A stretch of 64,000 bases of DNA from an uncultured Alphaproteobacteria bacterium (GTDB taxonomy: Bacteria > Pseudomonadota > Alphaproteobacteria > Rhodobacterales > Rhodobacteraceae). Below the pieces are notes generated by a model. The model was given only the letters and a program-made list of their open reading frames with translations, was not told the origin of the DNA and searched no databases. The position numbers and the translations under genes are program-made. This document shows, piece after piece, positions 1 to 64,000 of this stretch (position 1 is its first letter; every line of letters begins with the position of its first letter). The stretch is from NCBI GenBank assembly GCA_902574225.1, contig CACGMO010000004.1:1-64000 (forward strand), given 5' to 3'.

Positions 1-421
1 TTTTCATATTTGCTACATCTGAGCCCCCACCTGGCTCGGTTATTCCCAAGCTTGAGCCTTTTTTTCCAGTGACTATATCTTTAAGGACTCTTTCTTTTAT
101 CTCCGATGAACACAGTCTTTGTATCGGCTCAAGGGAAATCATTCGCCCACCCATAGCTGCGCCAACTCCTCCAGCTCCGCATTTCGCAAATTCTTCGTTG
201 TATATTGCTCTTAGGAAATTATCGTCTTCTCCTAATCCACCATACTTTTCATCAATTCCAAAACCCCAGACACCTAGCGCTCCAGCTTTCTGATGAAGAT
301 CCCAAGGTATCTTTCCTTCTTCATCCCAATCATTGACGTAGGGTTTTATTTCTTTATCAACAAATGCTTTGAGTTGGGCTCTGAATTCTTCTCTCTCTGG
401 TGTATCAAATGGGTTCTTCAT
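1..421 (-). CDS. acyl-CoA dehydrogenase, N-terminal part (runs off left edge)
   Basis: Only the first 140 residues are present; the gene continues beyond the left edge. It would oxidise an acyl-CoA to the 2-enoyl-CoA using FAD. The translation starts MKNPFDTPEREEFRAQL at the ATG whose complement is 419-421, and reaches the family motif ITEPGGGSD at residues 127-135, which lies on the flavin/substrate face of acyl-CoA dehydrogenases. It is divergent from the AtuA-like gene across about 80 bp. That position fits a citronellyl-CoA dehydrogenase-like (AtuD) or isovaleryl-CoA dehydrogenase-like role, but substrate-specific residues lie outside the window. The family call is firm; the substrate is inferred. 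Confidence 0.9.
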   Translation of the reverse strand, partial: MKNPFDTPEREEFRAQLKAFVDKEIKPYVNDWDEEGKIPWDLHQKAGALGVWGFGIDEKYGGLGEDDNFLRAIYNEEFAKCGAGGVGAAMGGRMISLEPIQRLCSSEIKERVLKDIVTGKKGSSLGITEPGGGSDVANMK

Positions 422-503
422 AAATTTTCCTAATCTGTTGTCAAAATTCAAAAAAAGGACTTTTATTAGTATCACATATTTATGTAGACTTAAAAAGACA
501 CAA
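422..503. promoter_or_regulatory. divergent intergenic region, probable promoters of the catabolic cluster
   Basis: This is the only non-coding gap at the head of the cluster, between the start codons of the left-edge acyl-CoA dehydrogenase (minus) and the AtuA-like gene (plus). A weak plus-strand candidate is TTGTCA at 438-443 followed 17 bp later by TTTTAT at 461-466. No clear operator palindrome is visible. The promoter role is inferred from position. Confidence 0.3.
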
Positions 504-2324
504 ATGAGAGCTCGAACGTTGAAAAAAGATTTATTGAAAATTGGGGGTGCATCCGGTTATTGGGGAGATGCGTCACAAGCTACCGAGCAACTCCTTAGAC
601 ATGATGATCTTGATTTCATTGTATATGATTATTTAGCCGAAATTACTATGGCTATAATGGCGCGGGTAAAGGCAAAAGACCCTAATGTAGGATATGCTAC
701 CGATTTTATTTCAGAGGCTATGGTTCCAAATTTAAAAAGGATATCCGAAACCAACACGAAGATAATTTCAAACGCTGGAGGGGTGAACCCATCGGCTTGT
801 GCTATTATTCTAAGAGAGAAAATTGAGGAGCAGGGATTGTCTCTTAAAGTAGCAGTAATCGAAGGGGATAATCTACTTCCAGGAATAGATAACATAAAAA
901 GCTTGAAACCAACCGAAATGTTCTCAGGCAATGAATTCCCAGAAAAGGAAAAAATCGGCAGCATAAACGCTTATTTTGGAGCTCAGCCTATTGTAAGGGC
1001 ATTAGAAAAAGGCGCTGACATAGTGATAACCGGAAGGTGTGTGGATAGTGCAGTGACGTTAGCTGCATGTATTTATAACTTTGGTTGGGGCGCGGAAGAT
1101 TTTGATCTTTTATCTTCGGGCAGTCTTATTGGGCATCTTCTCGAGTGTGGAACTCAAATTACGGGAGGCAATTTTACTGATTGGAAATCTATTAAAGGAA
1201 CTTTTGATCAGATCGGTTATCCAATAGCAGAGATAGAAAAAGATGGAAAAGCGGTTATCACAAAAGCAAAAGATACTGGTGGAGTTGTAAGCTTTGGTAC
1301 TGTCGCTGAGCAAATGTTGTATGAAATAGGGGATCCGAAAAATTATCTACTTCCAGACGTTAACTGTGATTTTTCACATGTTGAAATTACCGAAATAGAA
1401 AAGGATCGAGTTCTTGTAAGTGGAGCAAAGGGAAAACAACCGAGTGAAAGTTACAAGGTTTGCCTCACTTATGAGGCAGGATATCGAGGAGGGCACTTAT
1501 TTGGTTTCTATGGATCAGACGCTACAGATAAGGCCAATGCTTTTGCAAAGGCAGCACTGTCAAGATCGAGAAACTCATTGCAGAGAAAAAAATTAGAGCC
1601 TTTTATTGAAGAGAGCGTTGAGATAATAGGGTCAGGCAGTCAATTTGGACCACGAAAGAATTCACAGAATTCTAGTGAGGTGTTTGCAAAAATTGCTGTT
1701 AAACACGAAAACCCAAAAGGAGTTGGAGTTTTTTTAAAAGACGCGACTGGTCTCGGTTTGTCATCACCTCCAGGGCTGAGTGGTTTCGCTGGAGCACGAC
1801 CTAAGCCATCTCCGATCCTTTCATTGTTTTCCTTTTTATATAAAAAAGAAAATGTTGAGTTTACCTTGCAAATTGATGATGCACCCAGCGAGCCAATTGA
1901 AATTGCTCATGCGGTAAGTGTTCCATCTTCCTTTGCTAATATAAATTTATCAGAACCTAATATCTCTAATTTATATAAGGGAGTTCAATTAATAGAAGTT
2001 TCCCTAGAAGAGATCGCTTGGGGTAGGTCTGGAGATAAGGGTAACAAGGCAAATATTGGTATTATAGCGAGACACCCAAATCTACTACCCTATATCTGGG
2101 ATACTTTCTCTGAAGAAAAAATAATAGAAATTTTTTCTCATTTTTTGGAAAATGATAAAATTGATCGCCATTATCTTCCTGGAATTTCGGGAGTAAATTT
2201 TGTGCTACACGATGTGCTTGGTGGTGGAGGTACTACTAGTTTAAGAAATGACCCTCAAGGAAAAGGGTATGCACAGGTTTTATTGTCTTGTAAAATTAAA
2301 GTTCCAAAGAATTTGTTAGTGTAA
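504..2324 (+). CDS. AtuA-like protein (DUF1446, acyclic terpene utilisation family)
   Basis: 606 residues from the ATG at 504, close to the roughly 590 of Pseudomonas AtuA. An upstream in-frame start at 369 would add 45 residues that overlap the divergent dehydrogenase and look non-coding. The N-terminus has the family signature IGGASGYWGD, followed by the large DUF1446 domain (NAGGVNPSACA, ITGRCVDSAVTLAA). A separate C-terminal domain of about 110 residues begins near EIAWGRSGDKGNKANIG and ends with a VLHDVLGGGGTTSLR segment; this is the AtuA-like C-terminal domain fused in many members. AtuA is needed for citronellol/geraniol catabolism in pseudomonads, but its reaction is unknown. It is followed after 12 bp by an acyl-CoA synthetase, probably in one operon. 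Confidence 0.88.
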   Translation: MRARTLKKDLLKIGGASGYWGDASQATEQLLRHDDLDFIVYDYLAEITMAIMARVKAKDPNVGYATDFISEAMVPNLKRISETNTKIISNAGGVNPSACAIILREKIEEQGLSLKVAVIEGDNLLPGIDNIKSLKPTEMFSGNEFPEKEKIGSINAYFGAQPIVRALEKGADIVITGRCVDSAVTLAACIYNFGWGAEDFDLLSSGSLIGHLLECGTQITGGNFTDWKSIKGTFDQIGYPIAEIEKDGKAVITKAKDTGGVVSFGTVAEQMLYEIGDPKNYLLPDVNCDFSHVEITEIEKDRVLVSGAKGKQPSESYKVCLTYEAGYRGGHLFGFYGSDATDKANAFAKAALSRSRNSLQRKKLEPFIEESVEIIGSGSQFGPRKNSQNSSEVFAKIAVKHENPKGVGVFLKDATGLGLSSPPGLSGFAGARPKPSPILSLFSFLYKKENVEFTLQIDDAPSEPIEIAHAVSVPSSFANINLSEPNISNLYKGVQLIEVSLEEIAWGRSGDKGNKANIGIIARHPNLLPYIWDTFSEEKIIEIFSHFLENDKIDRHYLPGISGVNFVLHDVLGGGGTTSLRNDPQGKGYAQVLLSCKIKVPKNLLV

Positions 2325-2336
2325 AGGTCGAAATAA

Positions 2337-3992
2337 ATGGATTCAAACAAGAGGTCAAAAGAGTTTCATTGTGATTTAAAAGAAGCATATTTCCCTGCGG
2401 TTAAGACTGAGGAGATATTGAACACTACGATAGGAGAAGAACTTAGAAAGGCCTCAATAGATTCTGGAACTATGATGGCTTTGGTTCAGGTGCAAGATGA
2501 GGGCTCTTTAGGAAGGTCATGGACATATGAGGAGCTTTACAAAGATTGTCTTGAGTTGGCGAAGCGAATGTCTTCACGGCATAAAAAAGGAACGCGAGTT
2601 GCAGTTTGGGCACCAAATTACCCTGAATGGGTAATTATAGAGTTTGCCGCATCTATTGCTGGACTGGTCTTAGTAACAGTTAACCCGTCTTTTCAAGAGG
2701 ATGAACTTAAGTATGTTCTTGAGAAATCGCAGAGTGAAGAGTTATATGTAGCCAAGAGTTTTCGTGGCAATCCAATGTGGGATATCGCAAAGAAAGTTAC
2801 GGAAAAAATGCCGTCTGTAAAGAGGATGGTAGATATTCAAGATTGGGATGAATTATTTGGTTTAAATAACAGTGGGAGTGAGTCACTTACTAATTCTCTC
2901 CCAGAGGTCACTCCTAGAGATCCTGTTCAAATACAATTTACGTCTGGTACAACTGGATTTCCCAAGGGCGCAAAATTGCACCATATGGGTCTATTTAATA
3001 ATGCAAAAAGTTTTCAAACTAGAATGGGTTTGGAAAAGGGTGATCGTTGGTTAAATTGCATGCCAATGTTTCATACGTCTGGCGCAGGGATGGCTACACT
3101 CGGATGCTTAGCCATGAGAGCGACACATTATATTATGGAAAGATTCGATGCCAAGAACTGGTGTGAAGTAGTTGAGAAGGAAAAAATTAATTTTCTAACC
3201 GCAGTTCCAACTATGTTTGTGGAGATATTGGAAGAGTGGAAAAAGGGTAATTATCAAGAATCTAAACTAAAGGGTATGACCTCTGGAGGTACGAGTGTTC
3301 CGCCTACCCTTGTAAAAGAGCTTCATCAAACATTTGGAGTATGGCTTCAGATCGTATACGGTCAGACTGAAAGTAGCCCAGTGATCACACTAGCTTGGGC
3401 GGATGACAGTCTTGAAAACTTGACTAACTCATTGGGGCAACCCCTGCCGAACTTGGATGTTTCAATACGTGATCCTCAGACAAATAAAGTGATGGGCCTA
3501 AATGAAGTCGGTGAAATTTGTAACCGAGGTGATAACACTATGCTCGAATATCATCAAAATCCTGGAGCAACATCTGAAACTATAGACGACGAGCAATGGT
3601 TGCACACCGGTGACTTAGGAACAATGGATGCAGAGGGCTATGTTCGCATAGCTGGTAGAGTTAAGGAGATGATCATAAGGGGTGGAGAGAACATTTATCC
3701 AAAAGAGATTGAAAATAGTTTGCTTGAGCATAATGATATTTCTGAGGTGGCGATTGTAGGACTACCTGATGAAAAGTTCGGGGAAATAGTTGGATGTTTT
3801 TTAAAGTTTGAAAAAGGGCAGAAGCTTACATCTACAGATCTCAAGTCCTTTATTAGAAAGAAGATATCACCACAAAAAACTCCAGCGGTCTGGATTGAGG
3901 TTGATGAATGGCCGCTCACCGGATCAGGGAAAATTAAGAAATACGCTCTCCGTGAACAACTATCGACCGGCTTGCTAAATGTTTTGACTTAA
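2337..3992 (+). CDS. acyl-CoA synthetase (AMP-binding, AtuH-like)
   Basis: 551 residues of the ANL adenylating superfamily; it would activate a carboxylic acid with ATP to acyl-AMP and then acyl-CoA. The phosphate-binding loop FTSGTTGFPKGAK lies near residues 201-213, YGQTESSPV near 341, the hinge and A8 motif GRVKEMIIRGGENIYPKEIE near 440-460, and the catalytic lysine segment GSGKIKKYAL near 528-537. Best resemblance is to medium/branched-chain fatty acyl-CoA ligases. Its place between AtuA-like and carboxylase genes suggests that it primes the pathway substrate, as AtuH is thought to do. The ATG at 2337 lies 12 bp after the preceding stop, with AAAGG upstream. Confidence 0.9.
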   Translation: MDSNKRSKEFHCDLKEAYFPAVKTEEILNTTIGEELRKASIDSGTMMALVQVQDEGSLGRSWTYEELYKDCLELAKRMSSRHKKGTRVAVWAPNYPEWVIIEFAASIAGLVLVTVNPSFQEDELKYVLEKSQSEELYVAKSFRGNPMWDIAKKVTEKMPSVKRMVDIQDWDELFGLNNSGSESLTNSLPEVTPRDPVQIQFTSGTTGFPKGAKLHHMGLFNNAKSFQTRMGLEKGDRWLNCMPMFHTSGAGMATLGCLAMRATHYIMERFDAKNWCEVVEKEKINFLTAVPTMFVEILEEWKKGNYQESKLKGMTSGGTSVPPTLVKELHQTFGVWLQIVYGQTESSPVITLAWADDSLENLTNSLGQPLPNLDVSIRDPQTNKVMGLNEVGEICNRGDNTMLEYHQNPGATSETIDDEQWLHTGDLGTMDAEGYVRIAGRVKEMIIRGGENIYPKEIENSLLEHNDISEVAIVGLPDEKFGEIVGCFLKFEKGQKLTSTDLKSFIRKKISPQKTPAVWIEVDEWPLTGSGKIKKYALREQLSTGLLNVLT

Positions 3993-4039
3993 ATTCGAAG
4001 GAATTGAATAAATTAAAAATATACTAAAATAGGTGTTAA

Positions 4040-5657
4040 GTGTTCGTAAGTAAAATTGATATGTCCTCTCCTTCTTTTGAAACTAATACAAAAGAAAATA
4101 AAGCCCTTTTAGACAAAATGAATTTACTTCTTGAAAGAGCAGCTCAAACCTCAGAAAAACGCAGAGATATATTTGAGAAAAGAAACCAATTATCTCCCAG
4201 AGAAAGATTAGGTGCGTTGTTAGATCCAGGTCTTCCGTTTTTAGAACTGTTTAATATGGCCGGGTATTGTGTAGATGACCCAGACCCGGAAACTAGTATT
4301 CCTGGGTCTAGTCTAATTGGAGGGATTGGATATGTTTCAGGAATCAAGTGTTTAATTTACATAGACGATAGTGGAATAAATGCGGGAGCAACTACTATTA
4401 AAACTATAGAAAAAGGGCTGTTACTTTTAGACATGGCAAAAAAACACAAGCTGCCTCTTGTTCATTTGGTAGAAAGTGCGGGTGCAAATCTGATGCAATA
4501 TAAGGTTGAATTATGGGCATTGGGTGGAGGAGCTTTTGCGGGTCTGGCGGAAATGAGTGCAATGGGTATCCCAATAATTACGGTGCTCCATGGTCTGTCA
4601 ACCGCTGGCGGTGCATACATGCCAGGTATGAGTGATTATGTAATTGGTGTAAAAGAAAATGGTATGGCGGCACTAGCAGGAGCTAACTTGTTGAGGGCTG
4701 CTACAGGGGAAGAGTCCTCTGATAAAGATCTTGGAGGAGCGGAAGTTCATTCAAAAATTACCGGATTAGTTGAGTACTTGGCAGAAGATGATAAGCACGC
4801 TATAGAAATTGCAAGAGACGTGGTCAAGTCATTGGGTTGGGACAGAGATTTTACTGGTGTAAGTGCAAGGAACTTTCTGCCCCCCCAAGTATTCGTCAGA
4901 CGAAATCATAGGCATCGTTCCTACTGATTATAGAAAGCCCTATGATGTAAGAGAGCTGGTATGTAGGATCGTCGATAATTCTGATTTTATTGAGTTTAAA
5001 CCAGATTACGGAGTTTCAACTGTATGTATTCAAGCAAATATTTTTGGAATACCGTGCGCACTAATAGGTAATAATGGTCCAATTGATCCAAACGGTGCAA
5101 CAAAAGCTGCTCACTTTTTTCAATTATGCGATCAAGTAAACAGACCAATCATTTTTTTACATAATACCACAGGATATATGGTTGGAACTCAATACGAGCA
5201 CGCTGGAATGATCAAGCATGGTGCTAAAATGATTCAGGCCGTTATGAATGTTAATGTTCCCAAAATAGCGCTTTATATCGGTGCTAGCTTTGGCGCGGGA
5301 AACTACGGTATGTGCGGATATTCATACAATCCAGATTTTCTACTGACTTGGCCCAATGCGCAAACAGGCGTGATGGGAGGTCAGCAGGCAGCAAAAACAA
5401 TGGAGCATGTGCTTAGAAATTCAGCCGCTCGGAAAGGCAAAGAAATTGATGAAGATAGTTTTAGTACTCAAATCAAAGGGATCCAAGAGCACTTTGATAG
5501 CCAGTCTGACGCCTTTATAACTTCAGGTAGGTTAATTGATCATGGAATGATTGATCCTAGAGATACAAGAAAAGTTCTAGGTTTCTGCCTAATAACTTGC
5601 CTAGAATCAAAAGTAAGAAAATTAAGGCCGAATAATTTTGGAATAGCGAGGATGTAA
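4040..5657 (+). CDS. acyl-CoA carboxylase beta (carboxyltransferase) subunit, broken by a +1 frameshift
   Basis: Carboxyltransferase subunit of a methylcrotonyl/geranyl-CoA carboxylase type enzyme; it transfers CO2 from carboxybiotin to the acyl-CoA gamma-carbon. Frame 1 (4040 to about 4886) carries the N-terminal half (LSPRERLGALLDPG, LVESAGANL, GLSTAGGAYMPGMSDY); frame 2 carries the C-terminal half from GIVPTDYRKPYDVRELV (NNGPIDPNGATKAAHF, GASFGAGNYGMCG, PNAQTGVMGG). They meet at a run of seven C (4880-4886). Six C would restore LPPKYSSDEIIGIVP and give one 538-residue protein of family-typical length. The start is GTG 4040 or ATG 4061. Partner of the biotin subunit at 6466. A glycine-rich WALGGGAFAG stretch where MCC carries bulky residues hints at a larger substrate. 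Confidence 0.88.
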
Positions 5658-5659
5658 AA

Positions 5660-6463
5660 GTGAAAACTCAGTATGAGACAATTCTGGTTAACAATCATGA
5701 TAGGTGGGTACGTCTAATATTAAATAGACCAGATGTAAAAAATGCTTTATCGGAAAAAATGACCACTGAATTGTTATCTATTCTTGAGAACGTAAAGGAA
5801 GATAAAAATATTAGAGGAGTGAGTATTGAAGGTTCTGGTGACGCATTTTGTGCGGGAGCAGACCTTAAAGACTTTAGAAGAAATTTTGTTTTACAAACTC
5901 CCGACTTCGATCAAGTACGAACAATGAATTTAGAAGCAGGAAAGTTATTCAAGATACTATCACAGCTTCCCAAAATAGTCGTTGCTTTGGTACACGGACC
6001 AGCGTTTGCTGGAGGATTAGGAATGGTTGCTTGTGCAGACATTGTGGCCGTGACAAAAGAGGCGCGTTTTTCACTTTCAGAAACAGCAATTGGACTTACT
6101 CCTGCTCAAATCTCGCCGTTTTTGATAAAAAGGTTGGGGCTGAGAGTAGCTAGTAAACTGATGTTAACTGGCATGGAATTTAATGCGACGGAGGCTGTAG
6201 AGTTCGGCCTTGCGGATAATTTAGTCGAGAATAAAGACGCTCTAGAAGATTTTTTTATAAGTTTTGATAAAGCAACGAAAAAGTGTGCTCCAATGGCTAC
6301 CGCTGCTACGAAAGAAATACTGAGCTATTCAAGAGACTCGAGCTTGGAAGAGCTTTCTGAATTTGCCTCTGGTAAGTTCGCAGAGTGTATGCTGGGTGAA
6401 GAAGCAAAGGAGGGCTTAGCCGCTTTTGCAGAAAAGAGAAAACCCTATTGGTATGGAGATTAG
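5660..6463 (+). CDS. enoyl-CoA hydratase/isomerase family (methylglutaconyl- or isohexenylglutaconyl-CoA hydratase-like)
   Basis: 267-residue crotonase-fold protein that would hydrate the carboxylated enoyl-CoA made by the adjacent carboxylase. Oxyanion-hole and active-site segments are visible: DAFCAGADLKDF near residues 61-72, FAGGLGMVACADIV near 114-127, and FSLSETAIGLTPAQISPF near 135-152. The GTG start at 5660 is two bases after the carboxylase beta stop, and no internal ATG fits better. Lying between carboxylase beta and alpha genes, it matches the positions of liuC (leucine catabolism) and atuE (terpene catabolism). The crotonase assignment is certain; the exact substrate is not. Confidence 0.9.
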   Translation: MKTQYETILVNNHDRWVRLILNRPDVKNALSEKMTTELLSILENVKEDKNIRGVSIEGSGDAFCAGADLKDFRRNFVLQTPDFDQVRTMNLEAGKLFKILSQLPKIVVALVHGPAFAGGLGMVACADIVAVTKEARFSLSETAIGLTPAQISPFLIKRLGLRVASKLMLTGMEFNATEAVEFGLADNLVENKDALEDFFISFDKATKKCAPMATAATKEILSYSRDSSLEELSEFASGKFAECMLGEEAKEGLAAFAEKRKPYWYGD

Positions 6464-6465
6464 CT

Positions 6466-8451
6466 TTGAGTGAGTTGCGTTCATTAAGGAAACTACTTGT
6501 AGCTAATCGGGGTGAAATAGCTTTACGAGTAATGAAGACAGCAAAAAAAATGGGGCTTTTAACGGTTGCTGTCTACACTGATGCTGATGAGCAATCACCA
6601 CACGTAAATTTTGCAGATCAAAGTGTTAATATTGGTAAGGGTCCAATAGCTGAGTCTTATCTTTCAATTGAAAAAATCATGGAAGTAGCCTTGAGTACCG
6701 GATGTGATGCAGTACATCCTGGCTACGGATTCCTTTCCGAAAATAGCGATTTTGCAGAAGCGTGTGAAAAAGCAAAAGTTACTTTTGTAGGACCTTCGTC
6801 AAAAGCGATAGAGGCTATGGGAAACAAAGCAAAAGCAAAAGCGATTATGAAAGAAGCTGGCGTTCCTTGTATCCCAGGAGCTGAGGTGGCAAATAAGAAC
6901 GATAGGGAACTTCAATTAGCGGCTGAGAGTGTTGGATTTCCCTTAATGATCAAAGCTGCGGCTGGAGGAGGAGGAAGAGGAATGCGGCTCGTTAATAATA
7001 TTTCAGATCTGCAGAAAAGCTGTGAAATTGCGAAAGCTGAAGCTTCAAGCGCCTTTGGGTCATCTGAGATAATATTGGAAAAATTTATAGTTGAACCTCG
7101 GCATATCGAAATTCAAATTATGGCAGATAACTTTGGAAATATAATCTCACTTGGTGAGAGAGATTGTTCAGTACAGAGACGACATCAAAAGATTATCGAG
7201 GAAAGCCCATCTCCTGTTGTTGATACTCAGTTGAGGACAAAAATGGGAGAAGTTGCATGTCTTGCGGGAAAAGTGATTAACTATTCAGGAGCAGGCACAA
7301 TAGAGTTTCTTCTAGATAAAGACAAAAATTTTTATTTTCTTGAAATGAATACGAGACTTCAAGTTGAGCATCCTGTAACTGAGATGGTAACTGGACTTGA
7401 TCTAGTTGAGTTGCAACTGAATATTGCTGATGATCAGGAGCTACCACTTTCTCAGGAACAAGTTCAGTTATGTGGACATTCTGTTGAAGTTAGGCTGTAC
7501 GCCGAAGATCCTTGGAAAAACTTTTTACCAAGCACAGGAAAGATAGAGGTTTGGAGAAAACATAAATCACCGGACACTCGATATGACGACGGGATTGTCG
7601 AAGGTCAGGTTATAAGCCCTTTCTATGATCCAATGTTAGCTAAAGTAATATCTAATGGAAAGAATAGAGAGCAAGCTATCGATACATTGAAGCAATCTTT
7701 GCAGAATACAGCTCTCTATGGAGTAAAAAACAATCGAGACTTTCTTATTGCTATTCTTTCGAGTGAAGTCTTCAGACACGAAGATGTTAATACCTCTTTC
7801 TTAGAGACCTATGATTTTAGTGCATCAGGTAATAAAAATATAGAGTTTGATAAGGTAGCAGTTTTAGGTGCTCTTTTGATGACAAAGTACTCTGAAACAC
7901 TTATCGATAAAGCTATTGGTTATGAAGATGAGCTTTATGGTTGGTCTAATTCAAAGACAATATATTACCCTCTTTCTTTCAAAGCTAATGATAATATTTA
8001 CTCAGCTCATATTGAGCTCAAAAAACCTAATTCAATTACGATTATCTTTGAAGGAGAAAAAATGGAAGTATACCTAAACGGAGATCACGTAGAACTAAAT
8101 AATAAAAAGATAAAACTCGATTTTATTGAGTATAAGGAAAATAAATTGTTCGCAAGCTACCTTGGAAAATCTTTTAAAGCAGAAATTATAAAAGAAGATT
8201 TAAAAATTGAGGATATAGATAAAGGTGGGAAAATAAGAGCTCCTATGCATGGCGTAATTCGTGAACTATTTGTGACCGTGGGAGAAAAGGTGAAAAAGAA
8301 TCAGGTAATATTAATTTTAGAGGCAATGAAAATGCAGCATGAAATAACAGCATCTATAGATGGAGAAGTCTCGGATATTTATACTAATTTAGGTAACCAG
8401 GTTTCCGTAGATGAGGATTTGCTAAATATTAAACAGGAGGGTGAAAAATGA
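6466..8451 (+). CDS. acyl-CoA carboxylase alpha subunit (biotin carboxylase + biotin carboxyl carrier)
   Basis: 661 residues with the full alpha-subunit layout: biotin-carboxylase N-domain (RKLLVANRGEIALRV), ATP-grasp with glycine-rich loop KAAAGGGGRGMRLV, the motif EMNTRLQVEHPVTEMVTG, a linker, and a C-terminal biotinyl domain with EAMKMQHE (biotinylated Lys622). It carboxylates biotin with ATP and bicarbonate for the beta subunit encoded two genes upstream. I chose the TTG at 6466 because GGAG at 6455-6458 sits 7 bp before it; the longer TTG at 6448 has no such site and would overlap the hydratase. The stop overlaps the next ATG (ATGA). LiuD/AtuF-like. Confidence 0.92.
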   Translation: MSELRSLRKLLVANRGEIALRVMKTAKKMGLLTVAVYTDADEQSPHVNFADQSVNIGKGPIAESYLSIEKIMEVALSTGCDAVHPGYGFLSENSDFAEACEKAKVTFVGPSSKAIEAMGNKAKAKAIMKEAGVPCIPGAEVANKNDRELQLAAESVGFPLMIKAAAGGGGRGMRLVNNISDLQKSCEIAKAEASSAFGSSEIILEKFIVEPRHIEIQIMADNFGNIISLGERDCSVQRRHQKIIEESPSPVVDTQLRTKMGEVACLAGKVINYSGAGTIEFLLDKDKNFYFLEMNTRLQVEHPVTEMVTGLDLVELQLNIADDQELPLSQEQVQLCGHSVEVRLYAEDPWKNFLPSTGKIEVWRKHKSPDTRYDDGIVEGQVISPFYDPMLAKVISNGKNREQAIDTLKQSLQNTALYGVKNNRDFLIAILSSEVFRHEDVNTSFLETYDFSASGNKNIEFDKVAVLGALLMTKYSETLIDKAIGYEDELYGWSNSKTIYYPLSFKANDNIYSAHIELKKPNSITIIFEGEKMEVYLNGDHVELNNKKIKLDFIEYKENKLFASYLGKSFKAEIIKEDLKIEDIDKGGKIRAPMHGVIRELFVTVGEKVKKNQVILILEAMKMQHEITASIDGEVSDIYTNLGNQVSVDEDLLNIKQEGEK

Positions 8452-9596
8452 ATTCTAAATTGTGTAAGGAACTAGGTATAGAATTTCCACTATTTGCTTT
8501 TTCGCATTGCAGAGATGTGGTTGCTGCAGTCACGAAAGCTGGGGGTTTTGGGGTATTTGGAGCAACTAACCTTTCAGGACCCGAATTAGAGATTGAGTTA
8601 AATTGGATAGATTCCCAAGTTAACGGAATGCCTTATGGGGTTGATCTCATTGTTCCAAATAATTTTGTAGGAAAGGGAGAAAATCTATCCGACGAGGATA
8701 TGCTTGGAAAAATTCCTCAGAGCCATAAGGATTTTGCGCACAACATACTTGAAAATAATGGCATTGACGTAGATCCGAATGAATTGGAAGAGGACCGAAA
8801 AAATCATTTGCGATTTGGAAAAAACATGACACCAGAGGGTGCTCATGAGTCATTAACAGTTGCCTTTAACCACCCAATTAAGATGATTGTAAATGCACTT
8901 GGCATGCCTCCAAAACAAATGGTTGATATGGCAAAAGATGCGGGAGTGAAAGTCGGCGCACTAGTTGGGGCAAAAAAACATGCAATCAACCAAATCAATG
9001 CAGGAGTTGATGTTTTGATCGTGGCTGGTGGAGAAGCCGGAGGGCATTGTGGTGAAGTATCATCAATGGTTCTCATTCCAGAAGTGTATAACGCGATTAA
9101 GGATATAAAAGATGTACCTATATTGGCAGCAGGAGGTATAGCTTCTGGAAGTCAGATGGCTGCCGCTATGGCTATGGGAGCATCAGGCGCATGGTGTGGC
9201 TCCGTTTGGCTCACAACAACGGAAGCCGAGACGAATCCAATTGTCAAAGAGAAAATGCTAAGTGCTTCTTCTGCTGACACCGTAAGATCAAAAAGTAGAA
9301 CTGGAAAGCACTCTAGGCAACTAAGATCACCTTGGACAGATGCATGGGAAAACAGTGACCAAGTTCAGCCTCTACCATCGCCAGTTCAACCTTTAGTGGC
9401 TGAGCCAGCATTGAGAAAGCTTGACAAGCTTTCATTAGCTGGAAATAAGCAAGCTGCTGACCTTGCAACCTATTGGGTTGGTCAAGCGGTTGGTTTGATG
9501 AATGAAACGAAGTCCGCTGGGGAAGTAGTACAAGACTTTAAGACAGATTTTATCGAAGCTTATGAGAGACTAAATGGTGCACTAGAGGAGGCATAA
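8448..9596 (+). CDS. nitronate monooxygenase family FMN protein
   Basis: 382-residue TIM-barrel flavoprotein of the nitronate monooxygenase/2-nitropropane dioxygenase family. Recognisable segments are LCKELGIEFPLFAFS at the start, IVAGGEAGGHCGEVSSM with the candidate catalytic His200, and the FMN-phosphate region ILAAGGIASGSQMAAAMAMGA. ATG 8448 is preceded by AGGAGG and overlaps the carboxylase stop as ATGA, so it belongs to the same transcript. Family members oxidise nitronates, but homologues in acyl-CoA operons often have unknown roles. A role in the cluster's pathway is inferred from linkage only. Confidence 0.87.
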   Translation: MNSKLCKELGIEFPLFAFSHCRDVVAAVTKAGGFGVFGATNLSGPELEIELNWIDSQVNGMPYGVDLIVPNNFVGKGENLSDEDMLGKIPQSHKDFAHNILENNGIDVDPNELEEDRKNHLRFGKNMTPEGAHESLTVAFNHPIKMIVNALGMPPKQMVDMAKDAGVKVGALVGAKKHAINQINAGVDVLIVAGGEAGGHCGEVSSMVLIPEVYNAIKDIKDVPILAAGGIASGSQMAAAMAMGASGAWCGSVWLTTTEAETNPIVKEKMLSASSADTVRSKSRTGKHSRQLRSPWTDAWENSDQVQPLPSPVQPLVAEPALRKLDKLSLAGNKQAADLATYWVGQAVGLMNETKSAGEVVQDFKTDFIEAYERLNGALEEA

Positions 9597-9597
9597 G

Positions 9598-10398
9598 GTG
9601 GAACAGGCAAAAGATTTTTTTGACGAGAGTAAAGACTTACATGAGTTGCTGAATGCTGAGGGTGTGGGTTGTTTGTCAACTGCGACATTGTTCAAAAATT
9701 GGACAATAGAGGATGTGATTGGGCATTTATACCTATTTAATTATGGTGCGGTTGAGACTTTAAAAGGTGGAGATCACTTTGATAATTTTTGGAAACCAAT
9801 AAATGACCAAGTCTTAGATGGTAAATCTTTAGTTGAGGCGCAAGTGCCGTGGTTAAATGGTGTGACCGGGAATCAATTATTAGATGACTGGTGGCAAAGT
9901 GTCGAAGATGTTTTCAATGCGTATAAAGATGCCGATCCAAAAAAAAGAGTTAAATGGGGAGGACCAGAAATGAGTGCTCGTTCTAAGATAACTGCACGAC
10001 ACATGGAAACCTGGGCTCATGGTCAGGAAGTCTTCGATGCGCTAGGTAAGGACAGAGAAGAAAAGGATAGAATAAAAAACATAGTACATATGGGCGTTAT
10101 TGCGTACGGATGGACTTTTGTTAATAGGAACTTAGCAATCCCTGAGCCAACACCTTACATTATTTTAAATTCACCATCTGGTGAAGTCTGGGAGTGGAAT
10201 GATAAAGAGAGTTCTTCAAAGATTGAAGGAACCGCAGTTGAATTTGCTCAAGTAGTAACCCAGGTGCGAAATTTTGCTGATACAAAATTGTCTATAACTG
10301 GCGAACCAGCAATTGAGTGGATGAAGTATGCTCAATGTTTTGCTGGGCCTCCAGAGGACCCTCCAGCCAAAGGGACTAGATATAAGGTCGCTAGTTAG
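9598..10398 (+). CDS. TIGR03084-type metal-binding protein (DinB/MDMPI fold)
   Basis: 266 residues. The N-terminal half looks like the DinB/mycothiol-dependent maleylpyruvate isomerase fold, with candidate metal ligands His43 (EDVIGHLYLF) and the pair Glu137/His141 (HMETWAHGQEV). The C-terminal part contains TPYIILNSPSGEVWEW, a sterol-carrier-like beta segment typical of TIGR03084 proteins. GTG start at 9598 with GAGG upstream, one base after the nitronate monooxygenase stop. From memory, this family is often encoded beside AtuA-like and acyl-CoA genes in actinobacteria. Biochemical function is unknown. Its stop lies 3 bp from the convergent oxidoreductase stop, so no separate terminator is visible. 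Confidence 0.8.
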   Translation: MEQAKDFFDESKDLHELLNAEGVGCLSTATLFKNWTIEDVIGHLYLFNYGAVETLKGGDHFDNFWKPINDQVLDGKSLVEAQVPWLNGVTGNQLLDDWWQSVEDVFNAYKDADPKKRVKWGGPEMSARSKITARHMETWAHGQEVFDALGKDREEKDRIKNIVHMGVIAYGWTFVNRNLAIPEPTPYIILNSPSGEVWEWNDKESSSKIEGTAVEFAQVVTQVRNFADTKLSITGEPAIEWMKYAQCFAGPPEDPPAKGTRYKVAS

Positions 10399-10401
10399 GG
10401 T

Positions 10402-11400
10402 TTATATCGTTATAACCGTTGAACCTGTTGTTTTTCGTGCTTCTAAAGAGTCGTGAGCCAAAGCAATATCGTTCAATGAGAAGGTTTGGTCTATTTGTAT
10501 TTTAACATCACCAGAAACTACTTTTCCAAAAAGAACCTTTGCCATCTCTTGGCAGCGGGTAAAGTCACTTATATGAGTAAAGAGACCAGTTCTAGTTATT
10601 TTAAGTGATTTTTTTGCTAAGATTCCTATATCTATAGGATCAATATTACCTGATGCATTACCAAACGAGATAAATATCCCAAAGTCTTTTAAACAACTTA
10701 AAGAATCATCAAAGGTAGTTTTACCAACAGAATCCATGACAACCGGAACTCCAATACCATTCGTTAGTTTCATAACTTCTTTAGAAAAGTTTTGCGTAGA
10801 ATAGTTTATAGCTTGAGATGCACCAAATTTTTTTGCCAACTTACACTTTTCATCAGAACCGGCAGTGCCTATCAATTCTAATTCTTCGCTTCTAGCCCAC
10901 TGACAGGCAATCAATCCGACACCACCTGCAGCTGCATGGAATAAAATCTGGTCTCCACTTTTCAATTCTGTTGTATCGTGAAAAAGATATTTTACAGTTA
11001 ACCCCTTAAGCATCATCGCGGCACCTTCCTCAAATGATATTTCATCAGGAAGCTTACAAACTTGTTTAGCAGGCATAACCCTGGCCTCACAATAGGCCCC
11101 TGGCGGAGTAGCAGCATATGCAACGCGATCGCCAGAAACTAAGTGATTAACACCATCTCCCACTTCTTCAACTATTCCCGAAGCCTCCATGCCAAGCACT
11201 GCAGGTAGTGCGACTGCATAGTTATCTGAGAGTCGTGTTCTGTGATATACGTCAATAAAATTAAGGCCTATAGCCTTGTGTTTTATAAGTATTTCATCAC
11301 TTCCTGGAGAGCCAACCTCTTGTGTAATTATCTTAAATTTCTCACTTCCACCATTTTCATCTATTACTGCTGCTTTTACATTTTGAGTTGACATTTGCAT
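10402..11400 (-). CDS. quinone oxidoreductase-like medium-chain dehydrogenase/reductase
   Basis: 332 residues of the zinc-independent quinone oxidoreductase (QOR) group of the MDR superfamily. Visible features are the N-terminal substrate domain (GLNFIDVYHRTRLSDNY), VLGMEASGIVEEVGDGV, and the Rossmann motif HAAAGGVGLIACQWAR near 157-172. There is no structural-zinc cysteine cluster. It would reduce quinones or enones with NADPH. ATG 11400 has GGGAG just upstream; ATG 11394 is also possible. Convergent with the catabolic cluster and divergent from rpe, so it is likely a single transcription unit. Confidence 0.88.
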   Translation of the reverse strand: MQMSTQNVKAAVIDENGGSEKFKIITQEVGSPGSDEILIKHKAIGLNFIDVYHRTRLSDNYAVALPAVLGMEASGIVEEVGDGVNHLVSGDRVAYAATPPGAYCEARVMPAKQVCKLPDEISFEEGAAMMLKGLTVKYLFHDTTELKSGDQILFHAAAGGVGLIACQWARSEELELIGTAGSDEKCKLAKKFGASQAINYSTQNFSKEVMKLTNGIGVPVVMDSVGKTTFDDSLSCLKDFGIFISFGNASGNIDPIDIGILAKKSLKITRTGLFTHISDFTRCQEMAKVLFGKVVSGDVKIQIDQTFSLNDIALAHDSLEARKTTGSTVITI

Positions 11401-11437
11401 TATCTCCCATAGTAATCAAAATAAGTTTTTATTATAA

Positions 11438-12148
11438 ATGGAACCACTATTGTCCAGAGAGTCAATAAAAATTGCACCATCCATACTATCTGCTGACTTT
11501 GCAAATTTTGGCAAAGAAATTGAAGCTGTAGAAGAGCAGGGCTGCGATTGGATCCACATTGATGTTATGGATGGTCATTTTGTGCCGAACATAACTTTCG
11601 GACCAGAAACCTGCAAGGCAATTAGACCCCATATCAAAACGTTTATGGATGTCCATCTGATGATTTCACCTGTAGATCAATATCTTGAAGCTTTTGCTGA
11701 AGCGGGTGCGGATATGATAACAGTTCATTTCGAAGCAGGGCAACATATTCATAGGTCTCTGCAGGCAATAAATAGCCTTGGTGTAAAGGTGGGGTTAGCT
11801 TTAAACCCAGGCACCTCATGCGAAGTGGCTGACCAGTTAGTAGATTTGGTAGACTTAATTTGTGTTATGACGGTTAACCCAGGTTTTGGGGGTCAGAAGT
11901 TTATTTCCTCTCAACTAAGAAAAATTGAAAGATTAGCTAATCTAAAAAAGCATAAAGATTTTTTAATCGAGGTCGATGGAGGAATAACTGCCGATACTGC
12001 ACCTAGTGTAGTTTCAGCAGGAGCTGATATTTTGGTGGCTGGATCGGCTGTTTTTTCAAATGGTAGCGTCAACAACCCAATCGTGTATGGGCAAAATATT
12101 AAGAGAATAAGGGAAGCTGCTGAAAGCGCCCTAAAAATAGAAGGATAA
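11438..12148 (+). CDS. rpe: ribulose-phosphate 3-epimerase
   Basis: 236-residue TIM barrel interconverting ribulose 5-phosphate and xylulose 5-phosphate in the pentose phosphate pathway. The metal-binding motifs are clear: IAPSILSADFANFG, HIDVMDGHFVPNITFG, MDVHLMI, VMTVNPGFGGQKF and the C-terminal DGGI and VAGSAVF phosphate-binding segments. Length is typical. ATG 11438 follows a short gap divergent from the oxidoreductase. Only 3 bp separate it from the next gene, suggesting co-transcription. Confidence 0.95.
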   Translation: MEPLLSRESIKIAPSILSADFANFGKEIEAVEEQGCDWIHIDVMDGHFVPNITFGPETCKAIRPHIKTFMDVHLMISPVDQYLEAFAEAGADMITVHFEAGQHIHRSLQAINSLGVKVGLALNPGTSCEVADQLVDLVDLICVMTVNPGFGGQKFISSQLRKIERLANLKKHKDFLIEVDGGITADTAPSVVSAGADILVAGSAVFSNGSVNNPIVYGQNIKRIREAAESALKIEG

Positions 12149-12151
12149 AAA

Positions 12152-12706
12152 ATGGCAGAAATTCCTCCAGTTTGTGATTTTGGTTGGCAAGCAAAAGAGT
12201 TTAACTTGCCATCTGTTGATGGAAAAAAATATACTCTAAAAGAAGTTAGCGGGGCTAATGGTTTATTGATAATGTTTATATGCAATCATTGTCCTTATGT
12301 GCTGGCTATTTTGGATCGAATTGTTCGAGACGCCAGTGATTTACAAAAGCTTGGGGTTGGTATAGCGGCCATTAGTTCAAACGATGTAATTAGTTACCCA
12401 GAGGATTCCTTCGATAACATGAAAAAGCTGGCTGCTAAGCATAATTTTACTTTTCCATATATGTATGATGAGACCCAAGAAGTGGCTAAGCTGTACAATG
12501 CTGTATGTACTCCAGATTTTTTTGGATTTAACAAGGATCACAAACTACAGTATAGAGGAAGATTAGATGCATCTAGGAAAGAGGCCGGTCCAGTTGATTT
12601 AAAAAGAGATCTCTTCGAAGCAATGAAAGGTGTAGCTCAAACTGGAAAGGGACCAAGTGACCAAATTGCCTCAATGGGTTGCTCTATAAAGTGGAAAGTT
12701 AACTGA
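12152..12706 (+). CDS. thioredoxin-fold redoxin (AhpC/TSA-like)
   Basis: 184-residue cytoplasmic thioredoxin-fold protein with the active-site segment ICNHCPYV, a CxxC-like pair flanking NH, in place of the peroxiredoxin TPxxC motif. YDETQEVAKLYNAVCTPDFFGF carries the cis-proline loop (CTPDFF). This matches a widespread bacterial group of thioredoxin-family thiol-disulfide proteins of uncertain substrate. No signal peptide is seen. It directly follows rpe. Function beyond thiol redox is not established. Confidence 0.85.
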   Translation: MAEIPPVCDFGWQAKEFNLPSVDGKKYTLKEVSGANGLLIMFICNHCPYVLAILDRIVRDASDLQKLGVGIAAISSNDVISYPEDSFDNMKKLAAKHNFTFPYMYDETQEVAKLYNAVCTPDFFGFNKDHKLQYRGRLDASRKEAGPVDLKRDLFEAMKGVAQTGKGPSDQIASMGCSIKWKVN

Positions 12707-12747
12707 ACCGATTAAAAGAAGGTAGATAATACGAAAAGCTATTGCAT

Positions 12748-13266
12748 TCATTTAATTTTTATAGAATGTCCTGCGACGACTAAAGTTACGCTATTTGCAA
12801 AACGACCTATATCTTGGTTCAATTTTCCTGATACTTTTAGAAATTTTCTAGATAGTTCGTTAGCTGGTAAGATGCCAAGGCTGGTTTCCTGTCCGACTAT
12901 AATCAAGGTGGATTTACACTTTTTTAGATCATCTCTAATGTCATCAATGCGTCGATCTCTAAACTGACTTAGTGTTAAAATGTTCGATACAGACATTGAT
13001 ATACAATCAATCAAAATTATGTCCTGCGGTTTCGAGTTTTTGATTATATCTGCACTTAGGTCAGGAGAATCTATCGTTTCAAATTTTTGATTTCTTCTCC
13101 TCTTATGCGCATTAATTTTCTCTTGCATCTCTAAGTCATAAGCAAGGCCGGTAGCAATGTAATACAATTTACCATGTGTGTTTTTTTGTAAGCTTAGCGC
13201 TGATTGTTCTGCAAACCTAGATTTTCCAGAGTTGCTTCCCCCAAGTATCAGATATGTGTCAGACAT
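12748..13266 (-). CDS. cobP: bifunctional adenosylcobinamide kinase / adenosylcobinamide-phosphate guanylyltransferase
   Basis: Nucleotide-loop step of B12 synthesis: phosphorylates adenosylcobinamide and transfers GMP to it (cobP in Pseudomonas naming, cobU in Salmonella). 172 residues from ATG 13266, starting MSDTYLILGGSNSGKSRFAEQ with the P-loop GGSNSGKS. The catalytic histidine region NAHKRRR and the switch-like region IILIDCISMSVSNIL follow. A longer frame to 13317 lacks homology and overlaps cobF. Last gene of the minus-strand cobL-to-cobP run. Confidence 0.92.
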   Translation of the reverse strand: MSDTYLILGGSNSGKSRFAEQSALSLQKNTHGKLYYIATGLAYDLEMQEKINAHKRRRNQKFETIDSPDLSADIIKNSKPQDIILIDCISMSVSNILTLSQFRDRRIDDIRDDLKKCKSTLIIVGQETSLGILPANELSRKFLKVSGKLNQDIGRFANSVTLVVAGHSIKIK

Positions 13267-13271
13267 AAATC

Positions 13272-14051
13272 TTAGTTTCCTATTAGTCGTTGCAATTTGT
13301 AGACATCTAAAATCCATCCTTTATCAGAACGCAACGTATTTCTTGTTTTAATAATTTCTTTTCCAATTTTTGAAACCTCGCCTTTAATAAGAGTTTGTTC
13401 TGTCATTCCGAGATATGCAGCCCACCAGATATAGATATTATTGTCTTTTAAAAATGTAAATGAGCACTCTCCATCTAAAACAACGTAAATTGTTTCCGTT
13501 CCATCTGGCCATCCTCTTTCTTTTAGAAGCCGGCCTGTAGTAATCAAGACCGGTTTCCCGATTTCGTTAAAGGGAATTCCAAATGCAGAAACAAGCAACT
13601 GTATTGAAGAGAGACCAGGAATCAATTTGATGGAGGTATGGTATAAAGTGTTTTTAACTCGCGAAGCAATTCTTTGGCTACTATCGTACAATGAAGGGTC
13701 TCCCCATATGGGAATTCCGACGTTTATGTTTCTTCTTGCAGTGCTGGTAGTATATTCATTAATTATGTCGACCCATCTTTTCGCGATATCATCATGCCAG
13801 TCTATAACTGAATTGATATATTTTTTATTGGTTAATTGCCGCTCCGGTATAATAAATTCCTTAAACTTCACACTATTAATTTTTATGAAAGATTTACAAA
13901 TATTCTTTTTAAGGTCAGCGATCTCGGATTTTTCGTCTTTTTTCTTTCCGATTAGTATCAAATTACAACTCTTGATTGTCTCAGCTGCTTCTTCTGTTAC
14001 ATGCTTTGCATCTCCGAAACCTAATCCTATTAGATATAAGTTAATACTCAA
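13272..14051 (-). CDS. cobF: precorrin-6A synthase (deacetylating)
   Basis: 259-residue SAM-dependent corrin methyltransferase that methylates C1 of precorrin-5 and releases acetate in the aerobic B12 route. The N-terminus LYLIGLGFGDAKHVT is the CobF form of the tetrapyrrole methylase opening. IPIWGDPSLYDSS, LIPGLSSIQLLVSAFGIPFN and IWWAAYLG are CobF-type signatures. CobF occurs only in the oxygen-dependent pathway, so it defines the route. Its ATG overlaps the cobA stop by 4 bp (ATGA). Confidence 0.93.
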   Translation of the reverse strand: MSINLYLIGLGFGDAKHVTEEAAETIKSCNLILIGKKKDEKSEIADLKKNICKSFIKINSVKFKEFIIPERQLTNKKYINSVIDWHDDIAKRWVDIINEYTTSTARRNINVGIPIWGDPSLYDSSQRIASRVKNTLYHTSIKLIPGLSSIQLLVSAFGIPFNEIGKPVLITTGRLLKERGWPDGTETIYVVLDGECSFTFLKDNNIYIWWAAYLGMTEQTLIKGEVSKIGKEIIKTRNTLRSDKGWILDVYKLQRLIGN

Positions 14052-14755
14052 AGTAACGGTCCAAAAATTATAACTGCAGGATGATTGCTTTGAATGTCCT
14101 TTAGGTAGATTAAAATCTCCTCTATCGTACCCTTTGTGATATTTTCCTCTTTTCTTGAAATGTCTTCCGCTATGAGGACTTTTGTTTTGATATCAAGACC
14201 ATTTTCTAAAAGAATCTGAGCTAGATTAGGGAAAGTTTTTTTTCCCATGAAGATTACGGTTGTACAATTTGGATCAATTAAAGATGCAATATTTAAGTCA
14301 TCGGGAAGTTCACCATTGAAATCATGTCCAGTTATGAACTGTACACGTCTAGACATAACTCTTCGGGTTAACGGGATTTTTGCAGCAGCCGCCGCAGCCA
14401 TTGCTGAAGATACTCCTGGGATTATTTCAAACTCTAACCCATTTTCATTTAATGCTGTAATTTCTTCCTCTAATCTTGAAAAAATACTACTATCACCCGA
14501 CTTCAGCCGTACAATTTTTTTTCCTGTTCTACCATACTCTACAAGTAATCTAGATACTTGATTTTGCTTTGGTGATGCAAGCCCCGCTCTTTTCCCCACA
14601 CTCAAAAGTGTGGCGCTTTTTTTTGCAAGATTAAGTATTTCGCCGGCGGATAAATCATCATAGAAAATAATATCCGCATCACTAATTCTTTTTAATGCTA
14701 GTACAGTAAGAAGGTCTGGATTGCCGGGACCAGAACTGACAAAGCTAATAGTCAT
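14048..14755 (-). CDS. cobA: uroporphyrinogen-III C-methyltransferase
   Basis: 235 residues; converts uroporphyrinogen III to precorrin-2, the entry step to B12 and sirohaem. SUMT motifs are VSSGPGNPDLLTVLALKRI, VRLKSGDSSIFSR, FEIIPGVSSAMAAAAAAKIPLT and TVIFMGKKT. It is the stand-alone CobA form with no CysG oxidase/ferrochelatase domains. Start overlaps cobB's stop (ATGA), so translation is probably coupled. Confidence 0.94.
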   Translation of the reverse strand: MTISFVSSGPGNPDLLTVLALKRISDADIIFYDDLSAGEILNLAKKSATLLSVGKRAGLASPKQNQVSRLLVEYGRTGKKIVRLKSGDSSIFSRLEEEITALNENGLEFEIIPGVSSAMAAAAAAKIPLTRRVMSRRVQFITGHDFNGELPDDLNIASLIDPNCTTVIFMGKKTFPNLAQILLENGLDIKTKVLIAEDISRKEENITKGTIEEILIYLKDIQSNHPAVIIFGPLL

Positions 14756-16077
14756 TGTTCGCTCCCAATAAGATGAAAAAATGTTCCAGTAGCATTAGAG
14801 TTTTTGGAGCCTGACTGACCTAACTCATTTTGGTAAGCATCTTCTACAAAGACAATAGGAGCATCATTTATTTCGACAACTGTCGTATAGTGAAACTCAT
14901 GTCCAAGAACAGTGGAACCCCTTTTGATTCCAAAAAAAGGCTCAATAGCCTTAGCTTTTCGATATCCTAGATTGAGCTTGCGTTTTTCAAAAGAAGTAAC
15001 CAAATCAAACATACCAATCATGTCATATGCCTGACCACCTTCACCAATAATTTTTCTTCCCAAAACCATATAGCCACCACACTCTCCGTGCACTGGTCCT
15101 TTCTTACTAAAATCAATAAGTCCATTCTTAAAGTTTTTGCACTCAGATAAGCGACCCAGGTAGAGTTCAGGGTATCCTCCTGGCAACCAGACCATATCAT
15201 CACTCTTTGAAGGGGGCTCATCGTTTAGCGGAGAGAAAAAGGAAATCTCAGCGCCTTGTTTCTTCCATCCCTCTATCAAATGGGAATAAGTAAAGGTAAA
15301 TGCATTATCTCTCGCAATAGCTATTCTCTGCGCAGGAGGAGTAATTTTTTGTAAATTTGGTATTGCAGGAGAGCTTTTTCTTGCAGTACAAGCTATTGCT
15401 TCTAGATCACAATTTTCTTCAATGAGTGTTCCAAGCCTAAAAATTAGTGGTTCCAAGTCAGATAAATCTTCTGCTTGGACCAGACCTAAGTGTCTTTCTG
15501 GGATAGTTAGTTCGTTAGATCTAGGGATAACCCCTAGAATTGGAACTTTTGTTTTTGAAACTTCACTGACTACTAAAGCTTCGTGCCTTTTGCTTGATAT
15601 ATTATTTAGAATTACTCCACCGATTGTTATGTCATGTCTAAATGATTTGAAACCGGTAATCAAAGCAGCTACAGATTGAGCCTGCTTTGCGCAGTCGACT
15701 ACTAAAATTACTGGCCAATTCGTTATACTTGCTAGATCTGCGGTGGAACCATTTCCACCTGCACCCTTGCTTATTACTCCATCAAATAATCCCATTGACC
15801 CTTCAGCAATACAGATATCCGAAGGGGCCACCATGCCTATCATATTAAGGATATCCCTAGATGACATTGCCCATGTATCTAAGTTATATGAAGGACGATT
15901 TGCGGCAACACTTTGAAATTTTGAGTCTATATAGTCAGGGCCACTCTTGAAAGGTTGTACAGACCTGTTACGGGCAAAAGCGTTAATAAGACCCAGAGTT
16001 ACAGTCGTTTTTCCAGCTCCTGACGCCGGTGCTGAAATAATTACACCTCGCCTATTTATGATTTCTTCCAGTGACAT
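14752..16077 (-). CDS. cobB: hydrogenobyrinic/cobyrinic acid a,c-diamide synthase
   Basis: 441 residues; amidates the a and c side chains of hydrogenobyrinic acid using glutamine and ATP. N-terminal dethiobiotin-synthetase-like ATPase domain with P-loop SAPASGAGKTTVTLGLI, then SGPDYIDSKF. The C-terminal class I glutamine amidotransferase domain has nucleophile Cys333 in HGECGGYMVLG and a late histidine in GHEFHYTT. ATG 16077 lies inside the 3' end of cobM (26-bp overlap). Confidence 0.94.
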   Translation of the reverse strand: MSLEEIINRRGVIISAPASGAGKTTVTLGLINAFARNRSVQPFKSGPDYIDSKFQSVAANRPSYNLDTWAMSSRDILNMIGMVAPSDICIAEGSMGLFDGVISKGAGGNGSTADLASITNWPVILVVDCAKQAQSVAALITGFKSFRHDITIGGVILNNISSKRHEALVVSEVSKTKVPILGVIPRSNELTIPERHLGLVQAEDLSDLEPLIFRLGTLIEENCDLEAIACTARKSSPAIPNLQKITPPAQRIAIARDNAFTFTYSHLIEGWKKQGAEISFFSPLNDEPPSKSDDMVWLPGGYPELYLGRLSECKNFKNGLIDFSKKGPVHGECGGYMVLGRKIIGEGGQAYDMIGMFDLVTSFEKRKLNLGYRKAKAIEPFFGIKRGSTVLGHEFHYTTVVEINDAPIVFVEDAYQNELGQSGSKNSNATGTFFHLIGSEQ

Positions 16078-16840
16078 CTATTTCTCTAAATCTCCTATCA
16101 TAGGTTTCATCATACAATTTGCTTGCTGTATAATTTGCGGTGTCTAAATGCGGACCAATAAGTATCAAAGCTGTTCTATCAATATATTCAGGTATCGCTT
16201 TTTCTATATTACTTAAATCTGAATGAATAATTTGTTCCTCTGGCCAAGATGCCTTCCACACAACTTTTACCGGGCAAGAACCGTTATAGAAAGGCTTCAC
16301 TTTTTTGACCACTTTTGCAATATCATGAATTGATAGATGTATCGCAAGAATAGCGCCACTTTTAGCAAAATTTTCCAAAGTTTCATTTTCAGGCATCTTT
16401 GATGCCCTACCTTCGGTTCTAGTGAGAACTATAGATTGGGCTATTTGGGGCTTGGTTAGTTCCTGTTTTAAACTTGAAGCGGCAGCTGAAAAAGAAGTTA
16501 CTCCTGGCGTCATGCTAAAAGGGATTTCTAATTTTATTAATTCGCGTATTTGTTCATTCACTGCCGACCATATAGATAGATCACCAGAGTGAAGCCGGGC
16601 AATCTCATGACCCTCATTATGAAATTTTTCTATTTTTTTAATAATTTGAGAAAGTGATAGGGGTGCTGTATTTATTTTTTTTGTTGAAGGGCCGCAATGG
16701 GATAATATTTCTTCTGGAATGATCGATCCTGCAAAAAAACAGATAGAGCATTTTTCCAAAAGTTTTTTTCCTTTAAGCGTTATGAGCTCGGGATCACCAG
16801 GACCTGCGCCTATGAAGTGTACAGTCAATTTAATTTCCAT
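16052..16840 (-). CDS. cobM: precorrin-4 C(11)-methyltransferase
   Basis: 262 residues from ATG 16840, reading MEIKLTVHFIGAGPGDPELI; the upstream extension to 16957 is out-of-family sequence that overlaps cobE. SAM-dependent methyltransferase placing the C11 methyl. Motifs are ARLHSGDLSIWSAVNEQI, MTPGVTSFSAAASSL and the CobM-type LTRTEGRASKMPENE segment. Start overlaps the cobE stop by 11 bp; stop overlaps cobB's start. Confidence 0.93.
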   Translation of the reverse strand: MEIKLTVHFIGAGPGDPELITLKGKKLLEKCSICFFAGSIIPEEILSHCGPSTKKINTAPLSLSQIIKKIEKFHNEGHEIARLHSGDLSIWSAVNEQIRELIKLEIPFSMTPGVTSFSAAASSLKQELTKPQIAQSIVLTRTEGRASKMPENETLENFAKSGAILAIHLSIHDIAKVVKKVKPFYNGSCPVKVVWKASWPEEQIIHSDLSNIEKAIPEYIDRTALILIGPHLDTANYTASKLYDETYDRRFREIDVTGRNHK

Positions 16841-17195
16841 CCATTTCTGCGATTGCGATGGTAGCAAGCCTATCAGAAGAGATTTTCCGCTCACAAATAA
16901 TTTTGGATGCGGTACCTCCAGCAGCAAGTGCTGCAGCTTCACAAAAACTACCAACATTTTTAAACTTCTTACTCAAATGGGAAAAAGTAGGTGTGATCAT
17001 ATTGTAAATAGCGTCTTCCTCAATCTGGATCAATTTTAAGTGGTTTGTATTGACAAATTTTAAAAAAACTGCATTCGTTGCTTTTTCCTTTGAGGTAGCA
17101 ACTGTAAAAGCACTATACCTTTTAATATAACTTTCAAATAACTCGTTAAATGATGTAATAGTAACTGTAGATCTAAAGCCAATTCCTGCAATCAT
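16830..17195 (-). CDS. cobE: cobalamin biosynthesis protein CobE (CbiG C-terminal-like)
   Basis: 121 residues beginning IAGIGFRSTVT and containing the conserved SFCEAAALAAGG segment of the CobE/CbiG C-terminal family. CobE is required for B12 in Pseudomonas denitrificans and is thought to handle the acetaldehyde fragment or tetrapyrrole transfer; no firm reaction is known. Its ATG overlaps the cobL stop as ATGA, and its 3' end overlaps cobM. Confidence 0.9.
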   Translation of the reverse strand: MIAGIGFRSTVTITSFNELFESYIKRYSAFTVATSKEKATNAVFLKFVNTNHLKLIQIEEDAIYNMITPTFSHLSKKFKNVGSFCEAAALAAGGTASKIICERKISSDRLATIAIAEMDGN

Positions 17196-18394
17196 GTTTT
17201 AAAGCTCCATTGGATTATATTATATTGAGCTGACCAAATTGTTTTTCCCCCAATAGGCTTAGGCTTGGATATATTAATTTTTTTCAAATTACCGCCAAAC
17301 TGCTTGTATTTTTTTAACAAAAGAGCCTGGGACTCAAGAGTGACGGCATTTATTACAAGTCGACTATTTTTACCAAGGGCTTTAATCACTTGGTAAATTA
17401 AATCTGAAGTTACTCCCCCACCTATAAAAACAGCATTTGGCGTTGGTAAATCTTTGGCTATCGTTTCAATATTACCATGTTTTACAGTTAATCTTTCTTG
17501 TAAGCCAAATTTTTTTCTATTAGCTTTGATTAAAGAAATACGATCTCTTCTTCGTTCAATGGCAAAGGCTACGTTTTTAGGATGCCCCAAACACCATTCA
17601 ATTGAGATTGAGCCAGAACCTGCTCCTATATCCCATAACACTTCACTTCCAAAAGATTTTAATTCTGAGAGAGTCAGAGCTCTTATATCTTTTTTAGTTA
17701 TATTCCCATCAGTTTTGAAAGTATCATCATCCTGCCCTTGAAAATAACTGATGTCTGATGGAGGTTTTTTATATGTTATGCCCAATGCTAGTGGTTTTAA
17801 AGAGTTGGATGCTTGTTTAAAATCAGATAGTTTTGAGTCTGTAAGTTTTACTACTTTTTCCTCTGGGCAGCCAAGTCTCGACAAAATAAAACTCTCTATA
17901 ACATTAACATTATGTTTCTCTAATACAGAAAGAATCTGCTCTATTTGCCTAAACTCTCTAAGGAGAATTATTGCTTTCCCGGCTTCCGACAGTTTTGCAG
18001 GAAGGGTTTCTACTGGTTTTGCATGGAAGGCTAAGCAGTCAACAGCGTTTATAGGCCAGCCTATTTTATTGGCAGCTAGAGAAAAAGTAGATGGCACAGG
18101 GTAAGAGCGCCATTCATTTTTCTTTAAGTTTTTAGTAAGGAGAGGTCCTACACCAAACCAAAAAGGATCTCCGGAAGCCAGTACCACAGCCAATTTATAT
18201 TTATAACTGAATACTTCATCAATGCTAAATGGTTTAGGCCATGATTTACCTTTTGATTTAACCTCGGCAAGAGCCAATTGGCGAGGACTACCAAAAACGA
18301 TGCTCGCCCTGTTCAATAAATCAGTGCTTGATTTATCAAGGCCATTTAGTCCATTCTCACCTATACCAATAATATGAAGCCAGGTTTTAGTCAT
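17192..18394 (-). CDS. cobL: precorrin-6Y C5,15-methyltransferase (decarboxylating)
   Basis: 400-residue fusion of two methyltransferases. The N-terminal CbiE-like domain (HIIGIGENGLNGL, VVLASGDPFWFGVGPLL) methylates C5, and the C-terminal CbiT-like Rossmann domain (EVLWDIGAGSGSISIEW, AIERRRDR) methylates C15 with decarboxylation of the ring C acetate. I use ATG 18394 (MTKTWLHII) rather than the upstream start at 18421, because the family begins here. This ATG shares the tetranucleotide CATG with the cobK ATG on the opposite strand. Confidence 0.93.
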   Translation of the reverse strand: MTKTWLHIIGIGENGLNGLDKSSTDLLNRASIVFGSPRQLALAEVKSKGKSWPKPFSIDEVFSYKYKLAVVLASGDPFWFGVGPLLTKNLKKNEWRSYPVPSTFSLAANKIGWPINAVDCLAFHAKPVETLPAKLSEAGKAIILLREFRQIEQILSVLEKHNVNVIESFILSRLGCPEEKVVKLTDSKLSDFKQASNSLKPLALGITYKKPPSDISYFQGQDDDTFKTDGNITKKDIRALTLSELKSFGSEVLWDIGAGSGSISIEWCLGHPKNVAFAIERRRDRISLIKANRKKFGLQERLTVKHGNIETIAKDLPTPNAVFIGGGVTSDLIYQVIKALGKNSRLVINAVTLESQALLLKKYKQFGGNLKKINISKPKPIGGKTIWSAQYNIIQWSFKT

Positions 18395-19127
18395 GACAAA
18401 AATTCTTATAATAGGAGGCACTGCTGAGGCAAAAAATCTGCACTTTAGACTTCAAGAAAAGAAACTTTTTACAATACTTTCTTATGCAGGTCTTACTGAA
18501 AGCATTGATAAAGAGGTAAAAAATATTCGGGTCGGTGGCTTTGGTGGACCGATGGGAATGTCTGCTTTTGTTAAAGATGAAGGTATAACCCATATCCTTG
18601 ATGCCTCTCATCCTTTTTCTAAAAATATTACAGTAAACTCTCTTCTCGCCGCGCAACTCACAAAAATTGAATATTTGGGCTTTGAACGTCCAAAGTGGCA
18701 GAGACAAAACGGCGACAAATGGAAGCTGGTGAGTGATATGAATAAAGCTATAAAGCTTATCGACGAAACTGACAGGGTTTTTGTAACAATCGGTAGTAAA
18801 GAAATACGTTTTCTGAATAGGAAGCCCAAACCATTTTATCTGATCAGAATGATTAACGAACCAGAAAACAAGATGCTTCTCGATAGATTTAAGCTTATTT
18901 TTGATCAAGGTCCGTTTAATTTCGAGCAAGAGCTGGAAATTATGAAAGAGTTTTCTATAAATAAACTTATAACAAAGAATTCTGGCTCTAATGCAGTAGT
19001 TGAGAAAATACATGCAGCTAGGGAACTTGGCATTGAAGTCATAATGATTGAAAGGCCTACGTTGCCGAAAAGAAAGCTTTTTACTGATCAAAATCAAGTA
19101 GTTCAATTTTTTTCTACCCCTGAATAA
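18393..19127 (+). CDS. cobK: precorrin-6A reductase
   Basis: 244 residues; NADPH-dependent reduction of precorrin-6A to 6B. N-terminal KILIIGGTAEAKNL is the CobK/CbiJ Rossmann opening; RVGGFGGPMGMSAFV, ILDASHPFSKNI and TKNSGS near 193-198 are conserved. It is the only gene of the inner corrin cluster on the plus strand. Its start codon overlaps cobL's start (CATG at 18392-18395) and its 3' end overlaps the convergent cobJ by 25 bp. Any promoter must lie inside cobL. Antisense to it runs a long open frame, treated as a shadow. Confidence 0.93.
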   Translation: MTKILIIGGTAEAKNLHFRLQEKKLFTILSYAGLTESIDKEVKNIRVGGFGGPMGMSAFVKDEGITHILDASHPFSKNITVNSLLAAQLTKIEYLGFERPKWQRQNGDKWKLVSDMNKAIKLIDETDRVFVTIGSKEIRFLNRKPKPFYLIRMINEPENKMLLDRFKLIFDQGPFNFEQELEIMKEFSINKLITKNSGSNAVVEKIHAARELGIEVIMIERPTLPKRKLFTDQNQVVQFFSTPE

Positions 19128-19858
19128 CGTGGCGTATATATATAACCTGTGTTTCTAATCTTTTTAGTGCTAGATGACCCAATAATTACAAGAGTCTTCA
19201 TTGATACAGAAGAAGCATCAGCTTCTGACAATGTAGTCTCAAAAATAGCCTCAGATTCAGTAGAAACTGAATTTGCATAAATAACAATCCGATCACTTTT
19301 ACAGTTTTTTCTTAAAACATCATAAATTTCTGAAAGCTGATTTTTACGAGATTTCGATCTTGGGTTGTAAAACGCTATTACAAAATCCGCCTTTGCGGCT
19401 GCGATAACTCTTGATTTCAAAATATCCCAAGATTTAAGATTATCAGACAAATTAATAACGCAAAAATCATGTCCTATAGGAGCGCCTAGTCTGGCAGATG
19501 CTGCTAAAAGAGCAGTAATCCCTGGCAAGACCACAATTGGTAAGTCATCTCTAGAAATATTTTTCTTATCTACAACTTCAAATATTGCCGAGGCCATCGC
19601 AAAAACTCCAGGATCTCCCGAAGAAACAACAACTACCTTTTTTCCTTGCAAAGCAAGATTAATAGAAAGTTCAGCTCTATCAATTTCCTCCCTATTATCG
19701 CTTGGGTGAAATGACTTACCGCTAGCATCCTTCACTCTGTCAATGTACTTAGAGTAACCCACAATATCTGTTGAATCTTTTAATGCATCAGTTACTGCAG
19801 GTGTGACAAGTTCTGGTGCTCCCGGTCCTAAACCTACTATGGTTAATCTTCCCTTCAT
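19103..19858 (-). CDS. cobJ: precorrin-3B C(17)-methyltransferase
   Basis: 251 residues from ATG 19858, MKGRLTIVGLGPGAPELVTP. Ring-contracting methyltransferase converting precorrin-3B to precorrin-4. Motifs are GYSKYIDRV, VVSSGDPGVFAMAS, VVLPGITALLAASARLGAPIG and FVIAFYNPRSKSR. A TTG at 19864 is possible, but ATG 19858 forms the standard ATGA overlap with the cobI stop. The 3' end overlaps the tail of convergent cobK by 25 bp. Confidence 0.94.
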   Translation of the reverse strand: MKGRLTIVGLGPGAPELVTPAVTDALKDSTDIVGYSKYIDRVKDASGKSFHPSDNREEIDRAELSINLALQGKKVVVVSSGDPGVFAMASAIFEVVDKKNISRDDLPIVVLPGITALLAASARLGAPIGHDFCVINLSDNLKSWDILKSRVIAAAKADFVIAFYNPRSKSRKNQLSEIYDVLRKNCKSDRIVIYANSVSTESEAIFETTLSEADASSVSMKTLVIIGSSSTKKIRNTGYIYTPRYSGVEKN

Positions 19859-20574
19859 TCGCAATAGTCCTCTGAAATTAGAATTATCGAGAAATATGGT
19901 GCTTCACTTTTAGTATATTCCCTTAGAGGAATAATTTTTTGTTCAGGCATGGTTGCTTTTTCAATTACTAATGCTTTATCGAGCTGATCCGTTTCTTCTA
20001 GTACAGATTTTACTTTTTCTAATTGGGTACCCACCTTCATGATTACAACGTTCTTGGAACCCTCAAGGTGGCTCTTTAATTCTTCGCGACTTTGTATGCC
20101 CATTAGGATAGTTAGAGGTTGGTCTCCCATTGCTATTGGTAACTTAGAATTATTCCAAGCACCTGACATAGCAGTTATTCCAGGCACGAACTCTATATTC
20201 ACATCTTTTTTCAAAAGTCTAAATAGATGAACAAATGATCCATAAAAAAGAGGATCACCCTCTGATATTACCACTACATTATCGTTCAATAAGAGTTTCT
20301 TTAGTTTATTGGCACAGTCTTCATAAAATCGATTTATTGAATGCTTATATTTATCAGATCGAAAATCTAGTTCGTTAGTTACAGGGTATTCCATAGCGTA
20401 TTCAAAGGGAGTACTATTGGAAATTAATGTATCTATAATCGCTCTCGCTCTGCCCAACGTATTTTTTTTTCTAAAATATGCTATTTGTCTTGCATCTGAT
20501 ATTATTCTAGATGCCTTAACTGTCAGTAACTCGGGATCTCCTGGCCCAACCCCTACGCAATATATATTATACAT
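19855..20574 (-). CDS. cobI: precorrin-2 C(20)-methyltransferase
   Basis: 239 residues, MYNIYCVGVGPGDPELLTVKA. SAM-dependent methylation of precorrin-2 at C20. Supporting motifs are VVISEGDPLFYGSFVHLF, VPGITAMSGAWNNSKLPIA and VVIMKVGTQLEKV. Two bases separate it from cobH upstream, and it overlaps cobJ by 4 bp downstream, so it is part of the riboswitch-led operon. Confidence 0.94.
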   Translation of the reverse strand: MYNIYCVGVGPGDPELLTVKASRIISDARQIAYFRKKNTLGRARAIIDTLISNSTPFEYAMEYPVTNELDFRSDKYKHSINRFYEDCANKLKKLLLNDNVVVISEGDPLFYGSFVHLFRLLKKDVNIEFVPGITAMSGAWNNSKLPIAMGDQPLTILMGIQSREELKSHLEGSKNVVIMKVGTQLEKVKSVLEETDQLDKALVIEKATMPEQKIIPLREYTKSEAPYFSIILISEDYCE

Positions 20575-20576
20575 AT

Positions 20577-21206
20577 TTACTCTTTCTCCTGTGCCAAGGC
20601 GTTAACAGCAGCTACTGCTACAGCACTTCCCCCCAAGCGGCCTTTTACAACTAGACTATTAAGCGTTTTTACTTCTATTAATGCTTGTTTAGACTCTGCC
20701 GCTCCAACAAATCCGACGGGGCAACCAATTATGCCCGCAGGTTTCAAATCTTTTCTCTTACCAAGAAATTCTAACAAATAAAATAATGCAGTGGGAGCGT
20801 TACCAAAAACAATTAGAGAATCTTGTACGTAGTCCTCCCAAAGATGGATTGCTGCAGCCGTTCTGGTATTCGATATTCGTTTTGCAATGTCTGGTACGGA
20901 CTTTTCATTTAAAGTACAGATGATTTCATTGTCTGCTGGTAGTCTCGCTTTTGTTATTCCCTCACTTACCATCCTCGTATCGCAAATAATTCGAGCTCCT
21001 CGCTCTAAAGCATCTCTTACTTTGCTAACAAAATCTGGTGTAAATTGAATGTATTTCTCCAGGCCAATAAAACCAAGCGCATGTATCATCCTCACAGCAA
21101 TTTTCTCTTCAAGGTTTGAAAAAGAGGAGAGGTCCGCTTCTTTTCGAATAATAGAAAAAGATTGCTCATAAATTTTGTCTGGGCTTCTTTCATATTCAAA
21201 TGTCAT
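20577..21206 (-). CDS. cobH: precorrin-8X methylmutase
   Basis: 209 residues. Moves the C11 methyl to C12 to make hydrogenobyrinic acid. The active-site histidine lies in VRMIHALGF (residues 38-46); ICDTRMVSEGI, VFGNAPTALFYLLE and IIGCPVGFVGAAESK are diagnostic CobH/CbiC segments. ATG 21206 overlaps the cobG stop (ATGA). Confidence 0.95.
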   Translation of the reverse strand: MTFEYERSPDKIYEQSFSIIRKEADLSSFSNLEEKIAVRMIHALGFIGLEKYIQFTPDFVSKVRDALERGARIICDTRMVSEGITKARLPADNEIICTLNEKSVPDIAKRISNTRTAAAIHLWEDYVQDSLIVFGNAPTALFYLLEFLGKRKDLKPAGIIGCPVGFVGAAESKQALIEVKTLNSLVVKGRLGGSAVAVAAVNALAQEKE

Positions 21207-22354
21207 TTATTCAATTCCATAGAAATTTGTGATGCTAAATGCTGAAATTTATCATCTTTTACTCTTACAGACTTTTCCCCTCCTGAACTGTTAATAAGTA
21301 TCGATGTCTGCTTTGAGAGACCACAGTTTTTTAAACAACCACTTATGTGAATCTTTGCTTTATTTTTTCTATTTTTAAATCTTTCTTCAAGAAATGTAGT
21401 GACCACTTTTGCCACCTGACCGGTTTCCAAAATGCCTTGACTACAATAGGCTTTACCAGAGCAATAGCTCACGCTCAGATCATGACCTGTATTTTTTGAG
21501 AGAAAACTTAAAGGTGGTTTTGTTTTGGCTGAATAAATAAAAAAAGATTTCCATGGGGTCACTGCTACTCCTTTAACATGCGAAGCTAATTCCCTTAGTT
21601 GGTAACTTGAAAATTTTCCTCCAGGTACGGTTATCATATATCCTCCAAAACAGGGACCGAGTCTCGGAGAAAAAGTTTGTTTTCTTGGTTCAATGTCTGG
21701 AAAATAATTTGGGTCTATCTCTCCAATTGAATTTATTAAATCTCTGCTTTTCAGTTGGTTCGAGACAGCCATTACATTACTTAAAATCATTTCTATTTTT
21801 TCAATTAATGTTTCTGGTTCTACAGCTATACCACGATCTAAACCGTCAATTCTTAAAATTAGAATTTTTTCTTTGTTTGTCTCTATCCTCAGGTCTGCAT
21901 TGGTTTCTTGCAGGCTGGCCACTTCTCCTAAGTCAACAGCAATACCGAATTTCTTATGGAGTTTGGGAATATTATTAAGATTATCTTCTAAAATACTTGC
22001 TATCTTTTGCATTAATTTTTTATTTTTCGTAGAAAAGGGACTATAAATAATATTTGAGATATTCTCCTTTTTTTCAGCAGCATTAATAATACCGGCCTGA
22101 TTGAGGAAATTTGATAGCTGTTCAAGATGTTTTTTTTGAAGACTTCTTATTGTGATGTTAGCTCGTGATGTCAATTCGATATAGCCACTTCCAAAATTAG
22201 AAATTGCATTAGCAAGAATAGAAAGTTGTTTAGATGAGAGATATCCGTATTTTGGCCTGAAACGAATTAAGTAACCATCTTTAGATTTTATTGGTGAGTC
22301 AATAGTTGGGCATATTCCTAAGACCCTAGCCATTTTCAACCAGTCTTTCCCCAT
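21203..22354 (-). CDS. cobG: precorrin-3B synthase
   Basis: Fe-S and oxygen-dependent monooxygenase that makes precorrin-3B, the marker of the aerobic pathway. About 380 residues with sulphite/nitrite-reductase-like architecture: YLIRFRPKYGYLSSKQL, IELTSRANITIR, the mid-protein glycine-rich GPCFGGYMITVPGGKF, and C-terminal cysteines in SYCSGKAYCSQG and HISGCLKNCGLSK that would ligate the 4Fe-4S cluster. ATG 22354 or ATG 22333 could start it; both overlap the end of cobN. Confidence 0.92.
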   Translation of the reverse strand: MGKDWLKMARVLGICPTIDSPIKSKDGYLIRFRPKYGYLSSKQLSILANAISNFGSGYIELTSRANITIRSLQKKHLEQLSNFLNQAGIINAAEKKENISNIIYSPFSTKNKKLMQKIASILEDNLNNIPKLHKKFGIAVDLGEVASLQETNADLRIETNKEKILILRIDGLDRGIAVEPETLIEKIEMILSNVMAVSNQLKSRDLINSIGEIDPNYFPDIEPRKQTFSPRLGPCFGGYMITVPGGKFSSYQLRELASHVKGVAVTPWKSFFIYSAKTKPPLSFLSKNTGHDLSVSYCSGKAYCSQGILETGQVAKVVTTFLEERFKNRKNKAKIHISGCLKNCGLSKQTSILINSSGGEKSVRVKDDKFQHLASQISMELNK

Positions 22355-25300
22355 ATCGAATAGAGTTATGAAAACTTTTCCATAGGCCTAAGTCTCTAAG
22401 TTCACTAAAAGTATTTTCTAAACCCTCAAGAGCATCCATATTTTCCTCTGCCATAAATTCAGCAACTTTTGTGTTGGCTAAAGTTGAGTTATATACCAAT
22501 TCTATTAAGTGATTAGGCAAATATACTCCAGATTTGCCAAAATTAGACAAGTTGAATGCTAGTTCTGTTATTTCAGCCGCGCCTCTGTAACCATGCTGCA
22601 ACATTCCTGAAACCCACTTATCGTCAGAAAGCTTTCCCCTAATAATTCTTGCTAATTCTTGATTTGTTGTACGAACTTTTGGAATTCCATCGGATGAAAT
22701 ATCTAAATGGTATAGTTTAGGATTGGTTTTCTGCATAATGGCAACAGCTGCGTTAAAACCCCCTATGTGGTCAGCATAATCCTTTGCTGACAACAAATCA
22801 CTTTCACATAAATCATGAGAGTGAATTAGTGCTTCAGTATCGGCTAACCTTTTCTTAAGACTTTCTGTATTTTGGTTAAATTTTCCATTCTTTTGATAAG
22901 CCCAAGCCGAGCTTTTAATCCATGCCTCGCCGATCTTAGCCGTATGATCGGCTAGGGTTTCTTCAATTTTTTCTTTGATATTTACCCCAAAAGATCCAGG
23001 CTTAGGTGCAAAAATTCTGTCAACCTTGTTTTTATAAGGGTTATCTTTCAATGTCTCATCTCTTTCATGAAGTTTATCGATTGCATCAAAAAATAATCTA
23101 TTTAGCTCTGGAAAGATGTCTCTGAACAAACCTGACTGTCTGATAGTAATGTCAATTCTTGGGCGACCTAGCTCTGCAAGTGATAGAATGCTAAAGCCAA
23201 GGATCCGAGCATTATTTTTGTCCCAAATTGGTGTAAGGCCAGCAAAAGCAAGTGCCATTGAGTACTCTTGTCCTCCCGTTCGCATTGATGCAGATCCCCA
23301 AAGATCAATGGTTAAACTTTTTGGATAATCTCCATTGTCTTGCAAATATTGTCTTATAAATTCATCGGCCATTGCTTGTCCATTTTGGAAAGCTATTTTT
23401 GTGGGTATCGATCTAGGGTCTACAGCATATATATTTCTGCCTGTAGGTTTGATATCAGTACGGTTCCTATATGGCGATCCCGATGGTCCACTGTTAATTC
23501 TTTTTCCTTCTAGGCACCGGAGTAAGCCATTCAGTTCGGATGCTCCACAATCTCCTTTGCCAAATATATGAAGACCACTTGAAAATTGGGATTCCTTTAA
23601 ATCACAAACAAAAGAGTCTATTCTTGTTAACCATTCACTATCTGATGTTATTGGATTAACTGATAGCTCTTTATCTAATTTTATTTTCTTAGCCTCATGA
23701 ATTATTTTCTTTTCAATATGCTCTTTCCTTACTTGATCGAGATCTCCGCTCGTAGAATATTCATCTAATAAAAATTCAAGATCTCTCAATTCATTTGGAA
23801 GATCCATAGTCTGAATTTTTGGAGGCATGTGCCCCACAGTAAGAGCTCCCAACCTTCTTTTCGCCTGCGATGCTTCTCCCGGATCATTAACAATAAACGG
23901 ATAAATAAAAGGTATGTCGTTTACTAGTAACTCGGGCCAGCACTGATTGGAGAGACCTACCGTTTTCCCTGGTAGCCATTCGAGACTTCCATGCGTTCCC
24001 ATATGAAGAAATGCGTCAATATTTTGCATCTGCAACCAGAGATACATTGCCACATAGCTGTGACAAGGTATTTTTTCAAGATCGTGATAATCGGCTTTTT
24101 TATCCTCTATTAAACCTCTTGAGGGTTGCACCAGCACAAAAAAATTATTGTTTTTATAACCCTGAAGAACAAACTTATCCTCTTCAAAAAAAGCATCTTC
24201 TTCGAAACCACCCCATGTTTTATATAATTTAGTTCTAGGTTTTAGTGGAATGAGATTTAGCAGTCTTTCGTATAAATTGATGGGAATCTCTATTCTAGAG
24301 CTTTTTAACTTTTCAAAAAACTTATCAGGGTCAGAGAATTTAAATCCATTATCCCCCAGGAAACCTAAAATATGCTTTGTTGATTTAATTGTGTCTAAGC
24401 CAAGCGCATGAGCTAATTGAAAGTCACGACCCGGGTATGAAGATAATATGATAGCTATTCTTTTCTCTTCATTTTTTTTGGCTCTGAGAGCATGCCACTT
24501 TTCAACTTTATTTACTATCTTTTTAGAAAAAGTTTTCTCGACTTTATGCTTTGAGATTGGAAACTGTAATGCTGGGTCTATAGTTTGTTCAGATTTAAAA
24601 CTTACAATCCCTCCATTTATGCGCCCATCAACCTCTGGTATAGCAACGTGCATAGCCAAATCAGAGGAATTTAAGCCAATTGAATTCCGTCTCCAAGTTT
24701 CTTTCTTAGAGGTAGATAAAATTATTTGAATAACAGGCACGCCCACATGATCTAATGGAGATTTGCCAGTTTCGCGACTTTTTGCTGAAAAGGCTGTGGC
24801 GTTAAGTATCGCAATAGGCGATATTTTTGATAACATCGACTCTATCCACTTGGCGGTCGATTTGATTTTTAGTGAATTTACAAAAATACCTATGAATTTT
24901 ATGTCTCTCTTTTTAAAATCTCTAAATAATTGGTTTATGGGTTCGAGATCATCAGCCATCAGGTATGATCTATAAAATATAATACAGACGGTAGGTTTTG
25001 CGTCAGTGCTCACGGTAAAATTTTCTAAAATACCTTTTTTATAGCAATACAAACCATGAGACTTTACTTTGCTGAATTCCGTAATGGCTGGGAAGTGAAG
25101 TGATGCAGCAAGTGCCATTTGAGCTAAGACTGCTTGGGCAGATAGTTCTCCGCCGTCATCACAGAGATTTTTTAAGTTTTCTAATGTTGACTTTGGTAAA
25201 TTTGAATACGAGTCTAAAACCTTATCTTCTCTCCCATCGGCTGGTATTACAGCCAAGGGTATCTTTTTCTCAATTGATACGCTCTTTAAATAATTTAATC

Positions 25301-25601
25301 CGTATGGCCAATATTGCTCACCTCCAATAAGTCTTACAAGAATACCTTTAGATTTGGAGACTGTTTTTTCAATGTAGGTATCAATAGATAAATTATGAGT
25401 TAGTTGTTTTATATTTGCTAGTCTTAATGTTGGAACAGACTCTCTACCAAAGTCCACTAAAGTTTTTTTCCATGCATTTGCGAACGCATTTAAATCACTA
25501 TCTGAAAAAGACAAAATAACCAGATCAGCAGGTTCCTGGTTTAAGTCGATCGGAACACTTGTATTATCTAAATAGTGATCTTCATTAAAAATGATATGCA
25601 T
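22326..25601 (-). CDS. cobN: cobaltochelatase subunit CobN
   Basis: 1091-residue large subunit of the ATP-dependent cobaltochelatase that inserts cobalt into hydrogenobyrinic acid a,c-diamide; related to magnesium-chelatase H. The signature MGTHGSLEWLPGK lies near residues 535-548, PFIVNDPGEASQAKRR near 560-580, and WGSASMRTGGQEYSMALAF near 760. It is shorter than the Pseudomonas protein (about 1275). ATG 25601 lies one base after the cobW stop. The CobS and CobT partners that power the reaction are not in this window. Confidence 0.94.
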   Translation of the reverse strand: MHIIFNEDHYLDNTSVPIDLNQEPADLVILSFSDSDLNAFANAWKKTLVDFGRESVPTLRLANIKQLTHNLSIDTYIEKTVSKSKGILVRLIGGEQYWPYGLNYLKSVSIEKKIPLAVIPADGREDKVLDSYSNLPKSTLENLKNLCDDGGELSAQAVLAQMALAASLHFPAITEFSKVKSHGLYCYKKGILENFTVSTDAKPTVCIIFYRSYLMADDLEPINQLFRDFKKRDIKFIGIFVNSLKIKSTAKWIESMLSKISPIAILNATAFSAKSRETGKSPLDHVGVPVIQIILSTSKKETWRRNSIGLNSSDLAMHVAIPEVDGRINGGIVSFKSEQTIDPALQFPISKHKVEKTFSKKIVNKVEKWHALRAKKNEEKRIAIILSSYPGRDFQLAHALGLDTIKSTKHILGFLGDNGFKFSDPDKFFEKLKSSRIEIPINLYERLLNLIPLKPRTKLYKTWGGFEEDAFFEEDKFVLQGYKNNNFFVLVQPSRGLIEDKKADYHDLEKIPCHSYVAMYLWLQMQNIDAFLHMGTHGSLEWLPGKTVGLSNQCWPELLVNDIPFIYPFIVNDPGEASQAKRRLGALTVGHMPPKIQTMDLPNELRDLEFLLDEYSTSGDLDQVRKEHIEKKIIHEAKKIKLDKELSVNPITSDSEWLTRIDSFVCDLKESQFSSGLHIFGKGDCGASELNGLLRCLEGKRINSGPSGSPYRNRTDIKPTGRNIYAVDPRSIPTKIAFQNGQAMADEFIRQYLQDNGDYPKSLTIDLWGSASMRTGGQEYSMALAFAGLTPIWDKNNARILGFSILSLAELGRPRIDITIRQSGLFRDIFPELNRLFFDAIDKLHERDETLKDNPYKNKVDRIFAPKPGSFGVNIKEKIEETLADHTAKIGEAWIKSSAWAYQKNGKFNQNTESLKKRLADTEALIHSHDLCESDLLSAKDYADHIGGFNAAVAIMQKTNPKLYHLDISSDGIPKVRTTNQELARIIRGKLSDDKWVSGMLQHGYRGAAEITELAFNLSNFGKSGVYLPNHLIELVYNSTLANTKVAEFMAEENMDALEGLENTFSELRDLGLWKSFHNSIRYGERLVENG

Positions 25602-25602
25602 A

Positions 25603-26640
25603 TTAATTCAGACTTGAGTGGAGATAGGCTGAGATCACGTCTTGATCGATCCTTCCTTTTTCACCTATAAAAACTAAGTTACCAGTATTTTCTACTGGAA
25701 TTTTAGTGTCTGTAAAATTTACTGATAATCTTTTACCAACACCTTGAACAAGTAAATTTAATGGCTTGCTTTCAACTTGCAAAAAACCTTTAATTCTCAA
25801 TATGTCATTTTCCCATATGAGTGTTTCTAAAACTATTTTAAATTTCTCTACATCTAGGATTTTTGGCACAGTGATGCTAAATGTGTCAAAATCATCGTGC
25901 TCATGATCATCAAAGCCATCATGATGAGATTGTCTATTGTCTAAATCAGTCTCTGCTGCTGCATTTACGCCTAAAATCACATCAGCCCCAATGTCACCAT
26001 TTTGAACTTCTAAAATTGGAACATTTCGTTCCATTTCCTTAATTATGATATTCCTGGCGTCTGAAATGTTTTTCACAAGGTCAGGCTTTGTTAGTAGCAC
26101 AACATCTGAGCAGTTTATTTGATCCTCAAATACTTCGGAGAGAGGTGTTTCATGTTCAACGTAAGTTTGATTCTGTTTTTCTTCAAGTTCAGTAGACATT
26201 TGAGGAGCAAATATACCATTAACAACCGCTTCTGCATCTACAACGGCTAAAACGCTGTCAACCGTTAAGCGGCTTCGAATTTCTGGCCACTCAAAAGCTT
26301 TCAATAAAGGTTTGGGAAGAGCGAGACCTGACGTTTCAATCAATATGTGTTCCGGAAGATATTGGCCCTCCAAAAGGGATTTCATAGTGGGAATAAAGTC
26401 GTCGGCCACTGTACAACATATACATCCGTTTGCTAATTCGAGAATATTTTCTTCTGGGCAGGTTTCATCTGAACATTGTTTTACTATTTCTCCATCAACA
26501 CCTAAATCACCGAACTCATTTATTATAACGGCCAGTTTTTTCGATTTGTTCTTAAGAATTAAATTTCGAATTAATGTAGTTTTTCCGGCTCCCAAAAAAC
26601 CGGTTAGAATTGTGACAGGAATTTTCTCTAGACTACTCAT
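25603..26640 (-). CDS. cobW: CobW-type GTPase, putative cobalt chaperone
   Basis: 345 residues from ATG 26640 (a TTG at 26646 is possible). G3E-family metallochaperone GTPase: P-loop GFLGAGKTT at residues 14-22, metal-binding CICC at 73-76, VVDAEA and TKPDLV base-recognition segments, and a histidine/aspartate-rich stretch at about 239-250 (His239, 240, 246, 248). The C-terminal domain follows. CobW is thought to deliver Co(II) to CobN, which is encoded immediately downstream. It starts within the last codons of the DUF1636 gene. Confidence 0.93.
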   Translation of the reverse strand: MSSLEKIPVTILTGFLGAGKTTLIRNLILKNKSKKLAVIINEFGDLGVDGEIVKQCSDETCPEENILELANGCICCTVADDFIPTMKSLLEGQYLPEHILIETSGLALPKPLLKAFEWPEIRSRLTVDSVLAVVDAEAVVNGIFAPQMSTELEEKQNQTYVEHETPLSEVFEDQINCSDVVLLTKPDLVKNISDARNIIIKEMERNVPILEVQNGDIGADVILGVNAAAETDLDNRQSHHDGFDDHEHDDFDTFSITVPKILDVEKFKIVLETLIWENDILRIKGFLQVESKPLNLLVQGVGKRLSVNFTDTKIPVENTGNLVFIGEKGRIDQDVISAYLHSSLN

Positions 26641-27004
26641 CTTCAACTACCATATAGTTTTCTGGTGGAACCCTAGCTAGCGATTGTTTTTTAAATGCTG
26701 CAGGGCGATCTGAGAACCGGATTTTACCATCTCTTGTTTTTTTATATAATGAAAATCCAGATAAAATATCACCTTCGTCTTGATCAGGGGTTAAGTTGCC
26801 AATTACATAAGTCCATTTATTTTTATTTGTCAGACTCAGAGTACAACCATGAGAGCATCCTGCTAAACATCTAACAGGTTTTATATTCATCTTGCTGTTC
26901 AACCGTTTTAGGTTTTCATAGAGTATCTTTCCAGGACGTGGTTCAACAGCTTCACCATTCTTTTTGCATGTAATGCAAACATATAAAATATCATCGGATT
27001 CCAA
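26633..27004 (-). CDS. DUF1636 metal-binding protein
   Basis: 123 residues with five spaced cysteines, Cys10, Cys13, Cys46, Cys50 and Cys54 (VCITC and CLAGCSHGC), in a thioredoxin-like-ferredoxin arrangement. This is the DUF1636 family that is repeatedly found next to cobW in alphaproteobacterial B12 loci; its function is unproven. TTG start at 27004 chosen because GGAGG at 27010-27014 lies 5 bp upstream on the minus strand. First gene after the cobalamin riboswitch, so it is directly B12-repressed. A role in cobalt or Fe-S handling is inferred. Confidence 0.88.
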   Translation of the reverse strand: MESDDILYVCITCKKNGEAVEPRPGKILYENLKRLNSKMNIKPVRCLAGCSHGCTLSLTNKNKWTYVIGNLTPDQDEGDILSGFSLYKKTRDGKIRFSDRPAAFKKQSLARVPPENYMVVEDE

Positions 27005-27014
27005 TTATTCCTCC

Positions 27015-27090
27015 TTATTGGAAAACGGGATCAAAAAAACAATATCTAACTGTTTTCAGACACGAATATCCCGTTCGCTCTTCTTTTTTT
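27015..27090 (-). promoter_or_regulatory. riboswitch expression platform (hairpin near the ribosome binding site)
   Basis: Between the aptamer and the DUF1636 start, an 8-bp inverted repeat pairs 27068-27075 with 27024-27031 (ATCCCGTT/AACGGGAT), with a small CTG-TTTT-CAG hairpin inside the loop at 27050-27059. The Shine-Dalgarno at 27010-27014 lies ten bases beyond the stem and there is no strong U-tract right after it. A translational on/off switch is therefore more likely than termination. This is inference. Confidence 0.5.
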
Positions 27091-27245
27091 TACTGGCAGG
27101 TCTCCCGGCTATTAAAAGTAAAGCAAAGCTTTATGAATACCAACTTCCCAAGATTATTACTCAGTGTTAACATTCTCTTTTATTTACGGTCGCGGGTACG
27201 GCTACGATTTGCTTTTTAGTCTTTTTCGTATTCCCAATTAACCAA
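27091..27245 (-). promoter_or_regulatory. cobalamin (B12) riboswitch aptamer
   Basis: Minus-strand RNA with all the recognisable B12-riboswitch blocks in order: TTGGGAATACG near 27240-27228, the core GTACCCGCGACCGTAAA at about 27199-27183, ACACTGAG near 27166-27159, CTTGGGAAG near 27152-27144, and the B12 box AGCCGGGAGACCTGCC at 27110-27095. It controls the DUF1636-cobW-cobN-cobG-cobH-cobI-cobJ run. Binding of adenosylcobalamin should repress expression. No gene lies in 27005-27310; the rest of that gap is expression platform and divergent promoter DNA. Confidence 0.93.
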
Positions 27246-27310
27246 AAAAAAGGACCAGTTAGTTACTAGTTGAGCAGTAAAAATATGCACTTGTCAAGAG
27301 GATAAAAAAA
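27246..27310. promoter_or_regulatory. divergent promoter segment between riboswitch and cobO
   Basis: Only about 65 bp lie between the 5' end of the aptamer (minus) and the cobO ATG (plus), so both promoters must be here or extend into cobO. A perfect TTGACA is present on the minus strand at 27297-27292. At the expected spacing the -10 (CTCAAC, 27274-27269) is poor. For cobO, GAGG at about 27298-27301 serves as a ribosome-binding site. No plus-strand riboswitch is present, so cobO-cobQ seem outside direct B12 control. Confidence 0.35.
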
Positions 27311-27916
27311 ATGTCTGAAAACGAAAAACATAGTGAAAAAATGAAAAGGCTGAAGACGTCGAAGCAAAAAATTTTCGAAAAAAAGACGATGAAAAAAGGC
27401 CTAGTAATTGTTCATACTGGAACAGGCAAGGGAAAGAGTACTGCTGCCTTTGGCATGGTTTTTAGAGGTATAGCACATGGTATGCCATGTGCAGTTGTTC
27501 AATTTATTAAAGGCGCTATGGCAACTGGCGAGCGTGACCTGATCCAAAAGTATTTTCATGAACTCTGTGAATTCCATACTCTTGGAGATGGATTTACTTG
27601 GGATACCCAAGACAAAGAAAAAGATATTGCATCTGCGAAAAAGGCATGGGGCAAAGCCAAGGAACTTATCCTGAATAAGGAAAAAAAGATAATCCTACTT
27701 GATGAAATCAATATAGCGCTCAGGTATGGTTACATCGAAATCGATGATGTAGTCACTTTTTTACAAGAAAAAAAACCTGAGATGTCTCACGTAATACTTA
27801 CGGGACGAAATGCTAATGAGAAGTTAATCAATATTGCGGACCTGGTGACAGATATGACCTTGGTAAAGCACCACTTTCGAAATGGCGTAATGAGCCAATC
27901 AGGTATAGAATTTTAA
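27311..27916 (+). CDS. cobO: cob(I)yrinic acid a,c-diamide adenosyltransferase
   Basis: 201 residues of the CobA/CobO/BtuR family; transfers the adenosyl group of ATP to cob(I)yrinic diamide. A basic N-terminal helix of about 28 residues precedes the inverted P-loop region IVHTGTGKGKSTAAFGM (about 33-49). VVQFIKGA, ILLDEINIALRYGYI and VILTGRNANEKLI are family motifs. Starts the divergent plus-strand operon, with cobQ two bases downstream. Confidence 0.95.
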   Translation: MSENEKHSEKMKRLKTSKQKIFEKKTMKKGLVIVHTGTGKGKSTAAFGMVFRGIAHGMPCAVVQFIKGAMATGERDLIQKYFHELCEFHTLGDGFTWDTQDKEKDIASAKKAWGKAKELILNKEKKIILLDEINIALRYGYIEIDDVVTFLQEKKPEMSHVILTGRNANEKLINIADLVTDMTLVKHHFRNGVMSQSGIEF

Positions 27917-27918
27917 CT

Positions 27919-29379
27919 ATGGGAAAAGCGCTAATGATTCAGGGGTGTGGTTCCAATGTTGGTAAATCACTTTTAGTTGCTGGGCTGATCAGAGCGGCTA
28001 AGAAACGAGGCCTGCGTGTTGCTCCATTTAAACCGCAAAATATGTCAAACAATGCTGCTATAACGGTGGACGGAGGAGAAGCTGGCAGAGCACAATCATT
28101 TCAAGCTTATGCAGCGGGTATTGATTTTCACTCAGACATGAATCCAGTTCTATTAAAACCAGAAAGCATGATCGGGTCTCAAATTATTTTGAATGGGAAA
28201 AAATATAAATCTCTGAAAGCACGAGAGTATTATTCTCATAAAGATAAATTTATAGGGATAGCTATAAACAGTTTTAAGAATTTGGTTAATGACTATGATC
28301 TGGTCATTGCAGAAGGCGCAGGTAGTTTAGCAGAAGTTAATCTCAGAAAGGCTGATATAGCAAATATGGGATTTGCTTCAGTTTTGCGTGTTCCTGTAAT
28401 AGTAACAGCAGATATTGAAAGAGGTGGGGTTATTGCTCAGCTTATAGGTACAAAAGAAGTCCTTGATCAAAACGACTTAAACTTAATTGAAGGGTTTATT
28501 ATAAATAAGTTTCGTGGAGACAAAAGTTTGTTTGATGATGGGGTTGCCTTCATTGAAAAGAAAACAGATTGGAGGAGTTTTGGGGTTATGCCCTTCTTTG
28601 ACAAAGCAAAATTATTTCCAGCAGAGGATAGTCAAGATCTCAAGAGTAGTTTCGGCACCGGCAAGTGCGTAATTTCGGTCTTAAAGCTATCTCGTATTGC
28701 AAACTTTGATGATTTTGATCCTCTCAAAATCGACAATCGATTAAAATTACAATTTGTCGAACCTGGCAATCCTATACCAGCAGATACGAACTTGATTATA
28801 ATACCAGGAACAAAGTCAACAATAGCAGACCTAAAATTTCTTAAATGCCAAGGCTGGGACATCGATCTTAAAGCGCATTACAGAAGAGGAGGTTTTATAT
28901 TGGGAATTTGTGGGGGTTACCAAATTTTAGGTAACGAAATCATAGATGATCAAGGATATGACGGTACACCATCGAAAGCAAAAGGTCTTGGTCTCCTAAA
29001 CGTTAAAACAAAAATGGGAAAAGAAAAGAATCTTGGAAAAAAAGACTTTATCAGCAATATAAATGGGAAAAAAATTTCCGGTTATGAAATACATTTAGGT
29101 ATTACCTCTGGAAGTGATTGTAATAATCCCTTCGCCACCTTAAGAAACAAAAAAGATGGTGCAATATCGTCAAATGGACTCGTGATGGGTACCTATCTTC
29201 ATGGCTTGTTTTTTTCTGACGAATTTAGAAATAAATTTGTAGCTAAATTAAGTTCAGAAGAGAAAAAAGAAGACGTCTCTTTCCATGACACTATTGATTT
29301 AATTTTAGAGGAATTTGTGAAGGTGATAGAGGATAATCTTGATGTTGATTCAATATTATCTGTCGCCAGAAATATTTAA
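27919..29379 (+). CDS. cobQ: adenosylcobyric acid synthase (glutamine-hydrolysing)
   Basis: 486 residues; amidates side chains b, d, e and g of adenosylcobyrinic a,c-diamide. ATPase domain starts MIQGCGSNVGKSLLVAGLI, then FKPQNMSNNAAIT and EGAGSLAEVNLR. The glutamine-amidotransferase domain has nucleophile Cys331 in GICGGYQILG and a late His near 427 in YLHGLF. Stop (TAA, 29377-29379) directly abuts the stop of convergent cobC, leaving no intergenic base. Confidence 0.95.
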   Translation: MGKALMIQGCGSNVGKSLLVAGLIRAAKKRGLRVAPFKPQNMSNNAAITVDGGEAGRAQSFQAYAAGIDFHSDMNPVLLKPESMIGSQIILNGKKYKSLKAREYYSHKDKFIGIAINSFKNLVNDYDLVIAEGAGSLAEVNLRKADIANMGFASVLRVPVIVTADIERGGVIAQLIGTKEVLDQNDLNLIEGFIINKFRGDKSLFDDGVAFIEKKTDWRSFGVMPFFDKAKLFPAEDSQDLKSSFGTGKCVISVLKLSRIANFDDFDPLKIDNRLKLQFVEPGNPIPADTNLIIIPGTKSTIADLKFLKCQGWDIDLKAHYRRGGFILGICGGYQILGNEIIDDQGYDGTPSKAKGLGLLNVKTKMGKEKNLGKKDFISNINGKKISGYEIHLGITSGSDCNNPFATLRNKKDGAISSNGLVMGTYLHGLFFSDEFRNKFVAKLSSEEKKEDVSFHDTIDLILEEFVKVIEDNLDVDSILSVARNI

Positions 29380-30360
29380 TTATTGATTGAGCGCCCGTCT
29401 AACTCTTGTCCACTCATACTTTGAAGTTGGAATACCAAGTCTTACCCAGGTTTCAGAATAATCAAAAGTTCTAATCCAAATATAATGGGCCGCAAATTGC
29501 TCTTCAACTTCAAGACAATTCGAAGTGGCGTACGTATGAAATAAATTAGTTTTTCCAACTAATTTCCAATTTCTTGTACTACAAGCTTCATGCAAAACAT
29601 TACTCCCTTCAAGCAATATCTTTTCCATTTCAGATATCCAAGTAGTGTCATTGAGGGCAATTATTCCAATTTCAGCCGCTATGCTAGAGATTGGCCAAGG
29701 CCCTAACATTCCTCTTACCGATTTAATAAAATCAGAGGGGCCTGATACAAATCCAAGTCTTACGCCTGCTAAGCCAAAGAATTTTCCCAGTGAATTAATT
29801 TGAATTACATTATCGCACTTTTGAACTCTTCTCGAAGAGAACGTTTTAAAGCTTTCATCAATGATCAAAATTCTTACTTTTTTTGATAAATCGTCAAGTA
29901 TCTCTTCAGCAATCACTTTACCTGTAGGATTATTAGGATTAACTATAATAGCAATATCATTGGAAGGTAGTTTTGAAACTTCAGATACTGTCTCGGTTTT
30001 AATACCCGAACTTTTGAAAGCTTTTTCATACTCATTATAAGTCGGTCCAAGTATAGCTACTGATTTATAATTTTTTAAGCATATAGGTAAGAGGCTAATA
30101 ATTTGTTGAGCGCCCTGAACAGCTGCGGTATCAGTGCCTTCTGCAACCTTATATGCTTTTGATGCAGCTTTCTCTAAACCAATCAAAAGCTTACTACTTG
30201 GTAAGTCTCTTAACTCGACCTTTACGCCTTCCTGCCATGGATATGAAGTTCTATTTATACCAGTAGAGAGGTCTATCCAATCTGCTCTTTGCCCTCCATA
30301 CTTTTTTATGGCTAGGTCAATATCACCTCCGTGTTGTATATTTAGATCCTTATTACCCAT
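29380..30360 (-). CDS. cobC: threonine-phosphate decarboxylase / CobC-type PLP enzyme
   Basis: 326-residue class I/II aminotransferase-fold protein (cobC in Pseudomonas, cobD in Salmonella) that makes (R)-1-amino-2-propanol phosphate from threonine phosphate for the corrin side arm. N-terminal HGGDIDLAIKKYGG and WIDLSTGINRTSYPW are typical; IVNPNNPTGKV and the PLP-lysine region INSLGKFFGLAGVRLGF support the fold. ATG 30360 overlaps the end of cobD by 8 bp, indicating a cobD-cobC pair. Confidence 0.92.
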   Translation of the reverse strand: MGNKDLNIQHGGDIDLAIKKYGGQRADWIDLSTGINRTSYPWQEGVKVELRDLPSSKLLIGLEKAASKAYKVAEGTDTAAVQGAQQIISLLPICLKNYKSVAILGPTYNEYEKAFKSSGIKTETVSEVSKLPSNDIAIIVNPNNPTGKVIAEEILDDLSKKVRILIIDESFKTFSSRRVQKCDNVIQINSLGKFFGLAGVRLGFVSGPSDFIKSVRGMLGPWPISSIAAEIGIIALNDTTWISEMEKILLEGSNVLHEACSTRNWKLVGKTNLFHTYATSNCLEVEEQFAAHYIWIRTFDYSETWVRLGIPTSKYEWTRVRRALNQ

Positions 30361-31324
30361 TCATGAACCAAAAATTGAGAGCAAAAAGTATTACGTATAT
30401 TTCAATAATAATATAAATATAATATTTAAGAGCTGTTGAGAGGGTTTTTTTGTTAGGTAAAGGGTGCTCAACGTTGATAGTAGGCTGATCGATAAGTATG
30501 CCTTTTGATCGCTTAGGCCCAAGAAGAGATATCCCAAGAATGTACGCGAACGTTGCTTGTGGCCATCCAGCATTTGGAGAAGTGCTTGCTTTTGCATTCT
30601 TTAAAGAAAATAAAAATGTATTAATTGGTTTAAGAGTAAGAAGACAAAAAAGAATAGAAGACAATCTCGCTGGCACCCAATTTACAAAGTCATCCACGTT
30701 AGCGCTAAACCAGCCAAAGTTTAAGAACTTATCGCTCTTATACCCCACCATACTGTCCAACGTATTTATCGCTTTATAAAAAACTATTCCAGGAAGTCCA
30801 AAAAGAAATGCCCAAAATAAAGGAGCAATTATTCCATCAGACGTGTTCTCAGATAAGCTTTCGATGGCGCCACCACATATAGTATTCTCATCGGAATTTG
30901 TTAAGTCTCTACCAACTATCTTTGATAGCGCTGCCCGAGAAGCAATTAAGTCTTTTTTGTCAAGTGCATCAGCGACATCTTTAACATGTGTGTAGAGAGA
31001 TCTAGTTGCTAAAAATGGCCAAATTAATAATGCCTGAATAACAAAACCATAATGAAAACTTAAAAGCATTTGCTCTATCAAAAAAGCTATCGCTGTTATT
31101 GGAAACACGGTTAGAAAAAAAGTTAAAGTCCCAAGGAGTTTAAGTGATTTTTTCGAGTATTCTCTCTTATTTAGTGACTGCTCAAAATAGGATATTACTT
31201 TACCAATCCACGTAACCGGGTGCCCAATATTCTCGTAAATTTTTTCTGGCCACCCTATTACAATATCAAGGGTTAGGGCTATTAAGAGTATTAAGGGGAC
31301 CATATAATAAATTTCAGAGTACAT
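30353..31324 (-). CDS. cobD: adenosylcobinamide-phosphate synthase (CobD/CbiB)
   Basis: 323-residue inner-membrane protein attaching aminopropanol phosphate to adenosylcobyric acid. Several hydrophobic helices are evident (LILLIALTLDIVIGW at the start; a C-terminal helix near YYIYIIIEIYVILFALNFW). Family motifs are GHPVTWIGKVISYFE, GRDLTNSDENTICGGAIESL and SENTSDGIIAPLFWAFLFG. Divergent from cobT across a 78-bp gap, which has no riboswitch features. Confidence 0.93.
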   Translation of the reverse strand: MYSEIYYMVPLILLIALTLDIVIGWPEKIYENIGHPVTWIGKVISYFEQSLNKREYSKKSLKLLGTLTFFLTVFPITAIAFLIEQMLLSFHYGFVIQALLIWPFLATRSLYTHVKDVADALDKKDLIASRAALSKIVGRDLTNSDENTICGGAIESLSENTSDGIIAPLFWAFLFGLPGIVFYKAINTLDSMVGYKSDKFLNFGWFSANVDDFVNWVPARLSSILFCLLTLKPINTFLFSLKNAKASTSPNAGWPQATFAYILGISLLGPKRSKGILIDQPTINVEHPLPNKKTLSTALKYYIYIIIEIYVILFALNFWFMNG

Positions 31325-31402
31325 GGTAATAATCAGTTGTCTTTGCCTTTAAATTTTTATATCCAAACTACAGTTGTTTTAACATATCCATATTGAGTTT
31401 TT

Positions 31403-32428
31403 ATGAAAAAATTAGAATTAGTCCACACTATAGATGATATTTTTAATTTAGTAGATAGCGCACCAACATGGTCCAAAGAATTAAAAGAAAAAGCTGTTGA
31501 AAGACAAAAGAATTTGTTGAAACCAGCCAATTCCCTAGGTCAGCTTGAAGACATAGCAGTTTTTTTGTCATCTTGGGGCAAAAAGACTATGAAAGACATG
31601 GAGAAAATATCCACTATTGTATTTGCAGGTAATCATGGTGTGTGTAGACAATCAATAAACCCATTTCCCCAAGAAGTTACTTTTCAGATGGTAGAAACGT
31701 TTAAATTGGGAAAAGCAGCAATAAATAAGATATGCGAGTCAAACGAAATCAATCTAGAGGTTATCCCGATCGATCTAGAAAAACCAACGGCTGATATATC
31801 CATTGGACGTGCCATGGATGAAACGGAGTTTATTAAGTCCTTTAATATAGGGTTGCGTGCAGTTTCAGAGAATATGGATTTAATTACATTGGGAGAAATG
31901 GGAATTGGTAATACAACAATTGCATCAGCATTATGTTATTATTTTTTTAATAACGATGTAAGTTCATGGGTAGGACCAGGAACTGGCTCTAACCAAAATC
32001 AGGTGATACATAAGGGCAAAATAATTGAAAGAGCAGTAAAGACAAATCGGCCTGGTATTGTAAGACCTCTCGATGCAGGAGTATCCCTGGGCGGTAGAGA
32101 ACAAGCAGCGATTTGTGGAGCTGTAGTAGCTGCGAAGCATTATTCGGTGCCAGTAATTTTAGATGGTTTTATTTGTACTGCAGCAGTATTACCCATTTTC
32201 TTCGAAAGGAAGGATATCCTTGATCATTGTTTATTTGGCCACTGCTCAAAGGAACCAGGGCATCAGTTGCTACTAAAGATGTTAAACAAAAAGCCTATTT
32301 TGCGTCTAGATATGGCTTTAGGGGAAGGGTCCGGTGCTGCCTTAGCCACTTCCATAGTCAAAGCGGCTTTCAAGTGTCATGTAGAAATGGCCACGTTTGA
32401 AGAAGCGGGAATTTCTGGAAAACAATAA
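31403..32428 (+). CDS. cobT: nicotinate-nucleotide--dimethylbenzimidazole phosphoribosyltransferase
   Basis: 341 residues; makes alpha-ribazole phosphate for the lower ligand (cobU in Pseudomonas naming, cobT in Salmonella). Motifs: PANSLGQLEDIAVFLSSW, FAGNHGVCRQSINPFPQEVT, EMGIGNTTIASAL, and the catalytic glutamate segment ATFEEAGIS close to the C-terminus (Glu333/Glu334). No bluB or cobalamin synthase gene follows; the end meets the convergent cytochrome b561 gene. Confidence 0.94.
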   Translation: MKKLELVHTIDDIFNLVDSAPTWSKELKEKAVERQKNLLKPANSLGQLEDIAVFLSSWGKKTMKDMEKISTIVFAGNHGVCRQSINPFPQEVTFQMVETFKLGKAAINKICESNEINLEVIPIDLEKPTADISIGRAMDETEFIKSFNIGLRAVSENMDLITLGEMGIGNTTIASALCYYFFNNDVSSWVGPGTGSNQNQVIHKGKIIERAVKTNRPGIVRPLDAGVSLGGREQAAICGAVVAAKHYSVPVILDGFICTAAVLPIFFERKDILDHCLFGHCSKEPGHQLLLKMLNKKPILRLDMALGEGSGAALATSIVKAAFKCHVEMATFEEAGISGKQ

Positions 32429-32429
32429 G

Positions 32430-32948
32430 CTATGATTTCCAGCTGGTTATCCTTTGCATAATATTATCCCCAAGAAAAATTTGATGAAAAGCAACGCCAA
32501 TGAGATGGGTTATTATAAAGAGGTATAATATATTAACTAGAATTTTGTGAGCTATACCCAGATCCATATTGACAGTTGAAAAGGCTAATAGACCAGTAAT
32601 AGGAATAGCAAAAAGAATAAAGTAAATCCCCAAATGCACAAAAGTTGATAAAAATTTGAATAGAGCATTTGTTTTTTTTGTGGGAATAGGGACTCCAAAT
32701 TTTATTCTTAGAAAAAGTCTAATAGCCATAAGTAAAAATATAAATACGCCTCCTAATATATGAAATTGACTATTGCTTGTATTTCCATTGTTGGTGATGG
32801 TCTCATTACGAAGTGCTAAAAATTCTAAGGCAATTTTATCACCAGTGATCATTTGTAACAGTATGAAAAAGACGATTATCCAATGTATGAGGATGTGAAA
32901 TTTATTGTAATGGGTTGGAACAATAAAACTTTTACTTGCAAACATCAT
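32430..32948 (-). CDS. cytochrome b561-type di-haem membrane protein
   Basis: 172 residues with four predicted membrane helices and histidines in family positions: HILIHWIIVFFILLQMITG (helix 1), HILGGVFIFLLMAIRLFLR, HLGIYFILFAIPITGLLAF, and HKILVNILYLFIITHLIGVAF. Bacterial b561 proteins move electrons between quinone and periplasmic or superoxide partners. ATG overlaps the selO stop by 4 bp (ATGA), so the two are co-translated. The exact partner is unknown. Confidence 0.88.
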   Translation of the reverse strand: MMFASKSFIVPTHYNKFHILIHWIIVFFILLQMITGDKIALEFLALRNETITNNGNTSNSQFHILGGVFIFLLMAIRLFLRIKFGVPIPTKKTNALFKFLSTFVHLGIYFILFAIPITGLLAFSTVNMDLGIAHKILVNILYLFIITHLIGVAFHQIFLGDNIMQRITSWKS

Positions 32949-34432
32949 GTCCCACAGAAAGTTTGATTTACAACTTGGCTAGCTGTTGGTGGTTTATAGA
33001 ACTCTTCATGATTTTCCTTAATTTCGAAAGGCATAGTTAATAAATCACGTAGAATATCAAAATCAGAAAAATCACCCTTTGTAGCTTTCCCAATGGCGTT
33101 CTCAACAAGATGGTTTCTCATGATAAACGTAGGGTTACTCGAACTTAGAAATTCAATTGCCTCGGTTTTACTCTCGCCATTTTCCTGTAATAATTTTCTC
33201 CAGGAACCTAACCATTGACTAATAGCGTGCTGGTTCTCCTCATCTAAATTTCTGAAATTGTTTAAGAAGATAGTGTTGTCTTCTTTAATTAGGGTTTCTT
33301 TGAGTGACTTAAAAGTCCCTGTAAAATCTGCTTTGCCAACCTCCATAAAATTGAGTAATTCGGAATAAAGCGAGCTTGTTTTTTTTGAGTAATTTTTAAA
33401 CCCCAATTTGCGAGATGATAAAATATCTAGAGAAGCATTGAAATTTTTATCAAAATCAAAAAGAATTTTTTCAACTACTTTTATCGCGTCGGACGTATTC
33501 TTTGAAATTAAAAATAAAATGGTTTCTGCCAACCTGCTTAGATTCCATGGAGCAACGCGTGATTGGTTAGAGAAAGCGTATCTTCCATACTGGTCTATTG
33601 AGCTAAAAACTTTATTTGCTTCATAAGAATCCATAAACGCACATGGCCCATAATCGATTGTCTCGCAAGATATGGAGGTATTATCTGTATTCATTACGCC
33701 GTGAATAAAACCAACTGAGTTCCATTGAGCAACTAAGCTAGCTTGACCTTTAACTATTCTCTCAAAAAATAATTCATATTTTTCCTTTTTGTCAGAGAGG
33801 TCTGGATGGCTTCTTTCAATCATAAAATCGGCCAACTTTCTTATATGGTCTTTCTGATTTCTTATTGCAAAAAACTCAAATGTACCAACTCTAACATGGC
33901 TTGTTGCAACCCTTGCAAGCATCGCTCCAGGAGAAACCTCTGCTCTAACAACCTTTTCCCCGGTTAATAAGACAGCTAAAGACCTAGTGGTAGGAACTCC
34001 CAAATGATGCATGCTCTCTGAAATTAGGTACTCTCTAATTACAGGTCCTATTCCCGCTCTACCATCTCCTCCTCGAGAGAAGTATGTTTTTCCACTTCCT
34101 TTTAGTTGTATGTCTCGCCTCACACCATCTTGACATATTTTGTCTCCCAGTAGAACTGCGCGGCCATCCCCTAATTGTGGCACCAAATGCCCGAATTGAT
34201 GCCCTGCGTATGCTAGAGAAATAGAATTAGGAAGCGTTTTGGAATTTTTTCCACTTAGAAATTTAAGGCCAGATTGACTTTTTAAAAAACCAATATCGAT
34301 GTTAAGCAAGTCTGCTAATTGTTCATTTATCGTGATCACAGTGACATCAGGCATAGTCTCTGCCTCTGTATACCTGAAAAACTCTGGAGGCAGAGATGTG
34401 TATGTATTCTCCAAATTAATGGAATTCATCAT
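32945..34432 (-). CDS. selO: protein adenylyltransferase SelO (YdiU family)
   Basis: 495-residue pseudokinase-fold enzyme that transfers AMP to Ser/Thr/Tyr of redox proteins. Family features: AYAGHQFGHLVPQLGDGRA, LKGSGKTYFSRGGDGRA (nucleotide binding), SHVRVGTFEFFAIR, HGVMNTDNTSISCETIDYGP (metal/catalytic Asp-Asn), and a C-terminal TFCGT with the conserved redox cysteine, present as Cys rather than selenocysteine. Starts at either of two tandem ATGs (34432 or 34429). Confidence 0.94.
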   Translation of the reverse strand: MMNSINLENTYTSLPPEFFRYTEAETMPDVTVITINEQLADLLNIDIGFLKSQSGLKFLSGKNSKTLPNSISLAYAGHQFGHLVPQLGDGRAVLLGDKICQDGVRRDIQLKGSGKTYFSRGGDGRAGIGPVIREYLISESMHHLGVPTTRSLAVLLTGEKVVRAEVSPGAMLARVATSHVRVGTFEFFAIRNQKDHIRKLADFMIERSHPDLSDKKEKYELFFERIVKGQASLVAQWNSVGFIHGVMNTDNTSISCETIDYGPCAFMDSYEANKVFSSIDQYGRYAFSNQSRVAPWNLSRLAETILFLISKNTSDAIKVVEKILFDFDKNFNASLDILSSRKLGFKNYSKKTSSLYSELLNFMEVGKADFTGTFKSLKETLIKEDNTIFLNNFRNLDEENQHAISQWLGSWRKLLQENGESKTEAIEFLSSSNPTFIMRNHLVENAIGKATKGDFSDFDILRDLLTMPFEIKENHEEFYKPPTASQVVNQTFCGT

Positions 34433-34447
34433 TAAATCTTTGTTCGG

Positions 34448-35767
34448 TTAATTCCCGTGTTTGTTTAGGGTACTCCTAAACTTTTCAATGATCTCATCAA
34501 TATGTTTATGTTCAGAAATGAACATTGGAGCTACAATTCCTGAGTCGCCAGTAAATTTGACGTGTAGACCCTCCCAGAATAACTCTTTTTGGAATTTTGT
34601 TCCTCTTTTTCCCGGGTGCCCGTCGGCATGAAGCTCAACTCCGCCCATCATCCCAATTCCTCTTACATCTTTTACGAGTGGATGATCGCAGAGTGAAAAA
34701 AGCGAATTAAGAAAATAACCAGACATTTCATTAGCTCTGTTAAATAAATCTTCTTCTTCATATATTTCAAGTGATGCCAAACCGGCTGCACATGAACCTG
34801 GGTGACCTGAATAAGTATATCCATGAAAAAATTCTATAGTATCTGGGTTAGAGTTATCTGTAACAGTTTCATAAATATGGTCTTTGACACATACTGCGCC
34901 CATTGGCATCGAACCATTTGTAATTGCTTTTGCCATTGTCATAATATCTGGCGTTACATCAAATTTTTGTGAAGCAAAAGGAGCTCCCATTCGACCAAAA
35001 CCAGTTATTACTTCGTCAAAAACAAGTAAAATTCCATGTTCGTCACATATTTCTCTTAGTCTTTCAAGGTAGCCTTCGGGAGGTACTAAAGTTCCTGTCG
35101 ACCCTGCAACTGGCTCAACAAAACAAGCGGCGATGGTATTGCCCCCATAAGCTTGTGCAAACCTTTCTAGGTCATTAGCTAGTTCAACACCATTTTTAGG
35201 TTGCCCTTTAACTTTAAGCTCTTCTCCGGTCCATGTATGTCGCATTAACACAACGTTCGGCATAACTACGGGAAAGGTTCTTCGATTATTAACCATTCCA
35301 GATAAAGATACTCCCCCAATATTGACCCCATGATAAGCTCTTTCTCTACTTACAAAACGATGCCTATTTTGACCGGTAGCAGAATTATAGGACATAATTA
35401 TTTTTAGTGCTGTATCTATAGCTTCGGAACCTGAATTTACAAAAAATACATGGTTCATTTCTTCTGGAGTAAGTTCCGACACTTTATCTGCTAATTCGAA
35501 ACTGGCTGGATGGCCCATGCCAAAAGGAGATGTGTAGGTGTTCTTCTTCAGCTGATTGTGAACTGCTTCAATAATTTTTGGATGACAGTGTCCAGCGGGA
35601 GAACAAAATAAGCCAGAAGACCCATCAATGATTTTTGTATTCTTATGGCTAGTCATATATACACCTGAGGCTTCTGTAATAAGTCTTGGGTCTATCTTAA
35701 AGCCTCTGTTATCGGTAAACGGCATCCAATGATTTTCTAATGAATTTTTAATAATATTATTGGCCAT
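34448..35767 (-). CDS. class III PLP aminotransferase (omega-amino acid:pyruvate type)
   Basis: 439 residues from ATG 35767, reading MANNIIKNSLENHWMPFTDN. PLP-fold motifs: GLFCSPAGHCHPKI, HVFFVNSGSEAIDTALK, LLVFDEVITGFGRMGAPF, and the PLP-lysine region MTMAKAITNGSMPMGAV. Resembles beta-alanine/omega-amino acid--pyruvate transaminases. The 21-residue upstream extension to 35830 lacks family similarity. It lies downstream of a divergent region shared with glutaryl-CoA dehydrogenase; a joint role in lysine or omega-amino acid breakdown is plausible but inferred. Confidence 0.88.
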   Translation of the reverse strand: MANNIIKNSLENHWMPFTDNRGFKIDPRLITEASGVYMTSHKNTKIIDGSSGLFCSPAGHCHPKIIEAVHNQLKKNTYTSPFGMGHPASFELADKVSELTPEEMNHVFFVNSGSEAIDTALKIIMSYNSATGQNRHRFVSRERAYHGVNIGGVSLSGMVNNRRTFPVVMPNVVLMRHTWTGEELKVKGQPKNGVELANDLERFAQAYGGNTIAACFVEPVAGSTGTLVPPEGYLERLREICDEHGILLVFDEVITGFGRMGAPFASQKFDVTPDIMTMAKAITNGSMPMGAVCVKDHIYETVTDNSNPDTIEFFHGYTYSGHPGSCAAGLASLEIYEEEDLFNRANEMSGYFLNSLFSLCDHPLVKDVRGIGMMGGVELHADGHPGKRGTKFQKELFWEGLHVKFTGDSGIVAPMFISEHKHIDEIIEKFRSTLNKHGN

Positions 35768-35852
35768 CTGTCTAAATCCTATTTTTTTGACGTTAAAAAT
35801 GGTGGCAATGAAAAACTTCCCCCAAAACACTGTATTTTTTCAAACACAATAC

Positions 35853-35858
35853 TATAAT
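35853..35858 (+). promoter_or_regulatory. candidate -10 element (TATAAT) for glutaryl-CoA dehydrogenase
   Basis: A perfect TATAAT lies about 40 bp before the ATG at 35898, inside the 130-bp divergent gap 35768-35897. No good -35 hexamer is seen at 16-18 bp spacing, so this is only a candidate. The gene's ribosome-binding site AAGGGA lies just before the ATG. Confidence 0.35.
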
Positions 35859-35897
35859 TAAAGTATCAAAATCCTAAAAAGTCAAAAGGGAATCTCT

Positions 35898-37115
35898 ATG
35901 AAAGACACTATCGAAGTAAAAGAAAAGAAAGTCAGGGACGCTTTTTTTAACTGGGCCGACCCATTTCTGATAACGGATCAACTTTCAGAAGAGGAAAGAA
36001 TGATTAGCGAAACAGCTGCTTCTTTTGCTAATAAGGAGCTAAGCGTGCGAGTCGAAAAGGCTTATAACGAAGAAATTATAGACGAGGGCATTTTCAACCT
36101 CATGGGCGAAACCGGATTGCTAGGGTGTACAATACCGGAGGAATTTGGGGGGTTAGGAGCTAATTACGTTTCATATGGATTAATAACAAGAGAAATAGAG
36201 AAAGTTGACTCAGGCTACAGGTCTATGATGTCAGTTCAATCATCTCTTGTAATGTATCCAATATCTAAATTTGGATCCCAATCACAAAAAGAAAAATACT
36301 TACCAAAATTGGCATCTGGTGAAAGTGTTGGCTGCTTTGGGCTCACAGAAGCAAACTCTGGTTCTGACCCAGCTTCTATGACAACAAAAGCAAAAAAAGT
36401 AGCCGGTGGATTTGAGCTGAATGGTTCAAAAATGTGGATTTCGAATGCTCCTATAGCAGATGTTTTCGTTATTTGGGCAAAGTCAGAATTTCATGAAAAT
36501 AAAATTAAAGGCTTCATATTAGAGAAGAATTTCGATGGACTGGAAACAAAGAAAATACCTGGAAAATTGAGCTTACGTGCTTCTGTTACTGGTGAAATAA
36601 GTTTTAATAATGTCTTTGTTCCTGAAGAAAATATTTTAGAGGGTGTTGAAGGTTTGAAAGGACCCTTCAGTTGTCTTAACATGGCGAGATATGGCATAGC
36701 CTGGGGAGCGATGGGCGCTGCTGAATTTTGCTGGCATGCAGCTAGAGATTACGGTCTGTCGAGAAAGCAATTTAATAAGCCCTTGGCCGGGACTCAATTA
36801 TTTCAGAAAAAATTGGCTGATATGCAAACCGAGATTACGTTAGGTCTACAAGGAGCGCTCAGGCTAGGTAGATTGATAGATGAGGATCGCGGTGCACCAG
36901 AAGCAATAAGCCTGATGAAAAGAAACAATTGTGGTAAAGCACTGGACATCGCTCGTCAAGCAAGAGATATGCATGGAGGGAACGGTATATCCTCTGAGTA
37001 CGGTGTAATGCGTCACGCCCAAAATTTAGAGACGGTTAACACTTACGAGGGTACACACGATATACATGCACTTATTTTGGGTAGAGCTCAAACAGGTATT
37101 CAAGCCTTTTTCTGA
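35898..37115 (+). CDS. gcdH: glutaryl-CoA dehydrogenase
   Basis: 405-residue FAD enzyme; oxidatively decarboxylates glutaryl-CoA to crotonyl-CoA in lysine/tryptophan degradation. The GcdH-specific segment [15 protein letters not shown] carries the substrate-binding arginine. Other motifs: [17 protein letters not shown] and, near the C-terminus, the catalytic glutamate in [16 protein letters not shown]. Length and order are typical. Stop abuts the convergent ABC permease stop. Confidence 0.93.
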
Positions 37116-37877
37116 TTAGGTCCGCAGCCTGTAGCCAGTTTTGAAAATTATGGCAATAATTAATAAACAGATCGCCATAAATGACAATATAGCTACTATG
37201 GAAAGTGCTATTGGTATTTCAGATGTACCAAAGAAACTCCATCTAAAACCACTTATAAGATAAAAAACAGGGTTAAGTAGTGATACCTTTTGCCAAAACT
37301 CAGGCAACATATCAATAGAGTAAAAGCTTCCTCCGAGAAATACTAGTGGGGTTACAAGTAGAGTGGGAATAATACTCAACTTCTCCCAGTTTTGTGCCCA
37401 GATACCAATTATGAATCCGAAAAGAGAGAAGGTGATTGCTGTCAAAATTATAAAAACAGCCATTACTAAAGGATATTTTATATCATGGGTAACAAATAGA
37501 TTAGATGTAAGAAAGATCATCAAGCCAATTATCGTCGATTTTGAAGCCGCGGCACCTACATAACCAACAGTGGCTTCCAAAGAAGAGACAGGTGCTGATA
37601 GGACTTCGAAAATTGAACCAACAAATTTTGGAAAATAAATTCCGAAGGCGGCGTTGTTTATACTTTCAGTCATCAGATAAAGCATTATTAATCCTGGTAC
37701 TATGAATGAGCCATATGAGACGCCATTAATCGATTCAATCTTTGACCCGATAGCTGCACCAAAGACAACAAAATAGAGGGAAGTCGTGATTATCGGAGCT
37801 ACTAAGCTCTGAAAGATAGTCCGCCTAAAGCGAGCCATCTCAAATTTGTAAATTGTTATTGCAGCTTGAATGTTCAT
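37116..37877 (-). CDS. ABC-2 type transporter permease
   Basis: 253 residues with six predicted membrane helices (e.g. IFQSLVAPIITTSLYFVVFG, GSFIVPGLIMLYLMTESI, LSIIPTLLVTPLVFLGGSFYSI). The short FLGGSFYS and LNPVFYLISGFRW motifs are typical of ABC-2 drug/polysaccharide exporter permeases. Overlaps the ATPase gene by 4 bp (ATGA), so the two form an export system. Substrate unknown. Confidence 0.9.
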   Translation of the reverse strand: MNIQAAITIYKFEMARFRRTIFQSLVAPIITTSLYFVVFGAAIGSKIESINGVSYGSFIVPGLIMLYLMTESINNAAFGIYFPKFVGSIFEVLSAPVSSLEATVGYVGAAASKSTIIGLMIFLTSNLFVTHDIKYPLVMAVFIILTAITFSLFGFIIGIWAQNWEKLSIIPTLLVTPLVFLGGSFYSIDMLPEFWQKVSLLNPVFYLISGFRWSFFGTSEIPIALSIVAILSFMAICLLIIAIIFKTGYRLRT

Positions 37878-38792
37878 TGCGTTTCAACCAAATCCAAAAA
37901 TATATCTTCTAATGAATTGTCCACTGTGTTGATTTCAGTAAAAGCGATACCATTCTGCGAAAGCAAATTCACGATAGATTGTAATTCATTAGACGTATTG
38001 TTGATACCAACGAGCTTAAGCGTCATACCATTCTCTGTAAGTGAAATCTTTTTGTTTTTTTTCATAAAAGAGGGGTCTTTAAGTTTTTTACTCAATCTTA
38101 TAAAAGTTGTTTTTTTACTAAATTCACTCATAAGAGTAGTTTTTTCTTTAACGAGAATAATCTCGCCTGAATTAATTATTCCAACTCTGTCGGCCAATTG
38201 TTCTGCTTCCTCGATATAATGTGTTGTAAGAATGATAGTAACGCCCATTTTTTTTTGATCTTCTATGAGCTTCCAGATGTCTCTTCTTAATGATACATCA
38301 ACACCTGCAGTGGGTTCATCCAGAAATAGGATTTTGGGTTCATGTGCCAAAGCTTTAGCTATAAGGAGACGTCTTTTCATTCCTCCCGACAGACCAAAAA
38401 TCTGTTCATCTCGTTTGTCAAAGAGTGACAAGGTTTTTAAAATTTTTTCAATATGATCTCGGCTGTCTTTTAATCCAAAGAGCCCTCTCGAAAATTGACA
38501 TGAGTTATAAACACTTTCAAACCCATCCAAAGGCAACTCTTGAGGAACTAACCCAATTTGATTTCTGGTTTCTTTATATTGAGATAAAGTATCGAAATCA
38601 TTAACTTTGATAGTCCCACTTGATTGCCTACATAATCCACATATAGCTGATATTAACGTTGTCTTTCCAGCGCCATTTGGCCCTAATAAAGCGAAGATTT
38701 CACCTTTTTTTGATTTCAAGGGAAACATTATCTAAAGCTTTATGTCTTCCAAATACTTTTGAGACGTTCTCAATTGAAATTTGACTTTTCAT
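37874..38792 (-). CDS. ABC transporter ATP-binding protein, broken by a +1 frameshift
   Basis: ATPase of the adjacent permease. The open frame from 38728 lacks its first strand. Translating from ATG 38792 gives SQISIENVSKVFGRHKALD and VSLEIKK, the normal ABC N-terminus, which then hits a stop after seven A (minus strand; T7 at 38705-38711). With six A the frame reads EIKKGEIFALLGPNGAGKTT and yields 305 residues. Walker A GPNGAGKTT, signature LSGGMKRRLLIAKAL, Walker B ILFLDEPTAGVD and switch histidine TTHYIEEAE are intact. Either a sequence error or a slippage-rescued gene. Confidence 0.88.
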
Positions 38793-38795
38793 AAC

Positions 38796-39842
38796 TTACA
38801 TAGGCATTGGAATTTTTTTATAAAGCTTGTTAACTTCTGCTAACACCTCGTCTTCGAGGTATATGTCTTTACCTTTTAAAATCAACTTTAGTTGATCTAC
38901 GTTTGATGCACCAAAAATTACGGATCCCATAAATGGTCTCGATCTACAAAAGCTTAGAGCTAAATGAACGGGATCTAATTCAAAACTCTTAGATAATTCG
39001 ATATATTCTTCTATTGCTTTAGTAGAATTTGGCGTGACCCTTCCGAACATATCGGGGATCCTAGATAGCCTTGAGTTTTTGGGTACTTGACTATTGAGAT
39101 ACTTTCCTGTGATCATTCCACCAACCAAGGGCGAATAGGCTAGCAACTTAACATTTTCGTGAAAACATGTTTCAGCCAAGTCCGTATCAAATATTCTACA
39201 AAGTAAGCTATATTCATTCTGTATGGATGCAATTGAGAAGTCATTATACTTTTTTGCTTCGTTGGCGAATTGTACTGTTCCCCAGGCTGTCTCGTTAGAT
39301 AATCCAATATATCTAATTTTTCCCTCTTTTTTGAGATCATACAGTTCCTTAACGACTAACTCAATATTTTCTCGCTCTACACTACTTTCTTGGCTGGTAG
39401 GGTTGTAGTTCCAATATTGTCTAAAATGATAACTGCCTCTGTTTGGCCAATGTAATTGATAAAGATCAATATAGTCTGTTTGTAAATTTTTTAGACTACC
39501 TTCTATCGCTAACCGGATTTCTTTTGGAAAAATTCCTTTACCATTCCTAACGTTTTTATAGCCTTTGCCACTGATTTTTGTAGCAATTACTAATTCTTTT
39601 CTTTTCTGCGAATTTTTACCAAGCCAGTTGCCCAGGATTCTTTCAGTATCACCCGTGGTTTCTGCTCTCAAAGGACAGACAGGATACATTTCGGCAGTAT
39701 CTATGAAGTTAATTCCTGCATCTAAACTCATTTCTATTTGCTTATGGGCATCCACTTCATCAGTCTGCTCGCCCCACGTCATCGTTCCTAAGCAAAAGTC
39801 TGTTACTGTTAATTCTGTATTTCCCAAGTTTACAAATTTCAA
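38796..39842 (-). CDS. aldo/keto reductase (Tas-like)
   Basis: 348-residue NADPH-dependent TIM-barrel oxidoreductase. FIDTAEMYPVCPL carries the catalytic Asp/Tyr, VIATKISGKG the lysine, YIDLYQLHWP the histidine, and GASNVDQLK binds the cofactor phosphate. Similar to E. coli Tas. Start is TTG 39842 with AGGA upstream; no ATG occurs nearby in frame. It lies 3 bp from the ABC ATPase start region, possibly co-transcribed. Substrate unknown. Confidence 0.9.
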   Translation of the reverse strand: MKFVNLGNTELTVTDFCLGTMTWGEQTDEVDAHKQIEMSLDAGINFIDTAEMYPVCPLRAETTGDTERILGNWLGKNSQKRKELVIATKISGKGYKNVRNGKGIFPKEIRLAIEGSLKNLQTDYIDLYQLHWPNRGSYHFRQYWNYNPTSQESSVERENIELVVKELYDLKKEGKIRYIGLSNETAWGTVQFANEAKKYNDFSIASIQNEYSLLCRIFDTDLAETCFHENVKLLAYSPLVGGMITGKYLNSQVPKNSRLSRIPDMFGRVTPNSTKAIEEYIELSKSFELDPVHLALSFCRSRPFMGSVIFGASNVDQLKLILKGKDIYLEDEVLAEVNKLYKKIPMPM

Positions 39843-39942
39843 TTTTAGATTCCTTCACAATATTATTTGCGTGTTAGCATTTTTAGGATTTAAGAAATGG
39901 CCTATAAGCTTTGACTATTAGTGCATAAACAATTATTTGTAA

Positions 39943-39954
39943 AATGTTAACATT
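39943..39954. promoter_or_regulatory. 12-bp perfect palindrome upstream of the S49 peptidase gene
   Basis: AATGTTAACATT lies 22 bp before the ATG at 39977, in the 134-bp divergent gap between the aldo/keto reductase and the peptidase. A related half-site (GTTAGCAT) occurs near 39874. TTGACT at 39911-39916 may be a -35 box. Could be an operator, but AT-rich DNA yields such palindromes by chance. Confidence 0.25.
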
Positions 39955-39976
39955 AAATTTCTTAATGGGGTGAGCG

Positions 39977-40789
39977 ATGGGTATGATTAGCAGTATGAGG
40001 AAATTTTTTCGAAGAAAGCCATTGGTTGTTGTTATACGGCTAGATGGGGTCATAGGTGCAGTGAGTAGATTTGGGTCAGGAGGTCTAGACGATTCAAATA
40101 CCCAAAAGTTATTAGAAAAAGCCTTTGAGTTCGAAAAGGCCAAAGCTATCGCTATAAAAATAAATTCTCCTGGCGGATCGCCTACACAATCATCTCTCAT
40201 AGCATCGAGAATTTTAAAATTATCCAAGGAAAAGGAAATACCTGTTTTATGCTTCTGTGAAGATGTTGCAGCATCTGGAGGCTATTGGTTAGCTTGTGCT
40301 GGTAAAGAAATCTACGCGGATATAAATTCGATCATAGGTTCCATAGGTGTAATCTCTGCAAGTTTTGGTTTTTCAGAGCTTATATCCAGATATGGTATAG
40401 AGAGAAGAGTATACACGGCTGGAGAAGAAAAGAGTATGCTGGATCCTTTCCAGCCAGAAAAAGCTAGTGACGTAAAACGGCTAAAATCTATCCAAAAAGC
40501 CATTTTTGAAAACTTTAAATCTTTTGTGAGCGAGCGCAGAGGAGAAAAGATAAAAGGAAAAAAAATATTTAACGGAGAAGTATGGGATGCACCAAGAGCA
40601 AAAGATCTTGGTCTCATTGATGGCATAGGAATGATGGAAGATATTTTGGAGACAAAGTTCGGAACAGATATAAAACTCAAATATATAAATAAAAAGAAAT
40701 CATTTTTGTCTCGCTTTAGTAGTTCATTGATAAACGATATAAACTCAAAGATAGTCGAAAAATACTACTTCTCGAAATTTGGACTATAA
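39977..40789 (+). CDS. S49 family peptidase (SppA-like)
   Basis: 270-residue ClpP-fold serine protease of the signal-peptide-peptidase family. The nucleophile Ser is in VAASGGYWLACAG (about residues 95-107) and the general-base lysine in AGEEKSMLDPF (about 150-160); INSPGGSPTQS forms the oxyanion strand. The N-terminus (MGMISSMRKFFRRKPLVVV) is basic with no clear membrane anchor, as in short alphaproteobacterial members. ATG 39977 is preceded by GGGGTGAG. Confidence 0.9.
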   Translation: MGMISSMRKFFRRKPLVVVIRLDGVIGAVSRFGSGGLDDSNTQKLLEKAFEFEKAKAIAIKINSPGGSPTQSSLIASRILKLSKEKEIPVLCFCEDVAASGGYWLACAGKEIYADINSIIGSIGVISASFGFSELISRYGIERRVYTAGEEKSMLDPFQPEKASDVKRLKSIQKAIFENFKSFVSERRGEKIKGKKIFNGEVWDAPRAKDLGLIDGIGMMEDILETKFGTDIKLKYINKKKSFLSRFSSSLINDINSKIVEKYYFSKFGL

Positions 40790-40808
40790 GCTGTCGATGG
40801 GAAGCTAA

Positions 40809-41594
40809 TTGAAAGAAGAAAAAACAGCACTAATCACAGGGGGCGCCAAACGACTGGGGCGATCTATCTCAAAGGAGCTAGCAGGAGCTGGCTATAATGT
40901 TATTATACATTACAACAGTTCAGAGAATGATGCGCTAAGCCTCAGAGAGGAGTTACTAGAATTTGGTGTCGATGTTTTCCTTCTCCAGGCTGACCTATTA
41001 AATGACAACGAAACACTTTCGTTGTTTGACAAGTGTAAAAAGCTAATAAAAAGACCTGTGAATTTACTTATAAATAATGCATCGATCTTCGAATATGACA
41101 ATATAAAAACTGCAACTTTAGAAAGTTGGAGTCGTCATCAAAAGTCAAATCTGCAGGTACCATTTTTTTTAACACAAAAATTCGCTGAGCAAGCACCGGA
41201 GCCTGAGAAGCTAGAAAACGGTGAGTTGGAAAGTAGGTCGTGTATAATAAATATAATTGATCAAAGAGTTCAGAATCTGACAACCGATTTTACTACCTAT
41301 ACACTAGCCAAATCTGCTTTGTGGACATTAACACGGATTTCAGCTAAGGCGCTGGCCCCAAAAATAAGGGTGAACGCTGTAGGGCCAGGCCCCACTTTGA
41401 AAGCAGAGTTTCAAAGTGTTTCAAATTATAAAAAACAAAGGCTCTCTACACCGCTACAAAGGGGTTCAAGTACGTCTGAAATATGTGAAACTATAAAATA
41501 CTTTGTTAACACCCCAAGTGTTAGTGGACAATTGGTATGTGTTGATGGTGGACAGAATTTACAAGCAATAAAAAAAACTGAGGAAATCGATTAA
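40809..41594 (+). CDS. SDR oxidoreductase, pteridine reductase-like
   Basis: 261 residues. Rossmann motif TGGAKRLGRSIS with the basic KRLG of pteridine reductases/FolM, NNAS, and the active site YTLAK with an aspartate in IIDQRV where classical SDRs have serine, again as in pteridine reductases. C-terminal SGQLVCVDGG is typical SDR. It would use NADPH; dihydropteridine reduction is inferred. TTG start at 40809 chosen for GGGAAG just upstream. Precedes uvrC, a common alphaproteobacterial neighbour. Confidence 0.87.
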   Translation: MKEEKTALITGGAKRLGRSISKELAGAGYNVIIHYNSSENDALSLREELLEFGVDVFLLQADLLNDNETLSLFDKCKKLIKRPVNLLINNASIFEYDNIKTATLESWSRHQKSNLQVPFFLTQKFAEQAPEPEKLENGELESRSCIINIIDQRVQNLTTDFTTYTLAKSALWTLTRISAKALAPKIRVNAVGPGPTLKAEFQSVSNYKKQRLSTPLQRGSSTSEICETIKYFVNTPSVSGQLVCVDGGQNLQAIKKTEEID

Positions 41595-41615
41595 TAGATT
41601 AGGTAATTTTTGCAG

Positions 41616-43472
41616 ATGACACAAAGTGACCCGAACAAATTCTCCCAGGGAGAAAAGGTAGTCTCCTCTATAGTTAAAACATTGCCGAATAAACCAGGTG
41701 TATATCGAATGCTTGATGATACAGGTAGCGTTTTATATGTAGGAAAAGCAAAAAATCTAAAAAATAGAGTCTCAAGTTATTCGAGAGTGACGGGACACTC
41801 GCTAAGAATAGGCAGAATGATTTCTGCAACCAGAGATATGAATTTTTTTATAACAGAAACTGAGCTGGAAGCGCTACTGTTAGAACAAAATCTGATAAAG
41901 AAGTATAATCCCAGATACAACGTGCTTTTAAAGGATGATAAGAGTTTTCCTCAGATTGCAATTACAAGAAACAAACAGTTTCCTCAAGTAACGAAATACC
42001 GTGGGAAAAAGGTAGATGGCGTAAAATATTTTGGTCCCTATGCCTCTGCCACTGCAGTTAACAACGCTATTAATTATATTCAGAAAATCTTTCAATTGAG
42101 AAATTGCCGAGATAGTAATTTTTATGGACGAAGTCGAGCATGCCTTTTGCATTATATAAATAAATGCTCGGCTCCTTGTGTTGGAAAAATTTCTGAGGAA
42201 GAATATTCAAAAACAGTAGATGAAGCAGAAAATTTTCTGTTAGGTAAACATACTGAGATCAAAGATAACTTACAAAGCAATATGCTACAGGCGAGCAAAA
42301 ACTTAGATTTTGAAAGAGCGGCTTTCTACCGAGATCGGATTGAATTAATAGCAAAAATTCAATCGAGTCAAAATATCAATAATTTGAATGTTAAGGATGC
42401 TGATATTATAGGTCTATTTAAATTAGGGAATGAAGTCTGTATTCAGGTATTCTTTATCCGATCATATGAAAATAGAGGAAATCATGCTTTTTTTCCAAAG
42501 ACTGGGGGTGGCGCAGACGATATAGAAATTCTAGAAAATTTTATCGCCCAGTTTTATTCCACAAAAATTCCTGCTAGAGAAATACTCATATCGTCCTCTT
42601 TGAGAAATAACGAAGTATTAGTAAGGTTTCTCACTGAAAGAAGGAACCAAAAAGTTGTAGTTAGATCACCTGCTAGAGGAAGAGCAAAAGATCTCATAAA
42701 TACTGCTGAAAAAAATGCTAAAGAAGCATTAGAACGAAAGATAGCGATGAAGGCTTCTCAGAAATCGCTTTTTGAAGAAGTTGAAACTTGGCTTAAATTA
42801 GAAGAGAAAATAAAAAAAATCGAGGTTTACGATAACTCCCACATACAAGGGAGTTTCCCCATTGGTTGTCTTGTGGCTATAAATTTAGAGGGCTATTCTA
42901 AGTCAGATTATAGAAAATATAATATCAAGGACAGTTCAATAAACCCCAAAGATGATTTGGCAATCATGGGTCATGTCTTTGAGCGAAGATTTGGAAAGAT
43001 AAAAAGCGAAAATTTAGAAGATTTTAAGAAAAACCTCCCCGATCTAATTGTTATTGATGGTGGCCGCAATCAAATGAATGTTGCCTCGGCTGTCCTCAAG
43101 AAATACAAACTAGAAATCCCGATATTAGCTATTGCTAAAGGAGAGAAAAGGAATGAAGGAAGAGAAGACTTCTATTTTAGAGATAGAATTTTTAGCTTTC
43201 CTACAAGTAGTAGTGTCCTTTTCTTTTTTCAAAGAATTCGTGACGAAGTACATCGTTTTGCTATTGGCGCTCATAGGCAGAAAAGATCTTCTGGTATCAA
43301 CAAAAGTGAACTTGATGAAGTTTATGGGATAGGGCCTAAGAAAAAAAAGGAATTATTGCAGCATTTTGGGTCAGCAAAGGAGGTTGGAAAGGCAAGTTTA
43401 AAGGATCTTTTGGGTGTAAAAGGAATATCGAAAAATTCAGCAGAAATTATTTTCAATCATTTTAATTCATGA
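41616..43472 (+). CDS. uvrC: excinuclease ABC subunit C
   Basis: 618-residue dual-incision nuclease of nucleotide excision repair. GIY-YIG domain at the N-terminus (KPGVYRMLDDTGSVLYVGKA), a cysteine-bearing region NKCSAPCVG, a UVR segment (LDFERAAFYRDRIE), the C-terminal endonuclease with DNSHIQGS and VIDGGRNQMN, and a terminal helix-hairpin-helix pair (IGPKKKKELLQHFGS). ATG 41616 is preferred to TTG 41610. Its stop overlaps the pgsA start (ATGA). Confidence 0.96.
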   Translation: MTQSDPNKFSQGEKVVSSIVKTLPNKPGVYRMLDDTGSVLYVGKAKNLKNRVSSYSRVTGHSLRIGRMISATRDMNFFITETELEALLLEQNLIKKYNPRYNVLLKDDKSFPQIAITRNKQFPQVTKYRGKKVDGVKYFGPYASATAVNNAINYIQKIFQLRNCRDSNFYGRSRACLLHYINKCSAPCVGKISEEEYSKTVDEAENFLLGKHTEIKDNLQSNMLQASKNLDFERAAFYRDRIELIAKIQSSQNINNLNVKDADIIGLFKLGNEVCIQVFFIRSYENRGNHAFFPKTGGGADDIEILENFIAQFYSTKIPAREILISSSLRNNEVLVRFLTERRNQKVVVRSPARGRAKDLINTAEKNAKEALERKIAMKASQKSLFEEVETWLKLEEKIKKIEVYDNSHIQGSFPIGCLVAINLEGYSKSDYRKYNIKDSSINPKDDLAIMGHVFERRFGKIKSENLEDFKKNLPDLIVIDGGRNQMNVASAVLKKYKLEIPILAIAKGEKRNEGREDFYFRDRIFSFPTSSSVLFFFQRIRDEVHRFAIGAHRQKRSSGINKSELDEVYGIGPKKKKELLQHFGSAKEVGKASLKDLLGVKGISKNSAEIIFNHFNS

Positions 43473-44059
43473 TATTACCGGTGGTTATGTATAGCTATAT
43501 ACCAAATTTTCTCACTTTTCTGAGGCTTTTTGCTGCCCCTGTATTAATATTATACCTAATAATAGACCAATCTTTTTCTGGTAAGTACTTTGGTTTAATA
43601 ATCTTTTTCTTTATTATTCTGACCGATTTTTTTGATGGCTATTTGGCTAGAAAGTTTAATACGGAGAGTAATATTGGAAAAGTCTTTGACCCAATAGCTG
43701 ATAAGATCATGGTTATTTTACTTTTCGCTTTCTTCCTTGGCATTAACTTAGATAATCCAGAAAAATTGTTTATGTCGCTAATGCTTATACTATTAATTAC
43801 TAGGGAAATTATGATCTCAGGATTACGAGAATTTGTAAGCGCAAAAAAAGCAGATCTAAGCGTTACGCAACTTGCTAGATGGAAAACATTTTTTCAGACC
43901 GTACTACTAATCTTCTTATTTTTTGATTACATATATCTTTTCCAAAGCACTGTAATTAGTTGGTCGATAGACTTATTTTGCTTGGTTACATGTCTTCTGA
44001 CATGGTATACTGGTATGCAGTACATTTTTAAAGCTTTTGACACTGCAAACAATGGGTAA
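43469..44059 (+). CDS. pgsA: CDP-diacylglycerol--glycerol-3-phosphate 3-phosphatidyltransferase
   Basis: 196-residue inner-membrane enzyme making phosphatidylglycerophosphate. The CDP-alcohol phosphotransferase motif DGxxAR(x8)GxxxDxxxD is present in DGYLARKF and GKVFDPIADK. About five hydrophobic helices surround it. ATG 43469 overlaps uvrC's stop; ATG 43487 is an alternative. The 3' end overlaps the moaD start. Confidence 0.93.
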   Translation: MILPVVMYSYIPNFLTFLRLFAAPVLILYLIIDQSFSGKYFGLIIFFFIILTDFFDGYLARKFNTESNIGKVFDPIADKIMVILLFAFFLGINLDNPEKLFMSLMLILLITREIMISGLREFVSAKKADLSVTQLARWKTFFQTVLLIFLFFDYIYLFQSTVISWSIDLFCLVTCLLTWYTGMQYIFKAFDTANNG

Positions 44060-44309
44060 GGTTAAGCTAAAATATTTTTCAAGAATTCGGGAGACAATCG
44101 GTAAGACGTCAGAGCTAGTTGAAATTAAATCAACAAATATCCAAGATTTAATAGAAGAGCTACAGGCAATGGGTGAACAATACTCAGTTCTAAAAGGAAG
44201 AGACTTTGCCGTTTATTCAGCAGTAGACCAAAATATAGTTACAGACGTTAAAACATCAATCGAAGGTGCCACAGAGATTGCTTTTTTCCCTCCTATGACT
44301 GGGGGATAA
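44052..44309 (+). CDS. moaD: molybdopterin synthase sulphur-carrier subunit
   Basis: 85 residues of beta-grasp fold ending FFPPMTGG; the C-terminal Gly-Gly becomes the thiocarboxylate that donates sulphur to precursor Z. Start ATG 44052 (MGKVKLKYFSRIRE) overlaps the pgsA stop; a TTG at 44037 is less likely. Followed by moaE 4 bp later, forming the MPT synthase pair. Confidence 0.94.
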   Translation: MGKVKLKYFSRIRETIGKTSELVEIKSTNIQDLIEELQAMGEQYSVLKGRDFAVYSAVDQNIVTDVKTSIEGATEIAFFPPMTGG

Positions 44310-44313
44310 ATAA

Positions 44314-44739
44314 ATGCTTAATAAGATAATCGTATCAGTTCAAAAAAGTGATTTTGATCTAAATTCCGAAATGGAAACTCTGAAGTTGAAGACTGAAAAA
44401 GCGGGAGCTGTTGTGATCTTTGTTGGAAAGGTTAGAGACCTTGAAGACGATAATTTGAAATATCTTGAAATAGAATCCTTTGAGGAGCTTGCGAAAAGTC
44501 AAATAAAGGAAATTTGTGATGACGCAGCAAATAAATGGGATTTAGAATACGTTCTTGTAAAACATCGATTTGGAAGATTAAAAATAAACGATAATATCGT
44601 CCTCGTTATTACATCTTCCAAGCATCGAAAGAAATCATATGAAGCCTCTGAGTTTATAATGGAATATCTAAAAAGCAATGTACCATTTTGGAAAAAAGAA
44701 GTAGCAGACAAAACTCAAAAGTGGGTAGAGAATTCTTAG
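44314..44739 (+). CDS. moaE: molybdopterin synthase catalytic subunit
   Basis: 141 residues. AGAVVIFVGKVRD, EIESFEELA, VKHRFGRLKINDNIVLV, and the catalytic lysine region SSKHRKKSYEASEFIMEYLK with VPFWKKE near the C-terminus match MoaE. Works with MoaD to make molybdopterin. Convergent with ubiA across 8 bp. Confidence 0.95.
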   Translation: MLNKIIVSVQKSDFDLNSEMETLKLKTEKAGAVVIFVGKVRDLEDDNLKYLEIESFEELAKSQIKEICDDAANKWDLEYVLVKHRFGRLKINDNIVLVITSSKHRKKSYEASEFIMEYLKSNVPFWKKEVADKTQKWVENS

Positions 44740-44747
44740 ATTTTTGA

Positions 44748-45710
44748 TTAGCTAAAAAACTTAATTAGAGTAGCTAACATCAAAAAGACTGTAAGTATAA
44801 GTCCAGCTGTTCTATTTGACTTGAAAGTTTCAAGACAACTTTCACGGTTTCTTATGTCCAATTTTAATAGTTGGAAAGTTAAATGGAGAGAGAAGAAAAA
44901 AATACCGGACATGAGAATGAAAATTTGAATTAGATTGCCATTCGATAAAAAATAAAAAACGGTTCCGGTTGTCGCAATTATAAAAGCAATAAACATTGAC
45001 AGGTATTGTTTTGGATTGGCTTCAAATAAGATACCAGTAGATCTTATGCCCACATCTTTATCATCATCTAGATCCTGAAATGAGTAAATTGTGTCATAAA
45101 ATATTGTCCATGCTATTGCAGAGATATATAAGCCAACACAGAAGTAATCTAACGTTCCACTATTTGCCGCGTAAGCCAGCAATATACCCCAGTTAAATGA
45201 AAGGCCTAAGAAAAATTGTGGCCAGTATGTAAACCTTTTTGCGAAAGGATAAATAACAACAGTGATAAGAGATAGAAATCCTAAAATTATTGCTAAACTA
45301 TTAAGAGTTACCAGTATCCCAAATGCTAAGCAACATTGTAGTACCAGCCATAAAAAAGCCTGAGACTTCGAAACATTCCCAGCAGGAATGGGCCTGTTTT
45401 TTGTCCGTAATACTTTTGCATCAAGCTTTGCATCCGTTATATCGTTCCAGGTACATCCTGCACCACGCATTAGAAGACCACCTATATAACATGCGAACAA
45501 TAAATATAAAGAGTTACCATTTAATTGATTTGGGTCAACATTAGTTGATAAAAAAACTCCCCACCAGCAAGGAATTATAAGCAACCAAGATCCTATTGGC
45601 CTATCCAACCGACTTAACTTAAAATAGGGACGAAGACCCCTAGGAATATATAAATCTACCCAATTGTTTGACTGGGCATCTATTAACCTATCATTAAAAA
45701 ATTTATGCAT
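44748..45710 (-). CDS. ubiA: 4-hydroxybenzoate polyprenyltransferase
   Basis: 320-residue integral membrane prenyltransferase of ubiquinone biosynthesis. First Asp-rich motif GCTWNDITDAKLDAKV and RTKNRPIPAG, second motif YSFQDLDDDKDVGIRSTG; about eight hydrophobic helices. LSRLDRPIGSWLLIIPCWWG is typical of the proteobacterial UbiA N-terminus. Divergent from rsmE over 28 bp. Confidence 0.95.
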   Translation of the reverse strand: MHKFFNDRLIDAQSNNWVDLYIPRGLRPYFKLSRLDRPIGSWLLIIPCWWGVFLSTNVDPNQLNGNSLYLLFACYIGGLLMRGAGCTWNDITDAKLDAKVLRTKNRPIPAGNVSKSQAFLWLVLQCCLAFGILVTLNSLAIILGFLSLITVVIYPFAKRFTYWPQFFLGLSFNWGILLAYAANSGTLDYFCVGLYISAIAWTIFYDTIYSFQDLDDDKDVGIRSTGILFEANPKQYLSMFIAFIIATTGTVFYFLSNGNLIQIFILMSGIFFFSLHLTFQLLKLDIRNRESCLETFKSNRTAGLILTVFLMLATLIKFFS

Positions 45711-45738
45711 TTAAGGTCATTCATGATAATTAAGTTTC

Positions 45739-46503
45739 ATGAACAAGAATATTAGTATAAGGCTATTCTGTGAAGTCACTTTAAGAGTTGGAGAAAAAAT
45801 TAGTCTGCAGACAGAGCAATCTCATTACTTGAAGAATGTCATGCGTTGTAAGATTAATGAAAAAATTCTCGTTTTTGACAATAATACCGGTGAATACACA
45901 GCAGAAATTGTTAATATTCACAAACGTTCCATTGATATTGAAATTTTGGAAAAAACTAAACCTAGATACGTACCCGGAGACGTGTGGTTGATATTTTGTC
46001 CACTAAAAAAAACAAGATCAGACTTCTTGATTGAAAAAAGTACTGAAATAGGTTTAAGAAAATTTTTGCCAACTTACAGTAGTAAGACACAAACAAAAAA
46101 AGTATCATTAAATCGTTCTAGAAAAAATATTGTTGAAGCAGTAGAACAGTGTGGAGGAACTTTTATCCCGGAAATATTGCCAATAAGCTCTTTAGCTGAA
46201 GTGATTGAAGAACTGCCCGAAGACAGGATATTAATATTTTGTGATGAATCATTGGAAAGTAGAAACATCAATGAGTGTCTTTTGTTGGATAGGCCTGAAA
46301 AGGTTGCGATATTAGTTGGGCCTGAGGGAGGGTTTAGCGATAGTGAAAGAAAATTATTGAGAGCAAAAAAAAATATACTTCCAGTATCTTTAGGTAATAG
46401 AATGCTTAGAGCAGAAACGGCGGCAGTAGTAGCGTTAACAATGTGGCATGGTATGGTTGGAGACTGGCTCAAAAAAGTGGATCATCAAAATCATGAAAGC
46501 TGA
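45739..46503 (+). CDS. rsmE: 16S rRNA (uracil(1498)-N(3))-methyltransferase
   Basis: 254 residues: N-terminal PUA-like domain (QSHYLKNVMRCKINEKILVFD) and C-terminal SPOUT knot with AILVGPEGGFSDSE and VSLGNRMLRAETAAVVAL for SAM binding. Methylates U1498 of 16S rRNA. Its stop lies inside the gshA start region (11-bp overlap). Confidence 0.95.
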   Translation: MNKNISIRLFCEVTLRVGEKISLQTEQSHYLKNVMRCKINEKILVFDNNTGEYTAEIVNIHKRSIDIEILEKTKPRYVPGDVWLIFCPLKKTRSDFLIEKSTEIGLRKFLPTYSSKTQTKKVSLNRSRKNIVEAVEQCGGTFIPEILPISSLAEVIEELPEDRILIFCDESLESRNINECLLLDRPEKVAILVGPEGGFSDSERKLLRAKKNILPVSLGNRMLRAETAAVVALTMWHGMVGDWLKKVDHQNHES

Positions 46504-47869
46504 AGAAGGCATAGAACCAGTGGATCGAGAACAGCTACGAATTTATTTCGAGCAAGGATGTAAACCAAGTTCGGACTGGGGAATAGGATCGGAATACGAA
46601 AACTTTATTATTGACAAAGATTTAAAGAGACCTGTCGGATATGAGGGTCCTAAGTCTATTTCAAAAGTTTTTGATGTGTTGATCAAAAAATTCGGCTGGG
46701 CACCAGTATTTGAGAAATCAAAAATTGTTGGCCTCGAGAAGGACAAAGCAAATATAAGTTTGGAGCCTGGTGGACAGTTTGAGCTATCAGGTGCTATAAA
46801 AAAAACTATTCATGAAGTTGACCAGGAAATGAAATCTTTCATGCAAAATATGAAAGTTGTCTGTGAAGAATTAGGCTTGAGATTATTTTCAATTGGTGCT
46901 GCCCCCAATTGGCAAAGGGATGATATGCCTATAATGCCGAAAAACAGATACAAAAAAATAATGATGCCTTACATGAAAACAGTTGGAACTCAAGGTTTAG
47001 ATATGATGTTGAGAACTTGTACCATACAAGTAAATCTTGATTACTGTTCGGAAGCGGACATGGCAAAAAAGCTTAGAGTCGCTGCATGCATACAACCGCT
47101 TGCGACCGCTTTATTTGCGTCTTCCCCAATGTTTGATGGTAAAAATACTGGTTATCAGAGTTGGAGAGCACAGATATGGAAGAATACAGATAGGGATAGA
47201 ACAGGCATTCCAAAATTTATTTTTGATGATGATCTGAGTTTTGATAGTTGGATTGAATATGCGTTGGACGTACCCATGTATTTCATAAAGAGAGATGGAG
47301 ATTATGTAAATCTATCTGGAGAGTCTTTTCGAATGTTTATGCAAGGTCAGTTGAAATCCTTACCAAATCACAGAGCTACCTATTCTGATTGGATCGATCA
47401 TCTGACGACAATTTTCACAGACGTTCGTTTAAAAAATTTTATTGAAATGAGAGGTGCGGATGGGGGGCCGAGCCAAAATGTAACGGCATTGGCTGCAATG
47501 TGGGTCGGGCTACTATATGATAGTGACTCGCTGGAAAATGTTTTTAATTTAGTTAAAGCTCTTGATTGGCAGTCAGTCAATGAGTTGAGTATTGATGTTT
47601 GTAAATATGGTATGAACGCTACAATTAATGATAAAACTTTATGGGAATTTGGTGAAGAAGTTCTTAACATAGCACATAGTGGATTACAAAATCGAGGCTC
47701 AGCTTACGATATTAAAGATGAAACTTTATTTTTAATGCCATTATTTGAAAGAGTGTCTAAAAAACAATCTCTTTCAAGTGAATTAGCGAATAAATTTGAT
47801 AGCAAATGGAAGAACAATTTTTCTACTTTTTATGATGATTTTAATTTTTATCACGGCCTTCGAAACTAA
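46493..47869 (+). CDS. gshA: glutamate--cysteine ligase (plant/alphaproteobacterial type)
   Basis: 458 residues from ATG 46493; the earlier in-frame start at 46448 lies deep inside rsmE. First step of glutathione synthesis. GIGSEYENFIID, LEPGGQFELSGAI and MRTCTIQVNLDY are the GshA class motifs; FIEMRGADGGPS near 330 is also conserved. The 3' end overlaps the tail of convergent plsY by 29 bp. Confidence 0.93.
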   Translation: MKAEEGIEPVDREQLRIYFEQGCKPSSDWGIGSEYENFIIDKDLKRPVGYEGPKSISKVFDVLIKKFGWAPVFEKSKIVGLEKDKANISLEPGGQFELSGAIKKTIHEVDQEMKSFMQNMKVVCEELGLRLFSIGAAPNWQRDDMPIMPKNRYKKIMMPYMKTVGTQGLDMMLRTCTIQVNLDYCSEADMAKKLRVAACIQPLATALFASSPMFDGKNTGYQSWRAQIWKNTDRDRTGIPKFIFDDDLSFDSWIEYALDVPMYFIKRDGDYVNLSGESFRMFMQGQLKSLPNHRATYSDWIDHLTTIFTDVRLKNFIEMRGADGGPSQNVTALAAMWVGLLYDSDSLENVFNLVKALDWQSVNELSIDVCKYGMNATINDKTLWEFGEEVLNIAHSGLQNRGSAYDIKDETLFLMPLFERVSKKQSLSSELANKFDSKWKNNFSTFYDDFNFYHGLRN

Positions 47870-48432
47870 GTTCCTCTTTCTTTAAAAGACGCTTAATATT
47901 TTCTGAGTGTTTGAATAAAATAAATATACTTAGAAGAAGTGCTGATAATTTTACTGGTAAATTATCACAAAATAATAATAGAAAAAAGTTTGATAAAACT
48001 ATAGCGCTTATTCCTGCAACTGAAGACTTCCTTGTTAAATAAAATACCGTAATCCATGTCAATAAAGCCAAGCTACCAACGATAGAGCTGTAAGATAAAA
48101 GTGCTCCCAAAAAGGTTGCCACCCCTTTCCCACCTTTAAATAGTAAATAAATTGGAAAAATATGTCCAAAAACCACTGCCAGTATAGCTAGGTAAATTAG
48201 ATCTGTTTCGATGTATGATGCAATTAAGACCGCAAAGAAGCCTTTAAACATATCAAAGAAAAGCGTGAAAGCTGCTGCCTTTTTGTTTCCACTCCGGAGA
48301 ATGTTAGTAGCTCCGATATTTTTTGAACCAAATGTTCGGGGATCTTGAATTTTAAAAAAAAAACTTTCCAACCAAACCAAATGGTATTGATCCTATAAGA
48401 TAAGTAATCAAAATAATGAAAACAGCCGACAT
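47841..48432 (-). CDS. plsY: glycerol-3-phosphate acyltransferase PlsY, broken by a +1 frameshift
   Basis: Membrane acyl-phosphate:glycerol-3-phosphate acyltransferase of phospholipid synthesis. ATG 48432 opens SAVFIILITYLIGSIPFGL, the conserved first helix, but the frame stops after a run of ten T (minus strand; A10 at 48354-48363). With nine T it continues KIQDPRTFGSKNIGATN and gives a 196-residue protein with the other motifs: FDMFKGFFAVLIA, VFGHIFPIYLLFKGGKGVAT. Loss of this normally essential gene is unlikely, so miscalled length or slippage is suspected. Confidence 0.9.
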
Positions 48433-48436
48433 CTCA

Positions 48437-49723
48437 CTATAATACTTCAAACGAATTTTTTTTAAAAATAATTTCGCCCTCAACCATTGTTAACAAGTTT
48501 TCACCCTGTAAATTAAAGCCATCAAAAGGAGTATTTTGCGATTTTGACCGAAACTGGAATCGATCGATTTTCACAGGTTTATCTGGATCAAAAATGATAA
48601 TGTCCGCTGGCTGACCTTCGTCTAGACACCCCAAACTCTTTTTAATAATGTTTGCTGGGTTTAAAGCTAATAATCGAAAAAGCTGATTAAGACTTAATAT
48701 CTTATTGTGATATAATGAAAGAGATGCAGGTAATATTGTTTCAAGACCTACGGCGCCCGGTGCGGCCTCTTCAAAAGGGAGCCTTTTGCTTTCCTCATCC
48801 TGAGGTGTATGCATGGAGCAAATATTATCAATCAGTCCTTCTCGTATTGCTTCTGTCAAAGCCTCCCTGTCAGCGTTACTTCTCAACGGTGGTTTTAATT
48901 TAAAAAACGTTCTATAGTTTCCTATATCAAGTTCATTGAATAAAATATGGTGAACAGAAGTTCCGGCCGTTATACGATTGTTGGTCGCTTTTATATCTCT
49001 TAGCACATCTAAGCCAATTTTTGTCGTAACTTGGTCTGCGTGATAACGGATGTTTAAGTTACTGATCAGCGCTGTATCACGTTCTATTCCAATCTTTTCT
49101 GCAAAATCAGGGCTGGATGAAAGTCCTTTAATTGATGCAAAAACTCCGTTCGTAGCTGAGGTATTTTTTGTTAAAAAATAGTCTTGAGGATGTCCTATTA
49201 TGAGGGTATTGAAATCAGAGGCATATTTCAAAATTTGGTGAAAAATTTTTGTGTTGGGGATCGAGTTAAAGCCATCAGTAAATGCAACAGCACCGCCATC
49301 ATGAAGGAAGCCAATTTCTGTCATCTTTTTCCCATTATTTCTTTTTGTTAAAGATGCAGTAGGAAATATTCTTACATTACTAGCTTCTTTACCTCTATTT
49401 TTAAAAAATTCTAGAAGTTCTGGATTATCTATTGAAGGCTTTGTATCTGGACGGGTTACTAAACTAGTGACACCTCCAGCGGCAGCAGCACTGCTAGCAG
49501 ATCTGAAGCTTTCCTTATGTTTCTCTCCAGGCTCGCATACCTTAACCCCAATATCTACGATACCGGGTGCTAAACACATTCCTTTGCAATCAATTACCTT
49601 ACCTTTAATTCCATCATTTTTCTTGTCTATTAATCCACCATTGATTGTTAAAGTCCCTATTTGTTCTATTTCTACTTTAGGATCAATTAATCTTGCGTTT
49701 ATAAATGTAATTTGTTTTTCCAT
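48437..49723 (-). CDS. dihydroorotase-like protein, probably non-catalytic (PyrC')
   Basis: 428 residues of amidohydrolase fold closely matching the dihydroorotase paired with PyrB in alphaproteobacteria (CLAPGIVDIGVKVCEPGEKH, AAAAGGVTSLVTRPDT). The metal-binding HxH is replaced by VKV, and the late catalytic DHAP motif reads SMHTPQ. Such PyrC' proteins serve as structural partners of aspartate carbamoyltransferase. An active PyrC must then lie elsewhere. ATG 49723 is one base from the end of pyrB, so the two are translationally linked. Confidence 0.87.
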   Translation of the reverse strand: MEKQITFINARLIDPKVEIEQIGTLTINGGLIDKKNDGIKGKVIDCKGMCLAPGIVDIGVKVCEPGEKHKESFRSASSAAAAGGVTSLVTRPDTKPSIDNPELLEFFKNRGKEASNVRIFPTASLTKRNNGKKMTEIGFLHDGGAVAFTDGFNSIPNTKIFHQILKYASDFNTLIIGHPQDYFLTKNTSATNGVFASIKGLSSSPDFAEKIGIERDTALISNLNIRYHADQVTTKIGLDVLRDIKATNNRITAGTSVHHILFNELDIGNYRTFFKLKPPLRSNADREALTEAIREGLIDNICSMHTPQDEESKRLPFEEAAPGAVGLETILPASLSLYHNKILSLNQLFRLLALNPANIIKKSLGCLDEGQPADIIIFDPDKPVKIDRFQFRSKSQNTPFDGFNLQGENLLTMVEGEIIFKKNSFEVL

Positions 49724-49724
49724 T

Positions 49725-50657
49725 TTAATTTTTCCTATCCACTAATAGGTGAAGAACAGCCATTCTCAAGGCAACTCCTATTTCTACCTGTTCTTGGATA
49801 ACGCTTCTATTTAGATCGTCAGCAATAATTCCATCAATTTCAACTCCTCTGTTCATGGGACCAGGATGCATAACAATTGCGTCAGTTTTTGCTAGCAAAA
49901 GTTTCTGATTATCAAGACCAAAGCGATTAAAATACTCGCGCCTTGATGGAATAAAACCACCCTTCATTCGTTCTTTTTGTAATCTGAGCATCATTATTAC
50001 GTCAGCATTTCTGACACCATCTTCCATACGATTATATATTTCTAGACCCATATCCTTAAATGAGTTTGGTAACAGGTTGCTAGGACCGATAAGTCGCACT
50101 TGGTTATTAAATTTACATAATAGGGCTATATTTGATCGAGCTACACGGCTATGGCTTATATCGCCACAAATAGCAATTATTAAGCCTTCTTTTTTTTTCT
50201 TTCTGTGCTTTATAGTCAAAAAATCTAGCAATGCTTGTGTTGGGTGCTCATGACTTCCATCTCCAGCATTAAGAACCGAGCAATTAACTTTTTCTGACAA
50301 GAGATTCACAGCACCTGAAGAAGAATGTCTTACGATAAGCAAATCGGGTCTCATTGCATTTAAAGTTAATGCAGTATCGATGAGTGTCTCTCCCTTTTGT
50401 ATAGAACTAGTTGCAATTCTTATGTCTTGAACTATACCACCCAATTTTTTTCCAGCTAATTCAAAGCTCGCTAGCGTCCTAGTAGAGTTTTCAAAAAAAA
50501 CATTAATTTGAGTAAAAGATTGTAGATGATGTTTTTGCTCAACTTTATTCTTATTTTTCTGAAGGTAATATTCAGCAAGAGCAAAGATCTCTTCGATGTC
50601 ACTTCTGCTTAGATCATCTATTTGAATTAAATGCTTTGTCTGCAAAAATCTTTCCAC
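49725..50657 (-). CDS. pyrB: aspartate carbamoyltransferase catalytic chain
   Basis: 310 residues; condenses carbamoyl phosphate and aspartate in pyrimidine synthesis. Carbamoyl-phosphate loop [38 protein letters not shown], and [12 protein letters not shown] are all present. GTG start at 50657, no closer ATG. Followed immediately by the PyrC'-like gene. Confidence 0.95.
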
Positions 50658-50733
50658 CTAACAATAAAATGATTAGATAAAGATTTAAGTACCAGATAAA
50701 ATTTCTAAAACAATAATAAATTTGCAAAGCTAA

Positions 50734-51507
50734 ATGAGAAGTGATTTTGAACAACTTTTATGGTTATACTCAATGGGTGTTGAGGATGTTGCAACCCGTA
50801 AGCCACAAAATCATTTCAATGTTCAACTCGAGAAGAAAATTTACGATTCGGCTTATCAAGATCGTCCCTTATTAAAAAAAAATGAAGAAAATGGGGTTTC
50901 AGACAGAGAAAGCTTTTTAAATGAAGTTTACAAAAAAGATATTAACGCAATTGAGAGTGTTGGCTCTTTGGAGGCATATTGGCGAGATTCTTTGATAGAT
51001 AACTTCAATATCAAGAAATTCTGGGGATACAATAAACTAAAACAGATAAATAAGCTAAATATCTTGATTATTCATGAACCCCCTAGTAGAAGCGATTTTG
51101 CTCAGTATCGTTTCCTTGATGGCAAAAAGAGGAATTTAATCAACAATATTATATTCAGTATTTTATCGGGAGAGAGCAAAAGAGAAGTGCAAAATATTTT
51201 TGTTCCTATATTACCAATTCCCTTAAACGAGGCGATAGAATTCAAAAATCTTCAATCTTTTCATTTACTGTTCTTGCAGAGGTTAAATCATATAATAAAA
51301 TCTTCCCTGACTATTCTAATTGGTGACAAAGCAAATTCTCTTATATCAGAGGGTTTGGGAGCAAATGAGGATGAAGATATGAAAGGAAATCAGTATTTTT
51401 CAATTCCTGAGCTCGAGTATATGATGAGTGTTCCGGAAGTAAAAAAAACTGTTTGGGAAGAATGGAAACAAAAAAGAAGGACGTTAAAGAATGAACTCTT
51501 CTTATAA
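50734..51507 (+). CDS. degenerate uracil-DNA-glycosylase-like protein without Fe-S cysteines
   Basis: 257 residues. The opening LLWLYSMGVEDVATRKPQN and the order of later blocks (LNILIIHEPPSRSD in the GEAPG position, YRFLDGKKRNLINNI in the G-PFVG position, LTILIGDKA, then VPEVKKTVWEEWKQKR at the end) follow alphaproteobacterial family 4-type UDGs. The protein contains no cysteine at all, so it cannot bind the usual 4Fe-4S cluster, and the catalytic and HP motifs are eroded. Probably inactive as a glycosylase; the fold is inferred from weak motif order. Its 3' end overlaps moaB by 17 bp. Confidence 0.6.
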   Translation: MRSDFEQLLWLYSMGVEDVATRKPQNHFNVQLEKKIYDSAYQDRPLLKKNEENGVSDRESFLNEVYKKDINAIESVGSLEAYWRDSLIDNFNIKKFWGYNKLKQINKLNILIIHEPPSRSDFAQYRFLDGKKRNLINNIIFSILSGESKREVQNIFVPILPIPLNEAIEFKNLQSFHLLFLQRLNHIIKSSLTILIGDKANSLISEGLGANEDEDMKGNQYFSIPELEYMMSVPEVKKTVWEEWKQKRRTLKNELFL

Positions 51508-52027
51508 TATGTCTCGAGAATTTAAGTCTATAAATATAGCAATTCTCACCGTTTCAGATACTAGAACAAGCACAACAGATAAATCTGGCGCATTTTTATC
51601 CAATGCAGTAGTAGATGCTGGCCATAATGTGATACACAAGCTTATTGTTAGAGATGAAATTATTGACATAAAAAATGTTTTAATGTCTTGGAGTATGAGT
51701 TCAGATACTGATGTGATTATAAGCACAGGTGGAACAGGGCTGACCAAAAGAGATGTATCTGTTGAGGCTCACTCTCAAGTTTATGAAAAAGAGATAACAG
51801 CGTTTTCATCTATGTTTGCAGCAATCTCGATGGCAAAAATTGGGACATCAGCACTACAAAGCCGAGCATGTGCCGGAGTAAGGAATGGAACGTATCTATT
51901 CGCTTTACCAGGATCACCGTCAGCCTGTCGAGATGCTTGGGAAAATTTGCTTAAACCACAATTTGATTATAGACATTTACCTTGTAACTTTGTAGAGATA
52001 ATGCCTCGACTTATGAGTGAAAAATAA
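51491..52027 (+). CDS. moaB: molybdenum cofactor biosynthesis protein B
   Basis: 178 residues of MogA/MoaB fold; adenylylates molybdopterin. INIAILTVSDTRT, VIISTGGTGLTKRDVSVEA (the MPT-binding loop), and ALPGSPSACRDAW are diagnostic. ATG 51491 has AAGGA nearby and overlaps the upstream UDG-like gene; ATG 51509 is an alternative. Complements moaD/moaE elsewhere in the window. Confidence 0.93.
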   Translation: MNSSYNMSREFKSINIAILTVSDTRTSTTDKSGAFLSNAVVDAGHNVIHKLIVRDEIIDIKNVLMSWSMSSDTDVIISTGGTGLTKRDVSVEAHSQVYEKEITAFSSMFAAISMAKIGTSALQSRACAGVRNGTYLFALPGSPSACRDAWENLLKPQFDYRHLPCNFVEIMPRLMSEK

Positions 52028-52063
52028 GAGTTTTTTAGGAACTTACTGGGATAACAAAAAAAT

Positions 52064-53533
52064 ATGAAATTTTATGGAAGAGCATCAATATTTTTCGTCT
52101 TGTTCGGGCTTATTCTTATTTTTCTAGGTTACACAGTAACCTCTTTTACATCTTCTTTTACTGAGAAAAATAAAAGTTACTCTGGAAACAGAAAGAGTGC
52201 TGAGAGGGAGTATACCGTTTTCACAGACCAGATAAAGAAAACTGAGGAAATACCTGTGATTTACACTTATGGGGAGGTAAAGAGCTGGAGAACATTAGAG
52301 ATAAGGACTCCTGTTGTTGGGAAAATATCCGAGGTAGCTGAGATTTTTAGAGATGGTTCTCCAGTAGTTAAAGGCGACTTTTTGTTCTCTATTGACGATA
52401 AAGAATATCAGGATAACCTGAATATAGCAGAGACAGACTTAAGTGATGCTGAAAGTGATTTAATCAATGCAAGAACACTTTTTAAGCTTTCTCAAATGGA
52501 TCTTGAAGCAGCTGAAAAAGAGAAAGCGATCCGGTTATCTTCATTTGAAAGGCAGAAAAAACTTAAAGAAAATGGGGTAATATCGGAAACTATTTTTGAG
52601 CAAGCGTCTCTAGCTCTTACAAATGCAGACCGTGCGCTGATCACTAAACAGAATTCTCAAGTTCAAGCAGAAAACAAGATTTTCAAAGCTCAGGTTCTTG
52701 TTGAAAGAAGAAAAGTAGCATACGGCTTAGCAAAAAGACAATTAGCGGACACAAAATTTTTCGCTCCATTTTCAGGGATACTAGATGAAGTGAATGCTGT
52801 AAGTGGACGTTTAATATCACTAAATGACCGGCTGGGTACGATACTTGATCCAGGAGCGCTAGAGGTTTTATTCTCATTATCCGATAACCAATATTCTAGA
52901 ATAGTAGATGGAGAGGGTAACTTTTTAAAACTAAACGTAGAGTTTTCTGCAGTCGGTTTAGAAAAAAAGAATGGATATTCTGGAGTTATAGAAAGAGTTG
53001 GAGGTCGCGTGAATAGCGGTAATACAGGAAGGCAGGTTTTTGCAAGTATTTCTGTTGAAGATGCGTCATTTTTCAAGCCAGGTGATTTTCTTAATGTTAA
53101 GATATTTGAACCAAAGTTAAAAGACGTAGCGAAGCTTCCACTTTCTGCTTTAGGGTCTAATAATACTATTTTATTAGTAAATGATGACCTGCGACTTGAA
53201 AAGATAAAGCTAGATGTTCTGAGATTTCAAGATAATCATGTTTTGGCAACTAATCTTCCATTTGACAGAAACTTTGTTACTAAATGGTCTCCACAACTAG
53301 ATACAGGCATAAAAGTAAAAGTAGTTAATATGTCCAAGGGTAATAGGGGTGTAGAGCCTCCTAAAAGTGAAAGTATAAAGTTATCCAAGCAAGAAAGAGA
53401 TAAGCTTATAAGTGCAGTAGAAAATAATAAGTGGATTCCAAAAGATGTCAAAAAGAGAATAGTGAAACAACTAAGCCAAGAACTTGTTCCTAAAAAAGTC
53501 GTCGATAGGCTCAGAAAGCGAATGGGTGGTTGA
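52064..53533 (+). CDS. RND efflux periplasmic adaptor (membrane fusion protein)
   Basis: 489 residues: one N-terminal membrane helix (about residues 8-28), a biotinyl-lipoyl half (LEIRTPVVGKISEVAE), a coiled-coil hairpin of about 110 residues rich in Glu/Lys/Ala, the second lipoyl half (FFAPFSGILDEVNAVSGRLI), beta-barrel and membrane-proximal domains. A charged C-terminal tail (about residues 435-489; KQERDKLISAVENNKWIP) extends beyond the usual fold. Links the inner-membrane pump to an outer-membrane channel, which is not encoded here. Three bp before the pump gene. Confidence 0.9.
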   Translation: MKFYGRASIFFVLFGLILIFLGYTVTSFTSSFTEKNKSYSGNRKSAEREYTVFTDQIKKTEEIPVIYTYGEVKSWRTLEIRTPVVGKISEVAEIFRDGSPVVKGDFLFSIDDKEYQDNLNIAETDLSDAESDLINARTLFKLSQMDLEAAEKEKAIRLSSFERQKKLKENGVISETIFEQASLALTNADRALITKQNSQVQAENKIFKAQVLVERRKVAYGLAKRQLADTKFFAPFSGILDEVNAVSGRLISLNDRLGTILDPGALEVLFSLSDNQYSRIVDGEGNFLKLNVEFSAVGLEKKNGYSGVIERVGGRVNSGNTGRQVFASISVEDASFFKPGDFLNVKIFEPKLKDVAKLPLSALGSNNTILLVNDDLRLEKIKLDVLRFQDNHVLATNLPFDRNFVTKWSPQLDTGIKVKVVNMSKGNRGVEPPKSESIKLSKQERDKLISAVENNKWIPKDVKKRIVKQLSQELVPKKVVDRLRKRMGG

Positions 53534-53536
53534 GAA

Positions 53537-56500
53537 TTGGAGACAAAAAGTAAACCTACCCTGTTCGGATCTTTTTTTGGTTATTTCATAGCACATAGCA
53601 CGATAGCCAATCTTGTTCTCGTTTTAATTGTTGTTTTAGGTCTTTTCTCTATAAATAAATTGAGGTCACAATTCTTTCCTGATGTGATTATCGAAACTAT
53701 TTATGTCAGTATTAATTGGCCGGGAGCTGGAGCAGAAGATTTGGACTCTGGTGTTGTCGGTTTCCTCGAACCAAGCTTGCTAGAGTTAGAGGGTGTTGAA
53801 CAGATTGTATCGCGCTCGTATGAAGGTGTATCAAGGATTAAGATAGATTTTATTTCAAATTGGGATATGGAGAAAGCATTAGATGACGTTAAACTTGCCG
53901 TAGAAGAGGCACAAAATTTACCGGACGAAATAGATGATATTGATATTAAAAGAAGAGTATGGAGGGATCGAGTAACTAATGTTGTTTTCTCAGGCCCATT
54001 TAGTGTTCAACAATTAGAAAAATACTCAGACCAGTTCTTACAAATTTTATATTCTAAAGGAATAAGTAAAACATCTACTCAAGGGGGAATGAACCCAATA
54101 GTTAGAGTAGTAGTTCCCGAAAGTAGTCTTATCAAAAACAATTTAACGCTTCGTGAGTTATCTGGTGCTGTTAGCACAGGAGCTTCAAGTAGACCAGCAG
54201 GAGAAACTAGTGATGGTTTGGCAAGGTTAAAGGCTGGAGCACAAAAAACACAAGAAATAGACCTATCTGGCATAACTGTAAAAACGCTAGGAACAGGAGA
54301 AAACGTTAAACTAGGGGACATAGGCTCAATAAGTGTTGACAGATCGCCAGCTGTTGAATTTTTTAAGGGTGAATACCCTGCCATTATCACAAGAGTAGAC
54401 AGAGGGTCAGAGGGTGATGCAATTGAAATACAAGAAAAAGTTGAAGCCACAATTGAAGAGTTTCAGTTAAATACTCCAGATACTCTTTCCATAGAATTGT
54501 CAGGAACCCGTACCGAGGCAATCAAAAACAGATTGAATATTTTAATTTCTAATGGAATAGTTGGATTAATTTTAGTTTTGTTTTTTCTGTTTCTGTTTCT
54601 GAATGCAGAAACAGCCTTTTGGGTTGCTGTTGGAATTCCCGTCGCTTTATTTGCTTCGTTTGGGTTTATGTACCTTCTTGGGATTTCAATAAATATGATA
54701 TCACTTTTTGCATTAATAATATGTTTGGGAATTGTGGTTGATGATGCGATTGTAGTGGCTGAACATGCTGATTACAGAGCATCAATATTGAAGGAGAATC
54801 CTTATAATGCTGCTAAGAATGCAGCAACTTTTATGGGCTTACCAGTTTTCACAGCTACGATAACAACTGTGCTAGCTTTTAGTGGATTAGTACTCATCGG
54901 TGGCAGGTTTGGTTCATTAATTGCTGACATCCCATATACAGTAATATTGGTATTACTTGCATCTCTTTTAGAGTGTTTTCTGATTCTTCCAAATCATATG
55001 TTTCATAGTCTGAAAAATAGTGCCAAGCGCATTAAATGGTATAATGCACCCAGCCGAAAATTTAATGAAAAATTTGAAATATTTAAAAATAAGTATTTTA
55101 GAAATTTTATTCAACTGAATTTGCAGTATCGATATCTAAGCTTGGTTTTTATGCTTTCACTTTTATTTTGCTCGGTTAGTTTGTTAGTCTCGGGTGATGT
55201 AAAATGGAGGTTCTGGAATCCACCGGAGATAGGGCGTTTAACGGCCAATATTGCGATGGTTCCAGGAGCAACAAGAAATGATACTCTTATCATGCTGAGG
55301 GAACTAGAAAGAGCAAATAAAAAAGTAGCCGAAGATTTCCAGAAAGATAATGGTAGAAATCCTATTACTTTTCGAATAATGCAAGTTGGTGGCAATGAAC
55401 GGCTAATTGCCGGCACTGAAAATAGAGATAAAGATTTGCTTGGCTCTTTCACCGTTGAGTTAATAGACGCCGACTCAAGGCCCTATTCATCTTTTACATA
55501 TCTCGCAGCTCTACAGGATGAAGTAAATAAAAGCCCACTCCTTGAAACTATTAGTTTTAGAAGATGGGGTTCTGGTCCAGGATCAGACGGTATCTCAATA
55601 AATTTAACTGGATCAGATCCAAAAAACTTGAAAGCTGCAGCCGAACAATTGAAAGCATCTTTGTCACCCTATCAAGAGGTATCTGCTTTAGAGGATAATC
55701 AAGGGTATGATAAGACAGAGTATATTATGACACTTACCGATTATGGTAAAAAACTTGGTTTCACCATCGATGGTGTAGGCGGGCAACTATCAGACAGATT
55801 AAATGGTATTGAGTCTTTAACGTTTTTAAAAGGAAATAAAACAGGGAAAATTATACTTGAACTAGATAAAGAAGACTCAAAGGGTGATTTTATATACAAC
55901 GCAAAAGTTAGAAGTAAGAGTGGTAATTACGGAAGCCTTTCAGATATTGTAAAAATTAGGGCCCAATATGGATTTTCATCTGTGACCAGAGAAGATGGGC
56001 AAAAACTTATAACGGTCACAGGACAACTTTCGGAAGAAGATGCAGAGCAAGCAGAGTTTGTAAAAGATAAGATAGCAAATGAAATTTTGCCTGCGATAGA
56101 AGAAAACTTTGGTGTGATCAGTAACCTTACGGGTTTAGCAGAACAGGAGCGCAGGTTTTTAGGAGAGGCGCTTATTGCCTTTCTCTTATGCGTTTTAGGC
56201 ATTTATTTAACTTTAGCATGGGTTTTTGCAAGCTGGTCCAGACCAATGGTTATTATGTTGATAATTCCTTTCGGGTTAATTGGAGCTCTCTGGGGTCATT
56301 ATGTTTATGGTATAGCTTTATCGATGTTTAGCATTATAGGGCTTATTGGAATGACAGGAATTATTATCAACGATTCAATCGTGTTGATTTCTACTTTCAA
56401 TGAATACAGGAAAAAATTGGATAATCTAGGGGCAATTACGAAAGCTACCTGCGATAGATTAAGACCTATACTTTTGACAACGCTAACAACAGTTTTTGGA

Positions 56501-56899
56501 TTGGCGCCTTTACTTTTCGAACAATCGAGAGATGCTCAGTTTTTAAAGCCAACCGTAATCACTTTAGTTTTTGGGTTAGGTTTTGGGATGGTAATTCTGC
56601 TGACAATAGTACCAGTCTTCATAGCGGTACAGCATGATTTATATAAGTTCTATAAGTCTTTTACCAGATTTGTCTTTTCTTTGAGACTTAATAGGCAGAA
56701 TGGGTGGAAAAACTTAACTTATTTTCTAATATTTCTTTTGGGAGTATTATCTTTAATCGTCGCGCAAGTATTATTTTCTTTCGAATATTTCTTTATCTTT
56801 TTCACTGCTTATGTATGTATAGGATTGTTTTATGTTTGGTTTGCGTTTATGAAACTAATACAAGACAGAGTTTTTTCATTCAGAAAGCCAACATTTTAA
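53537..56899 (+). CDS. RND-family efflux pump, inner-membrane transporter
   Basis: 1120-residue HAE1/AcrB-type proton-driven exporter. Helix 4 carries the proton-relay Asp pair in GIVVDDAIVVAEHAD (about residues 400-414). Two large periplasmic loops and helices 2-6 and 8-12 follow the family pattern (IPFGLIGALWGH, MTGIIINDSIVLIST). After the normal twelfth helix there are two more hydrophobic segments (about 1057-1076 and 1082-1103), giving 14. TTG start at 53537. Forms a pair with the adaptor upstream; substrate unknown. Confidence 0.92.
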   Translation: METKSKPTLFGSFFGYFIAHSTIANLVLVLIVVLGLFSINKLRSQFFPDVIIETIYVSINWPGAGAEDLDSGVVGFLEPSLLELEGVEQIVSRSYEGVSRIKIDFISNWDMEKALDDVKLAVEEAQNLPDEIDDIDIKRRVWRDRVTNVVFSGPFSVQQLEKYSDQFLQILYSKGISKTSTQGGMNPIVRVVVPESSLIKNNLTLRELSGAVSTGASSRPAGETSDGLARLKAGAQKTQEIDLSGITVKTLGTGENVKLGDIGSISVDRSPAVEFFKGEYPAIITRVDRGSEGDAIEIQEKVEATIEEFQLNTPDTLSIELSGTRTEAIKNRLNILISNGIVGLILVLFFLFLFLNAETAFWVAVGIPVALFASFGFMYLLGISINMISLFALIICLGIVVDDAIVVAEHADYRASILKENPYNAAKNAATFMGLPVFTATITTVLAFSGLVLIGGRFGSLIADIPYTVILVLLASLLECFLILPNHMFHSLKNSAKRIKWYNAPSRKFNEKFEIFKNKYFRNFIQLNLQYRYLSLVFMLSLLFCSVSLLVSGDVKWRFWNPPEIGRLTANIAMVPGATRNDTLIMLRELERANKKVAEDFQKDNGRNPITFRIMQVGGNERLIAGTENRDKDLLGSFTVELIDADSRPYSSFTYLAALQDEVNKSPLLETISFRRWGSGPGSDGISINLTGSDPKNLKAAAEQLKASLSPYQEVSALEDNQGYDKTEYIMTLTDYGKKLGFTIDGVGGQLSDRLNGIESLTFLKGNKTGKIILELDKEDSKGDFIYNAKVRSKSGNYGSLSDIVKIRAQYGFSSVTREDGQKLITVTGQLSEEDAEQAEFVKDKIANEILPAIEENFGVISNLTGLAEQERRFLGEALIAFLLCVLGIYLTLAWVFASWSRPMVIMLIIPFGLIGALWGHYVYGIALSMFSIIGLIGMTGIIINDSIVLISTFNEYRKKLDNLGAITKATCDRLRPILLTTLTTVFGLAPLLFEQSRDAQFLKPTVITLVFGLGFGMVILLTIVPVFIAVQHDLYKFYKSFTRFVFSLRLNRQNGWKNLTYFLIFLLGVLSLIVAQVLFSFEYFFIFFTAYVCIGLFYVWFAFMKLIQDRVFSFRKPTF

Positions 56900-56906
56900 A
56901 AAAAGA

Positions 56907-57692
56907 TTAAGAAGGACAACCAATAGTTTTTTTAGCTATCTTTCCGTCTAAATATAAAAGAGAAAATTTTTTTTTATCCTTATTTTTCTTTGAAGGGTCT
57001 TTTAATTTTAGTAAAGCCTCAACTCTTCCACTCTTGGGATAGAATGACTGTTTTTCTATAATCCACGAATTTCCCTCATAATCTACTAAAACGCTACTCA
57101 CTGATTTATTATTTCTAATGAAATTATTTTCAATGGTAATTCGGTATTCCTTCTCCGTCTCTTTCTTTATTATACATTTATTAGAATTTCCAAAACTCGT
57201 TGTCATCGTAATTCTATTTTTTGATTTTAGAAGCTTATCTAGAACCAAATAATTAAGATCACCCTCATCACTTATCTCTAGAGTTTTATTCTGAACAATA
57301 CAGACGCTCTTGCAAATGCCAAAAGAGATATCCAAATGTAAATGTATCTTTTTTCGCTCATCTAATTTTTTTATTTCTATTGGTAGCAAAAGGTCATCAT
57401 CGTAACCAAGATACGTAAAATTTTTAGGCCCTAATTTTTTTGGATATGGCCAAGAAATAGAAAATGACTCAAGATTTTTTTCGGTTAATACTCTTATCTT
57501 AGGGATGAAGCCATTTGGTCCTGGAAACTTCCAATATGTACTCCAACCCTCAGGAAACGCTATGCTTATAGCACCCCTGGTTGAGGTATCTCCAGATAAA
57601 TTATAATACTCTACATTCGCCTGAGAAAAACTTGGTTTGAGTAAGGTTAAGTTGACGAAGAGAATAGTAAAAACAAAGATTATTTTTAACAA
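56907..57692 (-). CDS. secreted DsbD N-terminal-domain-like protein
   Basis: 261 residues with a signal peptide (hydrophobic core at about residues 3-18, likely cleavage near the SFSQA segment). GAISIAFPEGWSTYWKFPG and WPYPKKLGP are typical of alphaproteobacterial DsbD-alpha-like (ScsB/DsbD_N) proteins. The cysteine pair Cys127/Cys131 lies in FGICKSVCIV. It probably shuttles electrons in the periplasm, but the membrane DsbD-beta and thioredoxin domains are missing. Partner unknown. Confidence 0.82.
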   Translation of the reverse strand: MLKIIFVFTILFVNLTLLKPSFSQANVEYYNLSGDTSTRGAISIAFPEGWSTYWKFPGPNGFIPKIRVLTEKNLESFSISWPYPKKLGPKNFTYLGYDDDLLLPIEIKKLDERKKIHLHLDISFGICKSVCIVQNKTLEISDEGDLNYLVLDKLLKSKNRITMTTSFGNSNKCIIKKETEKEYRITIENNFIRNNKSVSSVLVDYEGNSWIIEKQSFYPKSGRVEALLKLKDPSKKNKDKKKFSLLYLDGKIAKKTIGCPS

Positions 57693-57761
57693 AATTTTGT
57701 TCCTCTAATTGGTAACTCTAATAAGTTTATGCATATTTTTTTTTTCAATCTATAATTAAGA

Positions 57762-58328
57762 ATGATCAATGAAAACTATAAAGGAAAATTGTTGATTTCG
57801 TCGCCAGAAATATCGGATGGTGTTTTTGATAAGAGCATTATCCTTATTTGTGAACATGATGCTAATGGCACTATGGGTTTTATTTTGAATAAGCCTTTTA
57901 TAAATGTTAGCTTGGAGACGATATGGACCAATATAGGCTACGAGAAAAAAAATCCATACTTTACTAATGAAGATGTATTCATAGGGGGTCCTCTGGCATC
58001 AAATGCGATGTTTGTGATCCATACACCTGAGTACTTTATAGACAAAAAAACGATTAAGGTTTGCAAAGAAATTTCTGTAACAGGAACCAAAGAGATTACA
58101 GATGACATCCAGAAAGGACAAGGTCCTAGAAGAGCGATTTTTTTACTCGGTTATTCTGGCTGGACACCGGGGCAATTAGAAGATGAAATTATGAGGGATA
58201 GTTGGTTTGTATCAGAGAAATTTCATAATCTTATTTTCAGCGTCGATTATCAAACGAAGTGGACAGATGCCTTATTCCTTATAGGAATTGATCCCTCTAA
58301 ATTATCCTCGTATGCTGGATCCTCCTAA
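57762..58328 (+). CDS. YqgE/AlgH family protein (UPF0301)
   Basis: 188 residues; GKLLISSPEISDGVFDKSIILICEH, GTMGFILNKP, VFIGGPL, and the late LGYSGWTPGQLEDEIMRDSWF are the complete YqgE signature. Conserved across proteobacteria; function uncertain (AlgH was linked to alginate regulation). Divergent from the DsbD-N-like gene; convergent with the threonylcarbamoyl-AMP synthase gene. Confidence 0.93.
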   Translation: MINENYKGKLLISSPEISDGVFDKSIILICEHDANGTMGFILNKPFINVSLETIWTNIGYEKKNPYFTNEDVFIGGPLASNAMFVIHTPEYFIDKKTIKVCKEISVTGTKEITDDIQKGQGPRRAIFLLGYSGWTPGQLEDEIMRDSWFVSEKFHNLIFSVDYQTKWTDALFLIGIDPSKLSSYAGSS

Positions 58329-58334
58329 ATTATA

Positions 58335-59288
58335 TTATTTTGCTACAGCTCTCAATAGCCTATCGTTTATCGCTGCTCCTACACCATTTGATGGTATAGG
58401 AGCTACTTTTATGGGAACTCCACCTTTAGCTTCGCTCATTCGATCTAAAATATGAAGAAAAGTGAAAAGGTTTTTTGCAGCTTCTTCTAAGTTTTTTGAC
58501 TCAGTTAGTGTTAATCCATCAATTTCTTTTGGATGAGGCCCGAAGCTCAAAAATATATCCCCTCTATTAGGTTTATTTTGATTTAAAAGCAATTTAGCAT
58601 CTGGTGAATAGTGCTTTAACAATTGTCCCGGACTTTTTATCTGTTTTTCTGATTGCAAGCTGGGTGTGATTTCATATTCTAAACAACTAGATATTTCTTC
58701 CAGCGTAATATTTCCAAGTCTAAGAATTAAAGGTTTTTCCACTGAGCAGTCGACTACTGTGCTTTCAAGTCCGAGTTCGGCATCACCTCCGTTTAGAAGA
58801 GCATCTATACTATTTTCTAACTTGGCAAATACATCTCCCGGACTTGTACAGGTAAGTTTCCCAGATTTATTCGCTGAAGGCGCAGCTATAGGTTTTTCTA
58901 ACTGCCTTATTAATCTGCTAGCAATAATGTTACTCGGACATCTTAAAGCTATAGTTTCTAGTTTCGCAGTAGCCGACTCAACGATCTTCGATTTCTTCTT
59001 TTTTACTATTATGGTTAAGGGTCCAGGCCAAAACTTTTTTACAAGTTTTTGAGCTGTGTAATTGAAAATCCCATATTCGCTCGCCATGTCGAAGCTAGAC
59101 ACGTGAATGATTAGCGGGTTGAAACTAGGTCGTCTTTTTATTTCATATAATTTTTTTACAGCCTGTTTTGAGAAGGCGTTTGCACCAAGTCCATAAACTG
59201 TCTCTGTGGGGAAAGCAACAATACCATTATTAGTTAAAATCTCTGCTGCTTCCTCAATACCTTCAAGGCTATCTTCAATTATCTTCAT
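58335..59288 (-). CDS. L-threonylcarbamoyladenylate synthase (Sua5 type)
   Basis: 317 residues: YrdC domain (IVAFPTETVYGLGANAF, KRRPSFNPLIIHV, CPSNIIASRLI, APSANKSGKLT) plus the extra Sua5 C-terminal domain (PGQLLKHYSPDAKLLL onward), longer than bacterial TsaC. Makes the threonylcarbamoyl-AMP used for t6A in ANN-decoding tRNAs. Divergent from the acyl-CoA dehydrogenase at 59372. Confidence 0.93.
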   Translation of the reverse strand: MKIIEDSLEGIEEAAEILTNNGIVAFPTETVYGLGANAFSKQAVKKLYEIKRRPSFNPLIIHVSSFDMASEYGIFNYTAQKLVKKFWPGPLTIIVKKKKSKIVESATAKLETIALRCPSNIIASRLIRQLEKPIAAPSANKSGKLTCTSPGDVFAKLENSIDALLNGGDAELGLESTVVDCSVEKPLILRLGNITLEEISSCLEYEITPSLQSEKQIKSPGQLLKHYSPDAKLLLNQNKPNRGDIFLSFGPHPKEIDGLTLTESKNLEEAAKNLFTFLHILDRMSEAKGGVPIKVAPIPSNGVGAAINDRLLRAVAK

Positions 59289-59371
59289 TTGGACAATATG
59301 ACATGTTGATTTGTTGAATTTTAAATACTAGAGTTCTTCTATTAAATCAATTCATTAAAGAGTAAGAAAGA

Positions 59372-61114
59372 ATGAGTTATATCGCCCCAATCGATGAAAC
59401 AAAGTTTTGGCTACATGAGATACTGGAAGCAAAAAGGCTGTTCTCTCTTTCGAAATTTCATGGGTTAAAAAAAGATGATTTAAATCTAATTCTTAGTGAG
59501 GCTGCTAAAATCACATCAGAAAGTATTTATCCTCTCAATCAGAAATCAGACCAAAGTCCTGCAAAACTAGAAAATGGAGTATGTCGAACAACGCCGGGCT
59601 TTGCTGAGGCATACGAGCTTTTGATCCAAGGTGGCTGGGCAGGTATTTCTGGTGATCAGAAATATGGAGGGATGGGCTTACCATCCATAGTCACAAGTTG
59701 CTTCAATGAATATTTTGGCAGCGCATGTCTTTCATTTTCGTTACTGTTTTTAATGAATCAAGGTCAGATCGATGCTCTGGAAAATCATGCTAACGAGGAC
59801 ATAAAAAATATCTTTTTACCAAAATTAAATTCCGGGGAATGGACCGGTACTATGAATTTAACAGAGCCACACGCAGGCTCAGATGTCGGAGCGTTAACGA
59901 CTAAAGCAGAAAAAAATAGTGATGGGTCTTATGCGATTACTGGCCAGAAAATATATATTAGTTGGGGTGAACATGACTTATCAAATAATATATGTCATTT
60001 AGTTCTAGCAAGATTACCAAACTCATCAAAAGGATCAAAGGGTGTTTCCCTTTTTATTGTGCCAAAGTATATCCAAAATCAAGAGGATGAGTGGATTTTA
60101 GAAAATAATGTCAAAGCTATTTCGGTCGAAAAGAAAATGGGCATGCATGGATCTCCGACGGCTGTAATTGAGTATAAAGAATCACGAGGTTGGTTAGTTG
60201 GTGATGAAAACGCTGGGCTACACGCAATGTTTACGATGATGAATAATGCTAGACTGGGTGTTGGGATCGAAGGATTGTCACAGTGCGAATTAGCTACCCA
60301 AAAAGCTTTAGAATTTGCAAGAAACCGAAAACAGGGTCATGCAAAAATTGATAATAGGAAGGGTGTAATTCTGGATCATCCAGATGTGAGAAGAATGCTT
60401 ATAACAATGAAATCGCTAACAGCAGCTGTCAGGGCTTTATGTCTTGACGCTGCACTTTCTCTGGATCTTTCTAAGTCAAATGACGAACAAACTGCGAGCA
60501 AAGAGAATGCAAGGGCCTCATTTTTAATTCCAATAGCTAAAGCATTCTCTACAGATATTGGATGTCGAGTGGCTGATATTGGCATACAAGTGCATGGAGG
60601 AATGGGTTACGTTGAAGAAACAGGTGTAGCACAGGTTTTTCGTGATGTCAGAGTAACTGCTATTTATGAAGGCACCAATGGCATCCAAGCTATTGATCTT
60701 GTAGGAAGAAAATTGGCTGATAGTGGAAAAGCTGCCAATGGGCTAATCGACGAAATGAAATTAACAATTAGCAATTGTAATAATCATGAAGATCAACAAA
60801 TAAGGGAGATGGGGACTAGATTATCTAAATCATTGTTATGTTTGGAGAGTACGTTAAAATGGATGCTAAAACAAGAAGATTTTAATAATAGACTTGCAGG
60901 TGCAACTCCGTTTTTACAAGCTTTTGGAATGATTTTAGGTGCAAATTATTTGGTTAAGGCAGCAATGAAAACTGACACAGTAGATAGAAAATCACTAGCT
61001 CAATTTTATTGTGTAAATATTCTTCCGGAAATGGAGGCCTATGGAGTTATAAGTCAAAGTGGGCAGAGATCGTTATATAATTTTACCGATAATTTTTTTG
61101 GGTTTTCTCAGTAA
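59372..61114 (+). CDS. acyl-CoA dehydrogenase with C-terminal domain (DmdC-like)
   Basis: 580 residues, longer than simple acyl-CoA dehydrogenases, with an extra C-terminal domain as in DmdC and related proteins. MNLTEPHAGSDVGALTTKAE, GQKIYISWGEHD, MGMHGSPTAVI, and the catalytic-region YEGTNGIQAIDLVGRKL match this subfamily. DmdC oxidises methylmercaptopropionyl-CoA in DMSP breakdown, but many paralogues act on other acyl-CoAs and no dmdB/dmdD neighbours are present. Stop and the next ATG overlap as TAATG. Confidence 0.88.
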   Translation: MSYIAPIDETKFWLHEILEAKRLFSLSKFHGLKKDDLNLILSEAAKITSESIYPLNQKSDQSPAKLENGVCRTTPGFAEAYELLIQGGWAGISGDQKYGGMGLPSIVTSCFNEYFGSACLSFSLLFLMNQGQIDALENHANEDIKNIFLPKLNSGEWTGTMNLTEPHAGSDVGALTTKAEKNSDGSYAITGQKIYISWGEHDLSNNICHLVLARLPNSSKGSKGVSLFIVPKYIQNQEDEWILENNVKAISVEKKMGMHGSPTAVIEYKESRGWLVGDENAGLHAMFTMMNNARLGVGIEGLSQCELATQKALEFARNRKQGHAKIDNRKGVILDHPDVRRMLITMKSLTAAVRALCLDAALSLDLSKSNDEQTASKENARASFLIPIAKAFSTDIGCRVADIGIQVHGGMGYVEETGVAQVFRDVRVTAIYEGTNGIQAIDLVGRKLADSGKAANGLIDEMKLTISNCNNHEDQQIREMGTRLSKSLLCLESTLKWMLKQEDFNNRLAGATPFLQAFGMILGANYLVKAAMKTDTVDRKSLAQFYCVNILPEMEAYGVISQSGQRSLYNFTDNFFGFSQ

Positions 61115-62151
61115 TGAAAAATATAGAGTTTGTTTTTCAGGAAAGTCCTGAGGCTGGGAAACTATATAAGATCACTGAAGGCGTATATTGGTTTCCAATG
61201 CCTCTGCCTATGATGGGACCCGAATATGTAAATTGCTACATTTTAGATGATGGGCAAGAAATAGCATTGGTAGACACTGGTGCAAACATTGGAGATTGTA
61301 AAAATATATGGGAAAATACTCTTAAAAAAAATTTTCCTAAAAAAAAAGTAAGTAATGTATATGTAACACACCATCATCCCGACCATATCGGGTTGGCCGG
61401 GTGGCTATGCGACAACTACGATACTGAAATGATTTGCTCTCGTACTACCTATTTGATGGCTAAAATGCTTTCTCTAGATGTGCACGAAAAGGTTAGTGCG
61501 AGTACAGAGCTCTTTTGGAAGCAGGCAGGCATGTCTCAACAAATGCTTGAAGAAAAACTTAGAGCTAGACCCTTTAATTTTGGAGATGGTGTTTCATCGC
61601 TAAATAAAGGTTTTATAAGAATTAGTGAAAATGAAATAATTACTATAAATGGAGTCGACTGGGCAGTAAGTATGGGAAATGGGCACGCCCCTGAGCATGC
61701 AACTTTTTGGTCAAAAGAGTTAAATATAGTTCTTGCTGGTGATCAAGTTTTACCTGGAATTTCATCTAACCTAGGTGTTTATCCTACAGAACCAAATGCA
61801 GATACTGTAGGTGATTGGATAAACAGTTGTAAGAAATTTCTTGAGCTAGCTAGCGATGATCATGTAGTTTTACCTGGTCATGGTAGACCATTTTCTGGAC
61901 TACCTCGAAGACTAGTGCAGTTAATTGAAAACCATGAAGCTGCGCTTAAAAGGATAAAGGAAGCCTTAGAGGTTGAACCAAAAACTGCTGTGGAGCTATT
62001 CAAGACAATATTTAAAAGGGATATTAATAAAAGAGAATATATGTTAGCATTACATGAAGCAGTCGGACATGTTAATCACCTCTATAAAACTGGATTAGTT
62101 AATAGGCACATTAGGCAGGACGGCGCATTTATTTTTGAATTGATAAGGTAA
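61114..62151 (+). CDS. metallo-beta-lactamase-fold hydrolase
   Basis: 345 residues. Zinc motif VTHHHPDHIGLAGWL, NGHAPEH, LAGDQVLPG and LPGHGRPF are the MBL metal-ligand blocks. A C-terminal helical region follows, as in the LACTB2/MBL group that often sits beside acyl-CoA dehydrogenases. It may hydrolyse a thioester or related substrate, inferred from the translationally coupled dehydrogenase upstream. Confidence 0.88.
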   Translation: MKNIEFVFQESPEAGKLYKITEGVYWFPMPLPMMGPEYVNCYILDDGQEIALVDTGANIGDCKNIWENTLKKNFPKKKVSNVYVTHHHPDHIGLAGWLCDNYDTEMICSRTTYLMAKMLSLDVHEKVSASTELFWKQAGMSQQMLEEKLRARPFNFGDGVSSLNKGFIRISENEIITINGVDWAVSMGNGHAPEHATFWSKELNIVLAGDQVLPGISSNLGVYPTEPNADTVGDWINSCKKFLELASDDHVVLPGHGRPFSGLPRRLVQLIENHEAALKRIKEALEVEPKTAVELFKTIFKRDINKREYMLALHEAVGHVNHLYKTGLVNRHIRQDGAFIFELIR

Positions 62152-62166
62152 CTAGGAGTGCTACAA

Positions 62167-62298
62167 ATGAATTACAAAAAAGGTGAGATGGATATAGAAG
62201 AGCAAAAGAAAATTTATTCTGGTTTCATAAGGTTTTTAATCGCCGTAGTTGCATTTTCAACATTTGCATTGATTTTTTTAGCAGTTTTCAATTCGTAG
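62167..62298 (+). CDS. aa3-type cytochrome c oxidase subunit IV
   Basis: A 43-residue gene. The polar N-terminus (MNYKKGEMDIEEQKKIYSG) precedes a single membrane helix (FIRFLIAVVAFSTFALIFLA) ending VFNS. This is the small subunit IV of alphaproteobacterial aa3 cytochrome c oxidase, which wraps the catalytic core. AGGAG lies about 8 bp before ATG 62167. It is detached from the main cox operon, as is usual. Confidence 0.82.
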   Translation: MNYKKGEMDIEEQKKIYSGFIRFLIAVVAFSTFALIFLAVFNS

Positions 62299-62300
62299 GG

Positions 62301-62327
62301 GGCTTTCGTTTACAGAAGGCCTTCTCT
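62301..62327 (+). terminator. possible Rho-independent terminator after the oxidase subunit gene
   Basis: GGCTTTC (62301-62307), a 7-base loop, GAAGGCC (62315-62321) with one G-U pair, then TTCTCTT. It follows the oxidase subunit stop and overlaps the 3' end of the convergent rpsU. On the minus strand there is no T-tract, so it would work only in the plus direction. The U-tract is imperfect. Confidence 0.35.
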
Positions 62328-62516
62328 TAACATTTTTTTTCTAGCCAGCTTTCTTGCCCTTCTAACAGCTTCGGCTTTCTCTCTAGCTTTTTTTACAGAT
62401 GGCTTTTCAAAATGCTGTTTGAGCTTCATTTCCCTAAAAACTCCCTCTCGTTGTAGTTTTTTTTTCAGGGCTCTTAAAGCTTGCTCGATATTGTTATCTC
62501 TTACGTTTACTTGCAC
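62310..62516 (-). CDS. rpsU: 30S ribosomal protein S21
   Basis: 68 residues, [19 protein letters not shown] then the strongly basic helical region (RREGVFRE-like and [10 protein letters not shown]-like repeats of Arg/Lys/Ala) ending LREGLL. Typical alphaproteobacterial S21 length. AAGGA lies 5 bp before ATG 62516. Mono-cistronic and convergent with the oxidase subunit gene. Confidence 0.95.
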
Positions 62517-62608
62517 GCATAAATCCTTATAAAGTTATGACAGTGATTGATATCAAGACAGTCAGTGCTTGTCTACAAAAATAATGACAAAATAAGGAAA
62601 AAGAGGAT

Positions 62609-63592
62609 ATGAAAGCAGTAATTATTCAAAAGTTTGGAGATTTAAAGGGGTCAACATTAAAAACAGGCATAGATATCCCGAGGCCAGGTGAACACGAGGT
62701 ATTAATTAAAGTTAAAGCTGCTGGGGTAAATCGCCCTGATATTTTGCAAAGACAAGGGTTATATAAAGTGCCAAGCGACGCTAGCCCAATCATGGGATTG
62801 GAGGTCGCCGGAGAGATAGTAGAGGCTGGCGAGAATGTAACAAAAACAAAGATAGGAACACAAGTGTGTGCATTAGTACCCGGAGGTGGTTATGCACAAT
62901 ATGTGCTAACAAATGAAGCGCACTGTCTTCCAGTTCCTAAGGGTTTATCCATGGAGGAAGCTGCGGGCTTATGTGAGTGTCTATTCACAGTTTGGATTAA
63001 CGTGGTGAAGTTAGGCCAATTAAAAGAAAATGAGAGATTTCTCGTCCATGGTGGTTCAAGTGGTATAGGAATGTTTGCAATCCAAGTGGCAAAGCAATTG
63101 GGAGCAACGGTACTGACGACGGTAAAAAACGAAGAAAAGTCAGATTTTTGTTATTCGTTAGGGGCTGATAAAGTTGTTCAATATTCAAAACAAGACTTTT
63201 ATAAAGTTTTTAAAAGTAATAAAGAGGGTCAAGATATAGATCTAATTTTAGATATGATTGGAGGGGACTATTTTGAAAAAAATATTGACCTTTTAAATCA
63301 AGAAGGAAGACTGGTGAATATTGCTTTTCTAAAAGGTAATTCTGTAAAACTAGACTTAAGTAAATTAATGATGAAGAGAATTAATTTAACCGGCTCTACA
63401 CTTAGACCTAGAACAACTGAATTTAAAAGCAAAATCGCAGAAGAATTGCGAGAGACTATCTGGCCCTTATTGAATACACAGAAAATTAGGGTTCACATAG
63501 ACTCGATATTCCCATTGGAAGAATTCAAAGATGCTCATATCCGGATGGAAAATGGAAATCATTTGGGTAAGATTATATTAGGTCTTGATTGA
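62609..63592 (+). CDS. NAD(P)H quinone oxidoreductase (PIG3/TP53I3 family)
   Basis: 327-residue zinc-free MDR enzyme. GVNRPDILQRQGLY, PIMGLEVAGEIVEAG, VHGGSSGIGMFAIQVAKQLG (NADPH-binding), and TGSTLRPRTTEFK are typical of the PIG3 subgroup, distinct from the QOR-like protein at 10402. Reduces quinones. ATG 62609 preceded by AGAGGA. Confidence 0.92.
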   Translation: MKAVIIQKFGDLKGSTLKTGIDIPRPGEHEVLIKVKAAGVNRPDILQRQGLYKVPSDASPIMGLEVAGEIVEAGENVTKTKIGTQVCALVPGGGYAQYVLTNEAHCLPVPKGLSMEEAAGLCECLFTVWINVVKLGQLKENERFLVHGGSSGIGMFAIQVAKQLGATVLTTVKNEEKSDFCYSLGADKVVQYSKQDFYKVFKSNKEGQDIDLILDMIGGDYFEKNIDLLNQEGRLVNIAFLKGNSVKLDLSKLMMKRINLTGSTLRPRTTEFKSKIAEELRETIWPLLNTQKIRVHIDSIFPLEEFKDAHIRMENGNHLGKIILGLD

Positions 63593-63664
63593 CAGAGGAT
63601 TTTTTTTGTATAAAGCAAGATAAGGAAAATGCTAAGAGCAAATTAAATAGTTAGAGAGGAATGG

Positions 63665-64000
63665 ATGGAATACCCACTTATGAGGAAGGCTACAGCTGTT
63701 TGGCTTTTAGATAATACGACTCTTACTTTTAGGCAAATAGCGAACTTCTGCGGGCTTCATGAACTAGAAATTAGTGGGATTGCCGACGGCGAGGTGGCTG
63801 GTGGTATTCGTGGAATTGACCCCATTATCAACAGTCAACTTACAGCAGATGAGATAAAGAAGTGTGAAGCAAATGAAGACTTGGATCTTCAGCTGTACAA
63901 GAACCCAGCTGCGGTTGGAGAGAAAAGATCTAGGGGCCCTAAGTACACGCCTCTTTCTAAAAGACAAGATAAACCAGCAGCCATAGCCTGGCTTGTGAAA
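63665..64000 (+). CDS. trcR: TrcR/DUF1013 cell-cycle transcriptional regulator, N-terminal part (runs off right edge)
   Basis: 112 residues remain in the window from ATG 63665, with GAGGAATGG just before it (the ATG four bases earlier is out of frame). It opens MEYPLMRKATAVWLLDNTTL and continues LTFRQIANFCGLHELEI, IRGIDPIINSQL and a basic KRSRGPKYTPLSKRQD region. This is the DUF1013 family, restricted to Alphaproteobacteria and linked to CtrA-type cell-cycle control. Helix-turn-helix-like N-terminus. The rest of the gene is beyond the edge. Confidence 0.88.
   Translation, partial: MEYPLMRKATAVWLLDNTTLTFRQIANFCGLHELEISGIADGEVAGGIRGIDPIINSQLTADEIKKCEANEDLDLQLYKNPAAVGEKRSRGPKYTPLSKRQDKPAAIAWLVK

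Follow-up and report, generated by a model that had tools for sequence, protein, structure and literature searches.

Family 4 uracil-DNA glycosylases (UDGs), also called UDGa and represented by Thermus 1UI0, Thermotoga TM0511 and Sulfolobus 4ZBX, are recognized by four cysteines of a [4Fe-4S] cluster and by a first motif of the form GE[GA]PG. According to one report, disruption of the cysteines lowers family 4 activity only partly (PMC5295032), and Fe-S-free UDGs may therefore be active. The same report remarks that Halobacteria possess an active family 4 enzyme together with inactivated homologues (PMC5295032). UDGX, which cross-links to the abasic site, provides a precedent for a change of chemistry in a relative of family 4. 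Its mutants N91A and H178A are inactive (PMC10776899). In titles and abstract openings of a full-text literature collection covering few subscription journals, no description of eroded UDGs linked to moaB was found.

The window analyzed here, i.e., the whole stretch of 64,000 nucleotides, carries an open reading frame of this kind (Table 1), which starts with ATG, ends with TAA and encodes no cysteine. Dozens of related genera have apparently lost the same catalytic residues many separate times while retaining the gene.

Ancestry and orthology of the window gene

Table 1. Features of the pyrB/UDG/moaB locus in the window.
Feature	Coordinates	Strand	Description
Eroded family 4-type UDG orthologue	50734..51507	+	257 aa plus stop
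pyrB	49725..50657	-	Divergent neighbour, 76 bp upstream of the UDG-like gene
moaB	51491..52027	+	First 17 bp shared with the 3' end of the UDG-like gene
N-terminal motif, residues 1-28	50734..50817	+	Counterpart of 'LLxWQxELGxxEAIxxxPVxRY' of relatives (alignments)
Motif 1 remnant HEPPS, residues 114-118	51073..51087	+	Replaces GEAPG; E115 and P117 kept
Motif 3 remnant IFVPILPIP, residues 155-163	51196..51222	+	Replaces YITN-[IV][IL]PWRPP
C-terminal block, residues 222-257	51397..51504	+	Contains motif 2 remnant PELEYMMSVPEVKKTVW

Taken alone, the window protein matched no UDG in Pfam, NCBIfam or PDB sequence searches, and it had no match to TIGR00758 (UDG_fam4, cut-off 125.3 bits) up to E 10. 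Its UDG ancestry, as read from sequence comparisons, is transitive and passes through alphaproteobacterial relatives. The orthologue in another genome of the genus (L017, from G021) is 32% identical to the window protein over residues 48-254 (E 8.7e-27). It scores 24.4-25.3 bits against PF03167 (cut-off 24.3), which the window protein itself does not match, and 26.5 bits against TIGR00758. When the profile of the genus was compared with that of 30 alphaproteobacterial UDGs, the match had an E of 5.9e-6 (probability 85%), or 1.5e-4 (51%) once L017 was left out. Against alignment A3 of alphaproteobacterial members, which itself matches 1UI0 at E 3.2e-56, the profile-profile comparison gave E 1.6e-5 (79%). 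Among 394 genomes of the family, the genus profile matched only two outside the genus (G168 and G233), with one gene each, both of them UDG homologues adjoining moaB and pyrB.

The genomic context tells the same story. In 13 of 15 other Rhodobacteraceae genomes, a UDG match precedes moaB on the same strand at a distance of no more than 1.3 kb; for other families of the class, this arrangement was seen in 9 of 24 genomes, at distances of up to 2.2 kb. The complete pyrB/UDG/moaB order was also found in L065 and L066. Since gene order agrees with sequence, the window gene is orthologous to the moaB-linked UDG: it is a syntenic orthologue and direct descendant of a moaB-linked, Fe-S-free, family 4-type alphaproteobacterial UDG. 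An earlier note on this DNA had proposed a family 4-type ancestry, and the L017 link, the profile-profile match and the synteny with moaB uphold it. The moaB gene of the window scores 208 bits against the curated TIGR02667 cut-off of 222.4, yet it matches the full profile.

The earlier note had also suggested structure prediction as a check, and its outcome was mixed. With alignment A2 (10 rows from the genus), the AlphaFold model had a pLDDT of 31.8. With alignment A4 (61 rows, including 51 UDG domains from viral contigs), it reached a pLDDT of 55.2 and a pTM of 0.57, and contained a four-stranded sheet. The best PDB match of the latter model is the family 4 UDG 4zbx (E 1.3e-4, TM 0.53 by target length, rmsd 5.5 Å); 49 of the 50 PDB matches listed are chains of the UDG superfamily, and three of the 657 matches reach an E of 0.001 or lower. 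The matches agree with a UDG fold, but the model is poor and serves only as a compatibility check, because UDGs were present in its alignment, in which MAFFT probably misplaced motif 3.

Active site, cysteines and selection in the genus

In the window protein, only E and P remain of family 4 motif 1. P158, which is invariant in alignment A1, stands opposite the catalytic Asn of YITN, and I162 opposite the Cys/Trp position of motif 3. When aligned with viral UDGs, MAFFT instead pairs the catalytic Asn with N154, a position occupied by N, Y or V among members of the genus; we doubt that N154 is the catalytic Asn because it is not conserved in the genus and because Asn to Pro is common elsewhere (9/35 Asn-less genera). 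The remnant PELEYMMSVPEVKKTVW stands where relatives have HPAYLLRxPxxKRxAW and lacks the conserved His, whose position aligns with Glu226, or with Ile224 on a reading that assumes a two-residue insertion, a length shared with L126; no His is conserved there in the genus. The uracil-stacking position aligns with Leu. The window protein has neither a GEQP motif nor a match to TIGR03914, as UDGX would. Since Asn and His are needed in UDGX (PMC10776899), uracil excision by the window protein is unlikely by homology. The catalytic Asn and His positions are lost, in line with the eroded active site described in the earlier note, but GEAPG, which the note took to be gone, survives in altered form.

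The N-terminal motif preserves the spacing of L, W, G and P but not the R. Searches with this motif against the PDB, and against Pfam for four proteins, matched nothing known.

The earlier note stressed that all cluster cysteines are gone. We placed the four of them on 1UI0, where they correspond to profile columns 93, 96, 170 and 186 (0-based). The four-cysteine signature of family 4 is absent from the window protein and is incomplete in intact relatives too. The first and third cluster cysteines are missing in 30/30 alphaproteobacterial rows, which have Cys at the second position in 23 cases and at the fourth in 14. Across 246 genera of the family, column 93 is Cys in 1 and column 96 in 224; the third cysteine, at column 170, is missing in 246/246 (Trp in 238), and column 186 had no Cys among the 186 rows examined. 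Intact relatives already lack cysteines, and thus loss of the cluster preceded the erosion of the window gene. We therefore reject Fe-S loss as a novelty of this gene: the observation of zero cysteines was accurate, but cysteine loss is not special to this copy, and relatives with intact Fe-S motifs, which the earlier note had named as part of a case against its reading, are absent from both the 30 rows and the 246 genera. Within the genus, 2 of 17 orthologue rows carry one Cys each.

The gene was found in 17 of the 22 genomes of the genus, with internal stops in none of the 17 copies (four of these rows, from G014, G013, G005 and G021, are truncated where the contig ends). The other five genomes also have no moaB match, and pyrB and an HlyD-type neighbour gene were each found in one of the five, both as fragments; the region is therefore taken as unassembled there. 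Every orthologue row long enough to include the stop (15 rows) has the ATG of moaB ahead of it, with the same 17-bp overlap; the description of an intact gene packed with moaB is confirmed. In two genomes of the genus we also observed similar short ORFs on the minus strand (L059, 1723-2121, 3760-4101 and 4468-4872; L061, 1032-1418), which we take by eye to be recombinase-like.

Selection on the gene, which the earlier note had assumed, is supported by its dN/dS (Nei-Gojobori, 110 of 136 pairs, dS 0.1-1.5), whose median of 0.27 (range 0.15-0.40) indicates purifying selection. With 14-15 rows for each gene, the values are 0.273 for the UDG-like gene, 0.095 for moaB and 0.054 for pyrB, i.e., about three times that of moaB and five times that of pyrB. 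The three closest pairs involving the window (dS below 0.1) give 0.51-0.77. By region, pN/pS is 0.16 at residues 109-145 and 0.115 at residues 222-257, the lowest of the gene, and rises to 0.53 in the linker (27-75) and 0.76 at residues 201-221. Constraint on the gene is real, but uneven and weaker than on its neighbours.

Recurrent erosion across the family

Profile A3, built from 17 rows of which two are eroded (L065 and L066), found matches in 381 of 394 family genomes; each genus is represented once, and that of the window twice. We retrieved stretches from 255 genera (252 of the 381 and three weaker), covering nearly all of 150 listed matches, 80 of 91 mid-low genera and the low tail. Nine rows that were partial or another paralogue (L112, L115, L117, L119, L120, L122-L125) were excluded, which left 246. 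GE[AGS]PG, Asn and His are all kept in 200 genera, and the catalytic Asn and/or His is lost in 37 (both in 22, Asn only in 13, His only in 2); a further 9 changed motif 1 alone. Hence, erosion of the active site is not peculiar to the window copy. The proportion 37/246 is not a family-wide rate, as 129 of the 381 genera, mostly at about 374-394 bits, were left unsampled. Eroded copies are absent from the 143 rows that score above 393 bits. In 34/37 eroded and 160/200 intact rows, the fetched stretch includes a moaB gene on the same strand. No copy was found in 8 of 35 low-scoring genomes, with a profile that also misses the gene of the window. One genome, G098, has two strong A3 matches (G098:C5:1668-2441 and G098:C10:29186-29968).

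On a UDG tree (INDEPENDENCE; 204 rows, motif columns removed), parsimony requires a minimum of 15 changes for His and 18 for Asn, and an irreversible-loss count gives 17 and 19 clades, respectively. Shuffled labels need about 27 (His) and 37 (Asn) changes, so the losses are partly clustered on this tree. A moaB tree of 122 rows gives 18 changes for His and 22 for Asn. These are quick trees with long branches, whose change counts are rough and by themselves cannot separate gain from loss; all 13 outgroup rows from other families retain Asn and His. On the moaB tree, the genus of the window lies beside G135, G423 and G325, which all show some erosion, so that the genus may have its loss in common with them; similar base composition could also explain the grouping.

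The losses have a pattern. Taking the columns conserved in at least 90% of intact rows, with the two selection columns left out, retention in the 22 rows lacking both Asn and His is 0.61 in 20 pocket columns and 0.81 in 65 others (one-sided Mann-Whitney p = 3.8e-4, a post hoc test, since the columns were chosen after the per-column table was seen). The seven conserved N-terminal columns have a mean retention of 0.94 in the same 22 genera. In these rows, twelve columns reach a retention of at least 95%; of the eight that can be checked in the window protein, seven are kept (L13, G20, P29, P123, P169, K250 and W254) and R32 is the exception. In the 46 non-intact rows, the second position of motif 1 remains acidic in 44 (Asp 26, Glu 18, Gly 2), its Pro is kept in 45, and the uracil-stacking position is Phe in 37 and Tyr in 3. 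The His was replaced in 24 rows, including Pro in 8, Ser in 8 and Ala in 3, and the Asn in 35, including Thr in 10, Pro in 9 and Ser in 7. Among replacements one base away, these residues are commoner than a simple codon expectation predicts (P = 7e-6 for His and 4e-7 for Asn; 2e-4 and 4e-4 with generous null rates), in tests whose rows are not independent. This looks like reshaping, not pure noise.

Could another enzyme have taken over uracil repair? The genome of the window encodes a family 1 Ung (G000:C23). Once three weak rows are removed from the list, Ung is present in 6/37 eroded and 84/209 Asn- and His-keeping genomes (Fisher p = 0.005, phylogeny ignored); it is rarer in eroded genomes, and we reject an Ung backup as the general cause of erosion. 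A general link with small genomes is likewise unsupported, since genomes of the 22 genera lacking both residues span about 1.9-4.9 Mb. When 40 genomes were scanned with PF03167, the eroded gene was the sole match in G333, G258, G380, G436 and G078, and G325 and G292 had no match. The genomes G292, G325, G333, G380 and G436 are 96-99% complete.

These observations matter for annotation. Of nine eroded proteins compared with TIGR00758, seven match it, one of them over the cut-off, and L121 and L126 do not. L065 (127.9 bits) and L134 (174 bits) exceed the cut-off despite the loss of Asn and His. Copies of this type would be named uracil-DNA glycosylase under the NCBI model TIGR00758, and genomes may be credited with uracil repair that is absent from them.

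Possible roles and comparison with known systems

Repeated loss of catalysis in a repair enzyme whose gene is retained would make another function probable, masked by the repair annotation. We lean slightly towards a UDG-fold protein kept for a putative non-excision role, probably binding, and binding of DNA or a nucleotide is a plausible form of it. Besides the UDG core blocks and the N-terminal motif, the window protein keeps its C-terminal block as well as the acid and Pro of motif 1. It would act by binding, not cutting: the UDG fold could hold DNA, a flipped base or a nucleotide, and the N-terminal helix could dock onto a partner. The intact ancestor may already have had this second role, which would explain why lineages can drop catalysis yet retain the gene. 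The fuller version, in which a conserved second function relies on the N-terminal motif and the UDG fold and many genera gave up excision by convergent changes (E to D, N to T/P/S, H to P/S/A) and were left with a recurrently evolved pseudo-glycosylase dedicated to binding a base or nucleotide, is more tentative, and we hold it to be possible rather than probable. Eroded copies would then be natural catalytic-dead variants with which the second role could be found.

A serious rival to the binding role is slow decay, which we consider rather unlikely: excision would be dispensable in many lineages, the genes would drift, and the ORFs would persist through slow loss and translational coupling with moaB. 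It accounts for a constraint weaker than that on moaB and pyrB, for the graded states (9 motif-1-only, 13 Asn-only, 2 His-only, 22 both) and for the 8/35 low-scoring genomes without a detected copy. It fits poorly with the 0/17 internal stops in the genus, with two blocks near the constraint of moaB (pN/pS 0.12-0.16), and with pocket columns lost preferentially, patterned replacements and a retained N-terminal motif. That pattern could also mean that the same convergent replacements reshape the pocket of a glycosylase re-tailored to another base. The acid of motif 1 and the stacking aromatic residue, mostly kept outside the genus of the window, are consistent with this, as is the statement, in PMC10776899, that no site is fully conserved across all UDG enzymes. 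Lineages differ in their replacements, however, with no single new set, and the window protein has Leu at the stacking position and Pro in place of Asn, which makes a re-tailored glycosylase distinctly improbable. Finally, the ORF could be no more than a leader whose translation couples ribosomes to moaB and whose protein has no role. The overlap with moaB in all 15 rows that reach the stop would suit such a leader, but blocks of conserved amino acids lie far from the overlap and the spacing varies elsewhere (moaB starts within 100 bases in 56/111 intact and 15/19 both-lost rows measured), so that we give this explanation very little credit.

The favoured reading, a retained UDG fold with a probable binding role, can be set against known systems. 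The window protein has the block order of family 4 UDG (UDGa) and, to the extent that the model shows it, the same fold; it differs by the missing Fe-S cysteines and catalytic Asn and His, an altered motif 1, and an extra N-terminal motif and linker. With the intact moaB-linked UDGs (e.g., L024) it has in common the locus, the N-terminal motif, the core columns and the incomplete Fe-S ligands, but these keep GE[AGS]PG, Asn and HP. The eroded UDGs L065, L113, L118 and L126 share the locus, the loss of Asn and His and the open frame, and several share the change of N to P; eroded UDGs of other genera are mostly less diverged than the window protein, and L121 and L126 likewise lack a TIGR00758 match. 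UDGX keeps GEQP, Asn, HP and the cross-linking His (PMC10776899), and the window protein has none of these. The halobacterial homologues, as presented in PMC5295032, resemble the window gene in that activity is inferred to be lost and the gene kept. However, those inactivated genes are extra copies next to an active one, whereas the window gene is a fixed-locus orthologue whose catalytic residues were lost in parallel.
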